This document shows, one piece after another, positions 1 through 64,000 of a DNA stretch of 64,000 nt. The notes below the pieces were generated by a model. That model ran no database searches, was not told where the DNA came from, and saw nothing but the letters and a program-made list of their open reading frames with translations. The stretch is from Longibacter salinarum (lineage in GTDB: Bacteria > Bacteroidota > Rhodothermia > Rhodothermales > Salinibacteraceae). The DNA lies in the NCBI RefSeq assembly GCF_002554795.1, contig NZ_PDEQ01000001.1, positions 62,001 through 126,000 of the forward strand. Reading direction: 5' to 3'. Both the position numbers and the translations under genes were made by a program. Within the stretch, counting starts at the first letter, position 1. The number at the start of each line of letters is the position of its first letter.

Positions 1-813
1 CATCGGCTCGCTCTTGCCGACGATGTCGTTAAACTCGGTCTTCTCGTCCAACATGCGCCGCATCTCGTGGACATCTGTGACGTCCGCGAAGGTGAATATA
101 TGTCGGCTATCGTCGCGTGGATCGCGGCGAACGCTAACCTCAAGACGTACCTGCGTGTCGTCGTCATGCTCGATCGTGACCGGCACGACGGTCTGCGAGT
201 CGTTGCTCATCCGGCGCTTTAATACCGCCAGCGTATCGTCGGGAAAGGGGAGCGCGGAGGTCCAGTCGCGGTCCGTGAGCGCGCTCGGTGGTTTGCCGAG
301 CATATGAGAGGCTGACCGGCTCACAAACGTGAGCTTCCCGTCGGATTGCGTCATCGCGGTTCCCTCGTTCAGCCCGTCGAGAATCTGGCGGAGGTCGTCC
401 CGGTAGCGGGCGACGCGGCGCTCCAGGGCATGGGTGCTCAGAGCGACTTCGATCGATGCGTATAGCTCGCGCTCCTCGAACGGCTTGATAACGTAGCCGA
501 ACGGTGCCGTCTCTTTTGCTCGTTCGAGTGTCTCGTCGTCACTGTAGGCCGTGACGAAAACAACCGGTACGTGCAGCTTCGTACGAATCTGCTGGGCTGC
601 ATCGATGCCGTCCATTCGGCCGTCGAGCCGAATATCCATCAGCACGAGATCGGGTTCGGTCTCTTCTGCTCGTTGAATGGCTTCGCGTCCGCGGAGCTCG
701 TGTCCGACGACGTCATAGCCGAGATTCTCGAGTCGGTCCTCGAGCTCCATCGCAACGGCGAATTCGTCCTCGACAATCAGGATTCGTGCGGCGGCGTGCA
801 TTGTATTTGACAT
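1..813 (-). CDS. Response regulator, REC-PAS-(sigma-54 AAA+), truncated by window edge
   Basis: This is the N-terminal 271 codons of a response regulator whose 3' part lies outside the window. A receiver domain covers about residues 11-125, with acidic-pocket residues E15/D16, phosphoacceptor D60 (in VLMD) and conserved K110 followed by P. A PAS-like segment follows at about 138-250. The last visible residues read NDIVGKSEPM, the usual opening of a sigma-54-interacting AAA+ domain, so the complete protein is probably an NtrC-type activator. The start is ATG at 813; a second in-frame ATG lies four codons downstream. It is 85 bp downstream of the sensor kinase on the same strand, so the two are probably co-transcribed and cognate. 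The REC and PAS assignments are firm; the AAA+ call rests on about ten residues. Confidence 0.85.
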   Translation of the reverse strand, partial: MSNTMHAAARILIVEDEFAVAMELEDRLENLGYDVVGHELRGREAIQRAEETEPDLVLMDIRLDGRMDGIDAAQQIRTKLHVPVVFVTAYSDDETLERAKETAPFGYVIKPFEERELYASIEVALSTHALERRVARYRDDLRQILDGLNEGTAMTQSDGKLTFVSRSASHMLGKPPSALTDRDWTSALPFPDDTLAVLKRRMSNDSQTVVPVTIEHDDDTQVRLEVSVRRDPRDDSRHIFTFADVTDVHEMRRMLDEKTEFNDIVGKSEPM

Positions 814-898
814 GACAAAAGGTGGGTTCGGCAGGACGAAAACGGGCTGCCGGAGGCATGCACCGGCATGGGGCAGTTCGAGACGCGTGGATTCAGCC

Positions 899-2293
899 CT
901 AGACGGTGGCGGGCTCTTCGTCGGTGAGGGGGAACGTGATGGTGTAGGTAAGTCCCTGCTCGCCGTCGATGTCCATTTCCCCACGAAGCTGGCGTACGAG
1001 TCCTTTCACGAGACGAATACCGAGCGTCTGATCTCGATACACCTCCTCAGGATTCTCGAGCCCCACCCCGTTGTCGGAGATACGGAGGCAGCCGGTATCG
1101 TCATCCGTCGTGAACGCCACGGTAATGGTGCCGCCGTGGTCGTCCGGGAACGCGTGCTCCAGAGCGTTCGAGACAAGCTCGTTCACGATGAGCCCGGCCG
1201 GGATTGCGCGATCGACCGCGAGTATAGCGTCCTCCGACTCGAGTTTGCACGTCACGTCGCGGAGAGCGACGCCGTGTGAGCGATAAAGGTGCTCGGTGAG
1301 CCGGTCGAGGTACGCACTGAAATTTACCTGCGAGAGATCTTCCGACTGGTACAGGCGCTCGTGAATGAACGCCATCGACCGAATCCGATCCTGACTTTCT
1401 TCGAACAACCGTTTCGCGTCTTCGTCTTCGACCTTCTTCGACTGTACGTGGAGAAGGCTCGCAATGACCTGAAGGTTATTCTTGACGCGATGATGGATTT
1501 CGCGGAGCAGCACCTCTTTCTCTCGCAGCGAATTTCGAAGCTGCTCCTCCGCACGTTTACGCGCGCTGATGTCCTGAGCGACGCAAACAATGTCGGGCGC
1601 GTTCGCCGGAGAACCGCGCAGGAGCGAGCGGGAGACAAGAACGGGAAGGTTGTCGCCATCCTCCGTCTGGATCTGTCGTTCAATCTGGGTCACAGAACCA
1701 GTGCGGCGAAAAACGGTGTCGTCGGGAGAAGGGAGAGGGTCGTCGCCGATAAGAAGGTCGTCGAGAAACCGGCCCTTTAGATCCGACGGAGAAAAGCCGA
1801 GACGCTCGACCGCTGCACGGTTGACGTGATCAATTCGGTTGGAATCGTCCACGACGAAGAGCATCTCAGCCATCGAGTCGAGGACGTCATCAAGGTAGCT
1901 GCGAGATACGGTACGCCGCTTAAGTGCATCCGACATCTCTCGAAGGTTGCGCGCCAGGTCCCCCAACTCATCCTGGCGGTGAATCTCCACATCCACATCC
2001 ATGTCTCCGTCCCGCATCTGCCTCGTTGTTCGGAGAAGCGTGTCGAGCGTCGACCGAAAAAACGAGATGGCGTACCATCCACCGACAGCGATGAGGCCGA
2101 AGCAGAGCACGGTAACGATCACAACCAGCGGTAGCGCGATATCCACGGGTCCGACGATGTCCGCCGGAGACAAGTCCGGGCGTTCCAGTAGAGTTTGAAC
2201 GCGCCACAGAGCGGTTCCTGCGATGCTGCCGAGCAGAGCGACGAGAAACAAGACGGCCGCAACTGCGAGGGGTAAAATCCTGCGGAGACGCAT
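899..2293 (-). CDS. Membrane sensor histidine kinase (HAMP-PAS-HisKA_2-HATPase)
   Basis: Sensor kinase of about 464 residues, presumed partner of the adjacent response regulator. Two hydrophobic segments (about residues 8-30 and 52-80) flank a very short periplasmic stretch. A HAMP linker, a PAS domain (about 130-250) and a HisKA_2 dimerisation/phosphoacceptor region follow; the motif EIHHRVKNNLQ carries the phosphoacceptor His near 267. The HATPase has an N-box NELVSNALEH and a G1 box DNGVG. HisKA_2 kinases are distinct from the classical HisKA kinases that usually pair with NtrC-type regulators. With such a small external loop, signal sensing is more likely by the PAS domain or within the membrane. 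The ATG at 2293 is preferred over an in-frame TTG two codons upstream. Confidence 0.9.
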   Translation of the reverse strand: MRLRRILPLAVAAVLFLVALLGSIAGTALWRVQTLLERPDLSPADIVGPVDIALPLVVIVTVLCFGLIAVGGWYAISFFRSTLDTLLRTTRQMRDGDMDVDVEIHRQDELGDLARNLREMSDALKRRTVSRSYLDDVLDSMAEMLFVVDDSNRIDHVNRAAVERLGFSPSDLKGRFLDDLLIGDDPLPSPDDTVFRRTGSVTQIERQIQTEDGDNLPVLVSRSLLRGSPANAPDIVCVAQDISARKRAEEQLRNSLREKEVLLREIHHRVKNNLQVIASLLHVQSKKVEDEDAKRLFEESQDRIRSMAFIHERLYQSEDLSQVNFSAYLDRLTEHLYRSHGVALRDVTCKLESEDAILAVDRAIPAGLIVNELVSNALEHAFPDDHGGTITVAFTTDDDTGCLRISDNGVGLENPEEVYRDQTLGIRLVKGLVRQLRGEMDIDGEQGLTYTITFPLTDEEPATV

Positions 2294-2629
2294 TGACAAT
2301 CCAGTTCGGGCAAGCGGGTGGAGGAAGGGGCGACCAGCTGCAGGTCATTCGGGTGAGACACATTTGAGACACCCGGTGCGCGCCCCGGTGTTTCCTGCTA
2401 ACTTCGCTTCAAAGATCAGTTCACGGTGCAAATCGCAAAAATGTATGCCTTCAGGGCACTGGAGCGGGATTAAGAAGTACACGACCTCAATCCATAAAAA
2501 TCGGTATGCGCCTCATCTCTTCTTGCTGAGAAGACCGGTTTCCTGGATCGAACCTCTTTGTACGTTGTATTTCCCAACCCCTTCGGTGGAGAATCCACAC
2601 ATTTTCTGACTCTACCGCGTATCGTAGCC
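2294..2629. other. Divergent intergenic region, no gene seen
   Basis: About 335 bp separate the divergent sensor kinase and the acidic lipoprotein gene, so it should hold both promoters. I see no open reading frame with coding character and could not place a convincing -35/-10 or Bacteroidota-type -33/-7 pair. Confidence 0.5.
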
Positions 2630-3517
2630 ATGTGGAATTCGAGAACCTGGAGCATTGATCGGCTCCCCCATCTTGTCCCTCTAGCCATTGCCATGAGCGT
2701 GTTTTTATTTGCCAGTGGCTGTGATTCTAACGAAACTGCACCAACCGAGACGGCACCAACCGAGTCTGAGGTTTCCGTGTCTTTTATTTCCGGAATGCCC
2801 GTTGCTTCCGCAGCTGCAAAGCGCGTCGTTACGGACACCGACGGTAACTCAATCGAATTCCTTCGGGTTGAGATGATTCTGGAAGAAGTCGAGTTCGAGC
2901 GGGCGGGAGCAACCGACGCGTGCAGATTCGATGACGACGACTCCGAGAGTGACGATGACTGCGAAGAAGTCGAGAGAGGGCCATTTGTTGTCGATCTTCC
3001 CCTCGGCGGTGCGTCCCCGTTTACAGCTTTTTCCGCTTCTCTTCCGGTCGGACAATGGAGTGAAGTCGAGTTTGAGGTTGAACCCCTCGACGACGATGAT
3101 GCGCTCGCTAATTCCACGAACGTGCCTGAGGACGAGAGTATCTACGTCGAAGGAATCTGGAGGCCAGCCGGCGGAGCAGAAGCCCCCTTTACATGGACGT
3201 CAGATGTCGATAGTGAACAAGAAGTTGACTTTGACCCACCTATCGAGGTCACGTCCGACCAGTCGGTCAATATCACGTTTCGCGTGGGAATCGACGGATG
3301 GTTCCGCGGTCCGAATGGAAGCTTAATCGATCCACGAACCGTTGATGATGACGACGATCTTGAGGACCTGATCGAAGAGAACATCGAGGCGTCCATCGAG
3401 GGATTCCGCGATGATGATCGGGATGGAGACGACGACGATGACGATGACGACGATGATGACAGCGGCGACGGTGACGATGACGATGACGACGATGACGACG
3501 AAAATGACGATGAGTGA
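2630..3517 (+). CDS. Lipoprotein with poly-aspartate C-terminal tail
   Basis: Predicted lipoprotein of about 295 residues. The start is taken at the ATG at 2630 because it gives a clean signal peptide with a lipobox ending FASGC; an upstream in-frame start would add 24 non-signal residues. The mature part is mostly predicted beta structure and resembles DUF4382-type lipoproteins in layout (a conserved segment on how a property depends on a variable, then an acidic insert), but I do not assign it to a family. The last 35 or so residues are almost all Asp with a few Gly, Ser, Arg and Glu, encoded by GAC/GAT repeats. Such a tail could bind Ca2+ or other cations. It is monocistronic and faces hslU across a shared terminator. 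Confidence 0.75.
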   Translation: MWNSRTWSIDRLPHLVPLAIAMSVFLFASGCDSNETAPTETAPTESEVSVSFISGMPVASAAAKRVVTDTDGNSIEFLRVEMILEEVEFERAGATDACRFDDDDSESDDDCEEVERGPFVVDLPLGGASPFTAFSASLPVGQWSEVEFEVEPLDDDDALANSTNVPEDESIYVEGIWRPAGGAEAPFTWTSDVDSEQEVDFDPPIEVTSDQSVNITFRVGIDGWFRGPNGSLIDPRTVDDDDDLEDLIEENIEASIEGFRDDDRDGDDDDDDDDDDDSGDGDDDDDDDDDENDDE

Positions 3518-3602
3518 GAGCGGAGACCGCGGTCGATTATCATCGTAGCGCGTGCCCGGTCTTGCTTCGTCTCATACGTTTGGCGCCAACCGAACAAACA
3601 AA

Positions 3603-3645
3603 CGCCCCGCCATCCGACCCTCGAGGCCGGACGCGGGGCGTTTTC
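3603..3645. terminator. Bidirectional rho-independent terminator
   Basis: CGCCCCGC at 3603-3610 pairs with GCGGGGCG at 3633-3640. On the plus strand TTTTC follows; on the minus strand TTTGTTTG follows. It lies between the convergent ends of the lipoprotein gene and hslU and can serve both. Confidence 0.8.
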
Positions 3646-3670
3646 ATACCGCGCTCGCACGAGCGAATGC

Positions 3671-5131
3671 CTACAGAATGTATTGGCTGAGGTCGCGGCT
3701 GGCCGCGATGGAACTGAGGCGCTCCCGGACCATGTCTGCATCGACCGTGATCTGCGAGCCCGGCTCGACCCGGTCGGGAACGTCGAACAGGACGTCTTCC
3801 AGTAGCGTGGTTAGAACCGTGTGCAGGCGTCGTGCACCGATGTTCTCCACTTCAGTATTCACTTCCGCAGCGATCCTCGCGACTTCGCGAACGCCTTCGT
3901 CCTCGAACGTGATGGTGACGTCCTCCGATGCGAGGAGCGCACGATACTGCTTGATCAGCGCATTCTTCGGCTTGGTGAGGATCTCGTAGAAGTCGTCCTC
4001 ATCCAGATTGTTGAGTTCGACGCGAATCGGAAAACGACCCTGAAGCTCCGGAATAAGATCGCTCGGCTTCGACACGTGAAACGCCCCACTCGCCACGAAG
4101 AGGATGTGGTCCGTTTTCACCATGCCGTGCTTCGTCGTCACGGTTGACCCCTCTACGATGGGTAGGAGGTCTCGCTGAACACCCTGTCGCGATACGCCCT
4201 GTCCCGCGCTGCCGCCATCGTTCTTCCGCGTTCCGGACGCCACTTTGTCGATCTCGTCGATAAAGACGATGCCCGACTGTTGTACGCGTTCGAGGGCGTC
4301 CTCTTTCACCTGATCCATGTCGATCAGCTTCTGAGCTTCCTGCTCCTGGAGAATGTCGCGGGCTTCGTCGACCGTGACGCGACGCTTCTTGCGCTGTTGA
4401 CCGCCCATGTTGCCGAGCAGATCCTGGAGGTTGACCCCCATTTCTTCCATGCCCATCGGGCCGAAGACCTGCATCATCGGAGACTGGTCGGACGTAACCT
4501 CGATCTCGACCTCGCGGTCATCGAGGTCGCCCCGTTTCAGCTTCTCGCGAAACTTCTCACGGGTCCGCTCTCGCAGGCTGTCCTCGGAGGTCTCTGGTTC
4601 GGGGCGATCTTCCTCGTCCTCATCGCGCTGAAGAACGAAGCCGGGACCGTTAATGGTCGCACCGCTCTGGGTCGACGACGCCGGTTTGCCTTCTTCGGGA
4701 GGGATTAGGATGTCGAGAATACGCTGTTCGGCTCGCTCTCGTGCACGATCCTGTACTTCCTGTTGGTGCTCCTCCCGAACGAGGTTGACCGCAATGTCCG
4801 TTAGGTCCCGGATCATGCTGTCGACATCTCGACCCACGTATCCGACCTCGGTAAACTTCGATGCTTCAACCTTGATAAAGGGAGCACGCGCGAGCTTGGC
4901 AAGTCGCCGAGCAATCTCGGTTTTTCCGACGCCGGTCGGACCGATCATGATGATGTTGTTCGGCATGATCTCCTCCCGCATGTCGTCGGGGGCATTTTGC
5001 CGACGCCAGCGGTTACGGAGGGCGATGGCGACATTCTTTTTCGCCTCATCCTGCCCGATGATATATTTATCGAGTTCCTCGACGATCTGGCGTGGCGTCA
5101 GCTCGTCGTCGAATGTGCTGATGGATGGCAT
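3671..5131 (-). CDS. hslU: HslU, ATPase/unfoldase of the HslUV protease
   Basis: AAA+ unfoldase of 486 residues that feeds substrates to HslV in the cytoplasm. Walker A is GPTGVGKT (about 64-71), the pore loop is GYVGRD (97-102), and Walker B is IVFIDEID (288-295). The residue 110-250 region is the family's intermediate (I) domain. The C-terminus ends SQYIL; in HslU the C-terminal tail inserts between HslV subunits to activate them. The ATG at 5131 fits the family's N-terminus. Unlike the usual adjacent hslV-hslU arrangement, an NYN-domain gene separates it from hslV; all three genes run in the same direction, with 119 bp between the NYN stop and the hslU start. Confidence 0.97.
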
Positions 5132-5250
5132 AAAGTCGTCCGTCGGTCAACAGCGTGATGATGGGGGCTTGAACGACGAAGGGGAGACCACCGGCCTCCC
5201 CTCCGCGGTAAAAATACCGGAACCCAGTTGGTTACCGGGCCGAAGGATGG

Positions 5251-6399
5251 CTACTGAGTTTCATCGACGGCGTGCTCGTCGTACTCATCGTCGGCTGCCT
5301 CCGGTGTTTCTTCGTCGTGCTCGTCGTCGTACGTCGGCGCTTCGTCGTATTCCGACTCCTCGTACGTTCCGCCTTCGTAGTCTTCGTCATATGAGTCGTA
5401 CGAATCGTAGTCGTCATAGGAATCAGACGATCCGTTGAAGCCGGTAGTCCGATTGCTATAAAACTCATCCTGGATCTCCTGAACGTCAGGATGATCCTGG
5501 TTTAGAATCAAAACCGTGTAGTCGTATGGATAGCCGTCGCGTTTCTCGAGTCGGACCGCGCCGGCGGCTTCCAGTTCACTGACCAGCGATTTCGGGTCGT
5601 GTTGCTCGCCGAGGACATCGCTGAGCTTTCTCAAAAGCGGCGTCAGGTACACCTCTTTATATTGCCCGAAGTGCTCCTCCGTGATCTCGACGGTGCGACG
5701 AGCCATCGGGTTATCGATTGAGCGAAACCGCTGAGGGGAGGCGGAAGGCGCTGATCGTTCTCGGGTTGGGGCAGAACGACGTGGAGAGGATCGTCTAGTG
5801 CGTGACGGTGCTCGGTTGTTGGACTCGCCGCTGGTCAGGTCGTCGCGGGACGACTGGCTGAGCAGGTTGCGGGCGTCCAGGTACGCGTCGTCTTCGCCGA
5901 GAGATGGCGTCGACCCCGGTGGTGGCGGATTCACAGCGGCGACCAGAGCACGCCGACCGGAGTTGCGTATGGAGCGGACGAGGGGAACGAATGACCGGTC
6001 ACCTGTGATGATGACCACCGTCCCGATATCCGGTCGCTCGGAAAGCAGCGTTGCTGCGTCAATGCACAGCGCGAGTTCGGATGCATTGGCTTGAGCGTGC
6101 GCTGGCGTGAGAACCGGATCGACGCCCTCAGAATATAGACGGTCCTGAACGTCCAGGCCGCCCCCATCCGGCAGGTTGACAAAATCGGCGTATGCGTGCG
6201 CTAGAGTGGTTGGTGTATCGTCTCCCTCCTCGAGATAGCGGCGGACTTCATTGAAGATCTCAAACGTGTAATCTGCTGCTGAGCCCCCTCGGTTACTCTG
6301 AGCGCGGAGGGTGCGATAAAGGTTGTCGTAGTCAACAAAGATAGCAGCACGATCAGAAGCGGCTGCGGATGTGCCGCGAGACGAATGTCTGTGTCCCAT
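5251..6399 (-). CDS. NYN-domain (PIN-like) putative ribonuclease between hslV and hslU
   Basis: 382-residue protein with an N-terminal NYN/LabA-type PIN-fold domain at about residues 17-160. Acidic residues expected for metal-dependent RNA cleavage are visible: IFVDYDN (D23, D25), D114 in LCIDAATLL, and D134 in ITGDRSF. A second region (about 230-320) looks like a small helical, possibly winged-helix, domain that could bind nucleic acid. The final 55 or so residues are an Asp/Glu/Tyr-rich acidic tail. NYN proteins are known or predicted RNases; no substrate can be named here. It lies between hslV and hslU, 174 bp after hslV and 119 bp before hslU, on the same strand. The link to the protease is inference from position only. 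Confidence 0.85.
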   Translation of the reverse strand: MGHRHSSRGTSAAASDRAAIFVDYDNLYRTLRAQSNRGGSAADYTFEIFNEVRRYLEEGDDTPTTLAHAYADFVNLPDGGGLDVQDRLYSEGVDPVLTPAHAQANASELALCIDAATLLSERPDIGTVVIITGDRSFVPLVRSIRNSGRRALVAAVNPPPPGSTPSLGEDDAYLDARNLLSQSSRDDLTSGESNNRAPSRTRRSSPRRSAPTRERSAPSASPQRFRSIDNPMARRTVEITEEHFGQYKEVYLTPLLRKLSDVLGEQHDPKSLVSELEAAGAVRLEKRDGYPYDYTVLILNQDHPDVQEIQDEFYSNRTTGFNGSSDSYDDYDSYDSYDEDYEGGTYEESEYDEAPTYDDEHDEETPEAADDEYDEHAVDETQ

Positions 6400-6573
6400 T
6401 GTATTTTTCTTTTATCGTGTAAGGATCATCTTTCGTATCCGGACCACAAAAATTGGGGGAGAGGCCGGATGCGTGATACGTAGTGCAATTGATAAACGCG
6501 CGGATGCTCGTTTTCACACGGTTGAGCAGGCACTGATTACGGGCACAGAGATGGTCAATTTGAAATTGGATCT

Positions 6574-7137
6574 CTACGCTTCGTGAGCCTCCTCAATCTC
6601 CATTATCGTGAGATTGTGATTGGTATAGATGCAGATGTCGGCCGCGATATTAAGGCCCTGTTCGATGATTTCGCGTGCAGTCAAGTCGGTTGCGTGCTTC
6701 TTCAATGCGCGTGTAGCGGCAAGTGCATAAGGTCCGCCGGAGCCAATCGCGAGAATATCATCGTCGGGCTCAATTACGTCGCCGCTTCCACTGATCAACA
6801 GCATGCGTTCGGATGAGACGACGGCGAGGAGCGCCTCCAGTTTTCTCAGGTAGCGGTCCGTACGCCATTCTTTCGCAAGCTCCACGGCCGATCGAGTCAG
6901 GTTGCCGCCATACTCCTGCAACTTTTCCTCAAACCGTTCGAACAGCGTAAACGCGTCGGCTGTCGATCCGGCAAATCCCGCTAGAATCTTGTCGTCATAC
7001 AACGATCGAACCTTTTCGGCTTTGTGCTTCATCACCGTGTCTCCCATGGTGGCTTGTCCATCGGAGCCAAGGGCAATCGTGCCGTTGTGGCGAACGCCTA
7101 GAACGGTGGTTGCGTGAAGCGCAGAATGATCGGCCAT
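6574..7137 (-). CDS. hslV: HslV, proteolytic subunit of HslUV
   Basis: 187-residue N-terminal-threonine peptidase, the cytoplasmic proteasome-like dodecamer partner of HslU. The sequence HATTVLGV places the nucleophile at Thr10, so a nine-residue propeptide is removed, as in other HslV proteins with an HATT motif. [21 protein letters not shown] and [16 protein letters not shown] are family signatures, and the length is normal. The ATG at 7137 is the only sensible start. It precedes the NYN gene and hslU on the minus strand and follows dacB by about 320 bp, so it probably has its own promoter. Confidence 0.97.
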
Positions 7138-7458
7138 AAGCGGGAATAGTTAACGTCTTAATCGATCCGTGTGATTATCGGGCAGGACGTTCCAGTCCTT
7201 GCTGCCTAAACTCGCCACCTGTACGGTAAAGGCGGTTTCCGGTTCACATTCAGTCGTCGAGATGAACGTCGATCCAACTGAGATTCAAAGTCCGACGATT
7301 CGGTTCCGTCGCGTCGACCCGTATTGCAAATGTTGACTTCGAGACGGTGCAGACCGATTCCTAACGCACGCACCTCGATTCGGGGATGATGTGCGCTGGA
7401 GACGACCCGTCGTGTGGGCGACGCCTGTCACGGAATCGTCAAGGTCGCGACAGACAAT
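7138..7458. other. Intergenic region upstream of hslV, no gene seen
   Basis: About 320 bp between the dacB stop and the hslV start, both on the minus strand. It should carry the hslV promoter and the dacB transcript end; I could not pinpoint either, and the short open frames here lack coding character. Confidence 0.45.
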
Positions 7459-9009
7459 TTACAGGCGAGCCAGCGCATTGACGATGCGGTCCTGAGCACG
7501 CCGAATCCGGTAGCCCTTCGTCGTGTGGTTCATGCAATAGATCGAGAAGACAAGGGGCGTCCCGTCGCTGCTCGATACGTATCCACTGAGCGCACTTACG
7601 TTCGACAGCGTACCTGTTTTTGCGCGGACATTACGTCCCGCTGAAGCGTTTCCTCGAAATCGATATTCAAGCGTTCCATCGCGTCCGCCGAGTGGAAGAC
7701 TCTCCACGAATGCGCGTCGCCGTGCACGATCCGGATGATTCCACATGTAGTGCAACATCGTGATCGTAGCCTCTGGGCTCACGAGGTTGTGCCGGGAGAG
7801 ACCGCTGCCGTCGGCGACGGCGATTCGGCTCGTGTCCACGCCCGCTTCTGCGGCAACTGATTTGATGACGAACGCCCCCTTCTCAGCCGATCCAGGCTCG
7901 AGCCCATTCGTGTCGGGGGCGGCATGCACGGCGAGTGTGCGAAGGACATGCTCCGCGTAGAGGTTGTCGCTGTCCTCATTTATGACCGCGACCAGTTCAC
8001 TCATTGGCGGGGACGCGTGCGACGCAACGGACACGACGGAGGAAGATGTGTAATCTGGCGGCAACGGCATGTCATCGACGTCTACCGGGGAGCCGGACAC
8101 GGCGATGCCTTCATCGATCAGGACTTCGCGAAGCACATGGGCGAAGTACAGCGTGGGATTGTCGACCGTGAGTTCCTCGCGTTCGAGTCGTCCCGCCGGG
8201 ACCGTCGTGCCAACGTGGATGGTGTTCGTGCCGTGCAGGCGCCGGTAGTTTTCATCCTTCTCGCTTCCGGGTTCGGTCGTCACGGTCTGGTTGACGATCG
8301 TGACGTAGTTCGTATTCATCGGCGCCCACTCCAGCGTGGCCGGCATGTTTTTTCTCTGACCGCGAACGCTCAGGTCAATCACGTTCCGGTGGTACGACAG
8401 TCCGCTAATCTGTGCGGCGTAGTAAAACGGTGTATCATCCCAGCTCCATCCTTTGCCGAGGGACTCATCGTCGAACACGTCGTCATCCCCGACGATGTCC
8501 CCGTTGATGCGCTGGATGCCGGCCGCACGTAGGGAGTCGGCCCAGGCTCGAAAAACGTGCGTGGGGTCTGGGTTTGCGTCTCCGATGCTCGGGTCGCCGG
8601 ACCCGCGAACGATCAGAGGGCCATGGAGAACGCCATCCTCAACGGGGCCGCCGCGATACACGGTTGTTGTGTATCGAAAGTCGGGACCAAGGCGATCCAG
8701 AGCGGTTGCCGCCGTGAAGAGTTTCATGTTCGACGCGGGTGTCGCGTTGGTCGCGCCATTGCGTGAGAATAGCACGCTCCCGCTGTTGGCCTCCGCGACG
8801 GTGATTCCCCAGTGCGATCCCGACAGCGAGTTGTCACCGAGGGCGGCGTCTACAGCTGACTGGATAGAAGCAGACGCTTTTCCCTCAACGAAAGCCGGCT
8901 GGGCGGTGGCCGGCAAAACGCTTGATGCAACGAATCCAAGGATGACGACGGTCAGGGCCCGGACCACGGATGGGGGCGATGCGAGAGAAAGAAAAATACG
9001 GCGCTCCAC
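7459..9009 (-). CDS. dacB: DacB/PBP4-type D-Ala-D-Ala carboxypeptidase/endopeptidase (peptidase S13)
   Basis: Periplasmic 516-residue class C penicillin-binding protein that trims or cleaves peptidoglycan cross-links. A signal peptide (about 1-37, ending ATAQ) precedes the catalytic motifs SNMK (Ser93, Lys96), SDN (347-349) and KTG (464-466). The large insertion between the first and second motifs is typical of the S13 family. Translation appears to start at GTG 9009; I see no better ATG that keeps the signal peptide. It lies 130 bp downstream of mreC on the same strand, which suits a cell-wall role. Confidence 0.93.
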   Translation of the reverse strand: MERRIFLSLASPPSVVRALTVVILGFVASSVLPATAQPAFVEGKASASIQSAVDAALGDNSLSGSHWGITVAEANSGSVLFSRNGATNATPASNMKLFTAATALDRLGPDFRYTTTVYRGGPVEDGVLHGPLIVRGSGDPSIGDANPDPTHVFRAWADSLRAAGIQRINGDIVGDDDVFDDESLGKGWSWDDTPFYYAAQISGLSYHRNVIDLSVRGQRKNMPATLEWAPMNTNYVTIVNQTVTTEPGSEKDENYRRLHGTNTIHVGTTVPAGRLEREELTVDNPTLYFAHVLREVLIDEGIAVSGSPVDVDDMPLPPDYTSSSVVSVASHASPPMSELVAVINEDSDNLYAEHVLRTLAVHAAPDTNGLEPGSAEKGAFVIKSVAAEAGVDTSRIAVADGSGLSRHNLVSPEATITMLHYMWNHPDRARRRAFVESLPLGGRDGTLEYRFRGNASAGRNVRAKTGTLSNVSALSGYVSSSDGTPLVFSIYCMNHTTKGYRIRRAQDRIVNALARL

Positions 9010-9138
9010 GGTTTGAAAGATCGAAAAGAAGGAGATGTTATGTGGACGCAGTTTGAGTCGGACTGCATCGAGTAGCGTTTCAAAATGTACATACAGCGCA
9101 CGGTGAGATGCCGTGCCGTGTGCTCAGATTACAGCAGA

Positions 9139-9960
9139 TCACGGAATCGACTCCGCTTCGAGGCTCTGTCGTTCTTTCGGCGGGAGAGAACGGATGACGA
9201 ATGCGTGATTGATGCGATATAGCTTGACCGCCGGTCGCAGGAAGATGCGAAATTCATTCCTACCTGGTCTGACGGCTACTGAATCGATAACCCCGATCTG
9301 CTCGCCAGGAGGGAAGATGTCACTATGTCCACTGGTTACGACCTGTTGCCCGGTCGATACGGGCTCGGTCTTCACGACGTGCTGGAGTAGAAGGCGGTCG
9401 AGTTGGTCGCCTTCCCACCGCACGATACCCTCTGCGCCGATGGGTATGATGGTCGCCGGCACCCTGAAGTCAGTATTTAGAAACGGCATGACCCGGGAGA
9501 AATGCTCGCTGACGAGGACTACTTTTCCAATCACCCCCGATTCGTGGATCACGGGCATTCCGGCCGCAACACTATCGGTGGATCCAACGTCCAGCGTGAT
9601 CCAGTTCCGTTGCCGCGTAATGTCCTTGGTCACGATCCGAGCCGGGATCATGTCCGCCTGCGACGTATCCCGCAGGCTCAGCATGCGACGCAACTCTTGA
9701 TTCTGCGTGCGCACGGCTCGCGACCGGGCGACTTCGCTCGAGAGCTCGATGTTGCGGCGGCGAAGCGCATCATTTTCCTCGACGGCTCGGACGTACCGAC
9801 CCACCCAGGCGAAGCTGCTCTCAATCTTTGCCGTCCATTCCATCGTCTCCGCACGTACGGCGCGTACAAGCGGGCGATTTTGCGTCGCCATGACGACGAC
9901 GGACGCCAGCAGCAGGGCTACCAGCAGGAGCCAGTCCCGGAGCTGTTCCCAGAGGTTCAT
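9139..9960 (-). CDS. mreC: MreC rod-shape-determining protein
   Basis: 273-residue inner-membrane protein of the elongasome. One N-terminal membrane segment (about 8-26) is followed by a coiled coil (about 55-95) and a two-part periplasmic beta domain containing GVIGKVVLVSEHFSRVMPFL and NTDFRVPA, characteristic of MreC. It links cytoplasmic MreB filaments to the periplasmic penicillin-binding proteins. It starts 73 bp after mreB. The next gene is dacB, not mreD as in most mre operons. Confidence 0.93.
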   Translation of the reverse strand: MNLWEQLRDWLLLVALLLASVVVMATQNRPLVRAVRAETMEWTAKIESSFAWVGRYVRAVEENDALRRRNIELSSEVARSRAVRTQNQELRRMLSLRDTSQADMIPARIVTKDITRQRNWITLDVGSTDSVAAGMPVIHESGVIGKVVLVSEHFSRVMPFLNTDFRVPATIIPIGAEGIVRWEGDQLDRLLLQHVVKTEPVSTGQQVVTSGHSDIFPPGEQIGVIDSVAVRPGRNEFRIFLRPAVKLYRINHAFVIRSLPPKERQSLEAESIP

Positions 9961-10033
9961 CGGAGCGAGAGGAGGGGAAATACATCAGCAATGCCCCTGA
10001 GAAGCGGGGCAACATTGCGCGTGAGAAAAACAC

Positions 10034-11041
10034 CTAGATTAGAACGCGCTTGTATTTCTCCAGGTTCTCAAGCACTTCGCCGGTGCCCCGTACGACGGCG
10101 GTCAGCGGGTCTTCTGCGATATAAACCGGCAGTTCGACGCGTTCGCGGAGCATGACGTCGAGTCCGTGGAGCATGGCACCTCCTCCCGTCAGCATGATAC
10201 CCCGTTCGAGGACGTCCGCGCCCAGTTCTGGGGGCGTTCGTTCCAGGCAGCGGAGTACGGCCGCGCCAATCTGATCGAGATTGTCGTGCAGTGCCTCCCG
10301 AACATTGACGGAGGAGATGGTGCGCAGCTTGGGAATGCCGCTTACGAGATCGCGACCCTTGACAGAAATCTCCATCTCCGGATCCATCTCGATGGCACTT
10401 CCGATCTCGCACTTGATCCGTTCCGCCGTCCGCGAACCGATGAGCAAGTTGTGATTCCGCTTGAAGTACTGAACGATGGCGTTGTCAAGTTCGACCCCAC
10501 CGACGCGGATCGACTCATCGATAACGATGCCCGACAGGGCGATGACGGCAATTTCCGTCGTGCCTCCACCGATGTCGACAACCATATTGCCCACGGCCTC
10601 ATCGATGTCGAGGCCAATTCCGATGGCAGCCGCCATCGGCTCCGAGACGAGGCGCACATGCTTGGCTCCGGCACGTTCGCCGGAGTCTTCAACCGCACGT
10701 TCCTCCACCTGTGTGATGCCGCTGGGCACACAAACCACCATGTTGCGAACACGCGTCAGCCAGTTCTTTCGAACCTTGCGCAGCATGCCTTCGATCATCT
10801 GCTCCGCCACTTTAAAATCGGCGATTACACCGTCCTTCAGAGGCCAGATGGTTTCTATTTCAGTATGTGTGCGCTCGTGCATCTGGAGCGCTTCGTAGCC
10901 GATCTCGCGAACCTCGCCGGTCTTATGGTCAACGGCGACAATGCTCGGCTCATTGAGGACGATGCCTTCGCCCCGGATGTGAATGAGCGTGTTGGCCGTA
11001 CCGAGGTCAATGGCGACGTCCTGCGAAAAGTTAAAAAACAT
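10034..11041 (-). CDS. mreB: MreB actin-like cell-shape protein
   Basis: 335-residue bacterial actin of normal length. The phosphate-1 motif is VAIDLGTANTLIH near the N-terminus and the phosphate-2 motif is MVVDIGGGTTEIAVI; MLTGGGAMLHGLD forms the adenosine pocket. MreB filaments lie under the inner membrane and position the lateral wall synthesis machinery. The ATG at 11041 gives an N-terminus MFFNFSQDV with the usual short amphipathic lead. It is the first gene of the mreB-mreC(-dacB) run; the 373 bp upstream should contain its promoter. Confidence 0.97.
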   Translation of the reverse strand: MFFNFSQDVAIDLGTANTLIHIRGEGIVLNEPSIVAVDHKTGEVREIGYEALQMHERTHTEIETIWPLKDGVIADFKVAEQMIEGMLRKVRKNWLTRVRNMVVCVPSGITQVEERAVEDSGERAGAKHVRLVSEPMAAAIGIGLDIDEAVGNMVVDIGGGTTEIAVIALSGIVIDESIRVGGVELDNAIVQYFKRNHNLLIGSRTAERIKCEIGSAIEMDPEMEISVKGRDLVSGIPKLRTISSVNVREALHDNLDQIGAAVLRCLERTPPELGADVLERGIMLTGGGAMLHGLDVMLRERVELPVYIAEDPLTAVVRGTGEVLENLEKYKRVLI

Positions 11042-11414
11042 CTATGCCCGTACCGTCATGTGTGCGACAAGAATCGTGGAGGCCCGCAGCGCTGGATCTC
11101 GCGGGGTGCGGCCATGCGGTCCACGCGAGAGGTCAAGCCGTAGCGGTGCTGAAAGGCTCTTAAGGGGAGAGGATACGGCTTGATGGAATGGAATGAAACC
11201 CTCCGTTTCGTCTGGAAGCATCTCTGAAGCTCCGACAGCTTCATAGGATGTCCTGTTTCAATCGAAAGGTGGGCTTAGACCTTCCCGGACCGTGACGTAC
11301 AGTATCCGTGCATGCGTACGTTGAGTACAGATGCGTCCGAGCAAGAGCAGCGTGCGCCCACGTCCATTCTCAGGTTTGAACGCCGAACGGACCGGTGGGG
11401 TGCGCCCCGTTGGC
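11042..11414. other. Intergenic region between purH and mreB, no gene seen
   Basis: Both flanking genes are on the minus strand, so the region should hold the purH transcript end and the mreB promoter. A small GGGGTGCGCCCC hairpin lies near 11396-11407, but it has no U-tract. No coding frame is credible. Confidence 0.45.
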
Positions 11415-13022
11415 TTAGTGGCGGAAGTGTCTATGGCCGGTAAAGACCATTGCGACGTCGTGCGCGTTAGCGGCTTCAATGACTTCCTCATCCCGTATCG
11501 ATCCACCGGGTTGGATGGCGGCCCGGGCCCCAGCTTCAGCGGCAGCCTCGAGTCCGTCAGCGAATGGAAAGAAGGCATCCGAAGCTACCACGGAACCACT
11601 CAAGTCAAGTTCCGATTTTTCGGCTTTCATGACCGCGAGTTCAGAGGCATCGATGCGGCTCATCTGCCCTGCGCCGATTCCAAGGGTGGCTCCGTCACGG
11701 GCGTAGACGATGGCGTTGCTCTTCACGTGCTTGCAAACGCGCCAGGCGAAGTCCAGATCGCGCGCTTCCTGAGCGGTCGGCGACCGGTCGGTCGCAATCG
11801 ACCATTGTCGCCGCTGGTGCTCGAATGGAGGGAGGACGGCGTCGTTGGTCTGGACGAGGAGTCCACCCACGACACTTCGCACGTTAAATCGCTTGTCGTT
11901 ACGCGAGGCCCCGACGTGCTTGATCAGCCGGCGTCGCTCGTTCTCTTTCAGAAGAGCCAAGGCATCATCCTCGAACGATGGAGCAATAATGATCTCAGTG
12001 AAGATTTCGTCGATGGCCTCAGCCGTTTCTCGGTCGAGTGCGCGGTTGACGACGACGATTCCCCCGAACGGTGACTGGCGGTCGGTTGCAAAGGCGCGCT
12101 TCCACGCCGTCGAGAGGTCGTCCGCTGTCGCCACGCCGCAGGGGTTGGTGTGCTTCAAGATGCCGACGGTCGGCGGCGCGTCGCGAAACTCGTCGATGAG
12201 AGCGCAGGCGGCACTCAGGTCCATCCAGTTGTTGAATGAAAGTGCCTTCCCGTGCATCGCCTCCACAAAAGGCTCCGTGTCTCCGTAAATCGCACCTTCC
12301 TGGTGTGGATTCTCACCGTAGCGGAGAATCGATGCTTGGGGCAGCGAGTCCGTGTATGGGTCCGGGAGGGACGACGCATCAGACGTTTCCGGCATCTCGT
12401 CGGAGTCGGTCAGGTACGAATGAATAGCTGCGTCGTACGCTGCCGTATGCCCGAATGCCTCGCGTGCGAGGATCTTCCGTGCGTCATGAGACAGCGCGCC
12501 GTCGTTTTCCTCCAGTTCGACGAGGATGCTTTCGTATTGATCGGGCGAGGTTGCGACGGCGACGAAGTCGTGGTTCTTCGCTGCGGCACGGACCATCGTG
12601 GGACCGCCGATATCGACATTCTCCATGGCCGTTGCTACGTCTGCGCCGCCACGTACGGCTTTTCCGAACGGATATAGATTGCACACGACGAGGTCGATCG
12701 GCTCGATGCTCTGGTCGGAGAGGTCTGCCTCGTCGTCCGGATCGTTGCGCCGTGCAAGGATTCCGGCGTGCACCGCTGGGTGGAGAGACTTCACCCGGCC
12801 GTCGAGGACTTCCGGGGAGCCGGTGACCTCACTAACCTCGGTCACGGGAATTCCGGCCTCCTGTAGGACACGGGCTGTACCGCCGGTCGAAATGATATCG
12901 ACGCCCATGTCGTGAAGGCGGCGTGCGAATGATTCGACCCCGGTTTTGTCGAAGACGGAGATGAGAGCCCGGCGGATGGGGGCGAAGTCTTCAGGGGCAG
13001 GGAGATCCTTTGCGGAAATCAT
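11415..13022 (-). CDS. purH: PurH, AICAR transformylase / IMP cyclohydrolase
   Basis: Bifunctional 535-residue enzyme for the last two steps of IMP synthesis: formylation of AICAR with 10-formyl-THF, then ring closure to IMP. The N-terminal IMP cyclohydrolase (MGS-like) domain has [29 protein letters not shown] and [13 protein letters not shown]. The C-terminal transformylase domain has [13 protein letters not shown] and [10 protein letters not shown], and ends in [10 protein letters not shown]. The length is normal. It begins 39 bp after purN on the same strand, so the two form a purine operon. The ATG at 13022 fits the family. Confidence 0.97.
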
Positions 13023-13060
13023 GGATGCGGGCGAAGCGAGGGAGACGAGAGGGGGACGGG

Positions 13061-13729
13061 TCAGGGCGTATCGTGGTGTGCAGGGGAAGCATCAAGAAGT
13101 CGAACGGTTCGACCATCGATCTCGACGCGGCCTGTAGCGAAAAGCCGGAGCGCACGCGGGTACATCTGATGTTCCACGTTGAGGACGCGCGCGGCCACAT
13201 CGGACGGTGTATCGTCGGGATAAACGGGGACCGGCTGCTGCAGGACAATCGGCCCGTGGTCGTACTCCTCATCAACCAGGTGGACGGTCGCTCCGGTCCA
13301 GTGCACGCCGTACTCGACGACGGCGCGATGAACGTTCATTCCGTACATGCCTTTGCCACCAAAAGCGGGCAGCAGGGCGGGATGAATATTGACCATCCGA
13401 CCGTGGTAGGCCTCGACGACAGCGGGCGGGATCTTCCGCAGATAGCCTGCGAGCGCGACAAACGTGATGTCATGCTCGCTCAGGACGTCAAGCAACAAAC
13501 GGGTAAACGACGGTTGCTGCAGGCCGTCTGGGTTGATGACGGACGTGGGGATTCCGTGCTCTCTGGCCCGATCGAGCGCACCCGCGCCATCGTGATTGCT
13601 GACACAGAGCGCGATTTCTGCCGGGAGAGAGCCGTCCTCTACGGCGTCGATCATCGATTGGAAGTTGCTCCCCCCGCCGGAGGCAAAGACGGCGAGGCGG
13701 AAAGGATCGACGGCACCGGTACGGGGCAC
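13061..13729 (-). CDS. purN: PurN, phosphoribosylglycinamide formyltransferase
   Basis: 222-residue folate-dependent GAR transformylase, acting upstream of PurH in purine synthesis. AVFASGGGSNFQSMIDAVE near the N-terminus is the phosphate-binding loop. The catalytic triad region NIHPALLPAFGGKGMYG carries the active-site Asn and His. HWTGATVHLVDEEYDHGPI includes the catalytic Asp. The start appears to be GTG at 13729, because no in-frame ATG is close upstream. It is the first gene of the purN-purH pair. Confidence 0.95.
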   Translation of the reverse strand: MPRTGAVDPFRLAVFASGGGSNFQSMIDAVEDGSLPAEIALCVSNHDGAGALDRAREHGIPTSVINPDGLQQPSFTRLLLDVLSEHDITFVALAGYLRKIPPAVVEAYHGRMVNIHPALLPAFGGKGMYGMNVHRAVVEYGVHWTGATVHLVDEEYDHGPIVLQQPVPVYPDDTPSDVAARVLNVEHQMYPRALRLFATGRVEIDGRTVRLLDASPAHHDTP

Positions 13730-13939
13730 GGGCAGCGGGGATGAGCGAACGGTCTCGATACGCTATTATCAATGTCCGGGCACGCACCGGCTCATGCAAC
13801 CGCTACACCGAAATTTGTTGAAGACCTCGGGTGGAACCGAAAGGATCGAACGGGAGCACGAGTTCCGACTTGTAATCCTGTCAGATTGCCGGGTGAATGA
13901 CCTTACATGCGTGCAATGTAGTGGACACACGGGGTCATG

Positions 13940-14515
13940 TCATCCATCTCCACCGGCGAGCACAGCTGCCAGCACGCCAAGAGTGATGACGCCAACGCCG
14001 CCAGCCACCCACTTCACCCAGTTGCGATCATTGTCGTTCTGCTCAAGGAGTCGTTCACGTTCCTCACGAACGGATTGGACCATCTGGACGAAGTCGGGCC
14101 GATCGCGTGTCGGGTCGGGCTCGTAATCGGCCTTCGTGTTCAACAGATTCACGACGGCCGTGCGCGCGCCCTCGTCGTTTCCTTCGCCGAGATAGGAGAA
14201 GGAGAGCAGGCGATACATCTTCAGCTTGGTGGTATCGGCGAGACTAGAGCGCGTCTCTTCGAGGCACGTCTCGAGGAGGCCAATGGCTGGCTCAAACTCT
14301 GCCGACAGGTACCTCTCCTGAGCTCGCTCGTATTCCGTCTGGCACTGATCATTGGCTGCCGCATCGGCCTGTCCCTGACTGGGCATGACCGATCCAAAAA
14401 GCAGGACGGCTACAAAGACCACGAACGGCGCGATGGGTGATGTATGTCGCGAAAAGAGCGCCACGGAAAACCGCGCAAGTCGACATACGAAAGCGTCGGA
14501 GAGGGCGAAATTCAT
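13940..14515 (-). CDS. Membrane protein with TPR-like region, partner of PEGA kinase
   Basis: 191-residue protein without a named family. An N-terminal hydrophobic segment (about 27-50, possibly a signal peptide) is followed by a helical, TPR-like stretch (about 55-140) with pattern CQTEYERAQERYLSAEFEPA. A charged coiled-coil-like part follows, and then a C-terminal membrane segment (about 168-188) ending in GGDG. Small TPR proteins with a C-terminal anchor often neighbour PEGA-containing kinases in Rhodothermota-like genomes. Here it sits 296 bp downstream of such a kinase on the same strand. A role in the same envelope-sensing unit is inference. Confidence 0.65.
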   Translation of the reverse strand: MNFALSDAFVCRLARFSVALFSRHTSPIAPFVVFVAVLLFGSVMPSQGQADAAANDQCQTEYERAQERYLSAEFEPAIGLLETCLEETRSSLADTTKLKMYRLLSFSYLGEGNDEGARTAVVNLLNTKADYEPDPTRDRPDFVQMVQSVREERERLLEQNDNDRNWVKWVAGGVGVITLGVLAAVLAGGDG

Positions 14516-14811
14516 GACGACAGTCGGTACCGGAGGGGAGAACTCGGCATATTAGCACCGGTGACCACCGGCTGAAACCAGATGGTCACCGCATCTGCCA
14601 TGGGGATGTGTTAGCGTACGAAACACGGTGCGTGAATGCACGCGTCTCACGGAAATTCTTGATCCCACCATGATTATGCGTGGTGACGGAAGGTATCACC
14701 GTCCGGGACGAATCGTGCTATGGATGTGCAAAAGCTGTTTTCGTACCGATACACGCCGGTCGATGAGCGCGCGTTGCGGGAGCGTGTATCCGACTGAGCC
14801 TGCCCCTTCGG

Positions 14812-16728
14812 CTATCGAGACGAGTCGGCAGAGGGCTCGGGTGTGCGCAGGGTAAACGTGATGCGTCCCCCCGCGTCTGTGTCGATGTCTACGACGCGCT
14901 GGGCGGAGAGGTAGCCGGCTTTGCGGACCTTGATTCGATGGCGCCCGACCCGCAGTTCGAGCTGTTGCGGCGCGTAGCCGGAGGGGGTGCCGTCGACAAG
15001 GATCTCCGCGTTCGGGATGGACTGTCCCCGCTCATTCTGTGCAACGATTCGGACCTCCACTTCCTTGGTGAAGTCTACATCTCGACGGAATTCCTCGCCC
15101 GGACGTAAGTTGACGACACGTACCCATTCGGCGGACCGATACCGTGCGACGATCCGGTGGCGACCGGGTGCCAGAGAGTCCGTCCAGGACGTGACGCGTT
15201 CAATACTTCGCTGCTCACCGTCAACGGTAACGGTTGCGAAGGGGTTAAACCGAAGCGTAGCCGTGCTCGGGACGGGCTTCAGCGTCGCACTGATATTGGT
15301 TTCCCGCCCCGATCGCACTCGGAGGCGCGAAGCGTATGAGTGGTACCCATTCTTTCGTATACGGATGGAGGACTGTCCGGCGCGCGCTCGTAGCGAGACG
15401 GGCGTGACGCCAACATCACGACCATTTAGCTGGACAGCGGCCCCAGCAGGAGACGATCGCACCATAATCGTTCCTGTAGCGACATCGTCGCCTTGGCCGT
15501 CTGATCTAGCCTCTGCGAGTATGAGCGACAGATCATGCGAACCGTCCGCGGCGAAGGTCGTCTCAGCGGGCGCGAAGTCCGGGCGCTCTGCGCGAACCGT
15601 TACCGAGCCTGCGGCAACATCGATCGCACGCAGCGGGCTCTCCCCGATACTGTCGCCATTGATGTGAATCGCTGCCCCAGGGGTTGTTCGGATATTGAGC
15701 CGGGCCATGCTGTCGGCGGTGACCGGAGTTGGTTGGGCGGGTGACGGGTCGATGCTCAGGAGCTCGGACACGCCCATCACGACCGCAGCGATGAGGGTCA
15801 CGGCCATTGCCGCTCCAGCCGCCCACATCCAGTTCGCAGGTGCTTCTTCGCTTGGCTTGACAGAGGGCGGATCGAAAACGACAGGTGTGGCGACACGTGC
15901 CGGTGCATCCACCGGGTCGAGTGCGTTTAACGCCTCTTTTGCGCTTCCGAAACGCTGGTCCGCATCTTTCTCCAGCAGTTTCATGACGACCTGGTCAATC
16001 CGATCAGGAATGTCCTCGACATGGGCCGAGGGCGGATCAAACGGCTCCTGGACGATGGCGCGCTGAATCGAGTAGTAGCTACCGGACCGGCTGAATGGAA
16101 GTTGACCGGTAAGCATCTCGTACGCCATCAAGCCAACCGAGAACAGATCACTTCGCTCGTCGACATGCTTGAGGCCTTCGACCTGTTCGGGAGACATGTA
16201 CGCGACGGTACCGGCCGTTTCATGCGTTGCCGTCAGGTCTGTATCGGACGTTCGAATTTTGGCCAGACCAAAGTCCGTGATTTTGACGCTCCCGTCGTTG
16301 GTGAGGAGGATGTTCGACGGCTTCAGGTCCCGGTGCAGGACGCCGGACGAGTGGGCGTGGTCGACCGCTGATAGGATCTGCTGCAGAATACTGGCGGCCT
16401 CGGGCCAGTCGAGATGGCCGGATGCACGGAGCACTTCCCGGAGCGGGGGACCGTCGACGTACTCCATCGCGATGAACGTCGCACGCATTGACTCGCGTAG
16501 GGAGAGCACCCGGACGATGCCTGGCGCATCCAATCGGGCGAGGGCTTTCGCTTCCGAACGGAAACGAGCGAGGAAGGTCGGGTCCTCCGCGAGGTGCGGC
16601 GCGATGACCTTGAGGGCCACGTCTTTTTCCAGGCCCATATCAACGGCTCGGTACACCGTGCCCATGCCTCCGCGGCCGATCACGTCGGCAATGCGGTAGC
16701 CGTCAATGGTGTCTCCGACCTGAATCAT
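14812..16728 (-). CDS. Ser/Thr protein kinase with membrane anchor and PEGA repeats
   Basis: 638-residue Hanks-type kinase. The cytoplasmic kinase domain (about 8-270) has the glycine loop GRGGMG, Lys40, HRDLKPSN (132-139) and DFG (152-154), so it should be active. A single transmembrane segment lies near 302-325. Three to four PEGA domains occupy about 345-630, with the PxGAxVxxNG pattern seen in SSPAGAAVQLNGRDVG and similar stretches. PEGA domains are thought to bind surface or cell-wall components, so the protein may report on envelope state. The ATG at 16728 is the best start. The downstream TPR-like membrane protein may be part of the same pathway. Confidence 0.92.
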   Translation of the reverse strand: MIQVGDTIDGYRIADVIGRGGMGTVYRAVDMGLEKDVALKVIAPHLAEDPTFLARFRSEAKALARLDAPGIVRVLSLRESMRATFIAMEYVDGPPLREVLRASGHLDWPEAASILQQILSAVDHAHSSGVLHRDLKPSNILLTNDGSVKITDFGLAKIRTSDTDLTATHETAGTVAYMSPEQVEGLKHVDERSDLFSVGLMAYEMLTGQLPFSRSGSYYSIQRAIVQEPFDPPSAHVEDIPDRIDQVVMKLLEKDADQRFGSAKEALNALDPVDAPARVATPVVFDPPSVKPSEEAPANWMWAAGAAMAVTLIAAVVMGVSELLSIDPSPAQPTPVTADSMARLNIRTTPGAAIHINGDSIGESPLRAIDVAAGSVTVRAERPDFAPAETTFAADGSHDLSLILAEARSDGQGDDVATGTIMVRSSPAGAAVQLNGRDVGVTPVSLRARAGQSSIRIRKNGYHSYASRLRVRSGRETNISATLKPVPSTATLRFNPFATVTVDGEQRSIERVTSWTDSLAPGRHRIVARYRSAEWVRVVNLRPGEEFRRDVDFTKEVEVRIVAQNERGQSIPNAEILVDGTPSGYAPQQLELRVGRHRIKVRKAGYLSAQRVVDIDTDAGGRITFTLRTPEPSADSSR

Positions 16729-16796
16729 AAACGATTGCTTCGGAAGGGAGCGAACGGTTCAGTCACCGTGGGGAAGGGCGACCGCGCTGACGAAAG

Positions 16797-18263
16797 TTAC
16801 AGATACTTCAGTGCCGCGTCAATCATGCGGCGAGAGAGAGATCCGTATGGAGGATAAATATAGCGCATCAATTTCGATCCGTACGATCGTCGCAGAACAG
16901 ATCGTGCGTGGGAGAATTCGCGGAATGCGTATTTTCCATGTCCCATTCCGATGCCGCTGTGACCGTTTCCTCCAAAAGGAATGTGCGGGTTCATGTAGTG
17001 AAGCAGAACTTCGTTAATGCACGTCCCGCCTGCGTGCGTTCTCGAAAGGATCGAGTGCTCAGCAGCCTCATCGCGTGTAAAGAGGTAAAGTGCGAGCGGA
17101 TTTGGCTTTTCGTTAATGCGGTCAATCGCCGAGTTCAGATCCGAAAATGGTACTACGGGAAGAATCGGGCCAAAAATCTCTTCGTCCATGATTCGTGACT
17201 CCGACGGGATGTCCGAGAGCACGGTTGGGGCGATGTACTGAGCGTCCGCGTCTGTCTGTCCTCCAGTAATGACGGTGGCGCCAGACTGCACAGCATCTGT
17301 TAGGAGGGATTGGACCCGGGAGAAATGCTTCTCATTGACGAGTCGGGCGTAGTCGGGGGTTGTACGCCGCTGTTCGTCGGTCTGGCCGTAATACTCTGAT
17401 ATGTAGTGAGTTATTCTTTTGAGAAATGCATCATGCCGCGATTCGTGAACGAGCGCGTAGTCCGGGGCGATGCAGGTCTGACCGGTGTTGGTAAATTTTC
17501 CCCATGCAATTTTGGCTGCCGCATCATCGACGTCCGCCGTTGCGTCGACAATAGCGGGCGACTTGCCTCCGAGTTCGAGGGTGACGGAGGAGAGGTGCTC
17601 GGCCGCGGCACGCATGACAATTTTGCCGACCTCGGGACTGCCCGTAAAGTAAATGTGGTCAAACGGGAGGTCGAGAAGGGCCTGAGATGTCTCGACCGCG
17701 CCTTCTACGAGGGCAACTTCGCGCTCATCAAACAACTCCTCGATCATCTCACGCATTACGCGGCTGCTATGCGGCGTGTACTCTGATGGCTTCACGATGA
17801 CGGAGTTGCCTGCCGCTATTGCCGCAATCAGCGGGCCCAGCGTGAGGTTGAAGGGGTAGTTCCAGGGTGAAATGATAAGCACCACGCCTTTCGGCTCGTA
17901 CCGAATCTCGGATGACGTACCCATGAGAAGGGGCGGCGTCGAAGCCGATTCCGAGGCCATCCACGAGTCGATGTGCTTGATGGCAAAGGACGCCTCATCC
18001 ATGACGGCTTTTACTTCCGTCAAATCGGCCTCCTCAGGGGCCTTCTGAAAGTCGGCATATAGCGCATCCCGAATATCCTGACGGCGCGCACGAATACCGT
18101 CACGAATGCGCTGGATCTTGGCTTTCCGTTCCGCAGCCGTCGACTGCCGGACCGTTAGATGATGCTCCTTCTGCCGTTGAAAGAGGTTCTTCAGACGTTT
18201 GGGATCAGCGGAAAAGGATTGGTTGGTACCGGAGCGTTCGAGAGAAGCGGAAGAGACAGGCAT
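16797..18263 (-). CDS. Aldehyde dehydrogenase, ALDH3-like
   Basis: NAD(P)-dependent aldehyde dehydrogenase of 488 residues from the ATG at 18263; a longer frame adds 16 residues with no family match. The nucleotide-binding region has ISPWNYPFNLT and FTGSPEVGK. The catalytic Glu lies in LELGGKSP and the catalytic Cys in NTGQTCIAPDYAL. The C-terminal GMGHGKYAFREFSH segment and overall length fit the ALDH3 type that oxidises medium/long-chain or aromatic aldehydes, sometimes membrane-attached. The substrate is not predictable. It ends 69 bp from the kinase start on the same strand. Confidence 0.92.
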   Translation of the reverse strand: MPVSSASLERSGTNQSFSADPKRLKNLFQRQKEHHLTVRQSTAAERKAKIQRIRDGIRARRQDIRDALYADFQKAPEEADLTEVKAVMDEASFAIKHIDSWMASESASTPPLLMGTSSEIRYEPKGVVLIISPWNYPFNLTLGPLIAAIAAGNSVIVKPSEYTPHSSRVMREMIEELFDEREVALVEGAVETSQALLDLPFDHIYFTGSPEVGKIVMRAAAEHLSSVTLELGGKSPAIVDATADVDDAAAKIAWGKFTNTGQTCIAPDYALVHESRHDAFLKRITHYISEYYGQTDEQRRTTPDYARLVNEKHFSRVQSLLTDAVQSGATVITGGQTDADAQYIAPTVLSDIPSESRIMDEEIFGPILPVVPFSDLNSAIDRINEKPNPLALYLFTRDEAAEHSILSRTHAGGTCINEVLLHYMNPHIPFGGNGHSGIGMGHGKYAFREFSHARSVLRRSYGSKLMRYIYPPYGSLSRRMIDAALKYL

Positions 18264-18688
18264 GGAGGTCCGGGGGATACGCGAACAAATTGGCAGATCA
18301 AAAAACTTCATCTTGCTTCATATGATCCGCATGATGAGGCTTTTAGCACCTGTTTGGCGGACAGCCTTCGGCGATCCGAGGATACGGACCTCCCGCTGAT
18401 CGGTCCTCACGACGCTCGCACAGAAGGCACGGGGGATCCCGCGCACCGTGTCTACTGCATCCGTGCGAACGGACCACCACCAAGCGAATGACTAGGCATG
18501 AACGGCTGCACGAACTTTTTCACAGCCCATCCGCCAAACAGGTTATTAGCGATCGAATGGAAGACAATCTTCTTACTCCAGACGGTAAACAACGAATTAC
18601 TCAGAGCATACGAAACGACAGAGATTGATGCGCGGATGGCCTCCGTCACTCGTCCTTTCCTCTTTCCTGAATTCAGTATTCATCGACC
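18264..18688. other. AT-richer divergent intergenic region, no gene seen
   Basis: About 425 bp between divergent aldehyde dehydrogenase and pncA genes. The part from about 18520 to 18640 is noticeably AT-rich and has a small GAAGACAATCTTC inverted repeat at about 18561-18573, possibly an operator. The short open frames look random. Confidence 0.4.
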
Positions 18689-19309
18689 ATGAATGCACTT
18701 CTGATCGTAGATGTGCAGAACGATTTCTGCCCCGGTGGGGCGTTGCCGGTTCCCGAAGGGGACCAGGTTGTGCCGGTGATCAACGAACTGTCCGCCAAAT
18801 TCGATCATGTGATCCAGACACAGGACTGGCATCCGGCTGGACATCGCTCTTTCGCGTCGTCGCATGACGGGAAGGAGCCGATGGACGAGATCGAAATGGA
18901 TTATGGCATGCAGACGCTCTGGCCGGATCACTGCGTGCAGGGTACGGCCGGGGCTGACTTTCACCCGGATCTGACGACGACCCGCACCGAAATGGTCATT
19001 CGAAAAGGCTTTCGACCGGAGATCGACTCCTATTCGGCGTTTTTCGAAAATGACAACGAGACGCCCACGGGCCTGACGGGATACCTCCGGGAACGAGATA
19101 TCGACACGCTGTTCATCGTCGGTCTGGCCGCGGACTTTTGCGTGAAATGGTCGGCTCTCGATGGCAGCAAGCAGGGATTCGGCGTGTATGTCGTCGAGGA
19201 TGCGACCCGGGGCATCGATGCCAACGGCTCCCTCGCCGCCGCCTGGGACGAAATGAACGCTGCGGGCGTGCAAATTATCTCGTCTGACGCCGCAAAGACG
19301 CTCGCGTGA
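18689..19309 (+). CDS. pncA: PncA nicotinamidase
   Basis: 206-residue cytoplasmic amidohydrolase of the isochorismatase fold that converts nicotinamide to nicotinate for NAD salvage. The catalytic triad is D8 (LLIVDVQND), K106 (MVIRKGF) and C151 (LAADFCVKW). Metal ligands D46, H48 and H52 are in QTQDWHPAGHRSF, and WPDHCVQGTAGA is a family signature. Length and start (ATG 18689) are normal. It is divergent from the aldehyde dehydrogenase and convergent with the phosphotransferase-like gene. Confidence 0.95.
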   Translation: MNALLIVDVQNDFCPGGALPVPEGDQVVPVINELSAKFDHVIQTQDWHPAGHRSFASSHDGKEPMDEIEMDYGMQTLWPDHCVQGTAGADFHPDLTTTRTEMVIRKGFRPEIDSYSAFFENDNETPTGLTGYLRERDIDTLFIVGLAADFCVKWSALDGSKQGFGVYVVEDATRGIDANGSLAAAWDEMNAAGVQIISSDAAKTLA

Positions 19310-19372
19310 CGCGTTTGAGGCCTGAGTCCGGTCGGTATTGATCACCGACTCGCCCAGAGATTATTCATTCTA

Positions 19373-21088
19373 TCAGCCATCGTGAAGGCGAATCAGGGCC
19401 CGCAGGATGTCGGTGGTTGTGTCGTCGATTGACTCTCGTGTCGGGACCCGCAAATGATGGGCATCCCAGAGGGAGGACGGTGCTTCGTATCGCTTGTCGA
19501 TCGTCTCCATCACATCAGGCCGGGCGTCCGACACGGAGCCGTCGTCGGTCCGTCGTTGCAGTCGCTCTCGCCGCGTGTCGTCGTCCGCAGTCAGTTCGAC
19601 GAACGCATACGGGATGTCGGCATCTCTTAAGCTGTCGCGGAGGGCCGTTCGCCGGGTGGCACTACTGTACGTGGCATCGACGACGACGCCGCGCTGCTGT
19701 ATCTTTACGGTCTCGATTGCGGCCTCTTCGATGGTGCGGTACACACGCTCGGTCATATCGGCACCGTACACGGCACCTCGGGCGTCCTCCGGTGTGCGCT
19801 GAAACATTGGGACGCCAGCCAGCTCTTTCCTAATTCGGTCTGAGCTCACGTGCCGCCATCCCAGTGCCTTCGCGCAGGCTTCCGCCTGTGTTGTCTTTCC
19901 GCTTCCTGTTCGGCCCATAACGACGATGGCCGTGGGGCGCGAGCCTGCTGCAGCGTAGCGGAGGGCCCATCGGTAATGCTCGCGGGCGCGCCGAATGCTC
20001 GCTGCTTTTTCGTCTTCCGGGATCTCTGTCTCGGCCGCGCGCATCCCTTCGACTTTGCCGCGGACGTATGCACGGTAGACCTTGTAGAAGCCGACGACAT
20101 CGATTAGTTCTTCGTCGTCAAGTTCGTCCGCCATCCTGCGCACGAAGTATCGCGACAGGGGGCGGCACTCATGGCCGTCGAGGTCCATGGCCAGAAAGGC
20201 GATATCGCTCGCCACGTCGAGATGACGAAAGCGATCGTTGAATTCGATGCAGTCGTAGATGCAGACGCCTTTATCGGAGAGATGGACATGCTCGAGTCGC
20301 AGGTCGCCGTGGCCGTTGATGAAGTAGCCGCCCGTGCGGCGACGGTTGAGCAGCGCGGCATGTGCATCGTAGAATCGGTCTGTGTAATCCTGCAGGACGC
20401 GATACGCGGCTTTGGGCAGCAGCCATCCCGCATGATCGCGCGTCTGGTCGAAGTTCTCATCCGTGTTCACGCGGAGGTGGTCGACCCAGCCCCGCTCCGC
20501 AATTTCTGGTGCGGTTTCGAGCCCATCGTAAAAGTCGGACAGTGTTGAAACGACCCGATCAATCTCTTCCTTTGTCAGCGTGCCTTCCTCCGCATATGTG
20601 TGGAGAAAGCCGTCGGGCGGAAGATACCGCATCTTGACGGCGACCTCGACTGTTGTACCTTCGTCGGATTCGAACCGATAGCCGTCGCCCATTTTCGCCA
20701 GGTGAACCACGCCGAGATACGTATCCGCGCACAGTCTGCGATTCAGTTTGACTTCGGACTGACAGGCGGCTTCTCGTTTTTGAAGCGTCGTAAAGTCGAG
20801 AAATCCGAAGTCGACCGGTTTCTTCACCTTGTAGACGAAGGGAGGAGCGAGCGCTATGATCGAGATGTGCGTTTGCTTCAACTCGATCGAGTCCGGTTCA
20901 TGAGGGTAGATGGATGGATCCTTCAGCAGCGAGCAGAGCGCGTCGACACTCGGGGACTCGGGCACAGGCGGGTAGAATCGTTGAGAACGGTGCGAGCACA
21001 GAGATGTGAAAATGACACGTTGGCGGTATGCCGCATCGGGGGCTCCGTTCCGACCCTTTGATTCCTCGAACGGACCTACGATTCTCAC
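19373..21088 (-). CDS. Phosphotransferase-like / P-loop ATPase hybrid protein
   Basis: 571-residue two-domain protein of the kind annotated as bifunctional aminoglycoside phosphotransferase/ATP-binding protein. The N-terminal half is a kinase-like APH fold, with YKVKKPVDFGFLDF as the beta-3 lysine region, INGHGDLRLEHVHL as the catalytic loop and YDCIEFNDRFR as the metal-binding Asp region. The C-terminal half is a P-loop NTPase with Walker A GRTGSGKT, and VVDATYSS nearby. Resistance is not implied; the real substrate is unknown. The apparent start is GTG at 21088, but the first 30-40 residues are poorly conserved and the true start could be further in. A divergent metG promoter region lies upstream. 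Confidence 0.85.
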   Translation of the reverse strand: MRIVGPFEESKGRNGAPDAAYRQRVIFTSLCSHRSQRFYPPVPESPSVDALCSLLKDPSIYPHEPDSIELKQTHISIIALAPPFVYKVKKPVDFGFLDFTTLQKREAACQSEVKLNRRLCADTYLGVVHLAKMGDGYRFESDEGTTVEVAVKMRYLPPDGFLHTYAEEGTLTKEEIDRVVSTLSDFYDGLETAPEIAERGWVDHLRVNTDENFDQTRDHAGWLLPKAAYRVLQDYTDRFYDAHAALLNRRRTGGYFINGHGDLRLEHVHLSDKGVCIYDCIEFNDRFRHLDVASDIAFLAMDLDGHECRPLSRYFVRRMADELDDEELIDVVGFYKVYRAYVRGKVEGMRAAETEIPEDEKAASIRRAREHYRWALRYAAAGSRPTAIVVMGRTGSGKTTQAEACAKALGWRHVSSDRIRKELAGVPMFQRTPEDARGAVYGADMTERVYRTIEEAAIETVKIQQRGVVVDATYSSATRRTALRDSLRDADIPYAFVELTADDDTRRERLQRRTDDGSVSDARPDVMETIDKRYEAPSSLWDAHHLRVPTRESIDDTTTDILRALIRLHDG

Positions 21089-21170
21089 TTACGTCACCGG
21101 GTTTGCCGGACGCACGGGCCGAGTTCATCGATACAAAACTTAAACCTTCCGCGATATCCGGACGAAGGGG

Positions 21171-21199
21171 CTGAACAAGGATCCGACGTACCGTATACT
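21171..21199 (+). promoter_or_regulatory. Candidate sigma-70-like promoter for metG
   Basis: CTGAAC at 21171-21176, then a 17-bp spacer and TATACT at 21194-21199, about 70 bp ahead of the metG ATG. The -10 is good and the -35 is weak. Confidence 0.3.
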
Positions 21200-21271
21200 A
21201 CATGCCGCTTCGGGGCGTCCGCGCCTACTCCCGGGGCCTCGGTGTTCGTTTCCGCTCATCTAAAAGCTACC

Positions 21272-23404
21272 ATGCCGAAAGACTCGCACGACCGCATTCT
21301 GGTGACGGCCGCGTTGCCGTATGCCAACGGCAACATCCACCTCGGTCATCTCGCCGGAGCGTATCTGCCGGCCGACCTCTATTGCCGCTACCAGCGTCTC
21401 AAAGGGGAAGATGTGCTCTTCATCTGCGGATCCGACGAGATGGGCGTTGCGATCCTGATGCGGGCTCTTCGTGAGGGGCGAACCCCGGAGCATATTGTGG
21501 ACCACTATCATCCGATGATCCGCGACAGCTTCGACCGGTTCGGGATGAGTTTCGACTACTACGGTCGGACGAGCTCGGAGACGCACAAGGTCACGTCACA
21601 GGACTTCTTCCGAACGCTCGACGAGAAGGACGTCTTTAAGCTGAAAACGAACGAGCAGCTGTTCGATCCGGAGGCGGAGATGTTTCTCGCAGACCGGTTT
21701 GTCGTCGGCACATGTCCCGTATGCGGATACGAGGAAGCGTATGGTGATCAGTGTGAGAAGTGCGGCTCGTCGCTTAGCCCGACCGAGCTCATCGACCCGC
21801 GCAGCACACTTACGGATGCGACGCCGGTGCTGAAGGAGACGTCGCACTGGTACATCCCGCTGGGTGACATGCAGCCCGCGCTGGAAGAGTGGATCGGGAC
21901 GCACCCGGAGTGGAAGAACAACGTCCTGGGTCAGGTCCAGAGCTGGTTCAACGACGGACTCAAAGACCGTTCGATCACGCGCGACGTGCCCTGGGGCGTT
22001 CCCGTACCTGAAGATGTGGCTGCGCGCCACGGTTTGGAAGCGGAGGGGAAGGTGATTTACGTCTGGTTTGACGCGCCGATCGGCTACATCTCCGCGACGA
22101 AAGAGTGGGCGCAGGAGCAGGGCGACCCCGGTCGCTGGCAAACGTACTGGCAGGACGAGGACACGAAGCTCGTTCACTTTATTGGAAAAGACAACATCGT
22201 CTTTCACTGCCTCATGTTTCCGGCGATGCTCCAGGCACACGGCGACTACGTGCTCCCGGACAACGTCCCGGCCAACGAGTTCTTGAACCTGGAGGGACGT
22301 AAGCTGTCTACGAGCCGCGGATGGGCCGTATGGCTTCACGAGTACCTTGATGATTTTGAGGAGGCCACTCACGGTGCGGATATGCTTCGGTACGCGCTCG
22401 GAACGACGCTCCCCGAAAGCAAGGACGCGGACTTCAGCTGGGATGGCTTCCAGAGCCGCATCAACGGCGAACTCGCGGATGTCCTGGGCAACTTCGTGAA
22501 CCGCACCCTCACGTTTGCCGACCGTTTCTTCGATGGACAGGTCCCGCCGCTCGAGCAACCAACGGACACGGATCGAGACATGCTGGACCGGTTGCGTGAG
22601 GCGCCGGACGCCATCGGTGAGGCTTACGATCAGTACAGGATGCGGGAGGCCATTTACGAGACGATCGATCTTGCTCGCGCAGGCAATAAGTATTTCAACG
22701 ACACCGAGCCCTGGCATACCCGGAAGGAGGACGGCCCGGCCGCCGGCAACACGGTTCACATTTGCTTGCAGCTATGCGCGTCTCTTTCGGTTTTGATGGA
22801 GCCGGTGCTACCGGACGCCTCCACGCGTCTCCGCGACATGCTCAACCTCAGCGGTGTGCGACCGAGCACTCCGCAGGATGATACGCCCGACCCCGACGAT
22901 GACCTCATCGGATGGGACGATGCGCGTCATCCACTTCTTGCGCCGGGCCACGCGCTCGGCACTCCCGATATTCTCTTTGAAAAAGTAGAAGACGACACGA
23001 TGGACGAACAACGCGACAAGCTCGGGCAGACGGACGAAGACACCACCGACACCGTCGAAGACGCCGGGTACGCGCCGATCAAAGATGAGATCGAGTTCGG
23101 CGACTTTATGGATCTGGATCTGCGTACCGGTGTGGTCACCACGGCCGAGCCGATTGAAGAGGCCGACAAACTTCTTCGTCTCGAGATCGACCTCGGGTTC
23201 GAGCAGCGTCAGATTCTGGCGGGCATCGCGGAGCACATGGCGCCGGACGAGATCAACGGACGCAAAGTGGTTGTTGTCGCCAATCTCGCGCCGAAAACGA
23301 TGTTCGGGCTGGAGAGTCAGGGCATGGTGCTGATGGCAGAAGACCGGGATGGAAATCTCGCTCTCGTGTCGACCGATTCCGAGCCAGGCAGCGTGGTCCG
23401 ATAG
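21272..23404 (+). CDS. metG: Methionyl-tRNA synthetase
   Basis: 710-residue class I synthetase that charges tRNA-Met. The HIGH-type signature is NIHLGHLAG and the KMSKS-type signature is KLSTSRG. A zinc knuckle is formed by CPVCGYEEAYGDQCEKCG. The anticodon-binding helical domain follows. A charged linker rich in D and T precedes a C-terminal EMAP/Trbp-type tRNA-binding domain (about the last 105 residues), which makes the enzyme dimeric in other bacteria. The ATG at 21272 is used; a GTG ten codons upstream adds non-conserved residues. A terminator lies just downstream. Confidence 0.97.
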   Translation: MPKDSHDRILVTAALPYANGNIHLGHLAGAYLPADLYCRYQRLKGEDVLFICGSDEMGVAILMRALREGRTPEHIVDHYHPMIRDSFDRFGMSFDYYGRTSSETHKVTSQDFFRTLDEKDVFKLKTNEQLFDPEAEMFLADRFVVGTCPVCGYEEAYGDQCEKCGSSLSPTELIDPRSTLTDATPVLKETSHWYIPLGDMQPALEEWIGTHPEWKNNVLGQVQSWFNDGLKDRSITRDVPWGVPVPEDVAARHGLEAEGKVIYVWFDAPIGYISATKEWAQEQGDPGRWQTYWQDEDTKLVHFIGKDNIVFHCLMFPAMLQAHGDYVLPDNVPANEFLNLEGRKLSTSRGWAVWLHEYLDDFEEATHGADMLRYALGTTLPESKDADFSWDGFQSRINGELADVLGNFVNRTLTFADRFFDGQVPPLEQPTDTDRDMLDRLREAPDAIGEAYDQYRMREAIYETIDLARAGNKYFNDTEPWHTRKEDGPAAGNTVHICLQLCASLSVLMEPVLPDASTRLRDMLNLSGVRPSTPQDDTPDPDDDLIGWDDARHPLLAPGHALGTPDILFEKVEDDTMDEQRDKLGQTDEDTTDTVEDAGYAPIKDEIEFGDFMDLDLRTGVVTTAEPIEEADKLLRLEIDLGFEQRQILAGIAEHMAPDEINGRKVVVVANLAPKTMFGLESQGMVLMAEDRDGNLALVSTDSEPGSVVR

Positions 23405-23430
23405 ACATCGCGCCGTCGGTTTTGGAAATG

Positions 23431-23468
23431 AAGCGCCTCCTTGCTATGGGCGAGGGGGCGCTTTTCTT
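23431..23468 (+). terminator. Rho-independent terminator after metG
   Basis: AAGCGCCTCC at 23431-23440 pairs with the GAGGGGGCGCTT region at 23452-23463, followed by a T-rich tract, 26 bp after the metG stop. Confidence 0.75.
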
Positions 23469-23633
23469 TATTGCGGCGTTTCGCTTGTCTCGGCCCGTAT
23501 GTCGCGACGTCGGATTCATCTTCTTCGTGAGTGATGAGCGTAGACTCATGCACGAGGTTGTCGTGGGGAACCACGAACGCAGACATGCCTGTTACTTTGC
23601 CGTGCCCCCAACCACGCATCCCGACCTACGTAC

Positions 23634-25304
23634 ATGTTGCGCTCCCTTCGTCTTCTCCTGCTCGTCGGTTTCGCATTCCTATCCGCCGGTTGTTCAACCA
23701 ATGCGTCTGGACAGGACTCGGGCGGCCCGATTCTTCCTCAGCAGGCCGCCTACGATGTCACCTACTACGACCTCAATGTCGATGTCGATACAGCGTCCCA
23801 ATCAATCACGGGAGAGCTCACGGCGGTAGCAGCTGTGAAGAAGCCGTTGGAGCATTTTGTGCTGAATCTCGACACGCGGCTTGACGTCCGGGAGGTGAAT
23901 ATGGCGTCAGAAGGCGGAACGGTCAAGCTCCCCGTTGAAAGAAAGGCAGACCGAAACCAGCTCTGGATGAAGCTGCCGGACGTTGCTCGTCCCGGAGACA
24001 CGCTCCGCGTCACGGTCGAGTACGGCGGGGCGCCCCGCGTGGCACCGCGCCCGCCGTGGGATGGGGGCTTCACGTGGTCACGCACGCCGGAGGGGGCACC
24101 GTGGATTGCGACGTCTTGCCAGACGATTGGCGCCGACATGTGGTGGCCGGTCAAAGACCACCCGTCGGATGAGCCGGACTCGATGGCGGTAAACATCACG
24201 CTCCCGCGCCCGCTCGTCGCTGCCTCCAATGGGCGCCTGCGCTCTGTCGAAGAGAACGACAGTACGCGCACGTACCGCTGGTTCGTGTCGACACCGATCA
24301 ACCCATATGCCGTAGCGCTCCATGCGGCGCCGTACTCGGAGGTTGATACCACGTACGAGAGCACGACCGGGGAAGAGATTCCGGTCACGTTCTATGCCGT
24401 CCCGACCGATGCAGAGAAGGCACGATCCGCGCTACCGCATTTTCTGGATCACGTTCGATTTCTCGAAGAGACACTCGGTCCGTACCCATTTCGAGCGGAC
24501 AAATACGGCATTGCGCAAACGCCGTTCAAAGGGATGGAGCACCAGACGATTATCGCCTACGGCAATGGCTTTAACCTCGAAGGCGGTCTTTACTACAATG
24601 CCGGGTTCGATGCTCTTCACTTTCATGAACTTGCCCACGAGTGGTACGGAAATCTCGTCACGGCCGGCGACTGGAAGGACTTCTGGATCCACGAAGGGTT
24701 TGCTACCTACCTGGAGGCTCTGTATCGAGAAGAGCTTCAAGGCGAAGAGGGGTACTTGAGCACCGTCCGGTTCTGGGAGGGACAAATCACGAACTCAGCA
24801 CCCGTGGCACGCGGATCGGCGACGTCAGCTCAGGACATGTACGGGAGCGATGTCTACTACAAGGGCGCTCTGATTCTGCATACGCTTCGCTACGTCCTTG
24901 GCGACGAAGACTTCGCCCAACTGCTGCGCCAGTTTACCTATCCGAGCGATGAAATGCGGCGGGCGACGGACGGCTCCCAGGCGCGAACGGTGACAACAGC
25001 CGACTTCGTCCAGGCGGCGGAGCAGGTATCCGGACAGCAGCTCGACGCGTTCTTCCGCGTGTATCTGTACCAGGCCGAGCTGCCGTTGCTGGAGGTGGAG
25101 AAGAAGGACGCAGAGTTGAAACTCACGTGGACGCGCACCGGGGGGATTCCGCTGGACGTGCCGGTCCCGGTGTCCATCGATGGAGAGACGCGACGCGTAG
25201 AGTTTCAGGATGGAGCGGCGACGCTATCAATCCCGTCGGGGGCATCGGTGCAAGTCGATGAGAGGGGACGGGTCCTAAAAGATCTAACAGTTCTCTCTGA
25301 GTGA
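23634..25304 (+). CDS. M1-family zinc aminopeptidase lipoprotein
   Basis: 556-residue secreted metallopeptidase anchored as a lipoprotein: the signal peptide ends in LSAGC with Cys20. The gluzincin motif HELAHEWYGN (331-340) and distal Glu354 in WIHEGFATYL give the zinc site. GMEHQT (300-305) replaces the usual GAMEN exopeptidase motif, so the specificity is probably that of the GMEH-containing M1 branch. A beta domain follows at the C-terminus, so it probably digests peptides in the periplasm or outside the outer membrane. The ATG at 23634 is the natural start. Confidence 0.92.
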   Translation: MLRSLRLLLLVGFAFLSAGCSTNASGQDSGGPILPQQAAYDVTYYDLNVDVDTASQSITGELTAVAAVKKPLEHFVLNLDTRLDVREVNMASEGGTVKLPVERKADRNQLWMKLPDVARPGDTLRVTVEYGGAPRVAPRPPWDGGFTWSRTPEGAPWIATSCQTIGADMWWPVKDHPSDEPDSMAVNITLPRPLVAASNGRLRSVEENDSTRTYRWFVSTPINPYAVALHAAPYSEVDTTYESTTGEEIPVTFYAVPTDAEKARSALPHFLDHVRFLEETLGPYPFRADKYGIAQTPFKGMEHQTIIAYGNGFNLEGGLYYNAGFDALHFHELAHEWYGNLVTAGDWKDFWIHEGFATYLEALYREELQGEEGYLSTVRFWEGQITNSAPVARGSATSAQDMYGSDVYYKGALILHTLRYVLGDEDFAQLLRQFTYPSDEMRRATDGSQARTVTTADFVQAAEQVSGQQLDAFFRVYLYQAELPLLEVEKKDAELKLTWTRTGGIPLDVPVPVSIDGETRRVEFQDGAATLSIPSGASVQVDERGRVLKDLTVLSE

Positions 25305-25343
25305 CGGGGAGGGAGACAGCGCGCCCGCGTCTTTCGAAAGCAA

Positions 25344-25378
25344 GAAAAAACGGGCGACCCCTTGTGGGATCGCCCGTT
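25344..25378 (-). terminator. Rho-independent terminator of lpdA
   Basis: On the minus strand a stem of about 12 bp with one mismatch (ACGGGCGA.CCC paired with GG.TCGCCCGT, loop around 25361-25367) is followed by TTTTTTCTTG, about 40 bp after the lpdA stop. Confidence 0.85.
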
Positions 25379-25415
25379 CGAATGGACGGACATTGTCCAT
25401 ACCATTTGACGCACC

Positions 25416-26834
25416 TTAGATGTTGATCGGTTCGCCGTACGCAGCGCGTGTCGCCTCCATGATCGACTCGGAAAGCGTCGGGTGCGGATGGATCGCCTCC
25501 ATGATCTCGTGACCCGTCGTCTCGAGCGTGCGAGCCGTGACGACCTCGGCGATCAGCTCCGTGGCGTCATGCCCGATGATGTGGCAGCCCAGCAGCTCGC
25601 CGTACTTCTTGTCGTAGATGATCTTGACGAAGCCTTCGTTGTGGCCCAGTGCAGCGGCCTTGCCGGAGGCTTTGAAGGGGAATTTGCCGACCTTGATGTC
25701 GTAGCCGGCTTCCTCAGCCTGCTCTTCGGTATAGCCGACAGATGCGATTTGCGGCTGGCAGTAGGTGCAGCCCGGGATGTTTTTCTTGTCCATCGGGCGG
25801 ACATCCTCACCTGCGATCTTCTCGACGCAGATGATGCCTTCGTGGCTGGCTTTGTGCGCGAGCCAGGGGGCGCCGGTCACGTCGCCGATCGCGTAGACCC
25901 CGTCCACATTGGTGCGATAAAACTCGTCGACGACGATATCGTTGCCGTTGGTTTCGACACCAAGCTCTTCGAGACCGATGTCTTCGACGTTGCCGACGAC
26001 ACCGACTGCCGAGAGGATCTGATCCGCTTCGATGTATTCGGTCCCCTTGTCGGTTTCGACCTCCACTTTGAGCGCCCCATCGGCTTCCTCGTAGCCCTGC
26101 ACCATCGCGCCGGTCATCACATTGATGCCGGCCTTCTTGAAGGACCGCTTGAGCTCTTTCGAGACGTCCGCGTCTTCTGCGGGCACGATCCGATCCTGCA
26201 CCTCGATGATCGTGACATCGGTGCCCATGTGCTTGTAGAAGTAGCCGAACTCGACACCAATGGCGCCGGCTCCGACAATCACGAGACGGTCCGGGCGTTC
26301 CGTCTGAGTCATCGCTCCGGTCGACGAGACAACGTTGTCTTCGTCAATCGGGAGGGGCGGAATCTCGCGCGGACGTGCTCCCGTCGCAATGATGATATGC
26401 TCGGCGTTAATCGTTTTCTCTTCGCCGACCTGCTCACCGTCCATATTCTCGCTCGGGACGATCTCAACCGTGCCGTTGCCGGCAAGGCGGCCGTAGCCGT
26501 AGTGGACGTCGATGTCGTTTTTGCGCATCAGGTACTGCACGCCCTTGTTCATCTGCGAAGCCGCGCCTCGGCTGCGCTCAATGACCTTCGGGAAGTCCGG
26601 AGTGATTTCTCCTTCCAGGTTGAGGCCGAAATCGGAGATGTGCTTCGATTCAGCCATCACCTCAGCGCTTTTCAGAAGCGCCTTCGTCGGGATACAGCCG
26701 ATATTGAGGCAGACGCCTCCCAGCTTATTCTTTTCGACAATAGCAGTTTTTAATCCGAGCTGGGATGCCCGAATGGCGGTTTCGTAACCGCCGGGACCGC
26801 TCCCGATGATCACGCAGTCGTACGTAGTAGCCAT
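25416..26834 (-). CDS. lpdA: Dihydrolipoyl dehydrogenase
   Basis: 472-residue FAD disulfide oxidoreductase (E3) of the 2-oxoacid dehydrogenase and glycine-cleavage complexes. The FAD loop is GSGPGG (11-16), the redox disulfide is C42/C47 in GGVCLNIGCIPTK, and the NAD loop is GAGAIGVEF. The catalytic His is in IHPHPTLSE, in the C-terminal dimer interface. The ATG at 26834 matches the family; a longer frame adds 13 extra residues. It is monocistronic with its own terminator; the other E-subunit genes are not in the window. Confidence 0.97.
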   Translation of the reverse strand: MATTYDCVIIGSGPGGYETAIRASQLGLKTAIVEKNKLGGVCLNIGCIPTKALLKSAEVMAESKHISDFGLNLEGEITPDFPKVIERSRGAASQMNKGVQYLMRKNDIDVHYGYGRLAGNGTVEIVPSENMDGEQVGEEKTINAEHIIIATGARPREIPPLPIDEDNVVSSTGAMTQTERPDRLVIVGAGAIGVEFGYFYKHMGTDVTIIEVQDRIVPAEDADVSKELKRSFKKAGINVMTGAMVQGYEEADGALKVEVETDKGTEYIEADQILSAVGVVGNVEDIGLEELGVETNGNDIVVDEFYRTNVDGVYAIGDVTGAPWLAHKASHEGIICVEKIAGEDVRPMDKKNIPGCTYCQPQIASVGYTEEQAEEAGYDIKVGKFPFKASGKAAALGHNEGFVKIIYDKKYGELLGCHIIGHDATELIAEVVTARTLETTGHEIMEAIHPHPTLSESIMEATRAAYGEPINI

Positions 26835-27075
26835 GGAGTCGAGGTGCAATAGTTGGGCCTTTCGAACATGCAAGCGCTAAAATACACGCTACCCTTCACC
26901 GTTCCCAATCTCGACTCGCGTAGCGTACGAAAGCTTCTGTGAATACGCTTCTTCCGACGAGGAGGAGACATGAAGATCGATGGACGAGGCGCAGGACGAT
27001 GCGGAAGTGGAGTGCATCTCGACCTGCGATCGGATGCGGAAACGCTTCGCGCATCCATTGCCGAGACGGGTCAGG

Positions 27076-28287
27076 CTATCGATTCCCGAGCCAGCCAACC
27101 GGGTCGACGCTTTGGTTTTTCTTCTTGTCAAAGACGGCAAAGAAGAGTCCTGCTCCACGCGGCTCGTTTGAGGTGCCTGATCGTCCGATGACCTCGCCGG
27201 TATCGACGCGGTCGCCCTGGGCGACGAAAAGGGTGGAGAAGTTGCTGTAGACGGACAGATAATCGCCATGGCGGATGACGAGATAGGTGCCGTAACCGGG
27301 CACAAAGTCGATGCCGGTGACGACGCCCTCAAAAACGGCACGAACGGACTCCTCCGGATTCGTGGCGATGAGAATGCCCGGGTGATAGGTCTCCGTGCCG
27401 TGAACCGGGTCGACTCGGTTGCCAAATCCTTCCGTGACTGCGCCGTCCGTGGGCCAGGGGAGCGATCCGCGGTTTTGCTGGAAGGTCGCGGAAAGCCGGG
27501 CGTAGTCCGCCGCGCGGGCGGGGGCAGAGGTGGCGCCGGATACACGGTCCCGACGCTCACGAGCTTCCGCACGTGCCACGAGCTCTCGAATCTGCTGTTC
27601 AAGTTCACGTGCCGCTCGCTCTTTTCGATCGATCTCTTCTCGTAATTCCGACCGCTGATTGCGGAGTTCGGCGACGACCTGCCGGCGGTCCTTTTGAAGC
27701 TGGCTGAGGTTCTGTCGCTCCTGGCGAGCTTCCGCGAGGAGTCGTTCGGTTTTGCGCTGAGAGGCGTCGAGTTCCCGCTGTCGCTCGTTAAACTGCTGTG
27801 CTGCCGACTGGATGGCAGACTGTTGTGCGCGTCGCTGCTCTGCGAACCGGCGCAGGTACCGAACACGAACGAGCATCTGGCTCACGGACTTCGATGCCAG
27901 AATCAGGGCAACGTCATGTAGCCGCCCGTATTTATAGGCGTGAACCGCATGCGCCCGGTATTCATTCCGAAGCTCGTCGAGTTGTCCCTCTAGAACGTCG
28001 AGCGTGTCCCGAAGGTCGCTTCGCTCCTGGCGCAGCTGTCCCATGCGCTGCTCGTACGTCGACACAAGCTCCTCACGGAGTGCGATTTCGCGCCGGATCT
28101 GCTCCAGTCGATCGACGGTCGCTTGTTCTTCTCGGGTCGTCTCCTGGAGCCGCTTCTCGTCGCTCTCGATCTGGCCTTTGAGGGCTTCCAATCGCTGCTG
28201 GGTATTCTTTCGCTCGTCCGCGATGTTCTGGCCGTTCGCCCGACCCACAACGCACAACAGGACAAGGGCGGTGACAGCGTAGCGCAT
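27076..28287 (-). CDS. EnvC-like murein hydrolase activator with degenerate LytM domain
   Basis: 403-residue periplasmic protein from the ATG at 28287, which gives a signal peptide ending GRANGQ. A long coiled coil (about 25-250) precedes a LytM/M23 domain in the last 130 residues. The usual zinc ligands look degraded: the HxGxDxA-type motif reads YHPGILIAT, the HGH-type position reads RHGDYLS, and the LHFEI strand reads LFFAVFD. That pattern is typical of EnvC/NlpD-type proteins that switch on amidases rather than cut the wall. It is third in the operon with the TPR protein and the DUF4292 lipoprotein; the next start lies 95 bp downstream of the DUF4292 stop. It probably acts in cell separation or outer-membrane assembly. 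Confidence 0.85.
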   Translation of the reverse strand: MRYAVTALVLLCVVGRANGQNIADERKNTQQRLEALKGQIESDEKRLQETTREEQATVDRLEQIRREIALREELVSTYEQRMGQLRQERSDLRDTLDVLEGQLDELRNEYRAHAVHAYKYGRLHDVALILASKSVSQMLVRVRYLRRFAEQRRAQQSAIQSAAQQFNERQRELDASQRKTERLLAEARQERQNLSQLQKDRRQVVAELRNQRSELREEIDRKERAARELEQQIRELVARAEARERRDRVSGATSAPARAADYARLSATFQQNRGSLPWPTDGAVTEGFGNRVDPVHGTETYHPGILIATNPEESVRAVFEGVVTGIDFVPGYGTYLVIRHGDYLSVYSNFSTLFVAQGDRVDTGEVIGRSGTSNEPRGAGLFFAVFDKKKNQSVDPVGWLGNR

Positions 28288-28382
28288 GATGGCGCGCGTT
28301 CCGAAAGACCGGAGTCGGACGGGCCGATGACTCATGCCAAGAAGGGGGACAGAGAGTACGAGGGAGAGCGGGACGCTCAAGA

Positions 28383-29183
28383 TTATCGGCTGGAGGTCGG
28401 AAGATACACCCTTGGCGTTCCAGCGGGTACGTTGAAGTCAAACGATAGATTCTCGGGATCGAGGTGCATCGACTCGTATGTCAGCATGGCCATCGCCTTC
28501 TCGGGGCGGTTGCGGAAGACGACCTGCTGTGGAATCGGGACACCATCGATGGTCTTGAAATTCCCGAACATGCGCTCTTCCAGAATGTCGCCATCGTCTG
28601 ACATACGGGCATACCGGATCACACGCCAGTTTACCGGGTCGATCGTATATGTGGTACGACCGCTGGGCGATGTGAGATAATAGTTCAGGGAGTCTGCACC
28701 CACGTTCCAGTTCACACTCGGGCTCGGCGAAATGAGGCCGAGCATGTTGGAAAACGCCTCCTCCGCCGTAACAGGAGCGGCGAGCAGGGACTGTGCTTCG
28801 TCGACGGTGCCCACCATCATCTGGTTTTCCATCCGATTGTGCACGAAGAAGCTGTCTCGTGTCACGAGGACACGTGCCCCCTCAAATCCAAAGCGGCTCA
28901 TTCGCATCCACAGCGAGTCGTTTCGGCTCTGTCGCACTTCCGCATTGAACGTCCCGGATCGTCGCGGAGAGCGGACCGTCATGCGAGCGCGAGCCTGAAA
29001 CGCCGAGAGCGTGTCGGTTTGACCTTCGATCAGACGGTGGATCTGCTGAGCCGAATGGTTCGGAAACGCCTCCGGCATTCCTGATGTCGATGTGGCCGAC
29101 TTTGAGCCCGAGCAACCGGCGACAGCAAGCGCCGCAACAACGGCAATGACCAAAAGACGCGGTATCGAAAGACGTGAAGCCAT
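28383..29183 (-). CDS. DUF4292 family lipoprotein
   Basis: 266-residue lipoprotein from the ATG at 29183, with a lipobox ending in LAVAGC. The DUF4292/LolB-like beta domain has FQARARMTVRSP, NDSLWMRMSRFGFEGAR and VFRNRPEKAMAML. DUF4292 proteins are outer-membrane-facing lipoproteins of unknown exact role, found conserved next to a TPR protein and an M23 peptidase in Bacteroidota, as here. A function in lipoprotein or lipid traffic, or in wall/envelope assembly, is inference. Confidence 0.85.
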   Translation of the reverse strand: MASRLSIPRLLVIAVVAALAVAGCSGSKSATSTSGMPEAFPNHSAQQIHRLIEGQTDTLSAFQARARMTVRSPRRSGTFNAEVRQSRNDSLWMRMSRFGFEGARVLVTRDSFFVHNRMENQMMVGTVDEAQSLLAAPVTAEEAFSNMLGLISPSPSVNWNVGADSLNYYLTSPSGRTTYTIDPVNWRVIRYARMSDDGDILEERMFGNFKTIDGVPIPQQVVFRNRPEKAMAMLTYESMHLDPENLSFDFNVPAGTPRVYLPTSSR

Positions 29184-29335
29184 GAACGTCGACGGGAAAG
29201 TCGTAAATAACGGCGTGGAGGTCACAGTACCGTGTTTGGCACCGTGCATGCACGATGACGATTGCTGCGTGATCCCCATACTTGTAAAACGATTACAGGT
29301 CTAGATTTCGTACCGGGGATGGAGCGGCACTGTGA

Positions 29336-31144
29336 TCAGTCGTCCTGGAGCGCGTTCAGCTTCTCCTGCACGCGATCACGATCGGGTGCGCGTTGGAGAG
29401 CCTGTTTCCAGTACTCACGTGCAGCCTTTGCATCACCGAGGGCCTGCGACACGTCGCCAAAATGCTCGTACACGGATGCAGACGCCGCCCCCGTACGCAG
29501 GGCTTCTTGCAGCGTGGATTGAGCCTTTTCAAGGTCGCCCTTTTTGTAGTAGATCCAGCCGAGCGTATCGATATAAGATGCGTTTGTGCTGTCGATCCGT
29601 ACCGCTCGTTTGGCGAGACGCAGCGCACGGTCGAGATGGACGCCCCGATCCGCGAGACTGTAGGCGTAATTGTTTGCTGCGTCTGCATACTCCGGATTTG
29701 CGTCCAGGGCCCGCGCATAGGCTGCGTCGGACTTCGAAAACTGCTTCATTCGTGTGTAGATGAGGCCGAGGGCGCCGTTCAGCTGACTTCGAATCTCACT
29801 CTGATCGGGATCCAGCGCGTCGATCGCCTGCTGAAATCGAGAGGCGGCGACGCTATTTTGTCCGACTTGCATCGCAGCATAGGCTGATATCCGGAGAAGG
29901 GACGCACGACCGGGAAAGAGTAGCAACCCCTCGTCTGCGACATCCGCAGCCTGGCGTGCCTGGCCCGCATGCAGAAGAGCAGCAGCTGCGCGGGTCCACC
30001 GATCGGGCGAACGCGGGTTCTTCTGAAGGGCGCGCTCAAGCAATTCTGCAGCCCGTTTGTATTCACCCGTCTCGTACTTCAGGTCGCCGAGCATCGCGAG
30101 TGCATCCTCGTGTTCTGGATCGAGCTGGAGGGCCCGCTGAAGGAGGCGCTCGGCCGTGGCGCGCAGTTCCGGGTCGTCTTCTGGGATGCGGAACTCGGAG
30201 TCATCGGTGAGCGAGCGAGCCCGGGCGACAAATTGGTCCGGAGAGGCGTCGGCGTCATTAACGATGTCTTGGAGGAGGGACTCGGCTTCTGCCGGGCGTC
30301 CGGCATCGCGATACAGAGACGCCAGCCGCATCACGACGTTGATACTGCCGGGGCGACGGCGGAGAAGGTTCTCGTACAGCTGAATGGCCTCTTGCGTCCG
30401 GCCGGCTTCCATGTAAAAGCGGCCGAGCAAGTGGGGGTATAGCTGGTCGGCCGGGCGGTGGCGCATCAGGGCGCGGAGGGACGACTCGATGCCGCCGGTA
30501 TCGCCGACCTGGCGGTAGAGCTGAAGAAGTTCGAGGTGCACGCGTGGGTCGTCCGTGTCGCCTTCGAGGACGGTCTCATAGGTTTTGATTGCAGCATCTG
30601 GTTGATCCGCCTCGATCTGTGCCTGAGCCAGGTTCATGCGTGCGTCGACATTCTCGGGGTGACGCTTCAGCATCCGCTCATAGGTTCGGATCGCGGACTC
30701 AAATGCACCCGCCTGTTGCTGAAGCTCAGCAAGCTGCCGGTGGTAGGCTGCATTTTCCGGTGCCTCATCGCGGGCGCGCTCCGCGTAATATAAGGCAGAC
30801 GTGGCATCGTCGATAGCGGCTTTCGCTTCGGCCAGAGCCGACAAAATCGGTGCCTGGTCAGGTGTGAGACCCAGCGCCTGTTCGTAATACGCGATGGCCG
30901 CCTCGTAATCTTCGAGAAAGGCGCGCGTCATGCCACGGACGAAGAGTTTCCGCGCATGAGTGGTCTGGCTATCCTCGAGTTCCGAGGATGACCGATGAAT
31001 GCCCTGTGCACGGGCGCTCGACGGGTCGGTGACTCCCAGAACGACCAACCCCACGAGCAGGGAAACGACGACCATACTATGACGCAGTCGACAGAGGGGG
31101 CCGACCAGGACAGAAAGCAGACGATGTGTCGTCATGCGGGTCAT
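29336..31144 (-). CDS. Secreted or membrane TPR-repeat protein
   Basis: Long protein of about 602 residues from the ATG at 31144 (an alternative ATG lies at 31135), with a signal peptide or anchor ending near ARAQG. At least a dozen TPR motifs run through almost the whole length, for example repeats with AIAYYEQALGLTP, AIRTYERMLKRHP and EAIQLYENLLRRRP. It is the first gene of the TPR / DUF4292 / EnvC-like operon. It is probably a scaffold for an envelope complex; partners are unknown. Confidence 0.85.
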   Translation of the reverse strand: MTRMTTHRLLSVLVGPLCRLRHSMVVVSLLVGLVVLGVTDPSSARAQGIHRSSSELEDSQTTHARKLFVRGMTRAFLEDYEAAIAYYEQALGLTPDQAPILSALAEAKAAIDDATSALYYAERARDEAPENAAYHRQLAELQQQAGAFESAIRTYERMLKRHPENVDARMNLAQAQIEADQPDAAIKTYETVLEGDTDDPRVHLELLQLYRQVGDTGGIESSLRALMRHRPADQLYPHLLGRFYMEAGRTQEAIQLYENLLRRRPGSINVVMRLASLYRDAGRPAEAESLLQDIVNDADASPDQFVARARSLTDDSEFRIPEDDPELRATAERLLQRALQLDPEHEDALAMLGDLKYETGEYKRAAELLERALQKNPRSPDRWTRAAAALLHAGQARQAADVADEGLLLFPGRASLLRISAYAAMQVGQNSVAASRFQQAIDALDPDQSEIRSQLNGALGLIYTRMKQFSKSDAAYARALDANPEYADAANNYAYSLADRGVHLDRALRLAKRAVRIDSTNASYIDTLGWIYYKKGDLEKAQSTLQEALRTGAASASVYEHFGDVSQALGDAKAAREYWKQALQRAPDRDRVQEKLNALQDD

Positions 31145-31476
31145 ACGGTAGCGGAAATCAGCCAGCTGAGAGTGTAGAGCGTGTCGGCATGAGAACATCG
31201 GCACTCCTCCGGGGCCGAGAGGCGATTAGAAAACGTGAGTAGAGGAGCGGGGGTTTCCACAGCAGTGCCGCCGGAGTCGACACGTTGCTCAAACCACGAT
31301 TCCGGATGGAATGGAACCAAGGTTCGTTCATTGAAATTTGACGTAAGGCATTGATCCATCGACCGTTGCGTACGTGTGCATGTCGCGTCACCGGCTGATC
31401 ACCCACCGGATGGACGTCGCGCCTGGTGCGTGATGCCGTACTATACTTCTCCGATATCAAATAGTGATCCAACAGC
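31145..31476. other. Divergent intergenic region, no gene seen
   Basis: About 330 bp between the TPR operon and the GCS2-CBS gene. A TATACT at 31442-31447 lies 30 bp before the plus-strand ATG but has no convincing -35. No credible gene. Confidence 0.35.
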
Positions 31477-33498
31477 ATGGGCGAGCAAGACGTGAAGCGA
31501 AAAACCGACGACGCAGTGTTGCGGGAGTTTACCCAGCACCTGCTGCGGGACGTCCGGGCGCTCGAAATGATGCTGCGCGAGGACATGTTCGAAACCGGTA
31601 CGCGCCGGTTGGGAGCGGAGCAAGAGCTTTTCATGGTCGACGATCGGTACGATCCCGCTCCAATCATTGATGAGGTGCTGGAGCTGAATACGGACGAACG
31701 GATCGTCACGGAGCTCACGCGCTTCAACATCGAGTTCAACATGGATCCGCTCGTCTACGGCGGGGATTGCTTCCGGGAGATGGAGGCGGCCACGACCGAG
31801 CTGGTTGCGGAGGTGCGCAACCTCGTCAACGCGGTTGGCGGCGAGCCGGTTATGACGGGCATCCTCCCGACGGCGCATCTGTCGGACTTCGCGATGGATT
31901 ACATGACGCCCCGACCTCGGTACTATGCGCTGAACGAAGCGCTGGGGCGTTTGCGCGGGGGACCTGGACAGTACCAGATCCGCGGCATCGACGAGCTCTT
32001 CCTGAAGCATGACTCGATCATGCTCGAGGGCTGCAACACAAGTTTCCAGACACATTTCCAGGTCACGCCCGAAGAGTTTCCGCGCTTCTATAATATCGCG
32101 CAGGTAGTCGCCGCGCCCGTGCTCGCAGCAGCAACGAACTCCCCGATTCTGTTCGGGAAGCGGTTGTGGAAGGAGACCCGAATCGCTCTGTTTCAGCAGG
32201 CAGTCGATACACGCTCGAGTAATTTGTACCTGCGGGAAATGAGCCCGCGAGTGCACTTTGGGACGAAGTGGGTCGAGGAGTCGGTCACGGAGATTTTCAA
32301 GGAGGACATCGCTCGCTTCCGTGTTCTCCTGACCACCGAACTTGACGAGCACCCGGTCGATGTGCTTCGAGAAGGTGGCGTTCCGAAACTGCAGGCGTTG
32401 CAGTTGCACAATGGGACGGTCTACCGCTGGAATCGAGCCTGCTACGGCATTACCGATGGCAAGCCGCACCTCCGCATCGAGAACCGCGTGCTGCCGTCCG
32501 GGCCCACCGTGGTCGATGAAGTGGCGAACGCGGCGTTCTGGTTCGGTCTTGTCAGCGCGATGGCCGAGATGTACGATGACGTATCGACGGAGATGGACTT
32601 CGACGACGCGCACCACAACTTCACGGCGGCCGCGCGGCACGGACTGTCGTCGCAGTTTGACTGGATCGATGGACGCACCTTGCCCGCACACGAGCTCATT
32701 CTGGAAACGCTGATCCCTCAGGCGCGGAAAGGGCTCGAGATATCCGATATCGACCCCTCGGATATTGACCGGTACCTGGGGGTCATTGAGGACCGCGTTG
32801 CAGCGCGTCAGACCGGTGCCGACTGGCAACTCGAATCGATTCAGAAAATGAAAGGCATGGGCACGCGGTCCGAGCGTCTGACGGCGCTGACCGGGGCCAT
32901 GGTGGAGAATCAAAAGACGGGCGAGCCGGTGCATACCTGGGATTTGGCTACGCTCGACCAGTCGTACGTCCCGAACGGGATGTCGAAGTCCCGCGTGGAG
33001 GATTACATGAGCACGGATCTGTACACCGTGCATGAAAATGAGTCGATTGAGTTCGTCGCCTGCCTGATGGATTGGCAGCGGATCCGGCACGTCCTGATTG
33101 AGGACGAGCAGCATCGCCTGGTTGGCCTTGTCAGCCATCGCACGCTGCTCAGACACCTCGCCGACCGGGACGGCGCGCCGGATGGCGGTGTCCCCGTTCA
33201 AGAGATCATGATTCAGGAGCCTGTTTCCGTCGAGCCCGATCTGCCGACCGTGGAGGCGGTGAAGCTGATGCGTGAACACAAGATCGGTGCGCTTCCAGTC
33301 GTCCGAGAGGACCAGCTGGTTGGAATTATCACGGAAAGTGACTTCATCGAGATCGCCGGAAACCTTCTCGACAACACGCTTCGCTTCGATTCGCCCGACC
33401 CTGCCTCGTTCGATCACTCGGGTGAGTCGGCGTCCGAAGAAGCGGAAACCGACGAAGATGAGTCAGACGAACCGACCGACGACTCATCGGACGCGTAA
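31477..33498 (+). CDS. Glutamate-cysteine ligase-like (GCS2) protein fused to tandem CBS domains
   Basis: 673-residue protein. The N-terminal part (about 15-400) resembles the GCS2/YbdK ATP-dependent carboxylate-amine ligases: LGAEQELFMVD, FNIEFNMDPLVYGG and LFGKRLWKETRIALF give the glutamate-binding/ATP core. A helical linker follows, then two CBS motifs at about 505-620 (CBS pairs usually bind adenine nucleotides) and a Glu/Asp/Ser-rich tail. A CBS pair on a ligase core suggests allosteric control by AMP/ATP or S-adenosyl compounds. Which amide the core makes is unknown; a gamma-glutamyl thiol step is only one possibility. A 191-residue lipoprotein gene starts 37 bp downstream. Confidence 0.8.
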   Translation: MGEQDVKRKTDDAVLREFTQHLLRDVRALEMMLREDMFETGTRRLGAEQELFMVDDRYDPAPIIDEVLELNTDERIVTELTRFNIEFNMDPLVYGGDCFREMEAATTELVAEVRNLVNAVGGEPVMTGILPTAHLSDFAMDYMTPRPRYYALNEALGRLRGGPGQYQIRGIDELFLKHDSIMLEGCNTSFQTHFQVTPEEFPRFYNIAQVVAAPVLAAATNSPILFGKRLWKETRIALFQQAVDTRSSNLYLREMSPRVHFGTKWVEESVTEIFKEDIARFRVLLTTELDEHPVDVLREGGVPKLQALQLHNGTVYRWNRACYGITDGKPHLRIENRVLPSGPTVVDEVANAAFWFGLVSAMAEMYDDVSTEMDFDDAHHNFTAAARHGLSSQFDWIDGRTLPAHELILETLIPQARKGLEISDIDPSDIDRYLGVIEDRVAARQTGADWQLESIQKMKGMGTRSERLTALTGAMVENQKTGEPVHTWDLATLDQSYVPNGMSKSRVEDYMSTDLYTVHENESIEFVACLMDWQRIRHVLIEDEQHRLVGLVSHRTLLRHLADRDGAPDGGVPVQEIMIQEPVSVEPDLPTVEAVKLMREHKIGALPVVREDQLVGIITESDFIEIAGNLLDNTLRFDSPDPASFDHSGESASEEAETDEDESDEPTDDSSDA

Positions 33499-33535
33499 GA
33501 CTCTGCCCTTCGCCATTCTGACTCGAACGACCTGT

Positions 33536-34111
33536 ATGCCCCTCTCTTCCTCGGTCCGGTCCCGTCTACTGCAACGAGCCGCGACGTTTGCCCAGGTGTG
33601 CTCATTTATCGTTCTGCTCTTCCTACCTGGATGCAGCGGGGAGGCGGAGTTGCCGCCGGATCCGCACGCCTTCGGGCGGACGATCGTATCGGCCTTGAAG
33701 GAAGCAGACGCGGACGCGTATGAGCAGTTGATCTATACGAAGCAGGATGTAGAGTACATGCTCGACCACCGGGCGGCGGCCAATCGCGACGACGAGTCGT
33801 ATCGAAAAGGATGGCTCGACAGCTACGACCGCCGAAGGGAAGAAATCGAGCGCTCATTCGATCGCATCCATCGGGAGGCCGAACGACACGGCCTCAGCGA
33901 CTGGAGCAATGTGACGTTCAAAACCGTCGACTTTAAGACCGTCCGCGAAGGCGATTTTACTCGATACGAAATGATCGTCGAGGTGTCCACGGAGGACGGT
34001 CGCGAATACGTGTTGACGGACGCCACATGCTGGAAAACGGATCGGGGCCTTGCTCTTCAGTCGCCGCCGACGATCCTCACGCAGAAAGGACGGCAGGGTC
34101 TCGGCCGGTAA
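33536..34111 (+). CDS. Small lipoprotein downstream of the GCS2-CBS gene
   Basis: 191-residue lipoprotein from the ATG at 33536, with lipobox LPGC after a 30-residue hydrophobic lead. The mature region begins with helical and charged residues (YDRRREEIERSFDRIHREA) and ends in a beta-rich part with ADLTDATCWKTD-like spacing. No family is recognised. Its start follows the GCS2-CBS stop by 37 bp, so co-transcription is likely; function unknown. Confidence 0.65.
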   Translation: MPLSSSVRSRLLQRAATFAQVCSFIVLLFLPGCSGEAELPPDPHAFGRTIVSALKEADADAYEQLIYTKQDVEYMLDHRAAANRDDESYRKGWLDSYDRRREEIERSFDRIHREAERHGLSDWSNVTFKTVDFKTVREGDFTRYEMIVEVSTEDGREYVLTDATCWKTDRGLALQSPPTILTQKGRQGLGR

Positions 34112-34500
34112 GAGCTCCCGGACGAAAATGCAGTCACCGTTCTTATGTCGTTTCGACTTTAACAGGTCGGTATCTCCAACGGCTTCGATTCGGCAGACGC
34201 GTCACACTCTAGCAGAAGAACGTTTAAACGGATCCCGATAGCGTCATTCCGAAAACGTATTCCCTGCGATCCGGCTGGCGGAGTTTGTCGGGGTCCCGCG
34301 AGGCGTCTGGCGAAATCGGTTCGGCCGTGTATGTGTGAACGAAAGGCCGACGATAGGCGTGCTCATAGATGCTTTCCGTTCATTACAACTCCATTGCTGA
34401 TGGAGTGGAACGGAGAGAGTTTCGTTCCGTGAGAAGGCTGCATCATAGACGCCGGTGTATACCGGCTGGCCTGCTCCCTTTGATTTTGATATCACACCCC
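34112..34500. other. Intergenic region, no gene seen
   Basis: About 390 bp before the ferredoxin-like gene. A GCCGGTGTATACCGGC inverted repeat near 34452-34467 is the only notable element. It is of unknown significance and could be an operator. Confidence 0.4.
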
Positions 34501-34749
34501 ATGAGCGAAGAGACAAGAGAACGCACGATCAGTGGCGTTACGGTAAAGATTGACCGCGCCCTGTGCATCGGTTCCGGCAATTGCACGAACCTCGCGCCGG
34601 AGATTTTCGAGATTGACGACCAGAACCTCGTCGACTTTCAGGACGAGACCCCGGATATCGATCAGGGCCGACTGGTGGAATCATGCGCCATTTGCCCGGT
34701 CGATGCTCTGATCGTTGAAGACGAAGACGGCGAGCAGATTGTGCCCTAG
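34501..34749 (+). CDS. Small ferredoxin
   Basis: 82-residue ferredoxin. The cysteines are C22, C28, C62 and C65: CIGSGNC near the N-terminus and CAICPVDAL near the C-terminus, with APEIFEIDD in between. In a usual single-cluster ferredoxin the first motif is CxxCGxC. Here the middle position is Ser, as in [3Fe-4S] ferredoxins, but an extra Cys (C62) sits close to C65. The cluster could be [3Fe-4S] or [4Fe-4S] with C62 as the fourth ligand. The ATG at 34501 is the only sensible start. The FN3-TM gene follows after 47 bp, so they may be co-transcribed. Confidence 0.85.
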   Translation: MSEETRERTISGVTVKIDRALCIGSGNCTNLAPEIFEIDDQNLVDFQDETPDIDQGRLVESCAICPVDALIVEDEDGEQIVP

Positions 34750-34796
34750 TTCGTTCAGACATCGATGAGACCCTCTCATGTCCTTCGCCTCACGTG

Positions 34797-35606
34797 ATGT
34801 CGTCGACATCCGATCCCTCTACTTCTTCGGCGCCGAACCCGTCCGATTCCACGGACAAGGATGATGCTTCTGGGGCACCGGCGGATCCGACGGAATCCTC
34901 CGCGGGGGAAACCGCGAGGTCCGACGGTCAGGACGAGTCCATCAGGACCCGACCCTCACGACCGCTGATCCCTGATCCGATTCATCCGGCTGACGGTTCG
35001 GTGATTGACGAACGCTCGGTAACGCTCGAGTGGGAGCACGTCCCACAGGCGGAGTCGTACGAACTTCAGATCGCTACGGACCGACGCTTTGAGACCACGA
35101 TTTTCGATGGTCGCGTCGGGTCCCGGTCGCGATTTACCTACAGTGGACTTCCGCCGCAGGAAGGCGTGTCGCTCTTCTGGCGCGTCCGTGCCTTTCGTTC
35201 CGACGACGGATGGACGGAGTACGGTACCGTCGGGACGTTCGAACTCGCGGACTGGCATCCCGACCAACCCGACATTCCGGAGGATGACCGTGTGGCAAGT
35301 CGAGACTCAGGAAAGGCGACATCTTGGCGGTCGCGGGCCGCAGTTGTGGCTACGATCGGTTCCGCGATCGCGGTTGGACTGTTTGTCCTGTACGTGGACT
35401 GGGGACCGGAGACCGAGACGACGCGGCAGACAACGCTTCCGGGAGATACGATCGACATGAGACCACAACAACCCATTCCCAACGAAGACGGCGAAACGTA
35501 CCGGATTTCAATTGACGAAGCCATGAAGCAGTACGTCGAGCAATCGGGAGGGACGTGGCAGGACGACACCTCTGAAGCACGTCAGAATGGTCCTCAAACG
35601 CCCTAA
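34797..35606 (+). CDS. FN3-like domain protein with single membrane segment
   Basis: 269-residue protein from the ATG at 34797 (a GTG immediately precedes it). The first 55 residues are Ser/Thr/Asp-rich and disordered. A fibronectin-III-like beta domain lies at about 60-153 (SVTLEWEHVPQAESYELQIA, FTYSGLPP, LFWRVRAFRS). One membrane segment lies near 182-202, preceded by Arg/Lys residues, and a 65-residue tail follows. By the positive-inside rule the FN3 part would sit in the cytoplasm with the tail outside, which is unusual for FN3 domains. No family or function is assigned. Confidence 0.7.
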   Translation: MSSTSDPSTSSAPNPSDSTDKDDASGAPADPTESSAGETARSDGQDESIRTRPSRPLIPDPIHPADGSVIDERSVTLEWEHVPQAESYELQIATDRRFETTIFDGRVGSRSRFTYSGLPPQEGVSLFWRVRAFRSDDGWTEYGTVGTFELADWHPDQPDIPEDDRVASRDSGKATSWRSRAAVVATIGSAIAVGLFVLYVDWGPETETTRQTTLPGDTIDMRPQQPIPNEDGETYRISIDEAMKQYVEQSGGTWQDDTSEARQNGPQTP

Positions 35607-35638
35607 AGCCCGCTTTTTGTCGTCATAATATGACCTGC

Positions 35639-35682
35639 AGAACGAGCGATGACCATCCGGTGTCATCGCTCGTTCTATTTTC
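35639..35682 (+). terminator. Strong rho-independent terminator after FN3-TM gene
   Basis: A perfect 15-bp stem (35639-35653 paired with 35662-35676) with an 8-nt loop, followed by ATTTTC, about 32 bp after the stop codon. It can also act as an insulator for the minus-strand small gene that ends at 35760. Confidence 0.85.
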
Positions 35683-35759
35683 AGTGCCGAATGTACATGA
35701 CGGCTGGCGTGTCGCTCGACGGGCTATGGAAAATCGTCCCGAACCCTGATGGTGGTTGA

Positions 35760-35864
35760 CTATTTGTTTCTTTCTCGCCGAAACCACTGGATAAGAGCAC
35801 CCGTGGCAATACCGAGGGCGAGGAGCAAAAGGTACCAGACCGTACTACCTACGAAGGATTCCAT
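35760..35864 (-). CDS. Small single-pass membrane protein, 34 residues
   Basis: Short open frame from the ATG at 35864 to TAG at 35760-35762. It encodes an acidic start (MESF), a hydrophobic helix of about 20 residues (VGSTVWYLLLLALGIA and on), then a basic end with FRRERNK. That is the layout of a small inner-membrane protein with its C-terminus inside. It has ordinary codon use and fills an otherwise empty 670-bp gap. No homology can be tested here, so existence is likely but not certain. Confidence 0.45.
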   Translation of the reverse strand: MESFVGSTVWYLLLLALGIATGALIQWFRRERNK

Positions 35865-36279
35865 GGATTTAGGGGAGAGGGGGAAAGGACGCTGTCTCTG
35901 TCGCACGAAAAGCACGGACCGTGAGATCCGCAGTTCATTGCACGGTTCGTCACCTCTTCGTAGATTCTGAAATGGACACAGCAGCCTTTTGCCGGTAAAA
36001 CGGTATTCGAGGTTTAGTGCAAAGCGGTCAGTTTGTCGGAGATGCTCCGCGCGAAATCTCCATGGAGCCGTCGAACGAGTCTTGTAGCAGGTTCGAGAGT
36101 AGAATCATTCTGTGAAGGCTACCTGACGAGCAAAGGAGCTTCACGAGGCGAAACCCGCGCGAAGTCCGCGGTCCGAGAAGGTCCGCGACACAGCATTTCA
36201 ACGTGCCTAGCGTGTGCGACCCGTTACGTCTGTCCGTCTCACTGATCCGACATCTCTTTTGAATACGTGCACCGCCATC
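35865..36279. other. Intergenic region before the Omp85 gene, no other gene seen
   Basis: About 415 bp between the small membrane gene and the Omp85 gene, which point away from each other, so promoters for both should lie here. I see no further coding frame and no clear promoter. Confidence 0.4.
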
Positions 36280-37770
36280 ATGAGAGCCACTCTGTCGCCT
36301 CCATCTCGGTGGGCGTGGATGGCGTGTGTCGTGTGTACACTTTTTGCGTACATCGTTTCGTCTCCGGCCCGTGCGCAGTCACAGGCAGACGACCGCGGAT
36401 CGTTGGATCAGTGGGTGCCTCCTGCGGCTCCGGTCGTCACTCCCTCACCGGACACGACGGCAGGAACGGTTCTCGAAGAAGAGGATCTGCCGGATGTGCA
36501 AACGGACGCTGCTGAGAGTCCCGTTTTCGTCGAAAGCGGGGATAGCACACGTGCCGCCCGCTGGCGAGCCCTGCGCGAGAAGAAAGCGCGCACGATGGAG
36601 CCGCCGAAGCCGTCACTTGCTGCGCGCGTCATCTCGTTCTTCGAGCGGAATCGGAGCCTGGTTTTGTCGGATCGGCTCGTTCTCGACATTCCAAACACAG
36701 AGCTTTTCGGTATCCAGCCGGTGCTCGGTGGGCTCCAGGGGGAGGCCGGACTCACGGCGGGACTGTACTATCCGTTGCCGGTGCTCAACGGACCCGGTAG
36801 ACATTCGCACGTCCAGGTCCTGGGAAGCCTTCGCCGGTACTGGGGAACCGAACTCATCGGCGGACTGGAGCATGGTCCATGGATCGGTTACGGATTTGCG
36901 CGCTACAGCCATCGGGCGTCGGAGAGTTTTTATGGCATCGGACCGAATACCGAAGTCGAGAATCGTTCGCTATACCAGTACGATCAGGGAATTGTAGGCG
37001 GTCTGGCTGGATATTCGATCGGCGATCGTATGCTCGTGGGTGGACATCTGTCGTATAGTGTGGACCAGGTCGGGCCTGGGCTTGACGACAGTGCTCCGGA
37101 TGTCTCAACCGCGTTTTGGGAGGCTCCCCCGCCAGGCGTACGCATGGCGACCGATTACGGCATCGGAGGCATCTTCGCCGAATATGATTCGCGCAACGCG
37201 TCGTTCAACCGGACCTACGGCCGCCGATTTGCGCCGACAGAGGCGCGACTTCGAGGCATTTCACTCGACGCAACCGACGGATATTACATGTCGGCCAGCC
37301 TCACGCACCATCAGGATCTCTCGATGCGCGAGTACTCGTACTCTCGGCTGACGCTCGACGCTCAGCAGTACTTCACGCTGGAGCACGGTATGCAGCGCGG
37401 GCTCGCATTCCGACAGTTTCTATCGATCACGGAGAGTCCGAACGGACAGACGATTCCGTTTTACAGGATGCAGTCGATTGGCGGATCGACGTCCCTCCGT
37501 GGATTTACCGGCGGGCGGTTTCGCGATCGGAATGTGATGTTGTCCACGGCAGAGGTGCGCTGCCGCATCTGGCATCGGCTTGACATGGCACTCTTCACCG
37601 ATGTCGGCCAGGTGTTTTCCCGAACGGAGGAGATCCGTCTGCAAGATATGAAAGTAGGATATGGGGTCGGTTTTCGGTTTCGATCATCTCAGGGAGTGGT
37701 CGCACGTTTTGAAATTGCCAGAAGTGTCGAAGGCTTCTCGACATACCTAAAATTTGGTTCGATCCTGTAG
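36280..37770 (+). CDS. Omp85/BamA-like surface antigen (D15) barrel
   Basis: 496-residue outer-membrane protein from the ATG at 36280, with a signal peptide ending PARAQ. The C-terminal ~370 residues show amphipathic beta strands typical of the Omp85 barrel, with GGIFAEYDSRN, SIGGSTSLRGFTGGRF (the RGF segment of the fold) and VRCRIWHRLDMALFTDVGQV near the end. No POTRA repeats are evident, so it is not the full BamA assembly factor but a short relative that may export or anchor a partner. The next gene starts 9 bp downstream and encodes a secreted protein, so the two probably work together. Confidence 0.82.
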   Translation: MRATLSPPSRWAWMACVVCTLFAYIVSSPARAQSQADDRGSLDQWVPPAAPVVTPSPDTTAGTVLEEEDLPDVQTDAAESPVFVESGDSTRAARWRALREKKARTMEPPKPSLAARVISFFERNRSLVLSDRLVLDIPNTELFGIQPVLGGLQGEAGLTAGLYYPLPVLNGPGRHSHVQVLGSLRRYWGTELIGGLEHGPWIGYGFARYSHRASESFYGIGPNTEVENRSLYQYDQGIVGGLAGYSIGDRMLVGGHLSYSVDQVGPGLDDSAPDVSTAFWEAPPPGVRMATDYGIGGIFAEYDSRNASFNRTYGRRFAPTEARLRGISLDATDGYYMSASLTHHQDLSMREYSYSRLTLDAQQYFTLEHGMQRGLAFRQFLSITESPNGQTIPFYRMQSIGGSTSLRGFTGGRFRDRNVMLSTAEVRCRIWHRLDMALFTDVGQVFSRTEEIRLQDMKVGYGVGFRFRSSQGVVARFEIARSVEGFSTYLKFGSIL

Positions 37771-37779
37771 TCCTAACGC

Positions 37780-39504
37780 ATGTTACCGCCGATTCGTGCT
37801 ATCCGGGTGGCGACCGATCGCTGTTCATCTCTCCCCGACCGAATGCTGCGCCCGTCTGTGATGGGATTTTCTCGCGGCGGCCCTCGTTTCGGGTCGCTGA
37901 TCGTTTTGTTTTTCCTGCTCTGGGCTTGTCTGTTGCTGGTACCCCGATCGGCGGTTGCGCAGCGCTTTCTTCCGGACGACCCAATCAGCGAGGATCCGGA
38001 TCGGCTCGACATGCCCGTACCCGTGGCAAGGAGTGCGTCGGACTACGTTCGTTTTCTATCGAACACGTTCGTCGAGGCGCGAGGAGAGGAGGGGCCTGCT
38101 ATCAACGTGAATACGCTAAATCAGGTGCCGAACTCGTCGTGGTATAAAGATCGCCACTTCGCGTCGGGCATGTCTCTCGATAAGTTGCGGCGAGGGGCCG
38201 GTGTCGGCCGAGGACCTCAACCGGATTCGTCCTGGGTCGTTGAGTCGATCGAAGCTGTTCGCCCGGTCGCCCGGCTCATGATTCGTGACGCCGACGGCGA
38301 GCGGTACGAGCTTCGACTCGATTCGCCGGACCATCCGGTTCTTGCCACCGCCGCGGGGGCTGTTGCCAATCGAGCCTACTACGCGCTTGGCTACTTCGTC
38401 CCCGAGTTGACCATCGTCCGGTTTGCCCCGGGGAAACTCGTTACGGCCGAAGGAGGAGACGTTCGGAAAGCGGACATCTGGGAGGCCCTCAACAACGCCC
38501 CCACGCTCACCGGTGGGGTATACCGTGCCGCAGCGCTACGTATCCCGGAGCCGGTCGTCGAGCGGGTCGGGCCGTTTCTTTTTCACTCAACACGCCCGGA
38601 TGATGGCAACGATATTTTCCCCCACGAGCGCCGACGGGAACTGCGGGGTCTGTTCGTGGCAGCTGCGTGGTTAAATCATACCGGCATCCGCGCAACACGT
38701 ACCCTTGATGTCGGGGTCAAGCACGACGGCCATACGTTCGTCCGACACTACGTATACAACACGTTCGAGGCACTGGGTAGTGCTCAGGTTGGACCGAAAG
38801 AGGCGTGGATGGGTCGCGAGCACCTCGTGGAAATCAGCCCCGTGCTCGTGCGAATGGGGACGCTTGGTCTGAGCGGGGGCGACTGGGTGAATACTCGCTA
38901 CCCGGACGTAAATCACGTCGGCCGTTTCGGGGCAACGAACTTCGACCCGGAGAGGTGGAGACCCGAGCATCCAAACCCAGCCTTCGCCCAGCGCGACTCG
39001 GCAGATACGTTCTGGATGGCACGAAAAATTGCCCACTTTACCGACCGCGAAATTCGAGCGATGGTCGAAGCGGCCGAGTATCCCGATTCATCGTCCGTCG
39101 ATTATGTGACAACGACCCTCGCCCGCCGCCGCGATTCCATCGCAGCCACCTATTTGGGGTATGGCGGCGGGCTCGACGGCTTTCGCGTGAGCGGGGATCG
39201 TCTGATTTTCGAGGATCTGCTGAATCGATACGTGGACCGTAGCGTGTCTAACCTCCGATTCGTTCAGTGGCACCGGTTTTCGAACGAGCAGAACCGGGTG
39301 ACGGACGAACTGGGCCGGACATCCGTTTCCGACACAAGCATCGATCTCCCAGAAGGACACGCTCCGTTTTACCGCGTTCGGATCATGACGCCATCATACG
39401 GGGCGACGGATGTTTATCTGCGCGAGGTCACGCCGAGCTCTAATGCCGTCGATTACGAAGTGGTCGGAGTCGAGCGTCATGGTCGCGACCCCGACGCCTC
39501 GTAA
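37780..39504 (+). CDS. Secreted protein of an uncharacterised family paired with Omp85
   Basis: 574-residue protein with an N-terminal signal region (37780 start; in-frame ATGs at 37843 and 37861 give a tidier signal peptide ending AVAQ). It belongs to a family I recognise from memory only: secreted proteins next to D15-type barrels, with a motif RPDDxNDxxPHExRRELRG (here STRPDDGNDIFPHERRRELR) and HTG..LD followed by an LGS segment. In the members I recall, the second motif reads HTD...NTLD and HYLIDFGSTLGS, resembling a kinase-type metal-binding loop. Here it reads HTG...RTLD and YNTFEALGS, and a Lys-Phe-Asp element is RLDSP. The copy may therefore be inactive. No function is known. Confidence 0.7.
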   Translation: MLPPIRAIRVATDRCSSLPDRMLRPSVMGFSRGGPRFGSLIVLFFLLWACLLLVPRSAVAQRFLPDDPISEDPDRLDMPVPVARSASDYVRFLSNTFVEARGEEGPAINVNTLNQVPNSSWYKDRHFASGMSLDKLRRGAGVGRGPQPDSSWVVESIEAVRPVARLMIRDADGERYELRLDSPDHPVLATAAGAVANRAYYALGYFVPELTIVRFAPGKLVTAEGGDVRKADIWEALNNAPTLTGGVYRAAALRIPEPVVERVGPFLFHSTRPDDGNDIFPHERRRELRGLFVAAAWLNHTGIRATRTLDVGVKHDGHTFVRHYVYNTFEALGSAQVGPKEAWMGREHLVEISPVLVRMGTLGLSGGDWVNTRYPDVNHVGRFGATNFDPERWRPEHPNPAFAQRDSADTFWMARKIAHFTDREIRAMVEAAEYPDSSSVDYVTTTLARRRDSIAATYLGYGGGLDGFRVSGDRLIFEDLLNRYVDRSVSNLRFVQWHRFSNEQNRVTDELGRTSVSDTSIDLPEGHAPFYRVRIMTPSYGATDVYLREVTPSSNAVDYEVVGVERHGRDPDAS

Positions 39505-39589
39505 GATCAACGAAACGGATCCGATCATCACGTAGAGACCCGGCTGTTCCGTTCGCACAGCTGCAGACCCAGAATGCGATCGGACGAGG

Positions 39590-40090
39590 TTATGACGTCA
39601 CATCAATGCCCGTCACTTCGGGGAGCGATTTACCGTTTTCCCAGACCCGGAAGCGGTCCAGCTCTTCCCGAACCGAGCGGACGACGGTTGCAATGACGGC
39701 AGCGTCGTCCATCAAGCCGACGGGACCGAGGAAGTCCGGGACGAGGTCAACGGGCATGACGAAGTAGATGACGGCTCCGACGACCATCATGATCGCCGAC
39801 CAGGGGACGTGGCGATACGTCGAGTTGGCCCAGGCCAGCAGAAGGCGGAGCATCGCGTGAAGGTCATCGAGAACCGCGCGTAGCGCCGGTGCGTCGTCGA
39901 TGAGACGATCGTATGCATCTCGGACCAACATCAGCACGCGGAAGCGGCGTTCAAGCACGGTCCGAGCAGATGACGTGATCGTGTCGATGATTTGTTTACC
40001 GTTGAGGGCCGGTGGTGAAGACGGGGCGAGGGTCCCGCCGTCGCGATGATTGTCGGGTGCGGCAGGAAGAGGGGAGAGGTGCGAAGACAT
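39590..40090 (-). CDS. DUF1232 (YkvA-type) membrane protein
   Basis: 166-residue protein. A disordered N-terminus is followed by a helical region and, at about 100-145, the DUF1232 signature MVVGAVIYFVMPVDLVPDFL with GLMDDAAVIATVVRSV. DUF1232 proteins are small membrane-associated proteins of unknown function. The ATG at 40090 is used. It is convergent with the preceding secreted-protein gene and divergent from tsaC. Confidence 0.85.
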   Translation of the reverse strand: MSSHLSPLPAAPDNHRDGGTLAPSSPPALNGKQIIDTITSSARTVLERRFRVLMLVRDAYDRLIDDAPALRAVLDDLHAMLRLLLAWANSTYRHVPWSAIMMVVGAVIYFVMPVDLVPDFLGPVGLMDDAAVIATVVRSVREELDRFRVWENGKSLPEVTGIDVTS

Positions 40091-40275
40091 GAAACTGTTG
40101 AAACCAAGAGGGCAGTCGTATTCAAAGCCTACGACCCGGATCGGGCGAAGTCAATGAGACGCAGCGCAAATTTCCAGCCGAACGCGGTCGAGCACGTTTT
40201 TTCCAGGATGTGTGCTTCCCGTGAGATCATAGGGGCAGTGGATCGGTCTGCATACGTGGAAGTAAGTAGCCTCGA

Positions 40276-41250
40276 ATGAAAGATTATGCTGGAGAAGCTC
40301 ACACCGTGAAGACAACGATCACCGCATCGACGGACGAAGCCGCTCAGTACATTCGGGACGGACACCTCACCGTTTTCCCGACCGAAACCGTCTATGGTCT
40401 TGGTGCGGACGCCCTGAATGCGGACGCGGTGAAGGAAATCTTTCGTGCGAAAAGTCGCCCGTCCGATAACCCGCTGATTGTACACGTCGCCGATCGGGAG
40501 GGAGTCGAAGCCGTTGCTCGCTCCATCACGCCGGCCGCGGACGCTTTGCTCGAGGCGTTTGCCCCCGGCCCGATCACGCTCGTGCTTCCGGTCGCAGAGC
40601 GCGTGCCGAGAGACGTGACCGCTGGGTTGGATACGGTGGGCGTCCGCATTCCGTCGCTTCCCCTCGCACAGGAGTTTCTGCAGGCGTGTGACACCCCGGT
40701 CGCAGCGCCGTCAGCGAACCGGTCGGGTCGCCCGAGCCCAACGACATGGCGCGCCGCCTACGAAGATCTCGTGGGACGCGTGCCCTGTATTCTGCGAGGT
40801 GGCCGAACGGATGCCGGGATCGAGTCGACCGTTGTCGATGTCACGTCGGATGTCCCGACCGTGCTACGCCCGGGCGCCGTCTCGCTTGAGCGTCTTCGCG
40901 AGGTCGTTCCGAACATCGAGATGGTTGCGGATGACAGTGATGTCCCGAAAAGCCCGGGGACGAAGCATCGGCATTATGCGCCGGACGCCAAGGTGATTAT
41001 CGTGGATGACCCGGGAGAAGCGGATGCGGGCGCCGTCCACGGATACATTGGCGTCGACAAGCCGGCCGTACCGGCAGCGTTCGCGAAGGTCTACGTCGCG
41101 CCCTCCGTCGAGGCGTATGGGCGGGAGTTGTTCCACTTTCTCAGAGAATGCGATGGGCTCGGATGCCGGGCCGTGTTCGCGCAGAGCGTGCCTGAGAATG
41201 GTCTCGGACGTGCCGTGATGGATCGATTGCGCAGAGCGGCGTCGAGGTAG
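40276..41250 (+). CDS. tsaC: L-threonylcarbamoyladenylate synthase, Sua5 type
   Basis: 324-residue enzyme that makes threonylcarbamoyl-AMP, the precursor of the t6A modification in ANN-decoding tRNAs. The YrdC core shows VFPTETVYGLGADALN, KSRPSDNPLIVHV and SANRSGRPSPTTW. The C-terminal third (GTKHRHYAPDAKVIIV and on) is the Sua5-specific domain, so it is the long, Sua5-type version rather than the short TsaC. The ATG at 40276 is in frame; a GTG further in is possible. Confidence 0.93.
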   Translation: MKDYAGEAHTVKTTITASTDEAAQYIRDGHLTVFPTETVYGLGADALNADAVKEIFRAKSRPSDNPLIVHVADREGVEAVARSITPAADALLEAFAPGPITLVLPVAERVPRDVTAGLDTVGVRIPSLPLAQEFLQACDTPVAAPSANRSGRPSPTTWRAAYEDLVGRVPCILRGGRTDAGIESTVVDVTSDVPTVLRPGAVSLERLREVVPNIEMVADDSDVPKSPGTKHRHYAPDAKVIIVDDPGEADAGAVHGYIGVDKPAVPAAFAKVYVAPSVEAYGRELFHFLRECDGLGCRAVFAQSVPENGLGRAVMDRLRRAASR

Positions 41251-41309
41251 TCTCGCATGGATCGTCGGACGCTCACTGCCCTCCGACGAGGCGACAGAAT
41301 GTCTTCGCC

Positions 41310-42425
41310 TTAACCACGCGTTGCGCGGATGAGCCAGCGGCCAATGAATGGAGCCAGCCGGAGCGTTCCGACCGTTGCCGCTGCAAGCGATGGTCGCATG
41401 GCGGCAGCATGGGCGAGTCGCCCGACCCGCATCCGGAGGCTGAACATGTCCGACCAGGCCTGGCTGTAGGCTTCTCGAAACGACTCTGCTGAGCGGGTCC
41501 CTCGCAAGTATTCGTCCACGAAGGGTGTTGCCAGCTCCGCCGAGGTCAACGCCATCGCCATGCCATCGCCGCAGAGCGGCGCGATCATGCCTGCGGTATC
41601 GCCGATCATGCAGACATCGTTGGTGAATGGGGATTTGGGTTCCAGGGAGACCTGGCTGACAGCATAAAACGTGTCGGTCACGCGCTCGGCGGACGCGAGA
41701 CGATCATCGAGGTGGGGATTCCGGCGGAGGGAGGCATTAAGCATCGCCTCGGGGGATCCACCCGCGTCTTGCAGCGACTGCGTATTGCCGATCCAGCAGA
41801 CGTTGACGCGGTCATCCTCGACATGGGAGATGCCACAGTAGCCACCGGGGAACGTGTGGATCTCGATGGTCCGTGGAACCGACGGGCCGCGATAATGCGC
41901 CTTAAAGGCCACGAGGTCGGACGGTTTGTCGAGAAAGGGACGCTCGAGCTTGCGGTCCAGCGTTGAGCGCTTGCCGAACGCCCCGAGCACGACACGCGCC
42001 GTGCGCTCGCCCGTCGAGGAGGCCACGGTGAATCCGTCAGACAGCGATCCGGAGATGTCGGTGACGCGCGTGCCGTCGATCGTGTCGGCTCCGGCCGTAG
42101 CGGCTCGCTCAAAGAGCATCTCGTCGAGAGCATATCGGCTCAGGCCGAGCGCTATGCCCGGGAGGTCGGACCGAAACGTGGATCCGCGCGGAGAGGTGAG
42201 GCAGGCCCGGTCAATCTCGTGGGCTCCAGCGTCTTGGACACGATCGAGTACGCCGAGCGAACGAAAGGCCTCCTGCACTTCCGGCGACAGGAATTCGCCG
42301 CAGAGCTTGTGGCGGGGGAAGGATCCTTTTTCGAGAACAGCAACCCGATGACCGGCCTCGGCAAGGTGCGTGGCGGCCGCGCATCCGGCGAGACCACCGC
42401 CGACCACAATTACATCGTATTCCAT
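41310..42425 (-). CDS. FAD-dependent oxidoreductase, geranylgeranyl-reductase-like
   Basis: 371-residue flavoprotein. The FAD-binding loop VGGGLAGCAAA is at the N-terminus, with GEFLSPEVQEAF and MIGDTAGMIAPLCGDGMAMAL as the FAD-contact motif of the geranylgeranyl-reductase/PHBH-like group. Members act on isoprenoid chains, aromatic substrates or polyketides; no specific substrate can be named. It is followed (minus strand) by nothing closely linked, but a second FAD oxidoreductase gene ends 128 bp upstream on the same strand. Confidence 0.8.
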   Translation of the reverse strand: MEYDVIVVGGGLAGCAAATHLAEAGHRVAVLEKGSFPRHKLCGEFLSPEVQEAFRSLGVLDRVQDAGAHEIDRACLTSPRGSTFRSDLPGIALGLSRYALDEMLFERAATAGADTIDGTRVTDISGSLSDGFTVASSTGERTARVVLGAFGKRSTLDRKLERPFLDKPSDLVAFKAHYRGPSVPRTIEIHTFPGGYCGISHVEDDRVNVCWIGNTQSLQDAGGSPEAMLNASLRRNPHLDDRLASAERVTDTFYAVSQVSLEPKSPFTNDVCMIGDTAGMIAPLCGDGMAMALTSAELATPFVDEYLRGTRSAESFREAYSQAWSDMFSLRMRVGRLAHAAAMRPSLAAATVGTLRLAPFIGRWLIRATRG

Positions 42426-42553
42426 AGAGAAGTACCTTCACCGTTCAACGAGAACCTGAGTCACCTGACAGGCATCACTACCGTTAGTACACGGGCTTCG
42501 TTCGTGGGTGAGAGCTGCTGATGGGCAAACGTCTCCAGATTGTCAAGTCCGCC

Positions 42554-43654
42554 TCAGGTGAGGAGGTCGGGCATTTCCACGTCAAGCGGGATGATCGACG
42601 GGTTCTGTAGATAGCCGGGGAGTTCGTGGGCGAGCATGGGCGCTGTGAGAAGTCCTTTCGACCCAAGCGCGGTGAACGTCCAGATGCGCCTGCGCCCGGG
42701 AAGGGGACCGACGATCGGAAGATTCGAGTTGGCGTGCTTGACCCGAACGCCTGTGGTCACCCCGAGGATTTCAGCCTCCTGTAGGCCGGGCAGCATATGC
42801 GATGTTTTCTTCAGGATGTACGCCGTCTCATCCGGGTCAGGATCGAGGGAGTCGAAATTGTGGGTGTAGCTGCTTCCGAGGATGAGGGTCCCGTCATCGT
42901 TCGGCACGATATAGCCGCGCCCGGAAAGGGGAAGCAGCGGTCCGTCGCCGCTCTCGGGCGGGCGGCGGACGTGCACGGTCTGACCCTTGATGCCGGTGAG
43001 GGCCAGGTTCGTGAGTTCCGGCACATTCACGTATCCCTGACCGAGGCAGAGAAGGAGGTAGGCGCCCTCATATTCTTTGATCACGTGCTCGTCCGAGTCA
43101 GCCTGCTCCACCTCGAGGAGGACATGGTCCTGCTGCTCGGACCAGTAGAGCGCACGAGACGACGTATGAAGCTTGACGCCGTGCTTCTTGCCGGCATCGA
43201 GAATCGCTCGAACCAGTGCGGCCACATCGACGGCGCCGCCCCGGCGGATGAAGAGCCCGCCGCCGCAGGTCCGGATGTCCGGCGCCTTCTCGCGGACGGC
43301 GTCTTCGGAAAGCCACTCGGCGAGATCTGGGTGAGCTGCGGCGGCGTTCTGAAACGAGTCGACCTGCTCCGGCTCTACGGTCGGGCGAAGGACGCCGTTG
43401 CCCTCGAGCAGATGCTCACACCCAGCGTCCTGCAGGATGCGGTCGACGGCGTCGAGAGCTTGCGGAAGACGCCAGACCGGGCGTGCACGACGACCCATGA
43501 GGGGATTGACGAGTCCGGCCGCCGCTCCGGAGGCTCCGGCAGCGGGTTGATCGGCTTCGAAAACATGGACCGGTCCGTCGTGGTGCCGGGCGAGTTCGAA
43601 AGCAGCACAGGCCCCGGCGATACCGGCACCGGCAATGAGGATCGGGCGAGCCAT
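42554..43654 (-). CDS. FAD-dependent oxidoreductase of the D-amino-acid-oxidase fold (MnmC-C-like)
   Basis: 366-residue flavoprotein. The dinucleotide-binding loop GAGIAGACAAFELA and AAGASGAAAGLVNPLMG fit the DAO superfamily, and the segment resembles the FAD domain of MnmC or glycine/sarcosine oxidases. ILGSSYTHNF and WTFTALGSKGLLTAP are further family elements. The substrate is unknown; tRNA modification (MnmC-like) is one option. It is divergent from thiO, whose product belongs to the same superfamily. Confidence 0.8.
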   Translation of the reverse strand: MARPILIAGAGIAGACAAFELARHHDGPVHVFEADQPAAGASGAAAGLVNPLMGRRARPVWRLPQALDAVDRILQDAGCEHLLEGNGVLRPTVEPEQVDSFQNAAAAHPDLAEWLSEDAVREKAPDIRTCGGGLFIRRGGAVDVAALVRAILDAGKKHGVKLHTSSRALYWSEQQDHVLLEVEQADSDEHVIKEYEGAYLLLCLGQGYVNVPELTNLALTGIKGQTVHVRRPPESGDGPLLPLSGRGYIVPNDDGTLILGSSYTHNFDSLDPDPDETAYILKKTSHMLPGLQEAEILGVTTGVRVKHANSNLPIVGPLPGRRRIWTFTALGSKGLLTAPMLAHELPGYLQNPSIIPLDVEMPDLLT

Positions 43655-43858
43655 CAGACCACGTGAAGTGTCAAGCAGATCAGAGAACCGTCGGTAGAAA
43701 GACGAGTCGATCCCGTCGAGGATTCGATCATCCGTAGCGAAAGACGCGGATCCGACGGAGTTTCCCCAAAATCACGGGGCAACCTCTTGTTGATCGACAC
43801 CTTTTCGCGAGAGTGCCGTTCCTATCCCACGACCCTTTCACATGCGCTCCTGTACGGA

Positions 43859-44995
43859 ATGGCTGATTCGGTATTGATCGTCGGTGGTGGCGTGGTAGGC
43901 CTGTCGACCGGGTTTGAACTTCTTCGCTCGGGCGTGCCGGTCACGATTTTTGAAAAAGACCGGGCCGGACGTGGGACCTCGTGGCTGGCCGCGGGCATGC
44001 TCGCGCCAGATACGGAGATCGGATTCGAGGAGCGAGAGCTGTACAACCTGAACCGGGAGAGCCTTCGCCGTTGGCCGGACTTCGCTGCCGCGGTCGAGGC
44101 GTCGAGCGGTCAATCGGTGGACTATCGGGACGACGGCACCCTGATCGTCGCAGACGACCCCGACAGCACGAAGCGCATCCGTCGGCTGTACGAGTTTCAG
44201 CAGGAGCAGGGTTTGGACGTCGACTGGCTTACCGGTGACGAGGCACGCGATCGAGAGCCCTTTGTCGGTCCGCGCGTCTCAGCGGCCATCTGGGTGGAGT
44301 CGGATCACCAGGTTGATAACCGCCTCCTTCTTGAGGCACTGCGGGATGCGTTCCTAGCGGAGGGAGGCGACCTACGAGAGCATACGCCGGTGGATCGAAT
44401 CTGTCCGGATGCGGAGAGTCCGGCCGTCGTGACAGAGGAGGGCGAGACGGTAAGCGGGCGCGAGGTCGTTGTTGCAGCGGGCGTCTGGTCCCGGCAGCTG
44501 GACGGGCTCGAGCCGGGCGGTCCTCCACCCGTGCGCCCCGTGAAGGGGCAAATGGTCCAGCTTCAAATGAAACTCCCCTTCGCGTTAGAGCACGTGATCC
44601 GCGGGCCCGATGCGTACCTGGCTCCGAAGTCCAGCGGTCGGTTGGTCATTGGCGCGACGAGCGAGGAAATGGGCTTCGACACAGACGTGACGGCCGGTGG
44701 GTTATATGACCTGCTCGAAGGCGCCTGGGAGGTCGTGCCGGGCGTCTACGATCTGTCGGTCGACGAAACGTGGGCCGGGTTGCGACCTGCGAGCCGCGAT
44801 CATGCGCCGATTCTAGGCCGATCCGGAGCGCCCGGTGTAATCCACGCGACCGGGCATTACCGACACGGCATTCTGCTGGCTCCGGTGACGGCTCAGGAAG
44901 TCGCTCGACTGATCGAAACAGGAGAAACATCCCGCTGGATCGAGCCGTTTTCCCCCGCCCGATTTTCCGAATCGATCCCGCAAGCCTCAGCATGA
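43859..44995 (+). CDS. thiO: ThiO glycine oxidase
   Basis: 378-residue FAD enzyme that oxidises glycine to the iminoglycine needed to build the thiazole of thiamin in aerobes. The FAD loop is VGGGVVGLSTGFELL, with GTSWLAAGMLAP and GLRPASRDHAPILG as further family motifs. The ATG at 43859 is chosen; a longer frame adds 24 residues. It is the first gene of the thi cluster and overlaps thiS by the ATGA stop-start. With ThiO, the anaerobic ThiH route is not needed. Confidence 0.92.
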   Translation: MADSVLIVGGGVVGLSTGFELLRSGVPVTIFEKDRAGRGTSWLAAGMLAPDTEIGFEERELYNLNRESLRRWPDFAAAVEASSGQSVDYRDDGTLIVADDPDSTKRIRRLYEFQQEQGLDVDWLTGDEARDREPFVGPRVSAAIWVESDHQVDNRLLLEALRDAFLAEGGDLREHTPVDRICPDAESPAVVTEEGETVSGREVVVAAGVWSRQLDGLEPGGPPPVRPVKGQMVQLQMKLPFALEHVIRGPDAYLAPKSSGRLVIGATSEEMGFDTDVTAGGLYDLLEGAWEVVPGVYDLSVDETWAGLRPASRDHAPILGRSGAPGVIHATGHYRHGILLAPVTAQEVARLIETGETSRWIEPFSPARFSESIPQASA

Positions 44996-45231
44996 GCACC
45001 ACGGATTCCGACACCGAAACGGTAGAAATCACGGTCAACGGCGCCCCCCGATCCGTGCCGCAGCGATATCCCCTGACGGAGTTGCTCAACGACCTGAACG
45101 TTGACGTGGAGACGGCGACCGGTGTGGCTGTCGCAATCAACGAGAGCGTGATTCGCCGGCAGGACTGGGCGGACGTTACGCTCTCCGAAGAAGATACCGT
45201 CGAGGTCATTACCGCCCAGCAGGGAGGATGA
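44992..45231 (+). CDS. thiS: ThiS sulfur-carrier protein
   Basis: 79-residue ubiquitin-like protein ending in Gly-Gly (QQGG), which is thiocarboxylated to deliver sulfur for the thiazole ring. It starts with an ATG overlapping the thiO stop at 44992-44995, a sign of translational coupling. VTLSEEDTVEVITAQQGG is the family's C-terminal pattern. The ThiF adenylyltransferase that activates it is not encoded here. Confidence 0.92.
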   Translation: MSTTDSDTETVEITVNGAPRSVPQRYPLTELLNDLNVDVETATGVAVAINESVIRRQDWADVTLSEEDTVEVITAQQGG

Positions 45232-45326
45232 CTGCTCGCAAACAAACGCTCTGCCCGGCTGATGTTGCGATATTCGTTTAGCGTGTGCAGGGCCAACCTT
45301 TTTTGATTAGAGACCGGAACGACCCA

Positions 45327-46166
45327 ATGTCTGAGATTGCCGCCACGGATACGGACGCTCAGCCCGAGCGTGATGCTGCCGCCCAGCAGGAAGACCTCCT
45401 GCGCATTGGCGACGACGCGTATTCCTCGCGCCTGTTGATCGGATCGAGCTCGTATCCGAACCCGCAGGTGATGATGGACGCTATTGACGCGTCGGGCGCT
45501 GAGCTCGTCACCGTGGCGATCCGCCGGGTCAATGTTCAGAGTCCAGCCCCGGAGAGTCACCTCGATTTGATCCGGAAAGGTGGGTACCGTGTGCTTCCGA
45601 ACACGGCCGGTTGCTACACCGCAAAAGAAGCCGTTCTCGTCGCGCAACTGGCCCGCGAGGCCCTCGACACCGATCTCATCAAGCTTGAAGTGATCGGCGA
45701 CGACGAGACGCTGATGCCGGACGTGGAGCAGCTACTCAAGGCCGCCAAGCAATTGATCGACGACGGCTTCACGGTGCTCGCGTACTCGAACGACGACCCC
45801 ATCACCTGCCGCAAGCTGGCGGACATGGGGTGCGCCGCCGTGATGCCACTTGGCTCGCCCATCGGGAGTGGCATGGGAATCGTCAACCCGTACAACCTGC
45901 GCATCATCCGGGAGGTCGTGCCCGACACGCCGCTGATTGTCGACGCCGGCATCGGGACGGCGAGCGACGCGGCGATAGCGATGGAACTGGGCTACGATGG
46001 CATTCTACTCAATACAGCCATTGCTGAGGCGCAGCATCCCGTCGCGATGGCGCGGGCGATGCGTCTCGCGGTGGCGTCAGGGCGTCTTGCATACCAGGCC
46101 GGCCGCGTACCGGAGCGAATTTACGCCAAAGCGTCGTCTTCGATGGAAGGCCGCGTCGGATCGTAA
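45327..46166 (+). CDS. thiG: ThiG thiazole synthase
   Basis: 279-residue TIM-barrel enzyme that joins 1-deoxy-D-xylulose-5-phosphate, iminoglycine and sulfur from ThiS into the thiazole phosphate. Schiff-base Lys119 lies in [31 protein letters not shown] and [16 protein letters not shown] are signatures, and the C-terminal motif is [18 protein letters not shown]. The ATG at 45327 is chosen over an upstream in-frame start. It is 96 bp after thiS. Confidence 0.95.
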
Positions 46167-46220
46167 CTCGCGCCGTCAGCCCACGTGTCTTCCGTCGCCA
46201 TCAATCGTCCGGTTTTCAGA

Positions 46221-46856
46221 ATGGACAATCTGCCCCGTCTCATCCTTGTTGCAGACCGATTTACCGAGTCGGATCGGCAGGTTCGGGTTTTTGACGCCGT
46301 TCGGGCCGGGGTTCCGTGGATTCACCTCCGCGATCACGAGGCGGATGACGCGACTTTTCGGCGTGCTGCGGTTTCGCTGACCGAGCAGATTGAAGCGGAG
46401 GGAGGCGGGACGCGCATATCCGTAAATCAGCGCCTCGACGTTGCGGACGATCTAGGACTCGATTACCATGCAGGATCTCACGGGGCCGGCGTTCAGGAGG
46501 CCCGAGATCGTCTGGGAGCATCGGCCATCATCGGATATTCCGCACATGAGGATCAGGAGGTGACCGGTGCTCGGTCAGAGATCGTCGACTATTTGTTCTA
46601 CAGTCCGATCTTTCCGACGTCGAGCAAGCCCGATCACCCCGGGATGGGTCTCGCCGAGCTATCTCGCGTTTGCGCCGTCTCTACCAGGCCCGTATTTGCT
46701 CTCGGTGGCATCACGCCGGAGCGGGTAACGCCGTGTCTTCGTAAAGGGGCACACGGCGTTGCGGTGCTCAGTGGTCTGATGGAGGCGAAAGACGTGCGTG
46801 TCGCTGCGGAAGAGTATCTCCAGCGCTTGGCGTCTATCCGGCAATACGAAGAGTAG
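46221..46856 (+). CDS. thiE: ThiE/TenI family: thiamin-phosphate synthase or thiazole tautomerase
   Basis: 211-residue TIM-barrel protein from the ATG at 46221 (a GTG at 46185 would add 12 residues). It shows IHLRDHE, VNQRLDVADD, IGYSAHED, YSPIFPTSSKP and ALGGITPERV. Canonical ThiE has Q-x-R-x-K, N-x-R-x-D, G-P and T-K elements. Here the Lys is replaced by His and the Gln position by His, which leaves it between ThiE and TenI. The gene order thiO-thiS-thiG-[this gene]-thiD is close to the Bacillus tenI-thiO-thiS-thiG-thiF-thiD arrangement, which supports TenI as an alternative. Symbol thiE is provisional. Confidence 0.75.
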   Translation: MDNLPRLILVADRFTESDRQVRVFDAVRAGVPWIHLRDHEADDATFRRAAVSLTEQIEAEGGGTRISVNQRLDVADDLGLDYHAGSHGAGVQEARDRLGASAIIGYSAHEDQEVTGARSEIVDYLFYSPIFPTSSKPDHPGMGLAELSRVCAVSTRPVFALGGITPERVTPCLRKGAHGVAVLSGLMEAKDVRVAAEEYLQRLASIRQYEE

Positions 46857-46999
46857 TGAACGCCGGTCTCGCAGATGAGCAAGCACGTTTGATGCGTGAT
46901 CCGTCGAGATTGAGAAACCACCGATGTCCAGCCGGATAGGTGGATAACAAAGCGAGACGTTTACCGATCAATATTCCAAATTAATAAGGTCGTATCTCA

Positions 47000-47836
47000 A
47001 TGACGAAGCCGGTCGCACTCTCAATTGCAGGAAGTGACTCCGGTGGTGGCGCCGGCATCCAGGCAGACCTCAAGTCGATGGAGGCCAACGGCGTCTTCGC
47101 GACATCTGTTATCACCGCCGTGACCGCGCAGAATACCGAAGCGGTGACGATGGCCTATGATCTCCCAACGCGCATTATCAAAGCGCAGATCGACGCCGTA
47201 GCGAAAGACTTTGATGTGTCGGCCACTAAGACGGGCATGCTGTCCACGTCCGAGATCATTCGCACCGTAGCCGAGAAGGTGGAGGAGCACGACCTGTTTC
47301 CGTTCATCGTAGACCCGGTCATGATATCCAAGAGCGGGTTCAAGCTACTGCAGGACGAAGCGATCGATACGTTGCGCGAGGTCCTCCTTCCGCTAGCGAC
47401 GATCACGACGCCCAATATTCACGAGGTCGAGTACCTGACGGGCGAAGAGATTCTCTCGGTTGACGACGCGAAGGAGGCGGCGAAGACGATCTTCGAGATG
47501 GGGCCGAGCTCGGTCCTGGTCAAGGGCGGGCACATGAATGAGACCGCCGAAGCGATGGACATTCTGTATGACGGCACCGCGTTTCATACCTTCACCGCCG
47601 ACAGAATCCGTACGGATAACACCCACGGCACCGGTTGCACGTACGCCAGTGCGATCGCAGCGAATCTTGCGCAGGGATGGGACCTCGGCAATGCCATTGA
47701 GCGAGCAAAGCGCTATGTGACGGCCGCGATCCGCAACTCGCTGGACCTCGGCAGCGGCCACGGCCCGACGAATCACTTCTTCCATCTCGATCCCGAAGGA
47801 GCATCGGAGGAGAAAGGTGTCATCGTTGATGCCTGA
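47000..47836 (+). CDS. thiD: ThiD HMP/HMP-P kinase
   Basis: 278-residue ribokinase-fold enzyme that phosphorylates hydroxymethylpyrimidine twice for thiamin assembly. [18 protein letters not shown] is the HMP site, [10 protein letters not shown] the adjacent loop, and [20 protein letters not shown] the ATP/anion-hole region with the catalytic Asp-Thr-Gly-Cys type motif. The length is normal and the ATG at 47000 is a good start. It closes the thi cluster; no TPP riboswitch was recognised upstream of thiO or thiD. Confidence 0.95.
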
Positions 47837-48214
47837 CCATGATCATGGAGCGACGCTCCTACGGCTCGGCGTGATGAGATATCGCACAGTGAGCGGAGGG
47901 GCGATGGCGTTGAAAGCCTCGTAGTTCTCGCCCGGATCTGTGAGGTACCCACGAAGCGGGGAAAAGCGATCCGGTGAACAATCCATGATCCGCGCATTTC
48001 CGGGATCAATTCCCGTTTCTCGCTGTGCATTATGCTACGAAACGGACACGGCAGCGCACGCCGCTCCGGTTTCGCTTGACATCGAGGGAAGGCCCGGCGC
48101 CGGGCTCGCTGAGTACGCCTTTTACGGCTTGTTCATTTGCGAAAAACCACGGCGGGTTGTACACTCGATACTCCGGTTGCGCGACGCATCATGCGCCGCC
48201 GGGACATACAGTTT
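47837..48214. other. Gene-poor region before tRNA-Arg
   Basis: About 380 bp with no credible gene. It contains a 14-bp perfect palindrome GCCCGGCGCCGGGC at 48092-48105 and the candidate tRNA promoter described separately. Confidence 0.4.
48137..48165 (+). promoter_or_regulatory. Candidate sigma-70-type promoter for tRNA-Arg
   Basis: TTGCGA at 48137-48142, a 17-bp spacer and TACACT at 48160-48165, giving a start about 43 nt before the mature tRNA. Each hexamer has a single-digit number of mismatches to consensus, so this is moderate evidence. Confidence 0.45.
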
Positions 48215-48288
48215 CTGCCCGTAGCTCAGATGGACAGAGCGGCGCACTACGGATGCGCAGGTCGGGGGTTCGAATCCTCCCGGGCAGG
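48215..48288 (+). tRNA. tRNA-Arg (anticodon ACG)
   Basis: Folds by hand as a standard cloverleaf of 74 nt. The acceptor stem is CTGCCCG/CGGGCAG with G73. The D arm is GCTC/GAGC, the anticodon stem GCGCA/TGCGC with loop CTACGGA (anticodon ACG at 48249-48251, A34 usually read as inosine), and the T arm GGGGG-TTCGAAT-CCTCC. CCA is not encoded. It decodes CGU/CGC/CGA arginine codons. Confidence 0.95.
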
Positions 48289-48296
48289 CTACCAAG

Positions 48297-48342
48297 AAAC
48301 CCCACTGAATCGCTGGAGACGGCGAAAGCAGTGGGGTTTTTT
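48297..48342 (+). terminator. Rho-independent terminator after tRNA-Arg
   Basis: AAACCCCACTG at 48297-48307 pairs with CAGTGGGGTTT at 48329-48339, followed by a run of T (48337-48342), 9 bp after the tRNA. Confidence 0.85.
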
Positions 48343-48777
48343 GCTTGTGCATGTCAGATGCGCCAAGGAGGGAAGTCTAGATGGAGCCGGCTGACACGGA
48401 GATGCGTCGGCATCGATCGGACGCTCTTCCGTTCTGAAGTGCGCCGTCTTGTGCGGGTAGCATCCATCATGTGTCCCGCCGCCCTCGTTTCTGCGCCGGT
48501 TATTGGCCACGGGCCCTCTCGTTTCCCTTACATCCAGACCACTGAGTTCTCGCACAAGCACTCTACGTTTTGCCCGGTCGAACATGCGAGAGTAAGATTA
48601 CGACCGGCTACCGCGCGCGCTCTTTCTTGATACGGTAGCACGCGCATCCCTGATACGGCGGGCCCTTTCCCGGGGCCTCGGTCTCCCGTGCTGTGGGCTA
48701 CAGAATCCCAACGGATTCTCAATTCTCGAGCCTGCTCATTTTCCGAGCGTCCTTTTTTCGGATCCAGTTCACCGACC
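48343..48777. other. Gene-poor region between tRNA-Arg and methyltransferase fusion
   Basis: About 435 bp with no convincing gene. The longer open frames here lack signal or domain character. Confidence 0.4.
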
Positions 48778-50835
48778 ATGACCTCCTCTGATCCGGCTGT
48801 TTCGGACCCGGACGAAGCCGCACCGGGTGGCCCAGTTCCGCGTCTGGGTCCACACGTCCCCTCTGATTGGTGGCGGACCTTATTCGACGAGACCTATCTT
48901 TTTACGGATGCGGACGTCCTCACGCCCGCGATCACGGCCCGAGAAGTGGATCATCTGCTCGACCACACCGGGCTCGGGACGGACGACGTGGTTCTAGATC
49001 TTTGCTGCGGCCACGGTCGTCATGCGCTGGAACTGGCCCGGCGCGGGTTTCGGAAGATCTCCGGGCTCGATCAGTCCGAGTACCTCCTGGAGGTTGCGAG
49101 GTCGTCCGCGCGCAACGAAGGCATCGACATTCCCTTTGCCCTCGGAGACGCTCGCGACCTCCCATTCGGTGCCGCCAGCTTTGATGCCGTCTTGCTTCTC
49201 GGAAACAGCTTCGGATACTTCGAGAAAGAAGAGGATGACCGCCGGGTGCTGAATGAGGTGTCCCGCATTCTTCGTCCCGGCGGCCGCGTGGTCCTCGACC
49301 TGACCGATGGTGATCACACGCGCGCTTCGTTTCACCCTCGTTCGTGGGAGTGGGTCGGCGATCATCACCTGGTTTGTCGCGAGCGAGAGTTGGTGGACGG
49401 GCGCCGACTCGTCGTCCGAGAGATCGTGGTCGACATCCGTCGGGGCATTGAAGAGGACCGCTTCTACGCCGAACGCCTCTACGGGCGCCGTCAAATCTTG
49501 GAGGTCCTCGATGCGTCAGGCTTTCGCGGCGCAACGATCATCCCGATGAAGGGCGAGTCGTCCCGTGGCGACGATCTGGGCCTCATGCAACACCGCTTTC
49601 TCGTTACCGCGTGCTCGGCGTCCTCGCCGCAGACGCGGCTCGCGACCGGAAACGGTCAGATGTCGCCCAGCAAACCCTCGTCAGACCGGGATGGCTCCCG
49701 CAAGGCATCGAAGGAGGTGCAGGCGATGCTTTCTAAGTCTCCCTCTTGGTTCGTCCGGTCCGGTCCGCCCCCGGGCAGAGGTGGGTCACCGCGTCGCTTT
49801 GTGGCCGTCCTGCTCGGGGATCCGCGTCTGCCGGACGAAACAAAACTCGGCGGCATCTTCGACGACGACGATTTCGAGGTGCTGGAGCGCCTGCGCGCAG
49901 CACTGAGCGAACTGGATCTGTACGAATTTATGTATCTGGACGAGCATGATCGCCTTCTCGAGAATCTCCGGATCTTCGGCCCGAGTGTAGACCTTGTTTT
50001 CAACCTGTGCGACGAGGGCCTCCGCAACGTTCCGAGGCAAGAGTTGCATGTACCGGCGGTTTTGGAGTTGCTCAACCTCTCATACACGGGAGCCGGGCCC
50101 CAGTGTCTAGCACACTGCTACGACAAGTCGATTGTCCGAGGCGTCGCCTCCGAGATGGGCATCCGGGTAGCTCGAGGCTTCTACCTTTCTTCGGAGGCCG
50201 TCCTGCAGACCGTTCTACGCGCTGCGGATACAGATCTATCATACCCGGTCATCGTGAAGCCGAACGCGGCGGACAACAGTATGGGCATGACGAATCGATG
50301 CATAGCCCGAAATCGCGACGAGCTTCGCGCCGCCGTTGCGTCGGTTTGGGACCAGGTAGGAAACACGCGACCGCTACTGATCGAGGAGTTTCTCACCGGC
50401 GCTGATCTCACCTACGGGGTCATCGGAAACCCGGCGAGTGGGTTCTTGTCGCTCCCCATCAGCCAAGACGATTACAGCAGTCTCCCTGAAGGATCACCCC
50501 CCTTCAGCGGGTATGAAGCGAAATGGGTACCTGAATCTCCCTATTGGACGGACGTGACCGCTGTGCCCGCTCAGCTTCCCGAGGCGGTCGCGGGCCGGAT
50601 TCGGCGGGACAGCCATCGCCTCTTCGCCCGGCTCGAGTGCCGCGACTACGCGCGATTCGACTGGCGGCTCGACGCACGGGGCATCCCTCACCTTCTGGAG
50701 GTTAATCCGAATCCGGGCTGGTCGTGGGATAGTCACCTCGTTGAAGCAGCAGCCTTTGCGGGGATGTCGTATGCGAGCGTTTTAGCGTCCATCCTCGAAG
50801 CAGCCTATCAGCGGTTGTCTGTCCGAACGGAGTAG
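48778..50835 (+). CDS. Class I SAM methyltransferase fused to D-Ala-D-Ala-ligase-like ATP-grasp
   Basis: 685-residue protein from the ATG at 48778. The N-terminal half (about 30-285) is a Rossmann methyltransferase: motif I is VVLDLCCGHGRHALELA, with SFDAVLLLGNSFGYFE and LRPGGRVVLDL following. A low-complexity linker leads to an ATP-grasp half (about 335-680) of the D-Ala-D-Ala ligase type, with LLNLSYTGAGPQCLAHCYDK, VIVKPNAADNSMGM and HLLEVNPNPGWSWDSHL. Such a protein would methylate and then ligate, or the reverse, on one molecule. No wall-synthesis or RiPP gene is adjacent, so the substrate is unknown. The frame runs unbroken through both halves. Confidence 0.85.
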   Translation: MTSSDPAVSDPDEAAPGGPVPRLGPHVPSDWWRTLFDETYLFTDADVLTPAITAREVDHLLDHTGLGTDDVVLDLCCGHGRHALELARRGFRKISGLDQSEYLLEVARSSARNEGIDIPFALGDARDLPFGAASFDAVLLLGNSFGYFEKEEDDRRVLNEVSRILRPGGRVVLDLTDGDHTRASFHPRSWEWVGDHHLVCRERELVDGRRLVVREIVVDIRRGIEEDRFYAERLYGRRQILEVLDASGFRGATIIPMKGESSRGDDLGLMQHRFLVTACSASSPQTRLATGNGQMSPSKPSSDRDGSRKASKEVQAMLSKSPSWFVRSGPPPGRGGSPRRFVAVLLGDPRLPDETKLGGIFDDDDFEVLERLRAALSELDLYEFMYLDEHDRLLENLRIFGPSVDLVFNLCDEGLRNVPRQELHVPAVLELLNLSYTGAGPQCLAHCYDKSIVRGVASEMGIRVARGFYLSSEAVLQTVLRAADTDLSYPVIVKPNAADNSMGMTNRCIARNRDELRAAVASVWDQVGNTRPLLIEEFLTGADLTYGVIGNPASGFLSLPISQDDYSSLPEGSPPFSGYEAKWVPESPYWTDVTAVPAQLPEAVAGRIRRDSHRLFARLECRDYARFDWRLDARGIPHLLEVNPNPGWSWDSHLVEAAAFAGMSYASVLASILEAAYQRLSVRTE

Positions 50836-51580
50836 TCGAACGGAAAAGACGCGCGCTTCGTGCGGCGATCGAACAGGGCGGGGCCGACTTCGAGGATGCA
50901 TATCTGACTGCCTCAGGCGTGGAGGCGGGGCCGATATCGTGGTGACGCGAAACGAATCTGCTTTTGCCAGCGGGCCGCTCTGTCCGCAGCATCCACGGGA
51001 CCTGGTTTCGGCTTTGAGGGAGGAGGGCAGGTGAGTGTTAGCGGGTACCATCTCCCGCCATTCTGTTACCGGGAGACGCGAAGGATCGGCTCAATGGCTT
51101 TAAGCGTCAGCTCCCGAGTAGATACAGAGTCAAAGAATTGGTGCACCGCCCGACAATAGGCTTCCCTGGTAGTCTTGTCGTGCTATCTCCGCCGTAAAGA
51201 TCTTGATGACCCGACGACGGGCGTGCTTACCAGGGTCTGCGAGACAGGACGCAACGTTGACCGGTGCAGCGGCACGAGATCGGGCCTCACGAGGCTGAAT
51301 GTGGGTGTTGAGGAGGTAGATATCCGGGGCAGAACGCATTTCCAGTGGCAAAGTGGGCCTCGATGATTATATTTCCTGCCGTGAGATTGGAGTCGAACGT
51401 AATCATGCCGCTCATCAGCGCCACGGGAGTGTGCGTCGGTTATGTTCTGACGTGGGGCTAACTTGCGTGTGTAACCCCACGTGGTTCGCATCACGCCGGA
51501 CTTCGATTCGAAGCAATTAGCTTTGATTGCGAGACGATCACGCGCACAACGCCCGCCCCCGAACATTTATACGACAGACC
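50836..51580. other. 745-bp gene-poor region
   Basis: Short open frames exist on both strands but none has signal peptide, domain or clear coding character. It may hold decayed sequence and the promoter of the small secreted protein. Confidence 0.4.
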
Positions 51581-52036
51581 GTGAAATCATCCGTACTGGC
51601 TACAATCCTTCTCTTGGTGTTCGCGCTCGACCCGACGGCGAGCCAGGCCCAGAATACAAACAGCGACTATGCATACGTAGCAAAAGAGCTCTCCGATATC
51701 GTCTCGGGCACCGTAGGAAGCGGATCCGGGGACTATCAGGTCTCGGAGAGTCGGATCGGGAAGAACAAACTCAGCTACGAACGTCCGTTCTACGGCGGGA
51801 ATACGTATTACATCCACTCGATTGCCTCGGAGCAGGCGTCGGTCGTGAAGATGACGATCACGTGCAACAATTACAGGGTGTTAGACGAGTTCAGGTCTAG
51901 CAACGCCGTCGGTGCTTCATTTGAACCTCCGCACGGCACGCAAACATGCACGATCGAAACATTTGTCTCAAACACCACGACGCCCAATACATCGCATTTC
52001 ATCGGCATGGCGATCATGTTCAGCAAGCAGAAGTAG
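51581..52036 (+). CDS. Small secreted protein, no family
   Basis: 151-residue protein if started at GTG 51581, which gives a clean signal peptide ending ASQAQ; an upstream in-frame start adds 18 non-signal residues. The mature part is about 125 residues with two Cys (TITCNN and TQTCTI) about 35 residues apart that could form a disulfide, and repeated Ser/Asn/Thr, consistent with an extracellular beta protein. No family is recognised. Confidence 0.6.
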   Translation: MKSSVLATILLLVFALDPTASQAQNTNSDYAYVAKELSDIVSGTVGSGSGDYQVSESRIGKNKLSYERPFYGGNTYYIHSIASEQASVVKMTITCNNYRVLDEFRSSNAVGASFEPPHGTQTCTIETFVSNTTTPNTSHFIGMAIMFSKQK

Positions 52037-52591
52037 GGATCGCGACAAGACGCAGAACGGCTGGACGCATCACTCGGACTTCCGTGCATGCTTCTCTAAC
52101 CCAAGATAGAAACCTCGACAAGGGGAACTTCCCCGGAAAAACTAGACTCGTATAGTGCCTACAACGAGAGGACGCGCCGAGTAGAGGAGGGCACCATGTC
52201 AGAAACGAGCGAGCGGGTCGTGGACGCCCGGGGTGACGGCGTGTCGCATCTGCGCCGGTATCGTATCTACAACGGAATAGGGGTGCGCTGACGGTCGCAA
52301 TGAGCAGTCTCCTCACCACGTACGGGCGTTCTGAACTGGAGCTGCCATTCGAACTGGTTGTGCTTCCTAGTTTGCCCAAAGAGCGAAATTAGACGGTGAG
52401 ATGGCAAGGCTAGAGAGTTGTACACTGCGGTTGTGCACCGCTCTTTTTTTAGCGTTTACAATCAAGCCGCGCCGACCCTCTACTTTTGACTGGTTGAATT
52501 ATGGGGGCAACCTCTCTAACTCTGTACGCCCGGTTGGGTCAGATAATGGGGAAGCCTACAATTGCACAGAGGGTTCGTCAGCGTCGCGATG
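52037..52591. other. Gene-poor region containing dispersed repeat copy A
   Basis: About 555 bp between the small secreted protein and the 3' end of the TonB receptor gene. It carries repeat copy A (see repeat entry); otherwise no gene is credible. Confidence 0.4.
52371..52519 (+). repeat. Dispersed imperfect direct repeat, copy A
   Basis: About 130-150 bp that recurs at 63829-63985 in the same orientation. Aligned by eye, conserved blocks are 21/23, 24/26 and 20/21 identical, plus at least 24 identical bases at 52478-52501. Intervening segments differ by substitution and small indels. No open frame is maintained between copies, so it looks non-coding. It may be an element remnant, an att-like site or a MITE; none is established. 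Confidence 0.75.
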
Positions 52592-54862
52592 TCACAGCGT
52601 CACCGACAGTCCGGCGCGGGTTTGCCGGCCCGGACCGGGAAGGCCAAGCTGGAGGTAGGTGGCGTCGTCGGTCAGATTGTCGACGCGGATGAAGAGCTCG
52701 CTGGACCACGCGGCGCCGATGGATAGGTCGTAAGCGGCTCGGAGATCTACGATCCACGCACGGGGCAGTCGAGTGAAGGTGTTCGCCTCGGTACGGGCGT
52801 ACGTACCGCCGGTGTGGTGAAGCTGGCCGGTGAACGTTAACTTGCCGGGCGTCCACGTGGCAGTGCCGGTCCCGACCCAGGCCGGCTTCTCGTCCAGCTT
52901 CTGTGCGTCGCCGCCGTCGGGAAGGCCCCGAGGTCGCGACCACGTCAGGTGGCCATCGAGTGTGAGCGCGTCCACCGGGCGTACCGCGCCCGTCACCTCT
53001 ACGCCCACCACCCGGCTGCCCCCCAGGTTGATGCGCTGCTCTCGTCCCGCGTTGGGGCCGCTCTGGAACGTGCGCTGATCGATCGCATCGGTGGTGCGGC
53101 TAAGAAAGAGAGTGGCCCCGCCCTGCACGCGCCCAGTTTGCCGCTGAACGCCGGCTTCGGCGATCCAGGCGGTGACGGGGGAGAGGTTCGGGTTGGGAAC
53201 GAACTTTCCAAGGGCCGCGCCGAAGAGCTCCCGCATGGTCGGGAAGCGAGTCTTGCGCCCTGCGGTCGTCCGAACTGTCCATCCGGTGCTCCATGTGGCC
53301 GTCAGCCCGAGTGTCGCGTTGACTGCCGAAAACGCCCCCCGCGCTGGAAAGGGCCCCGTCGTCGGCGTTGCCGTGCCGTCCCAACTGATGCCCCCGGATG
53401 CCGTCAGAAGGTCGGTGAGCTCAAGGTCGCCTTCCAGACCGACGTTGTATAGGCGCTGTCCAAAGATCTCAACGGAGTCGGCTTCGGCGCCCTGTGGGCC
53501 GTACGGCACGATGGCCTGCCGGTGCTGCGTGCGAAGGAACGTGCCAAAGGCGGTGAGGCTGCCGGTTTCTCCCTGGCGCGTCAGCAAGAGCCGCGTTCCG
53601 CCGGTCCAGTCGCGGTCGTTCTGGGTTTCGGTAAGCGCGTCGTACGCCACGCTTTGGTACTGGTAGATGTCCTGCTCGAAGCGGCTTCCCCACAATGCTC
53701 CGCGTAGCACGATTTGTTCACCCAGAGGTGCACGTCCGCTTGCCATGAGCATGGATTTTTTCCAGGTCGGGTAACGCCAGTAGCGAACGCGCGCCTCGGC
53801 AGGATCCACGTGACTTTCCGGCGCCACGCCCTGACTTGCATCTACGTGGAGCGCGGACACCCCCACCTGCGCCTTCCCATCAAACCGGTAACTCCCCCGA
53901 ACGAAGGCGCTCGTGAGCGTGCGATCGGTGTTGACACGTCGGTCGGCGTCCGGCTGGCTGAAAGGAAGATCCGCTTCGTCCGGCACCGGCTGGTCGCCGT
54001 GGCTGGCGTGCTGTACGGCAGCCGTCACGTCCCACGGACCGCTCCGCCGAAGGTACGTGGCCATTCCACGCCGGAGTCCAGCGGTACCTATCTGGCTCTG
54101 CAGTTCAACGCGATCACCGGGCACGTCGAGCATGCGCGACTGCACGTTTACCGCTCCACCGATCGTGTTAGGGCCGTAGCGAACCGGCACCGTGCCCTTT
54201 GCGACGGTGATCGACTCCACGACACCGGCTGGAATCAGGCTCACGTCGACCCGGTTGTCCCACGGCACGTTCAGGAGGGCGCCGTCAAAGAATTGCGCCG
54301 TCTGCCGGTCGCCGGCGTTCCGGAAATAGAGGAGCGTCTGTCCTCGCGAGTTGGTCTGGACGTGCGTGCCCGGGATCAGGAGTCCGAGGTCGGACACGGC
54401 GGCGGCGTCCTGGCCGCGGATGGCGGCGGGTTCGATGCGCTGCACCGTCGTCGCTGTGCGGCTGGGGGCGCTAGTGCGTTCTTCGACGACGATCTCGTTT
54501 AGCGTGTACGGGGAAAGCGAAAGGGCGACGTCGAGGGTTGCTGTTCGGCCTGAAGAAATCTCGACGTCCCGGGCGGCGGGCTCGTAGCCGACGCGTGTAA
54601 AGACGAGGCGATACGTGCCGGTCGGCAGGAGGAGCTGAAAGGCACCGGTGGAGTCCGTGCTGGTGCCGTCCTTCCCGGCGCGCACTGTGACGTTCACGCC
54701 AGCGAGCGGCGTCCCCTGGGCGTCGATTACGGTCCCCCGGACGAAACCCGGACCTGGATCCGTTCCGGGCTGATGTCCTTGTGCCCATGCCCGTTCAGCG
54801 GGTCCGAGGGCAAGAAATAACCAGGCGAAACCGATGAGTATACAGACGGCTGTCCTTCGCAT
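52592..54862 (-). CDS. TonB-dependent outer-membrane receptor
   Basis: 756-residue receptor from the ATG at 54862, with a signal peptide ending RAWAQG. A carboxypeptidase-D-regulatory-like domain (FVRGTVIDAQGTPLAGVNV) comes first, as in many Bacteroidota receptors, then the plug (AAAVSDLGLLIPGTHVQ, VPVRYGPNTIGGAVNV), then a beta barrel to the C-terminus. It imports a bulky ligand with TonB energy; siderophore versus sugar or cobalamin cannot be decided. No SusD or iron-uptake partner is adjacent. Confidence 0.92.
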   Translation of the reverse strand: MRRTAVCILIGFAWLFLALGPAERAWAQGHQPGTDPGPGFVRGTVIDAQGTPLAGVNVTVRAGKDGTSTDSTGAFQLLLPTGTYRLVFTRVGYEPAARDVEISSGRTATLDVALSLSPYTLNEIVVEERTSAPSRTATTVQRIEPAAIRGQDAAAVSDLGLLIPGTHVQTNSRGQTLLYFRNAGDRQTAQFFDGALLNVPWDNRVDVSLIPAGVVESITVAKGTVPVRYGPNTIGGAVNVQSRMLDVPGDRVELQSQIGTAGLRRGMATYLRRSGPWDVTAAVQHASHGDQPVPDEADLPFSQPDADRRVNTDRTLTSAFVRGSYRFDGKAQVGVSALHVDASQGVAPESHVDPAEARVRYWRYPTWKKSMLMASGRAPLGEQIVLRGALWGSRFEQDIYQYQSVAYDALTETQNDRDWTGGTRLLLTRQGETGSLTAFGTFLRTQHRQAIVPYGPQGAEADSVEIFGQRLYNVGLEGDLELTDLLTASGGISWDGTATPTTGPFPARGAFSAVNATLGLTATWSTGWTVRTTAGRKTRFPTMRELFGAALGKFVPNPNLSPVTAWIAEAGVQRQTGRVQGGATLFLSRTTDAIDQRTFQSGPNAGREQRINLGGSRVVGVEVTGAVRPVDALTLDGHLTWSRPRGLPDGGDAQKLDEKPAWVGTGTATWTPGKLTFTGQLHHTGGTYARTEANTFTRLPRAWIVDLRAAYDLSIGAAWSSELFIRVDNLTDDATYLQLGLPGPGRQTRAGLSVTL

Positions 54863-55351
54863 AACGTCAGCTACAGGGGGAGAAGCGGGGAGGTGGGAGG
54901 CCCGGCGGCGATTCACGCAAAGCGCGATATGAGGTCGAGCAGAGTCAAGCACGGATGGGGATGATGGATTCCGATGTCGGACGGACGGCGGGCCGTCTTG
55001 TGAGGTCTAGGTGCGAGCGCCCAAATGCACGAGCGCACCTGAGTCGTTTAAAGTACGCGCGCCGGGAGTGTACTGACGTCGTTTGCGTGCGCGGACTGCG
55101 TTGTGAATACGGTATTTGAGGTCCGTCTATTCCGCTGGCACGCTAGCGGAGGGGCGAAACTGATGCTGACTTCACAACGGAGTCTTCCTGCGTAAACGTT
55201 CATCTTTCTCTTGGGTCCACGTTGGTCGTTTTGCACGTCTGGGGAACGGGAGGGGCGGTATCATCTTCTAGATGCAGCCTGGCTCGAGACTGTGGCAGGC
55301 GCCCGGCGAATGAAATCATGGACATCGACATCCACATTACCGAATCAACCA
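54863..55351. other. Divergent region between receptor and lipoprotein, no gene seen
   Basis: About 490 bp. Should contain promoters for both flanking genes; no coding frame is credible. Confidence 0.4.
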
Positions 55352-55855
55352 ATGGCCAACGACACCATGCGATATTCTCTGCAACGTCTCTCGCGCCCGT
55401 GGGCTGTAGGCGTCGTTCTGGTCTTTCTGCTTGGCGCTTGCGCCGGATCGGGTGATCCGGACAGTACGGGTACAGACACCGGATCGACCGCTACCGACAC
55501 CACGAGTGCCGATTCGTCTACTGCGGGCGACCGGACCGATGGTTCTGACCTGCGAGCACGCCCCGCTCCGCCGCCTGGCACTGTAGAAGTACGCGCTGTC
55601 GTCGAGACCTGCACGTCAGATGCCGACGGTATGCAGTGCACGCTCGCCATCCGGTCGGTGCTTCGCACCGGCATGTCGACGCCGGTGATGGCGGCGGGCC
55701 GTCGAACGGTGTGGGTGCAGCAACACGTCGCTGATGCGTATGCCGACGACGGGCTCCCACGCGAAACGCCGAGGGATCTTCGGCTGTCGGCTCCATCCGA
55801 ATCCCTCGGCGATGCGTCCGATACTCCGATGTGGACGCTGGTTCGCGTTTTGTAA
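55352..55855 (+). CDS. Small lipoprotein with Thr/Ser-rich linker
   Basis: 167-residue lipoprotein from the ATG at 55352 (an ATG five codons on is possible), with lipobox LLGAC and a Ser/Thr/Asp/Gly-rich linker of about 40 residues. The C-terminal domain (about 85-165) has two Cys (ETCTSDADGMQCTL) likely to form a disulfide and beta-type spacing. No family is recognised. It is convergent with the giant Asp-box gene, 23 bp apart. Confidence 0.65.
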   Translation: MANDTMRYSLQRLSRPWAVGVVLVFLLGACAGSGDPDSTGTDTGSTATDTTSADSSTAGDRTDGSDLRARPAPPPGTVEVRAVVETCTSDADGMQCTLAIRSVLRTGMSTPVMAAGRRTVWVQQHVADAYADDGLPRETPRDLRLSAPSESLGDASDTPMWTLVRVL

Positions 55856-55878
55856 GTCCGGTACCGTCCCCGGGTCAC

Positions 55879-58800
55879 TTAGCGAACCACAGTCGCTTTG
55901 CGTGTGGTTGTGAAGGAGCGTCCTTCGACGCGGACGAAGTAGGCACCGCTCGAGAGGTTATCGGCCTCCAGCGTTAGATCGACCGGTGTGTTCGCGCGGA
56001 CTTCTCCGTCGAAGAGCGTCTGGACGCGTTGGCCCAGCGTGTTGTAGACGTGAACCTTCACGGGCTGTGACTCTTGCACCGTCAGGCTCATGCGCGACTT
56101 GTCGGCGACCGGGTTCGGAGCCGGGGACGTCAGAACGAAGGGTTGACTGAGAGTCACCTCGACCGTTCGCGTGGCGTTGAGGTTCACGCTGCCGTCTACG
56201 TCAACCTGTTGTAGGCGGAAATCGTGTGAGCCGGCGCCAAGATCGGTGACCCGGTAGCGGTAGCTCTGCGGGTCCGATGACGTGCCCGCTCCCGGCGTCG
56301 TGTGCAGCTTCTGGAAGGGGGCATCGCCCGCCCGATGGTCGATCTGGAAGTAGGCGTTATTGGTCTCGGAGGTAGTTTGCCAGGTCAACTCGACGTCCTG
56401 GTCGGTGACCGTTGCTGTGAATTCGGCCAGCTCGACCGGCAGTGGCGCGCTGGAGCTGTATACGCCGTTGGCATGCGTTCCGACAAGAATCTGCCCGTCC
56501 GCAGCGCGGGCGTCGACGTCGTCGACGACGACCGTGCCGATGCTGTTCGGTCCCTCCTGCGTCCAGGACGTGGTGCCGCCGGACAGCGAACTGGTCGAGT
56601 ACAGACCGACGCTTGTTCCGACGTAAAAGGTGGTCTGCGAGAGCTCAGGTTGTGGCAGAATCGCCACGGAACGGATCGAAGGGCCTGTGTTAAGACCGCC
56701 CCCGAGGGACGTACCGGCGAGGTTGCCCTCTACGTCCGTCCACGTTTGGCCGCCGTCCTCTGTAAAGAAGAGACTGGTCACGTTGTAGTTGGAAAACGCG
56801 ACGAGGACGCGGTCACTATCTGCCGGGTCGACGGCGATGTCGCTCACGTATCCGCCCGTCGGGAAGGCTGCATCGGTCACATCGTCTGCGTCCGCTGCGG
56901 ACTGCACGGTGTCAGCTGCTGCGAGACGGTAGACGCGGCCCTGGCCACCGTTGGGATCCACGGTGCCGTAGTAGAGCACGTGCGCGGAGTCGGCTTCCGA
57001 GGCGTCAAGGGCGGTGATGACATGTCCTGCCAGGGCTGCGTTCGAGAGTTCATCCCAGACGATGCCGGAGGTGCTTTCTGCGTTCTCCGTTCGCCACATC
57101 GAGGTGCCGCCGGGATAGTACATGACGTTCCGTTTCACTGGGTCCAGTTCGAACGGGTGGACGAAGAGGATACCGGAGGCGCTAGTCGGGTATACGAAGA
57201 CGGCGCTCGTGAGTGTGCCGTTTTCATCGTAGTCCCACCGCGTGAGCTGTCCGTTCTGCAGCGACGGGTAGCGGGCCGTTCCGGGGCGCGTAGCCGCATT
57301 TGCAATTGCACAGTTTGCTCCGTCACCGCCGAGCTGCTCCGTCCAGTCTGCCGTCGGGTCTGAGGTTTGCGTGAACCAGGTCCCGTTATCCTGCATGCCG
57401 CCCATCACGGTGGGATCGGTGGGGTCGGCGTTGCTGCATACGTGGTAAAACTGTGTGCTGAAGTAGCCGTTGTTCAAGCTTTCGTAGACGACGTTGCCGT
57501 CGCCCGAGACCATGTTGTCCGTGGTGCGGTGCACGCCACCGTCGCTAGCCGTAATCATGACGGAGGGGTCGTCCGGCTGAAAGATTGCGCCGTGCTGGTC
57601 GGGGTGGTGCGGGTCACTGCCGGAGGGCTCGTAAGTCGCGAACGAGATGTTCGTTTGCGTGTAGCCGCCGATCCAGCTATCTGCGCTGCCAGCCGTGGCG
57701 GTTGTGTCGATGCGCCAGAGGTTGCGTCCTCCGGCGAACACGGTGCCACCGTCAGCCGGGTGGACCTTCACAAAAATGTCGTAGCCGTTCTGCGTGTTGA
57801 AGTCGCCACTCGCCCCGCCGACACTCCCGACCTGGCCGTCCCCGCGCGTGGGGAGGAGGTCGCTGTGATCGGTCCAGGAGCCGTCACCGGCGTCGTACAT
57901 CCACAGCTCGTGATCGATGGCTGGGCCGGATCCGTCGTCGCCAGCCGGGCCGCTGCCGGGGGCATACGTGAGGAACCAGACCTCATCTTCGTTGGACGGG
58001 TTCACGCCAATCGTCGTGCGTTGGGCTTCGATGGCCGGGAAGTCGGCCGGCGTGATGTTCGTCCAGTTCACTCCGTCTGGCGAACGGTACAGTCCGCTGT
58101 TGTTCGTGGACTGGCTCAGCGTTGCATAGACGACGCCGGTCGAGGTGATTTCCATTTCCGGAAACACGGCCGATCCGCCAAGGACCGCACTCCACGTGGC
58201 TCCACCGTCCGTACTGCGGACGATCGAGTTGGCAGCGGCGACGTAGACCTCGTCCTGCGTCGCGTTGGATGGGTCGGTGCGGACGCGCCAGGTATAGTCG
58301 AACACGGAGTCGAACTGTGTTGACTCGCCGTCCGTGCTGGGGAGAATGGACCAGGTCAGGCCGCCGTCGGTCGACTTGTAGACGCCGTCGCCGCGGTAGA
58401 AGGCGCCGGCGCCGCCGCCGGCGGAGTTGCCACGCCGTTCGCCCGTACTGGCGTACCAGATATCGGTCTTACCGGTGCGCGTGTCCTGCGTGAGGCTTGT
58501 GATGGAGGGGCGCTGGTCCGGATCGGTGACGCGGGACCAGGAAGTGCCGCCGTCGGTGGTGCGCCAGATCCCGCCGGAGACGCCTGCGGCGAGGATCGTC
58601 TGGTACGTCGGGTCGCTGATGTCGTAGGCCAGAGCTCGTGTGCGACCGCCGATGTTAAAGGGGCCGCGCTTGTTCCAGGAAAGCGACTTGCTCCAGTCCT
58701 TCGGCAGGGTTTCCGCGAACGAGAGTTCCGCTGCGCGGATACCTTTGGGAATACGTCCCGTGCTGGGGTCGCGCAGACGCATCCAGTCGAAGCGAGCACG

Positions 58801-59055
58801 CGCGATCGGATCGTCTTCCGCACCGATGCCGGCCTCGACAGGCTTCAGTTCGCCACTCGGACTCGGTGACGGATAGGCATCGGGAGTGTGTGGCGCCTCT
58901 CCTCCAGGCCAAAACCCTTCATGAACGGCGCGCTCTTCGCTCGGAGCGTCGGAATCGTACAACTCCGATCCGATCCACCATCCTAGACCGAGCAATATGA
59001 CAAAGGACAATGCGCCTAAGAGGCGAGAAAGGGGCGTATCGAGAAAGTTCATCAT
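55879..59055 (-). CDS. Large secreted Asp-box (BNR-like) protein with T9SS sorting domain
   Basis: 1058-residue protein. An N-terminal hydrophobic segment (about 10-30) acts as signal or anchor. The bulk is a series of Asp-box repeats (S/TxDGGxxW), seen as TTDGGTSWSR, STDGGLTWS, STDGGATWS and TEDGGQTWT, the hallmark of beta-propellers found in sialidases, sortilin-like and adhesin proteins. A typical VELAEFTAT beta domain follows, then a C-terminal T9SS type A sorting domain over about the last 80 residues (SPAPNPVADKSRM, VYNTLGQRVQTL, SSGAYFVRVEG). It is therefore secreted across the outer membrane by type IX secretion. The ligand is unknown. Confidence 0.88.
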   Translation of the reverse strand: MMNFLDTPLSRLLGALSFVILLGLGWWIGSELYDSDAPSEERAVHEGFWPGGEAPHTPDAYPSPSPSGELKPVEAGIGAEDDPIARARFDWMRLRDPSTGRIPKGIRAAELSFAETLPKDWSKSLSWNKRGPFNIGGRTRALAYDISDPTYQTILAAGVSGGIWRTTDGGTSWSRVTDPDQRPSITSLTQDTRTGKTDIWYASTGERRGNSAGGGAGAFYRGDGVYKSTDGGLTWSILPSTDGESTQFDSVFDYTWRVRTDPSNATQDEVYVAAANSIVRSTDGGATWSAVLGGSAVFPEMEITSTGVVYATLSQSTNNSGLYRSPDGVNWTNITPADFPAIEAQRTTIGVNPSNEDEVWFLTYAPGSGPAGDDGSGPAIDHELWMYDAGDGSWTDHSDLLPTRGDGQVGSVGGASGDFNTQNGYDIFVKVHPADGGTVFAGGRNLWRIDTTATAGSADSWIGGYTQTNISFATYEPSGSDPHHPDQHGAIFQPDDPSVMITASDGGVHRTTDNMVSGDGNVVYESLNNGYFSTQFYHVCSNADPTDPTVMGGMQDNGTWFTQTSDPTADWTEQLGGDGANCAIANAATRPGTARYPSLQNGQLTRWDYDENGTLTSAVFVYPTSASGILFVHPFELDPVKRNVMYYPGGTSMWRTENAESTSGIVWDELSNAALAGHVITALDASEADSAHVLYYGTVDPNGGQGRVYRLAAADTVQSAADADDVTDAAFPTGGYVSDIAVDPADSDRVLVAFSNYNVTSLFFTEDGGQTWTDVEGNLAGTSLGGGLNTGPSIRSVAILPQPELSQTTFYVGTSVGLYSTSSLSGGTTSWTQEGPNSIGTVVVDDVDARAADGQILVGTHANGVYSSSAPLPVELAEFTATVTDQDVELTWQTTSETNNAYFQIDHRAGDAPFQKLHTTPGAGTSSDPQSYRYRVTDLGAGSHDFRLQQVDVDGSVNLNATRTVEVTLSQPFVLTSPAPNPVADKSRMSLTVQESQPVKVHVYNTLGQRVQTLFDGEVRANTPVDLTLEADNLSSGAYFVRVEGRSFTTTRKATVVR

Positions 59056-60194
59056 CAGCAGAAGATCACGGAAGATTTCGGGCAGGGGAGACGGACAATC
59101 CGTCTGAAGGGGCGGCGGTCGCGGATTTGTTTGACTCTACGGCCGCGGTCTGACGTTGGCGTTTGTGTCGCACGCCATGGTGGTCCGGGAGGAGAGTGCT
59201 TCGTCGGACGAGCGCTTGCGAAACGCTCATTCGCTATTTGATCCCCGGATGCATGCGAGCACGACGCTGTACTGCACGATGGTTCGCGGAGATGTGCATC
59301 GGCGAAGCGTCACCGGCCAGAGGCGCGCGCATCGTACTTTCGCGCCAGAAGCGTCCTTCACCTGCGCGGCCGATGTGTTCACTGATCCGATGGACTGTAC
59401 TCACTTACGATGCGCAGGTGCATGCATTTATACGTGTATTGCGTCGGCTCACGCCCGAACAGACCTGTACGTTAACGTAAGCTCGAAACGGTGCACGATC
59501 CGGACGAAGCCACTGAGGAATCGCTGCGACGACGCGTTATACTCTGCAGGTTACAGAAATATATCGGCAAAAGCGAATGCGCGTGTGGAGGAAGATATAA
59601 CTGCACGATGAATGCGGCGGATTGATCAGGGGCGCAGATGAACGGCACGGTCAGAAACGTATCCTGCAGGCCGGTCTGCCAGAGACGTTCCTCCGTCGGC
59701 TTACGACAGAGCGCATACGGCGTCGTCGATTCCAACAGAGGAATCTGAAAAGCAGGCGTTCGAGAATGTGCAGATATGCGACGGTTTGGTTGGCGACCTG
59801 TCATCTCTCCAGGTCTCATATCTACAGGTTCCCGATGGTCCGCCGGGTCGTCACGAGGTTTCGTGTGCGGAGGTATTTCAGCAGATGTTTGGGAGAAGAG
59901 GTCTGGAGATGACAGGGTGGGAAACGTTGGAGGAGAGAAACGGGACGTGTGTAAACGGACTTGTATCCCGCTATGACGTCATCGTGTCGCTCGGACGTTG
60001 GATGACCGGACGGTGTCGAATGTTGGATTGGCGTGCTTATCATCAGAGCGTGAGGCTCTCAATAAGGACGACCGCTATTGTCGGAGCCCGACGCCCGTTC
60101 GTGTTTTCCATCTGGACACGAATCGCCCTGTGATTTCGGACTGCAATTTGCTATTATTCGCACTACGTACAGTCCCTAAAGCAGACGCAGTTGT
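59056..60194. other. 1.1-kb gene-poor region before the restriction enzyme
   Basis: No open frame here shows coding character; several short plus-strand frames lack any recognisable domain. Base composition appears closer to 50% GC than the flanking genes. It could hold the restriction enzyme's promoter or control elements, or decayed DNA. Confidence 0.4.
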
Positions 60195-63100
60195 ATGACG
60201 GTATCGGAGTTCATTGATCGGTGGAGCACGTCTCAGGCCGACGAGCAGGCCAACGCCCAGTCCTTTCTCAATGAGCTCTGCAAGCACGTCCTGGAGGTGG
60301 AGCCTCCCGAGCCCTCGGTCGAGGACCCGGAGCAGAACACGTATGCGTTCGAGCGGCGCGTGGACCTGACCGCCACACAGGAAGGTCAGCGCGGCTACAT
60401 CGATCTCTACAAGAAGGGGTGCTTCGTCTTAGAGGCAAAGCAAGGGTCAAATACGCCTGAGATCACGGAAGCGGAGGTGCTGGGCGTGCGCGAGCCCAAG
60501 CGAACCCTCGGTACCGCCCGCCGCGGGCAGCGATCGTGGGAGCAAGCCATGACCAAGGCGAAGAACCAGGCCCGCCGCTACGCTCGTGCACTCCCGGACG
60601 AGGACGGATGGCCGCCCTTTCTCATTGTCGTCGATATCGGCTATTGCATCGACCTGTATGCGGACTTCGCCCGGCAGGGAAAGAACTACGTGCCCTTTCC
60701 GGATAAACCCACCCACCGCGTCTTCCTGGAGGACCTGAAGGATGAGAACGTGCGGGAGGTACTCCGGACGATCTGGACCGAGCCGCTCGAACTCGATCCC
60801 ACACGCCAATCCACGGCCGTCACGCGGGAGTTGGCGGATAAACTCGCAATGCTCGCGCAGTCCCTCGAGCAGCAGGGCCACGCGGCCGATGATGTTGCCG
60901 GCTTCCTGATGCGGTCGCTCTTTACCATGTTCGCGGAGGACGTAGGTCTGTTGCCCGAGCGCTCATTCACCGGGCTGTTGGCTGACTACCGCGGCAACCT
61001 GGACGCTTTCCCGAAAGCGCTCGAACACCTGTGGACCACGATGGACGAGGGCGGCTTCGAGCCGGGCCTCAAGACCGACGTCCGACAGTTCAACGGCGGC
61101 CTGTTCGCGGACCGGAGTGCCCTGCCCATATCGGAAGCACAGCTGGAGCTACTGATTCAGGCGGCGGAGGCAGATTGGACGAACGTGGAGCCGGCCATCT
61201 TCGGGACGCTCCTCGAACGGGCCCTCGACCCTCGCGAGCGGCACAAGCTGGGTGCACACTTCACGCCGCGAGCCTACGTCGAACGCCTCGTCGTCCCGAC
61301 GGTGATCGAGCCGCTCCGTGACGAATGGGCCGCGGCGCAGACGGCTGCCGCGCAGCTGGAAGCGACGGATGAAGAGGACGAAGCGCGCCAGCAGATCGTG
61401 GACTTTCACCGGCGCCTCTGCTCGGTGAAGGTTCTCGACCCGGCCTGCGGCAGTGGTAACTTCCTCTACGTCACGCTGGAGCACCTGAAGCGCCTGGAGG
61501 CGGAGGTTCTAGACGTGCTCAATACCTACGCGGGGCAGCAAACGCTGGACATGACGGGCGGCTATCGCGTCTCCCCCGAGCAGCTCCTCGGGCTGGAGAT
61601 CAACCCGCGGGCCGCTGCCATCGCGGACGTGGTGCTCTGGATCGGCTACTTGCAGTGGCACTTCCGGACATACGGCAGCGCCGATCGCCTGGACGCACCG
61701 ATCTTGAAAGACACCGGCAACATCGAATGCCGGGACGCGGTGCTCGCCTACGACGAAAAGGTGCCGCGCACGGACGAAGACGATGAGCCCGTTACGCGAT
61801 GGGACCGCCGCACCTACAAAGAAGACCCGACGACAGGCGAAATGGTGCCGGATGAGACGGCGCAGGAACCGGTGTACGACTACACGAATCCTCAGCCTGC
61901 TGAGTGGCCGGAAGCGGACTTTATCATGGGGAATCCGCCATTCGTGGGTAACAAGCGGATGCGCGATGCGCTCGGTGAAGGATATACAGAGGCCGTTCGA
62001 AACGCTTATCTCTACAAAGTGCCCAAGAGCGCGGACTTCGTCATGTTCTGGTGGTACAAAGCAGCGAAGGCGGTTCGCGGCAAGTTGGACAACTGGAATA
62101 TACCGGCCGAGCAGTTTGGGTTCGTCTCGACGAATAGCATAAGCCAGACCTTCAACCGAAAGGTCATGGAGAAGCAAATTAACACGAACCCATCCGTGAA
62201 CCTCGTCTTTGCCATTCCGGACCACCCGTGGGTCGCAGGACGCGACGGAGCGGATGTGCGAATTGCTATGACAGTAGGGGCCGTCTCCGATCAGGAGGGG
62301 ACGCTGCAAGAGGTAATGGAAGAAGGTGCGTCCGACGGCATACATTGGAACGTGCAACTGAAGACGCGGCAAGGCAACATCCTTCCAGATCTGACCATTG
62401 GCGCAGATGTGGCAGGTGCAGGACCATTGGAAGCAAATGATATGATCTGCTACCGTGGCTTCAATCCTGTAGGGAGGGGCTTTGTACTAAGTCGAGCGGA
62501 AGCAGTAAAACTGGGTCTTGGAAGTAGCAAAGAGAACTCGGACTATATCAAGGCTTACATGAACGGTCGTGATCTGACACAACGCTCCCGAGATGTTTTC
62601 ATCCTCGATCTTCATGGTCTGACTAAACAAGAGCTAAGGAAGCAACTTCCGTCTTTGTATCAACATGTCAGAGATCACGTGAAGCCTGAAAGAGACCAGA
62701 ATAATGAGGAGTATAGACGTGAGAACTGGTGGCTATTTGGTCGTCCAGGAACCAATCTCCGAAATGCACTGGACGCGATTGACAGGTTCATCGCAACACC
62801 TTACGTGTCCAAACATCGCTTCTTCCAATTCTTGAACTCGGAGATTTGCCCCGACGATGGATTGGTAAACATCGCTATCGAGGATGCCTATTATCTGGGA
62901 GTATTGTGCAGTCGTATCCATGTAACTTGGGCAATGGCAGCAGGTGGTAGACTGGGCGTTGGCAACGATTCGCGCTACAACAACACCCAATGCTTCGACC
63001 CCTTCCCTTTTCCCCTAGCTGACGAAAACGAGAAAGCCGAGATACGAGACTTGGGGGAACAGCTGGACCGTCACCGGAAGCAGGTCCTCGACCGGCACGA

Positions 63101-63677
63101 AGATCTTACGATGACCGGCCTCTACAACGTGCTGGAGAAAGAGCGCGCCCTGAAACAGGATGACCCACAAGGGGCCTCCGGGGAGACGCTGGACGAAGAC
63201 GAGCGCGAGATCCACGAGAAAGGGCTGGTCGGCGTCCTCCACGAGATCCACGACGAACTCGATGCGGCCGTAGCCCGCGCGTACGGCTGGGAGCCCGGCC
63301 TGCCCGAGGACGAAATCCTGCAACGCCTCGTCGACCTCAACGCCAAGCGGAAGGCCGAGGAAGAGCAGGGGAAGGTCCGCTGGCTCCGCCCCGAGTACCA
63401 GGCGCCCGAAGAAGTCGCCCAGCAGAGCGAGATGGACCTCGACATCGACTTGCCGGACGACACCGATGTGCTGGAGCCGATGTCCTGGCCGTCCGAGCTC
63501 AAAGAGCGCGCTCAGGCCATTCGCCTCGTCATGGAGCAGAGCACCGGCCCACTCACGGTCGAACAGGTCGCTCAGCATTTCCACCGCGCCCGCCGCAAGG
63601 ACGTCCGCGGCCTTCTAGAGACGCTCGACGCGCTCGGGCTCGTGGAGAAGGCGGGGGAAGGCGTGTTTGCCGCGTAG
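60195..63677 (+). CDS. Single-chain type II restriction-modification enzyme, MmeI-like
   Basis: 1160-residue enzyme with nuclease, methyltransferase and specificity functions in one chain. The N-terminal nuclease has a PD-(D/E)xK-type core with D70, E80 and K82 (YIDLYKKGCFVLEAK). The N6-adenine methyltransferase has motif I DPACGSGNF (415-423) and motif IV NPPF (580-583). The target-recognition region should fall near 590-940 and is strikingly low in GC. A helical, winged-helix-like C-terminus ends the protein. Such enzymes cut near their own site and protect it by methylating one strand. No separate modification or specificity gene is nearby, as expected of this type. Confidence 0.9.
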   Translation: MTVSEFIDRWSTSQADEQANAQSFLNELCKHVLEVEPPEPSVEDPEQNTYAFERRVDLTATQEGQRGYIDLYKKGCFVLEAKQGSNTPEITEAEVLGVREPKRTLGTARRGQRSWEQAMTKAKNQARRYARALPDEDGWPPFLIVVDIGYCIDLYADFARQGKNYVPFPDKPTHRVFLEDLKDENVREVLRTIWTEPLELDPTRQSTAVTRELADKLAMLAQSLEQQGHAADDVAGFLMRSLFTMFAEDVGLLPERSFTGLLADYRGNLDAFPKALEHLWTTMDEGGFEPGLKTDVRQFNGGLFADRSALPISEAQLELLIQAAEADWTNVEPAIFGTLLERALDPRERHKLGAHFTPRAYVERLVVPTVIEPLRDEWAAAQTAAAQLEATDEEDEARQQIVDFHRRLCSVKVLDPACGSGNFLYVTLEHLKRLEAEVLDVLNTYAGQQTLDMTGGYRVSPEQLLGLEINPRAAAIADVVLWIGYLQWHFRTYGSADRLDAPILKDTGNIECRDAVLAYDEKVPRTDEDDEPVTRWDRRTYKEDPTTGEMVPDETAQEPVYDYTNPQPAEWPEADFIMGNPPFVGNKRMRDALGEGYTEAVRNAYLYKVPKSADFVMFWWYKAAKAVRGKLDNWNIPAEQFGFVSTNSISQTFNRKVMEKQINTNPSVNLVFAIPDHPWVAGRDGADVRIAMTVGAVSDQEGTLQEVMEEGASDGIHWNVQLKTRQGNILPDLTIGADVAGAGPLEANDMICYRGFNPVGRGFVLSRAEAVKLGLGSSKENSDYIKAYMNGRDLTQRSRDVFILDLHGLTKQELRKQLPSLYQHVRDHVKPERDQNNEEYRRENWWLFGRPGTNLRNALDAIDRFIATPYVSKHRFFQFLNSEICPDDGLVNIAIEDAYYLGVLCSRIHVTWAMAAGGRLGVGNDSRYNNTQCFDPFPFPLADENEKAEIRDLGEQLDRHRKQVLDRHEDLTMTGLYNVLEKERALKQDDPQGASGETLDEDEREIHEKGLVGVLHEIHDELDAAVARAYGWEPGLPEDEILQRLVDLNAKRKAEEEQGKVRWLRPEYQAPEEVAQQSEMDLDIDLPDDTDVLEPMSWPSELKERAQAIRLVMEQSTGPLTVEQVAQHFHRARRKDVRGLLETLDALGLVEKAGEGVFAA

Positions 63678-64000
63678 GGTTGCGCTTGACTCGCTAGAAT
63701 CGGACACGGGCATTCTAAACGACCATTGCTCATCAGAAGAGCCGTTCATGATCCATGTAGACAGCCGAACGAGCTCATCAAGGTCCGGTGAGAACGGGAA
63801 AACGACTACCCGTGAGTAGATTTCGTCCTTTGCCCAGAAAGCGAAATTAGATTGCGCAACGAGCAAGGCTAGAAAGTTGTACGCTGCGTGTTTGCCTCGT
63901 TTTCTTAGCGTTTACGATCAAGCCGCCCGGATCTCTACTTTTGACTGGTTGAATTACAGGGAGGGGCAACCCTCGAACCCTCTATCTCTATCCGCGTCAG
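63678..64000. other. Downstream region containing repeat copy B, runs off window
   Basis: Follows the restriction enzyme stop. No gene is credible within the window. It holds repeat copy B. Confidence 0.4.
63829..63985 (+). repeat. Dispersed imperfect direct repeat, copy B
   Basis: Same orientation as the copy at 52371-52519, about 11.4 kb apart; at least 24 identical bases at 63933-63956. The repeat may continue beyond the window. Confidence 0.75.

Follow-up and report, generated by a model that had tools for sequence, protein, structure and literature searches.

An NmbA-like methyltransferase domain fused to a divergent Ddl-fold ATP-grasp ligase domain in Longibacter salinarum and other bacteria

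A single gene in the window, the 64,000-nucleotide stretch of Longibacter salinarum DNA analyzed here, was found to encode, within one chain, two predicted catalytic folds that retain the residues for their cofactors. One is a class I SAM methyltransferase and the other a D-Ala-D-Ala ligase (Ddl)-like ATP-grasp ligase, and this combination was conserved as a unit in other genomes. We consider the chances about even that the product is a bifunctional small-molecule enzyme, which would form an amide bond and N-methylate an amino-acid-type amine to give a small methylated peptide.

The translated frame started with ATG and was free of stops over its whole length on the forward strand (Table 1). 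The same reading frame remained open for 30 codons upstream, as far as a GTG at 48688, and the homologues of the fused protein start near the ATG at 48778. The GC contents at the three codon positions were 0.68, 0.47 and 0.70, a pattern similar to that of four neighbouring genes (0.75-0.77 at the third position) and different from that of the antisense ORF at 48932-49534. Both domains exceeded their Pfam cut-offs, with Methyltransf_25 (PF13649) at residues 72-169 scoring 80.5 bits against 27 and Dala_Dala_lig_C (PF07478) at residues 462-674 scoring 81.5 bits against 24, in agreement with an earlier note on this DNA that had read one uninterrupted frame as a methyltransferase followed by a full ATP-grasp ligase. 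The note had also raised the possibility of two genes joined by a sequencing error. Such a local error was ruled out, and so was chance, by the presence of full-length homologues with this architecture in many other genomes.

Table 1. Positions of the fused gene, its parts and the related loci. Positions without a locus label refer to the window.
Feature	Position	Strand	Remarks
Fused gene	48778..50835	+	685 codons; frame, Pfam, homologue starts
Class I SAM methyltransferase domain, NmbA-like	48865..49620	+	residues about 30-281; Pfam, fold, profile
Strand-rich cap within methyltransferase domain			residues about 188-233; fold comparison
SAM-binding motif I, LDLCCGHGRH	48994..49023	+	residues 73-82; presumed motif I of the class I methyltransferases
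Disordered linker	49624..49785	+	residues 283-336; exceeds that of 23 other fused proteins by about 45 residues
Ddl-fold ATP-grasp ligase domain	49801..50817	+	residues 342-680 (about 338-680 for the full domain); Pfam, VIA-align Z 25-29
NLCDEG, replacing Ddl HG..E(D/N)G..QG	50002..50019	+	residues 409-414; 15/15 fused/split rows
Omega-loop motif YEAKW	50512..50526	+	residues 579-583; Lys and Trp in 15/15 fused/split rows
Arg626, Asp628, Glu641, Asn643	50653..50706	+	align with R255, D257, E270, N272 of E. coli DdlB
Lone ligase and S15/CocE loci	L052 8661-11824; L135 1-2585; L136 5761-8867; L137 5472-8559; L138 3130-8664		
RlmI-like gene	L038 7845-9014; L157 1057-2235; L086 10214-11395; L044 6908-8092		
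Operon of DUF885 gene, middle gene and methyltransferase	L039 2669-6771; L042 3033-6771; L045 2830-6768		
KamA-type cluster loci	L081 5780-9414; L082 6593-10478; L084 5595-9473; L085 4870-8700; L086 11508-18610		
Transporters/channels	L050 4370; L051 6919; L174 8469; L160 6345; L177 8342; L182 4668 and 7987; L136 1237-3631		

The AlphaFold model of the fused protein displayed two folded domains with a mean pLDDT of 78.3 and a pTM of 0.66, a modest value from which the relative placement of the two domains is not to be read. The segment between the domains had a pLDDT below 50, and the methyltransferase domain modelled alone reached a mean pLDDT of 89.7. The spacing between two fixed motifs across the linker was 76 residues in the window protein, compared with 30-32 residues in 23 other fused proteins, a set that left out G1153 and the 14 fusions from the phylum sample of a Spirochaetes MAG.

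The ligase half shared with Ddl (TIGR01205) the whole fold, the ATP/Mg residues and the Omega-loop lysine, but differed from it in the replaced donor and acceptor motifs, an Omega-loop Trp, the attached methyltransferase and a score below the curated cut-off. The solved folds matching this half by VIA-align were Ddl or Van ligases in all 50 cases listed, over about 275-311 residues, while its score against TIGR01205 was 101.1 bits compared with a cut-off of 245.65. The motifs were compared in an alignment of 43 ligases including 15 fused or split rows (the two-frame pair of G732 counting as one) and seven canonical Ddl rows. All 15 fused or split rows retained the Omega-loop Lys as well as the four metal/phosphate-site residues (Arg, Asp, Glu and Asn), which align with those of E. 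coli DdlB given in Table 1. The Omega-loop Tyr of all seven canonical enzymes was Trp in all 15, GGxxxE(H/R), likewise present in 7/7 canonical rows, was GD(P/S) in 15/15, and HG..E(D/N)G gave way to NLCDEG in every one. The combination of GGxxxE(H/R) and HG..E(D/N)G, presumably the Ddl donor-site signature, was found in the canonical rows and in none of the 15. On the acceptor side, the fused ligases had PGW with D(G/S)(H/K). In the five ligases of the same clade that lack the methyltransferase (lone ligases), the E of CDEG was T (5/5) and the Omega-loop Trp was lost as well. The residue check proposed in the earlier note thus gave a divided answer, with the metal ligands and the Lys of the Omega loop retained, but not its Tyr. 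Such changes are those to be expected of an active ATP-grasp ligase for other substrates. A separate canonical Ddl above the cut-off was detected in nine of nine genomes, eight with the fusion and one (G025) with a lone ligase. The view that Ddl enzymes are normally single-domain needs softening, given that G450 has its canonical Ddl within an open frame of 805 residues and that MurC-Ddl fusions occur in Chlamydiae.

When a profile of 16 methyltransferase-half sequences was searched against the PDB sequences, 9ri2 was the best match (1.3e-38, residues 29-263), with the runner-up at 7.7e-20. The entry corresponds to NmbA, the bacillithiol methyltransferase of Chlorobaculum tepidum, which has been shown to methylate the cysteine nitrogen of bacillithiol (PMC12719100; see also PMC6282198). 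NmbA has the same core and strand-rich cap, although it is a single-domain protein and not half of a two-domain fusion, and the identity between the two was 28-31 per cent. In a single-sequence search against 9ri2, the fused half gave 1.2e-27 and another gene of the window genome gave 1e-38 over its full length, so the closer NmbA homologue of this genome is, by sequence similarity, that separate gene and not the fused half. Other near folds included many amine N-methyltransferases (glycine sarcosine N-methyltransferase, TylM1, DesVI and CypM), and C-methyltransferases were also among them. BshC was present in five of 12 fusion genomes, these being all five genomes examined of the window's phylum, the window genome among them, and was absent from the other seven, which indicates that bacillithiol is not the general substrate. 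Together with the nearer NmbA homologue, this distribution suggested that NmbA is a guide to the chemistry, namely methylation of an amine on a small molecule derived from an amino acid, but not to the substrate. Even N-methylation is a guess, because class I methyltransferases change their acceptor atom easily and the likeness to NmbA is distant.

Full-length fusions were detected in 38 distinct genomes, and the samples that yielded them covered at least five groups at phylum level; some genomes fall in more than one sample, and the count includes G095 and G099. The sample from the window's phylum, Bacteroidota, contained the fusion in four of 394 genomes and that from its class in four of 244, the latter along with a two-frame pair and a single lone ligase. 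Six fusions in 274 genomes plus four lone ligases came from the class of a gammaproteobacterial MAG, six in 116 from the class of a Chlamydiae MAG, six in 247 from the phylum of a 'Deltaproteobacteria' MAG and 14 in 149 from the phylum of the Spirochaetes MAG. The fusion is therefore not an oddity of one genome but defines a sporadic, wide-ranging family found in 1 to 9 per cent of the sampled genomes. The spread was patchy, since only G095 and G099 carried the fusion among the 100 nearest relatives of the window genome. G450 had two tandem copies. In G732 (L139), the methyltransferase (7745-8674) and the ligase (8644-9672) occupied overlapping, different frames across the linker. This pair may be a true split or equally a frameshift or sequence error, and because of the overlap in different frames it was not counted in support of natural fission. 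A mobile-element or viral origin was rejected, as none of 74 pattern matches in viral contigs was confirmed as a relative, and the matches in five phage and eight plasmid records were partial, confined to the ligase half, with none covering 80 per cent of the query. A role as a defence system was dismissed as well; the lone PADLOC match (mad2) covered the methyltransferase part only and was taken as generic methyltransferase similarity.

Ligase trees were constructed with 43 and 54 sequences, leaving out the 14 fusions of the Spirochaetes-MAG phylum sample; the program gave a long-branch warning for the canonical Ddl rows. In both trees the fused, two-frame and lone ligases formed one clade with a support of 100/100, within which the window protein occupied a branch of its own. 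The lone ligases were nested within this clade, suggesting that they had lost the methyltransferase. The methyltransferase tree left an open fork between the fused rows, the operon-type rows described below and a lone methyltransferase of G1033, and the groupings of the two halves were broadly alike. A single fusion event thus appears likely when judged from the ligase side. The sister group in both trees was 'ligase B' of KamA-type clusters (96/90 and 96/88), with the fused ligases lying outside that group. In these clusters, two Ddl-like ligases are located near a KamA/LAM_C-type radical SAM gene, with a GNAT gene in four of six loci. Ligase B carries NLCE-type and YxAKW-type motifs like the fused ligases, but it has no methyltransferase domain and is accompanied by a lysine-2,3-aminomutase-type gene. 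Only four of nine genomes of the fusion subfamily had a KamA-type gene above the cut-off anywhere in the genome, the other five giving no match, and the neighbour comparison found no frame beside the examined fusions that clustered with known KamA-type frames. The window genome itself contains one KamA-cluster-type ligase close to a KamA-type gene, at about 381-383 kb of C2 in G000.

The fused gene stands alone in the window genome. Upstream lie genes at 43787-47836, which we take to be the thiamine genes thiO, thiS, thiG, thiE and thiD, and a tRNA-Arg gene (48215-48289); downstream, a gap of about 0.7 kb and a small ORF are followed by a gene on the other strand, presumably for a TonB-type receptor. 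When neighbouring frames of at least 90 codons were compared all against all, no gene common to most fusions emerged, with the reservation that genes were called mechanically, several contigs stop nearby and high-GC loci are noisy. Most fusions stood alone without a conserved biosynthetic partner. The absence of a companion gene, as claimed in the earlier note, thus held for this window and not for all relatives, some of which do have companions. An M32 carboxypeptidase gene was located downstream of the fusion in three of 38 genomes (G468 and the closely related G1078 and G1129), the two frames overlapping in G468 and G1078. S15/CocE-type hydrolase genes were near all five lone ligases, the assignment being made by Pfam/NCBIfam for G025, G582 and G613, by the C-terminal domain only for G622 and by similarity alone for G672. 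These recurring peptidases fit a peptide-like product without proving it.

Several further arrangements were observed around the family members. A gene for a PUA plus methyltransferase protein, which we assume to be RlmI-like, occurred 3' of the ligase at the fused loci of G450 and G894 and the KamA-type loci of G455 and G456 (in G456 assigned by similarity alone). Five operon-type relatives of the methyltransferase were situated behind a common gene, with a DUF885 gene ahead in three loci. The middle gene, suspected to be an ATP-grasp, had no Pfam match in the two of five examples examined, and a profile search returned only a putative glutathionylspermidine synthase (E 0.38). One fused-type methyltransferase without a ligase was found directly after two small SET-domain genes (L164 6939-8642), and a circularly permuted ATP-grasp type 2 gene followed by another gene was present near one fusion (L131 10921-13310). 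Genes for a Na/H-TrkA antiporter, SulP, CorA, a Na/Ca exchanger and CitMHS were detected beside several fusions, and MscS and CorA near one lone ligase.

In a bifunctional small-molecule enzyme of the kind proposed, the ligase half would activate one amino-acid-like substrate with ATP, its carboxylate becoming an acyl phosphate, and couple this to the amine of a second substrate. The methyltransferase half would methylate an amine of a substrate or of the product, much as NmbA methylates the cysteine amine in bacillithiol. Both halves would act on the same small molecule, and a small dipeptide or peptide-like amide carrying an N-methyl group would result. The tailoring role suggested in the earlier note was borne out as far as the fusion is real and its function lies outside wall synthesis; its small-molecule or peptide part is plausible from the sequence relationships, with NmbA acting on a small thiol. 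Animals provide an analogy in the carnosine route, where the dipeptide made by an ATP-grasp ligase is then N-methylated to give anserine, a methylated dipeptide. Carnosine synthase and carnosine N-methyltransferase are separate proteins and not a single fused chain, and the likeness is one of analogy, not of a homology comparison. More tentatively, and as a possibility rather than an expectation, the fusion might mark an undescribed N-methylated dipeptide or peptide-like thiol, made by one enzyme and scattered over at least five phyla, with the S15-linked relatives lacking the methyltransferase making a related unmethylated compound.

Other roles were weighed against this bifunctional small-molecule enzyme. 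A D-Ala-D-Ala ligase that is a paralogue or moonlights, with the methyltransferase as an accessory, would explain the Ddl fold and the catalytic residues, but the score far below the TIGR01205 cut-off (101 against 245.65 bits), the replacement of both donor- and acceptor-side motifs, the canonical Ddl in 9/9 genomes and the separate clade of the fused ligases made it extremely improbable. The score, the motifs and the separate Ddl likewise excluded the cell-wall ligase itself, from which the earlier note had rightly moved away. It is very doubtful that the fusion belongs to the bacillithiol pathway, with the methyltransferase making N-methyl-bacillithiol and the ligase adding or replacing cysteine. 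Such a role agrees with NmbA as the closest solved methyltransferase and with BshC in 5/5 genomes examined of the window's phylum, whereas cysteine addition is already carried out by BshC in the known pathway. As a general role it was disfavoured by the seven fusion genomes lacking BshC and by the separate, closer NmbA homologue of the window genome.

A modifier of proteins or ribosomal peptides, in which the ligase would lengthen a polypeptide at one end, to be capped by the methyltransferase, finds precedents in the RimK-type ATP-grasp enzymes, which act on proteins, and in CypM, a peptide N-terminal methyltransferase among the near folds. We judged it unlikely, as the ligase fold is of the Ddl type, whose solved members have a small-substrate site, and no precursor peptide or shared target gene recurred beside the fusions among frames of at least 90 codons. 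The production of a compatible solute or stress metabolite with a role in ion or osmotic balance, which seems rather unlikely, would account for the ion or solute transporters adjoining several fusions and for MscS and CorA near a lone ligase. The sister ligases, accompanied by an aminomutase-type gene and GNAT, also recall acetyl-beta-lysine synthesis. No single transporter family was conserved, however, and the adjacency may be due to chance.

The methyltransferase and ligase folds are both already known. The sporadic multi-phylum fusion family seems to be undescribed in the reachable literature, and the same holds for its relationship to the KamA-linked ligases and for the gap separating it from Ddl and NmbA. 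Text searches for an ATP-grasp/methyltransferase fusion listed no recognisable description of it, but it may have been mentioned earlier, for instance in the 2009 amidoligase survey by Iyer and colleagues. Passages of PMC11237513 deal with other fusions. As the fused gene is usually alone, there is no pathway to rebuild, and if both halves act on one molecule, a single purified protein and one comparison of metabolomes could be enough to bring a widespread new metabolite to light. Natural variants are at hand for comparison, in which the two domains are fused, the methyltransferase has been lost or the ligase is linked to an aminomutase. Such a result would also reveal the way in which a ligase of the cell-wall type acquired a different substrate.
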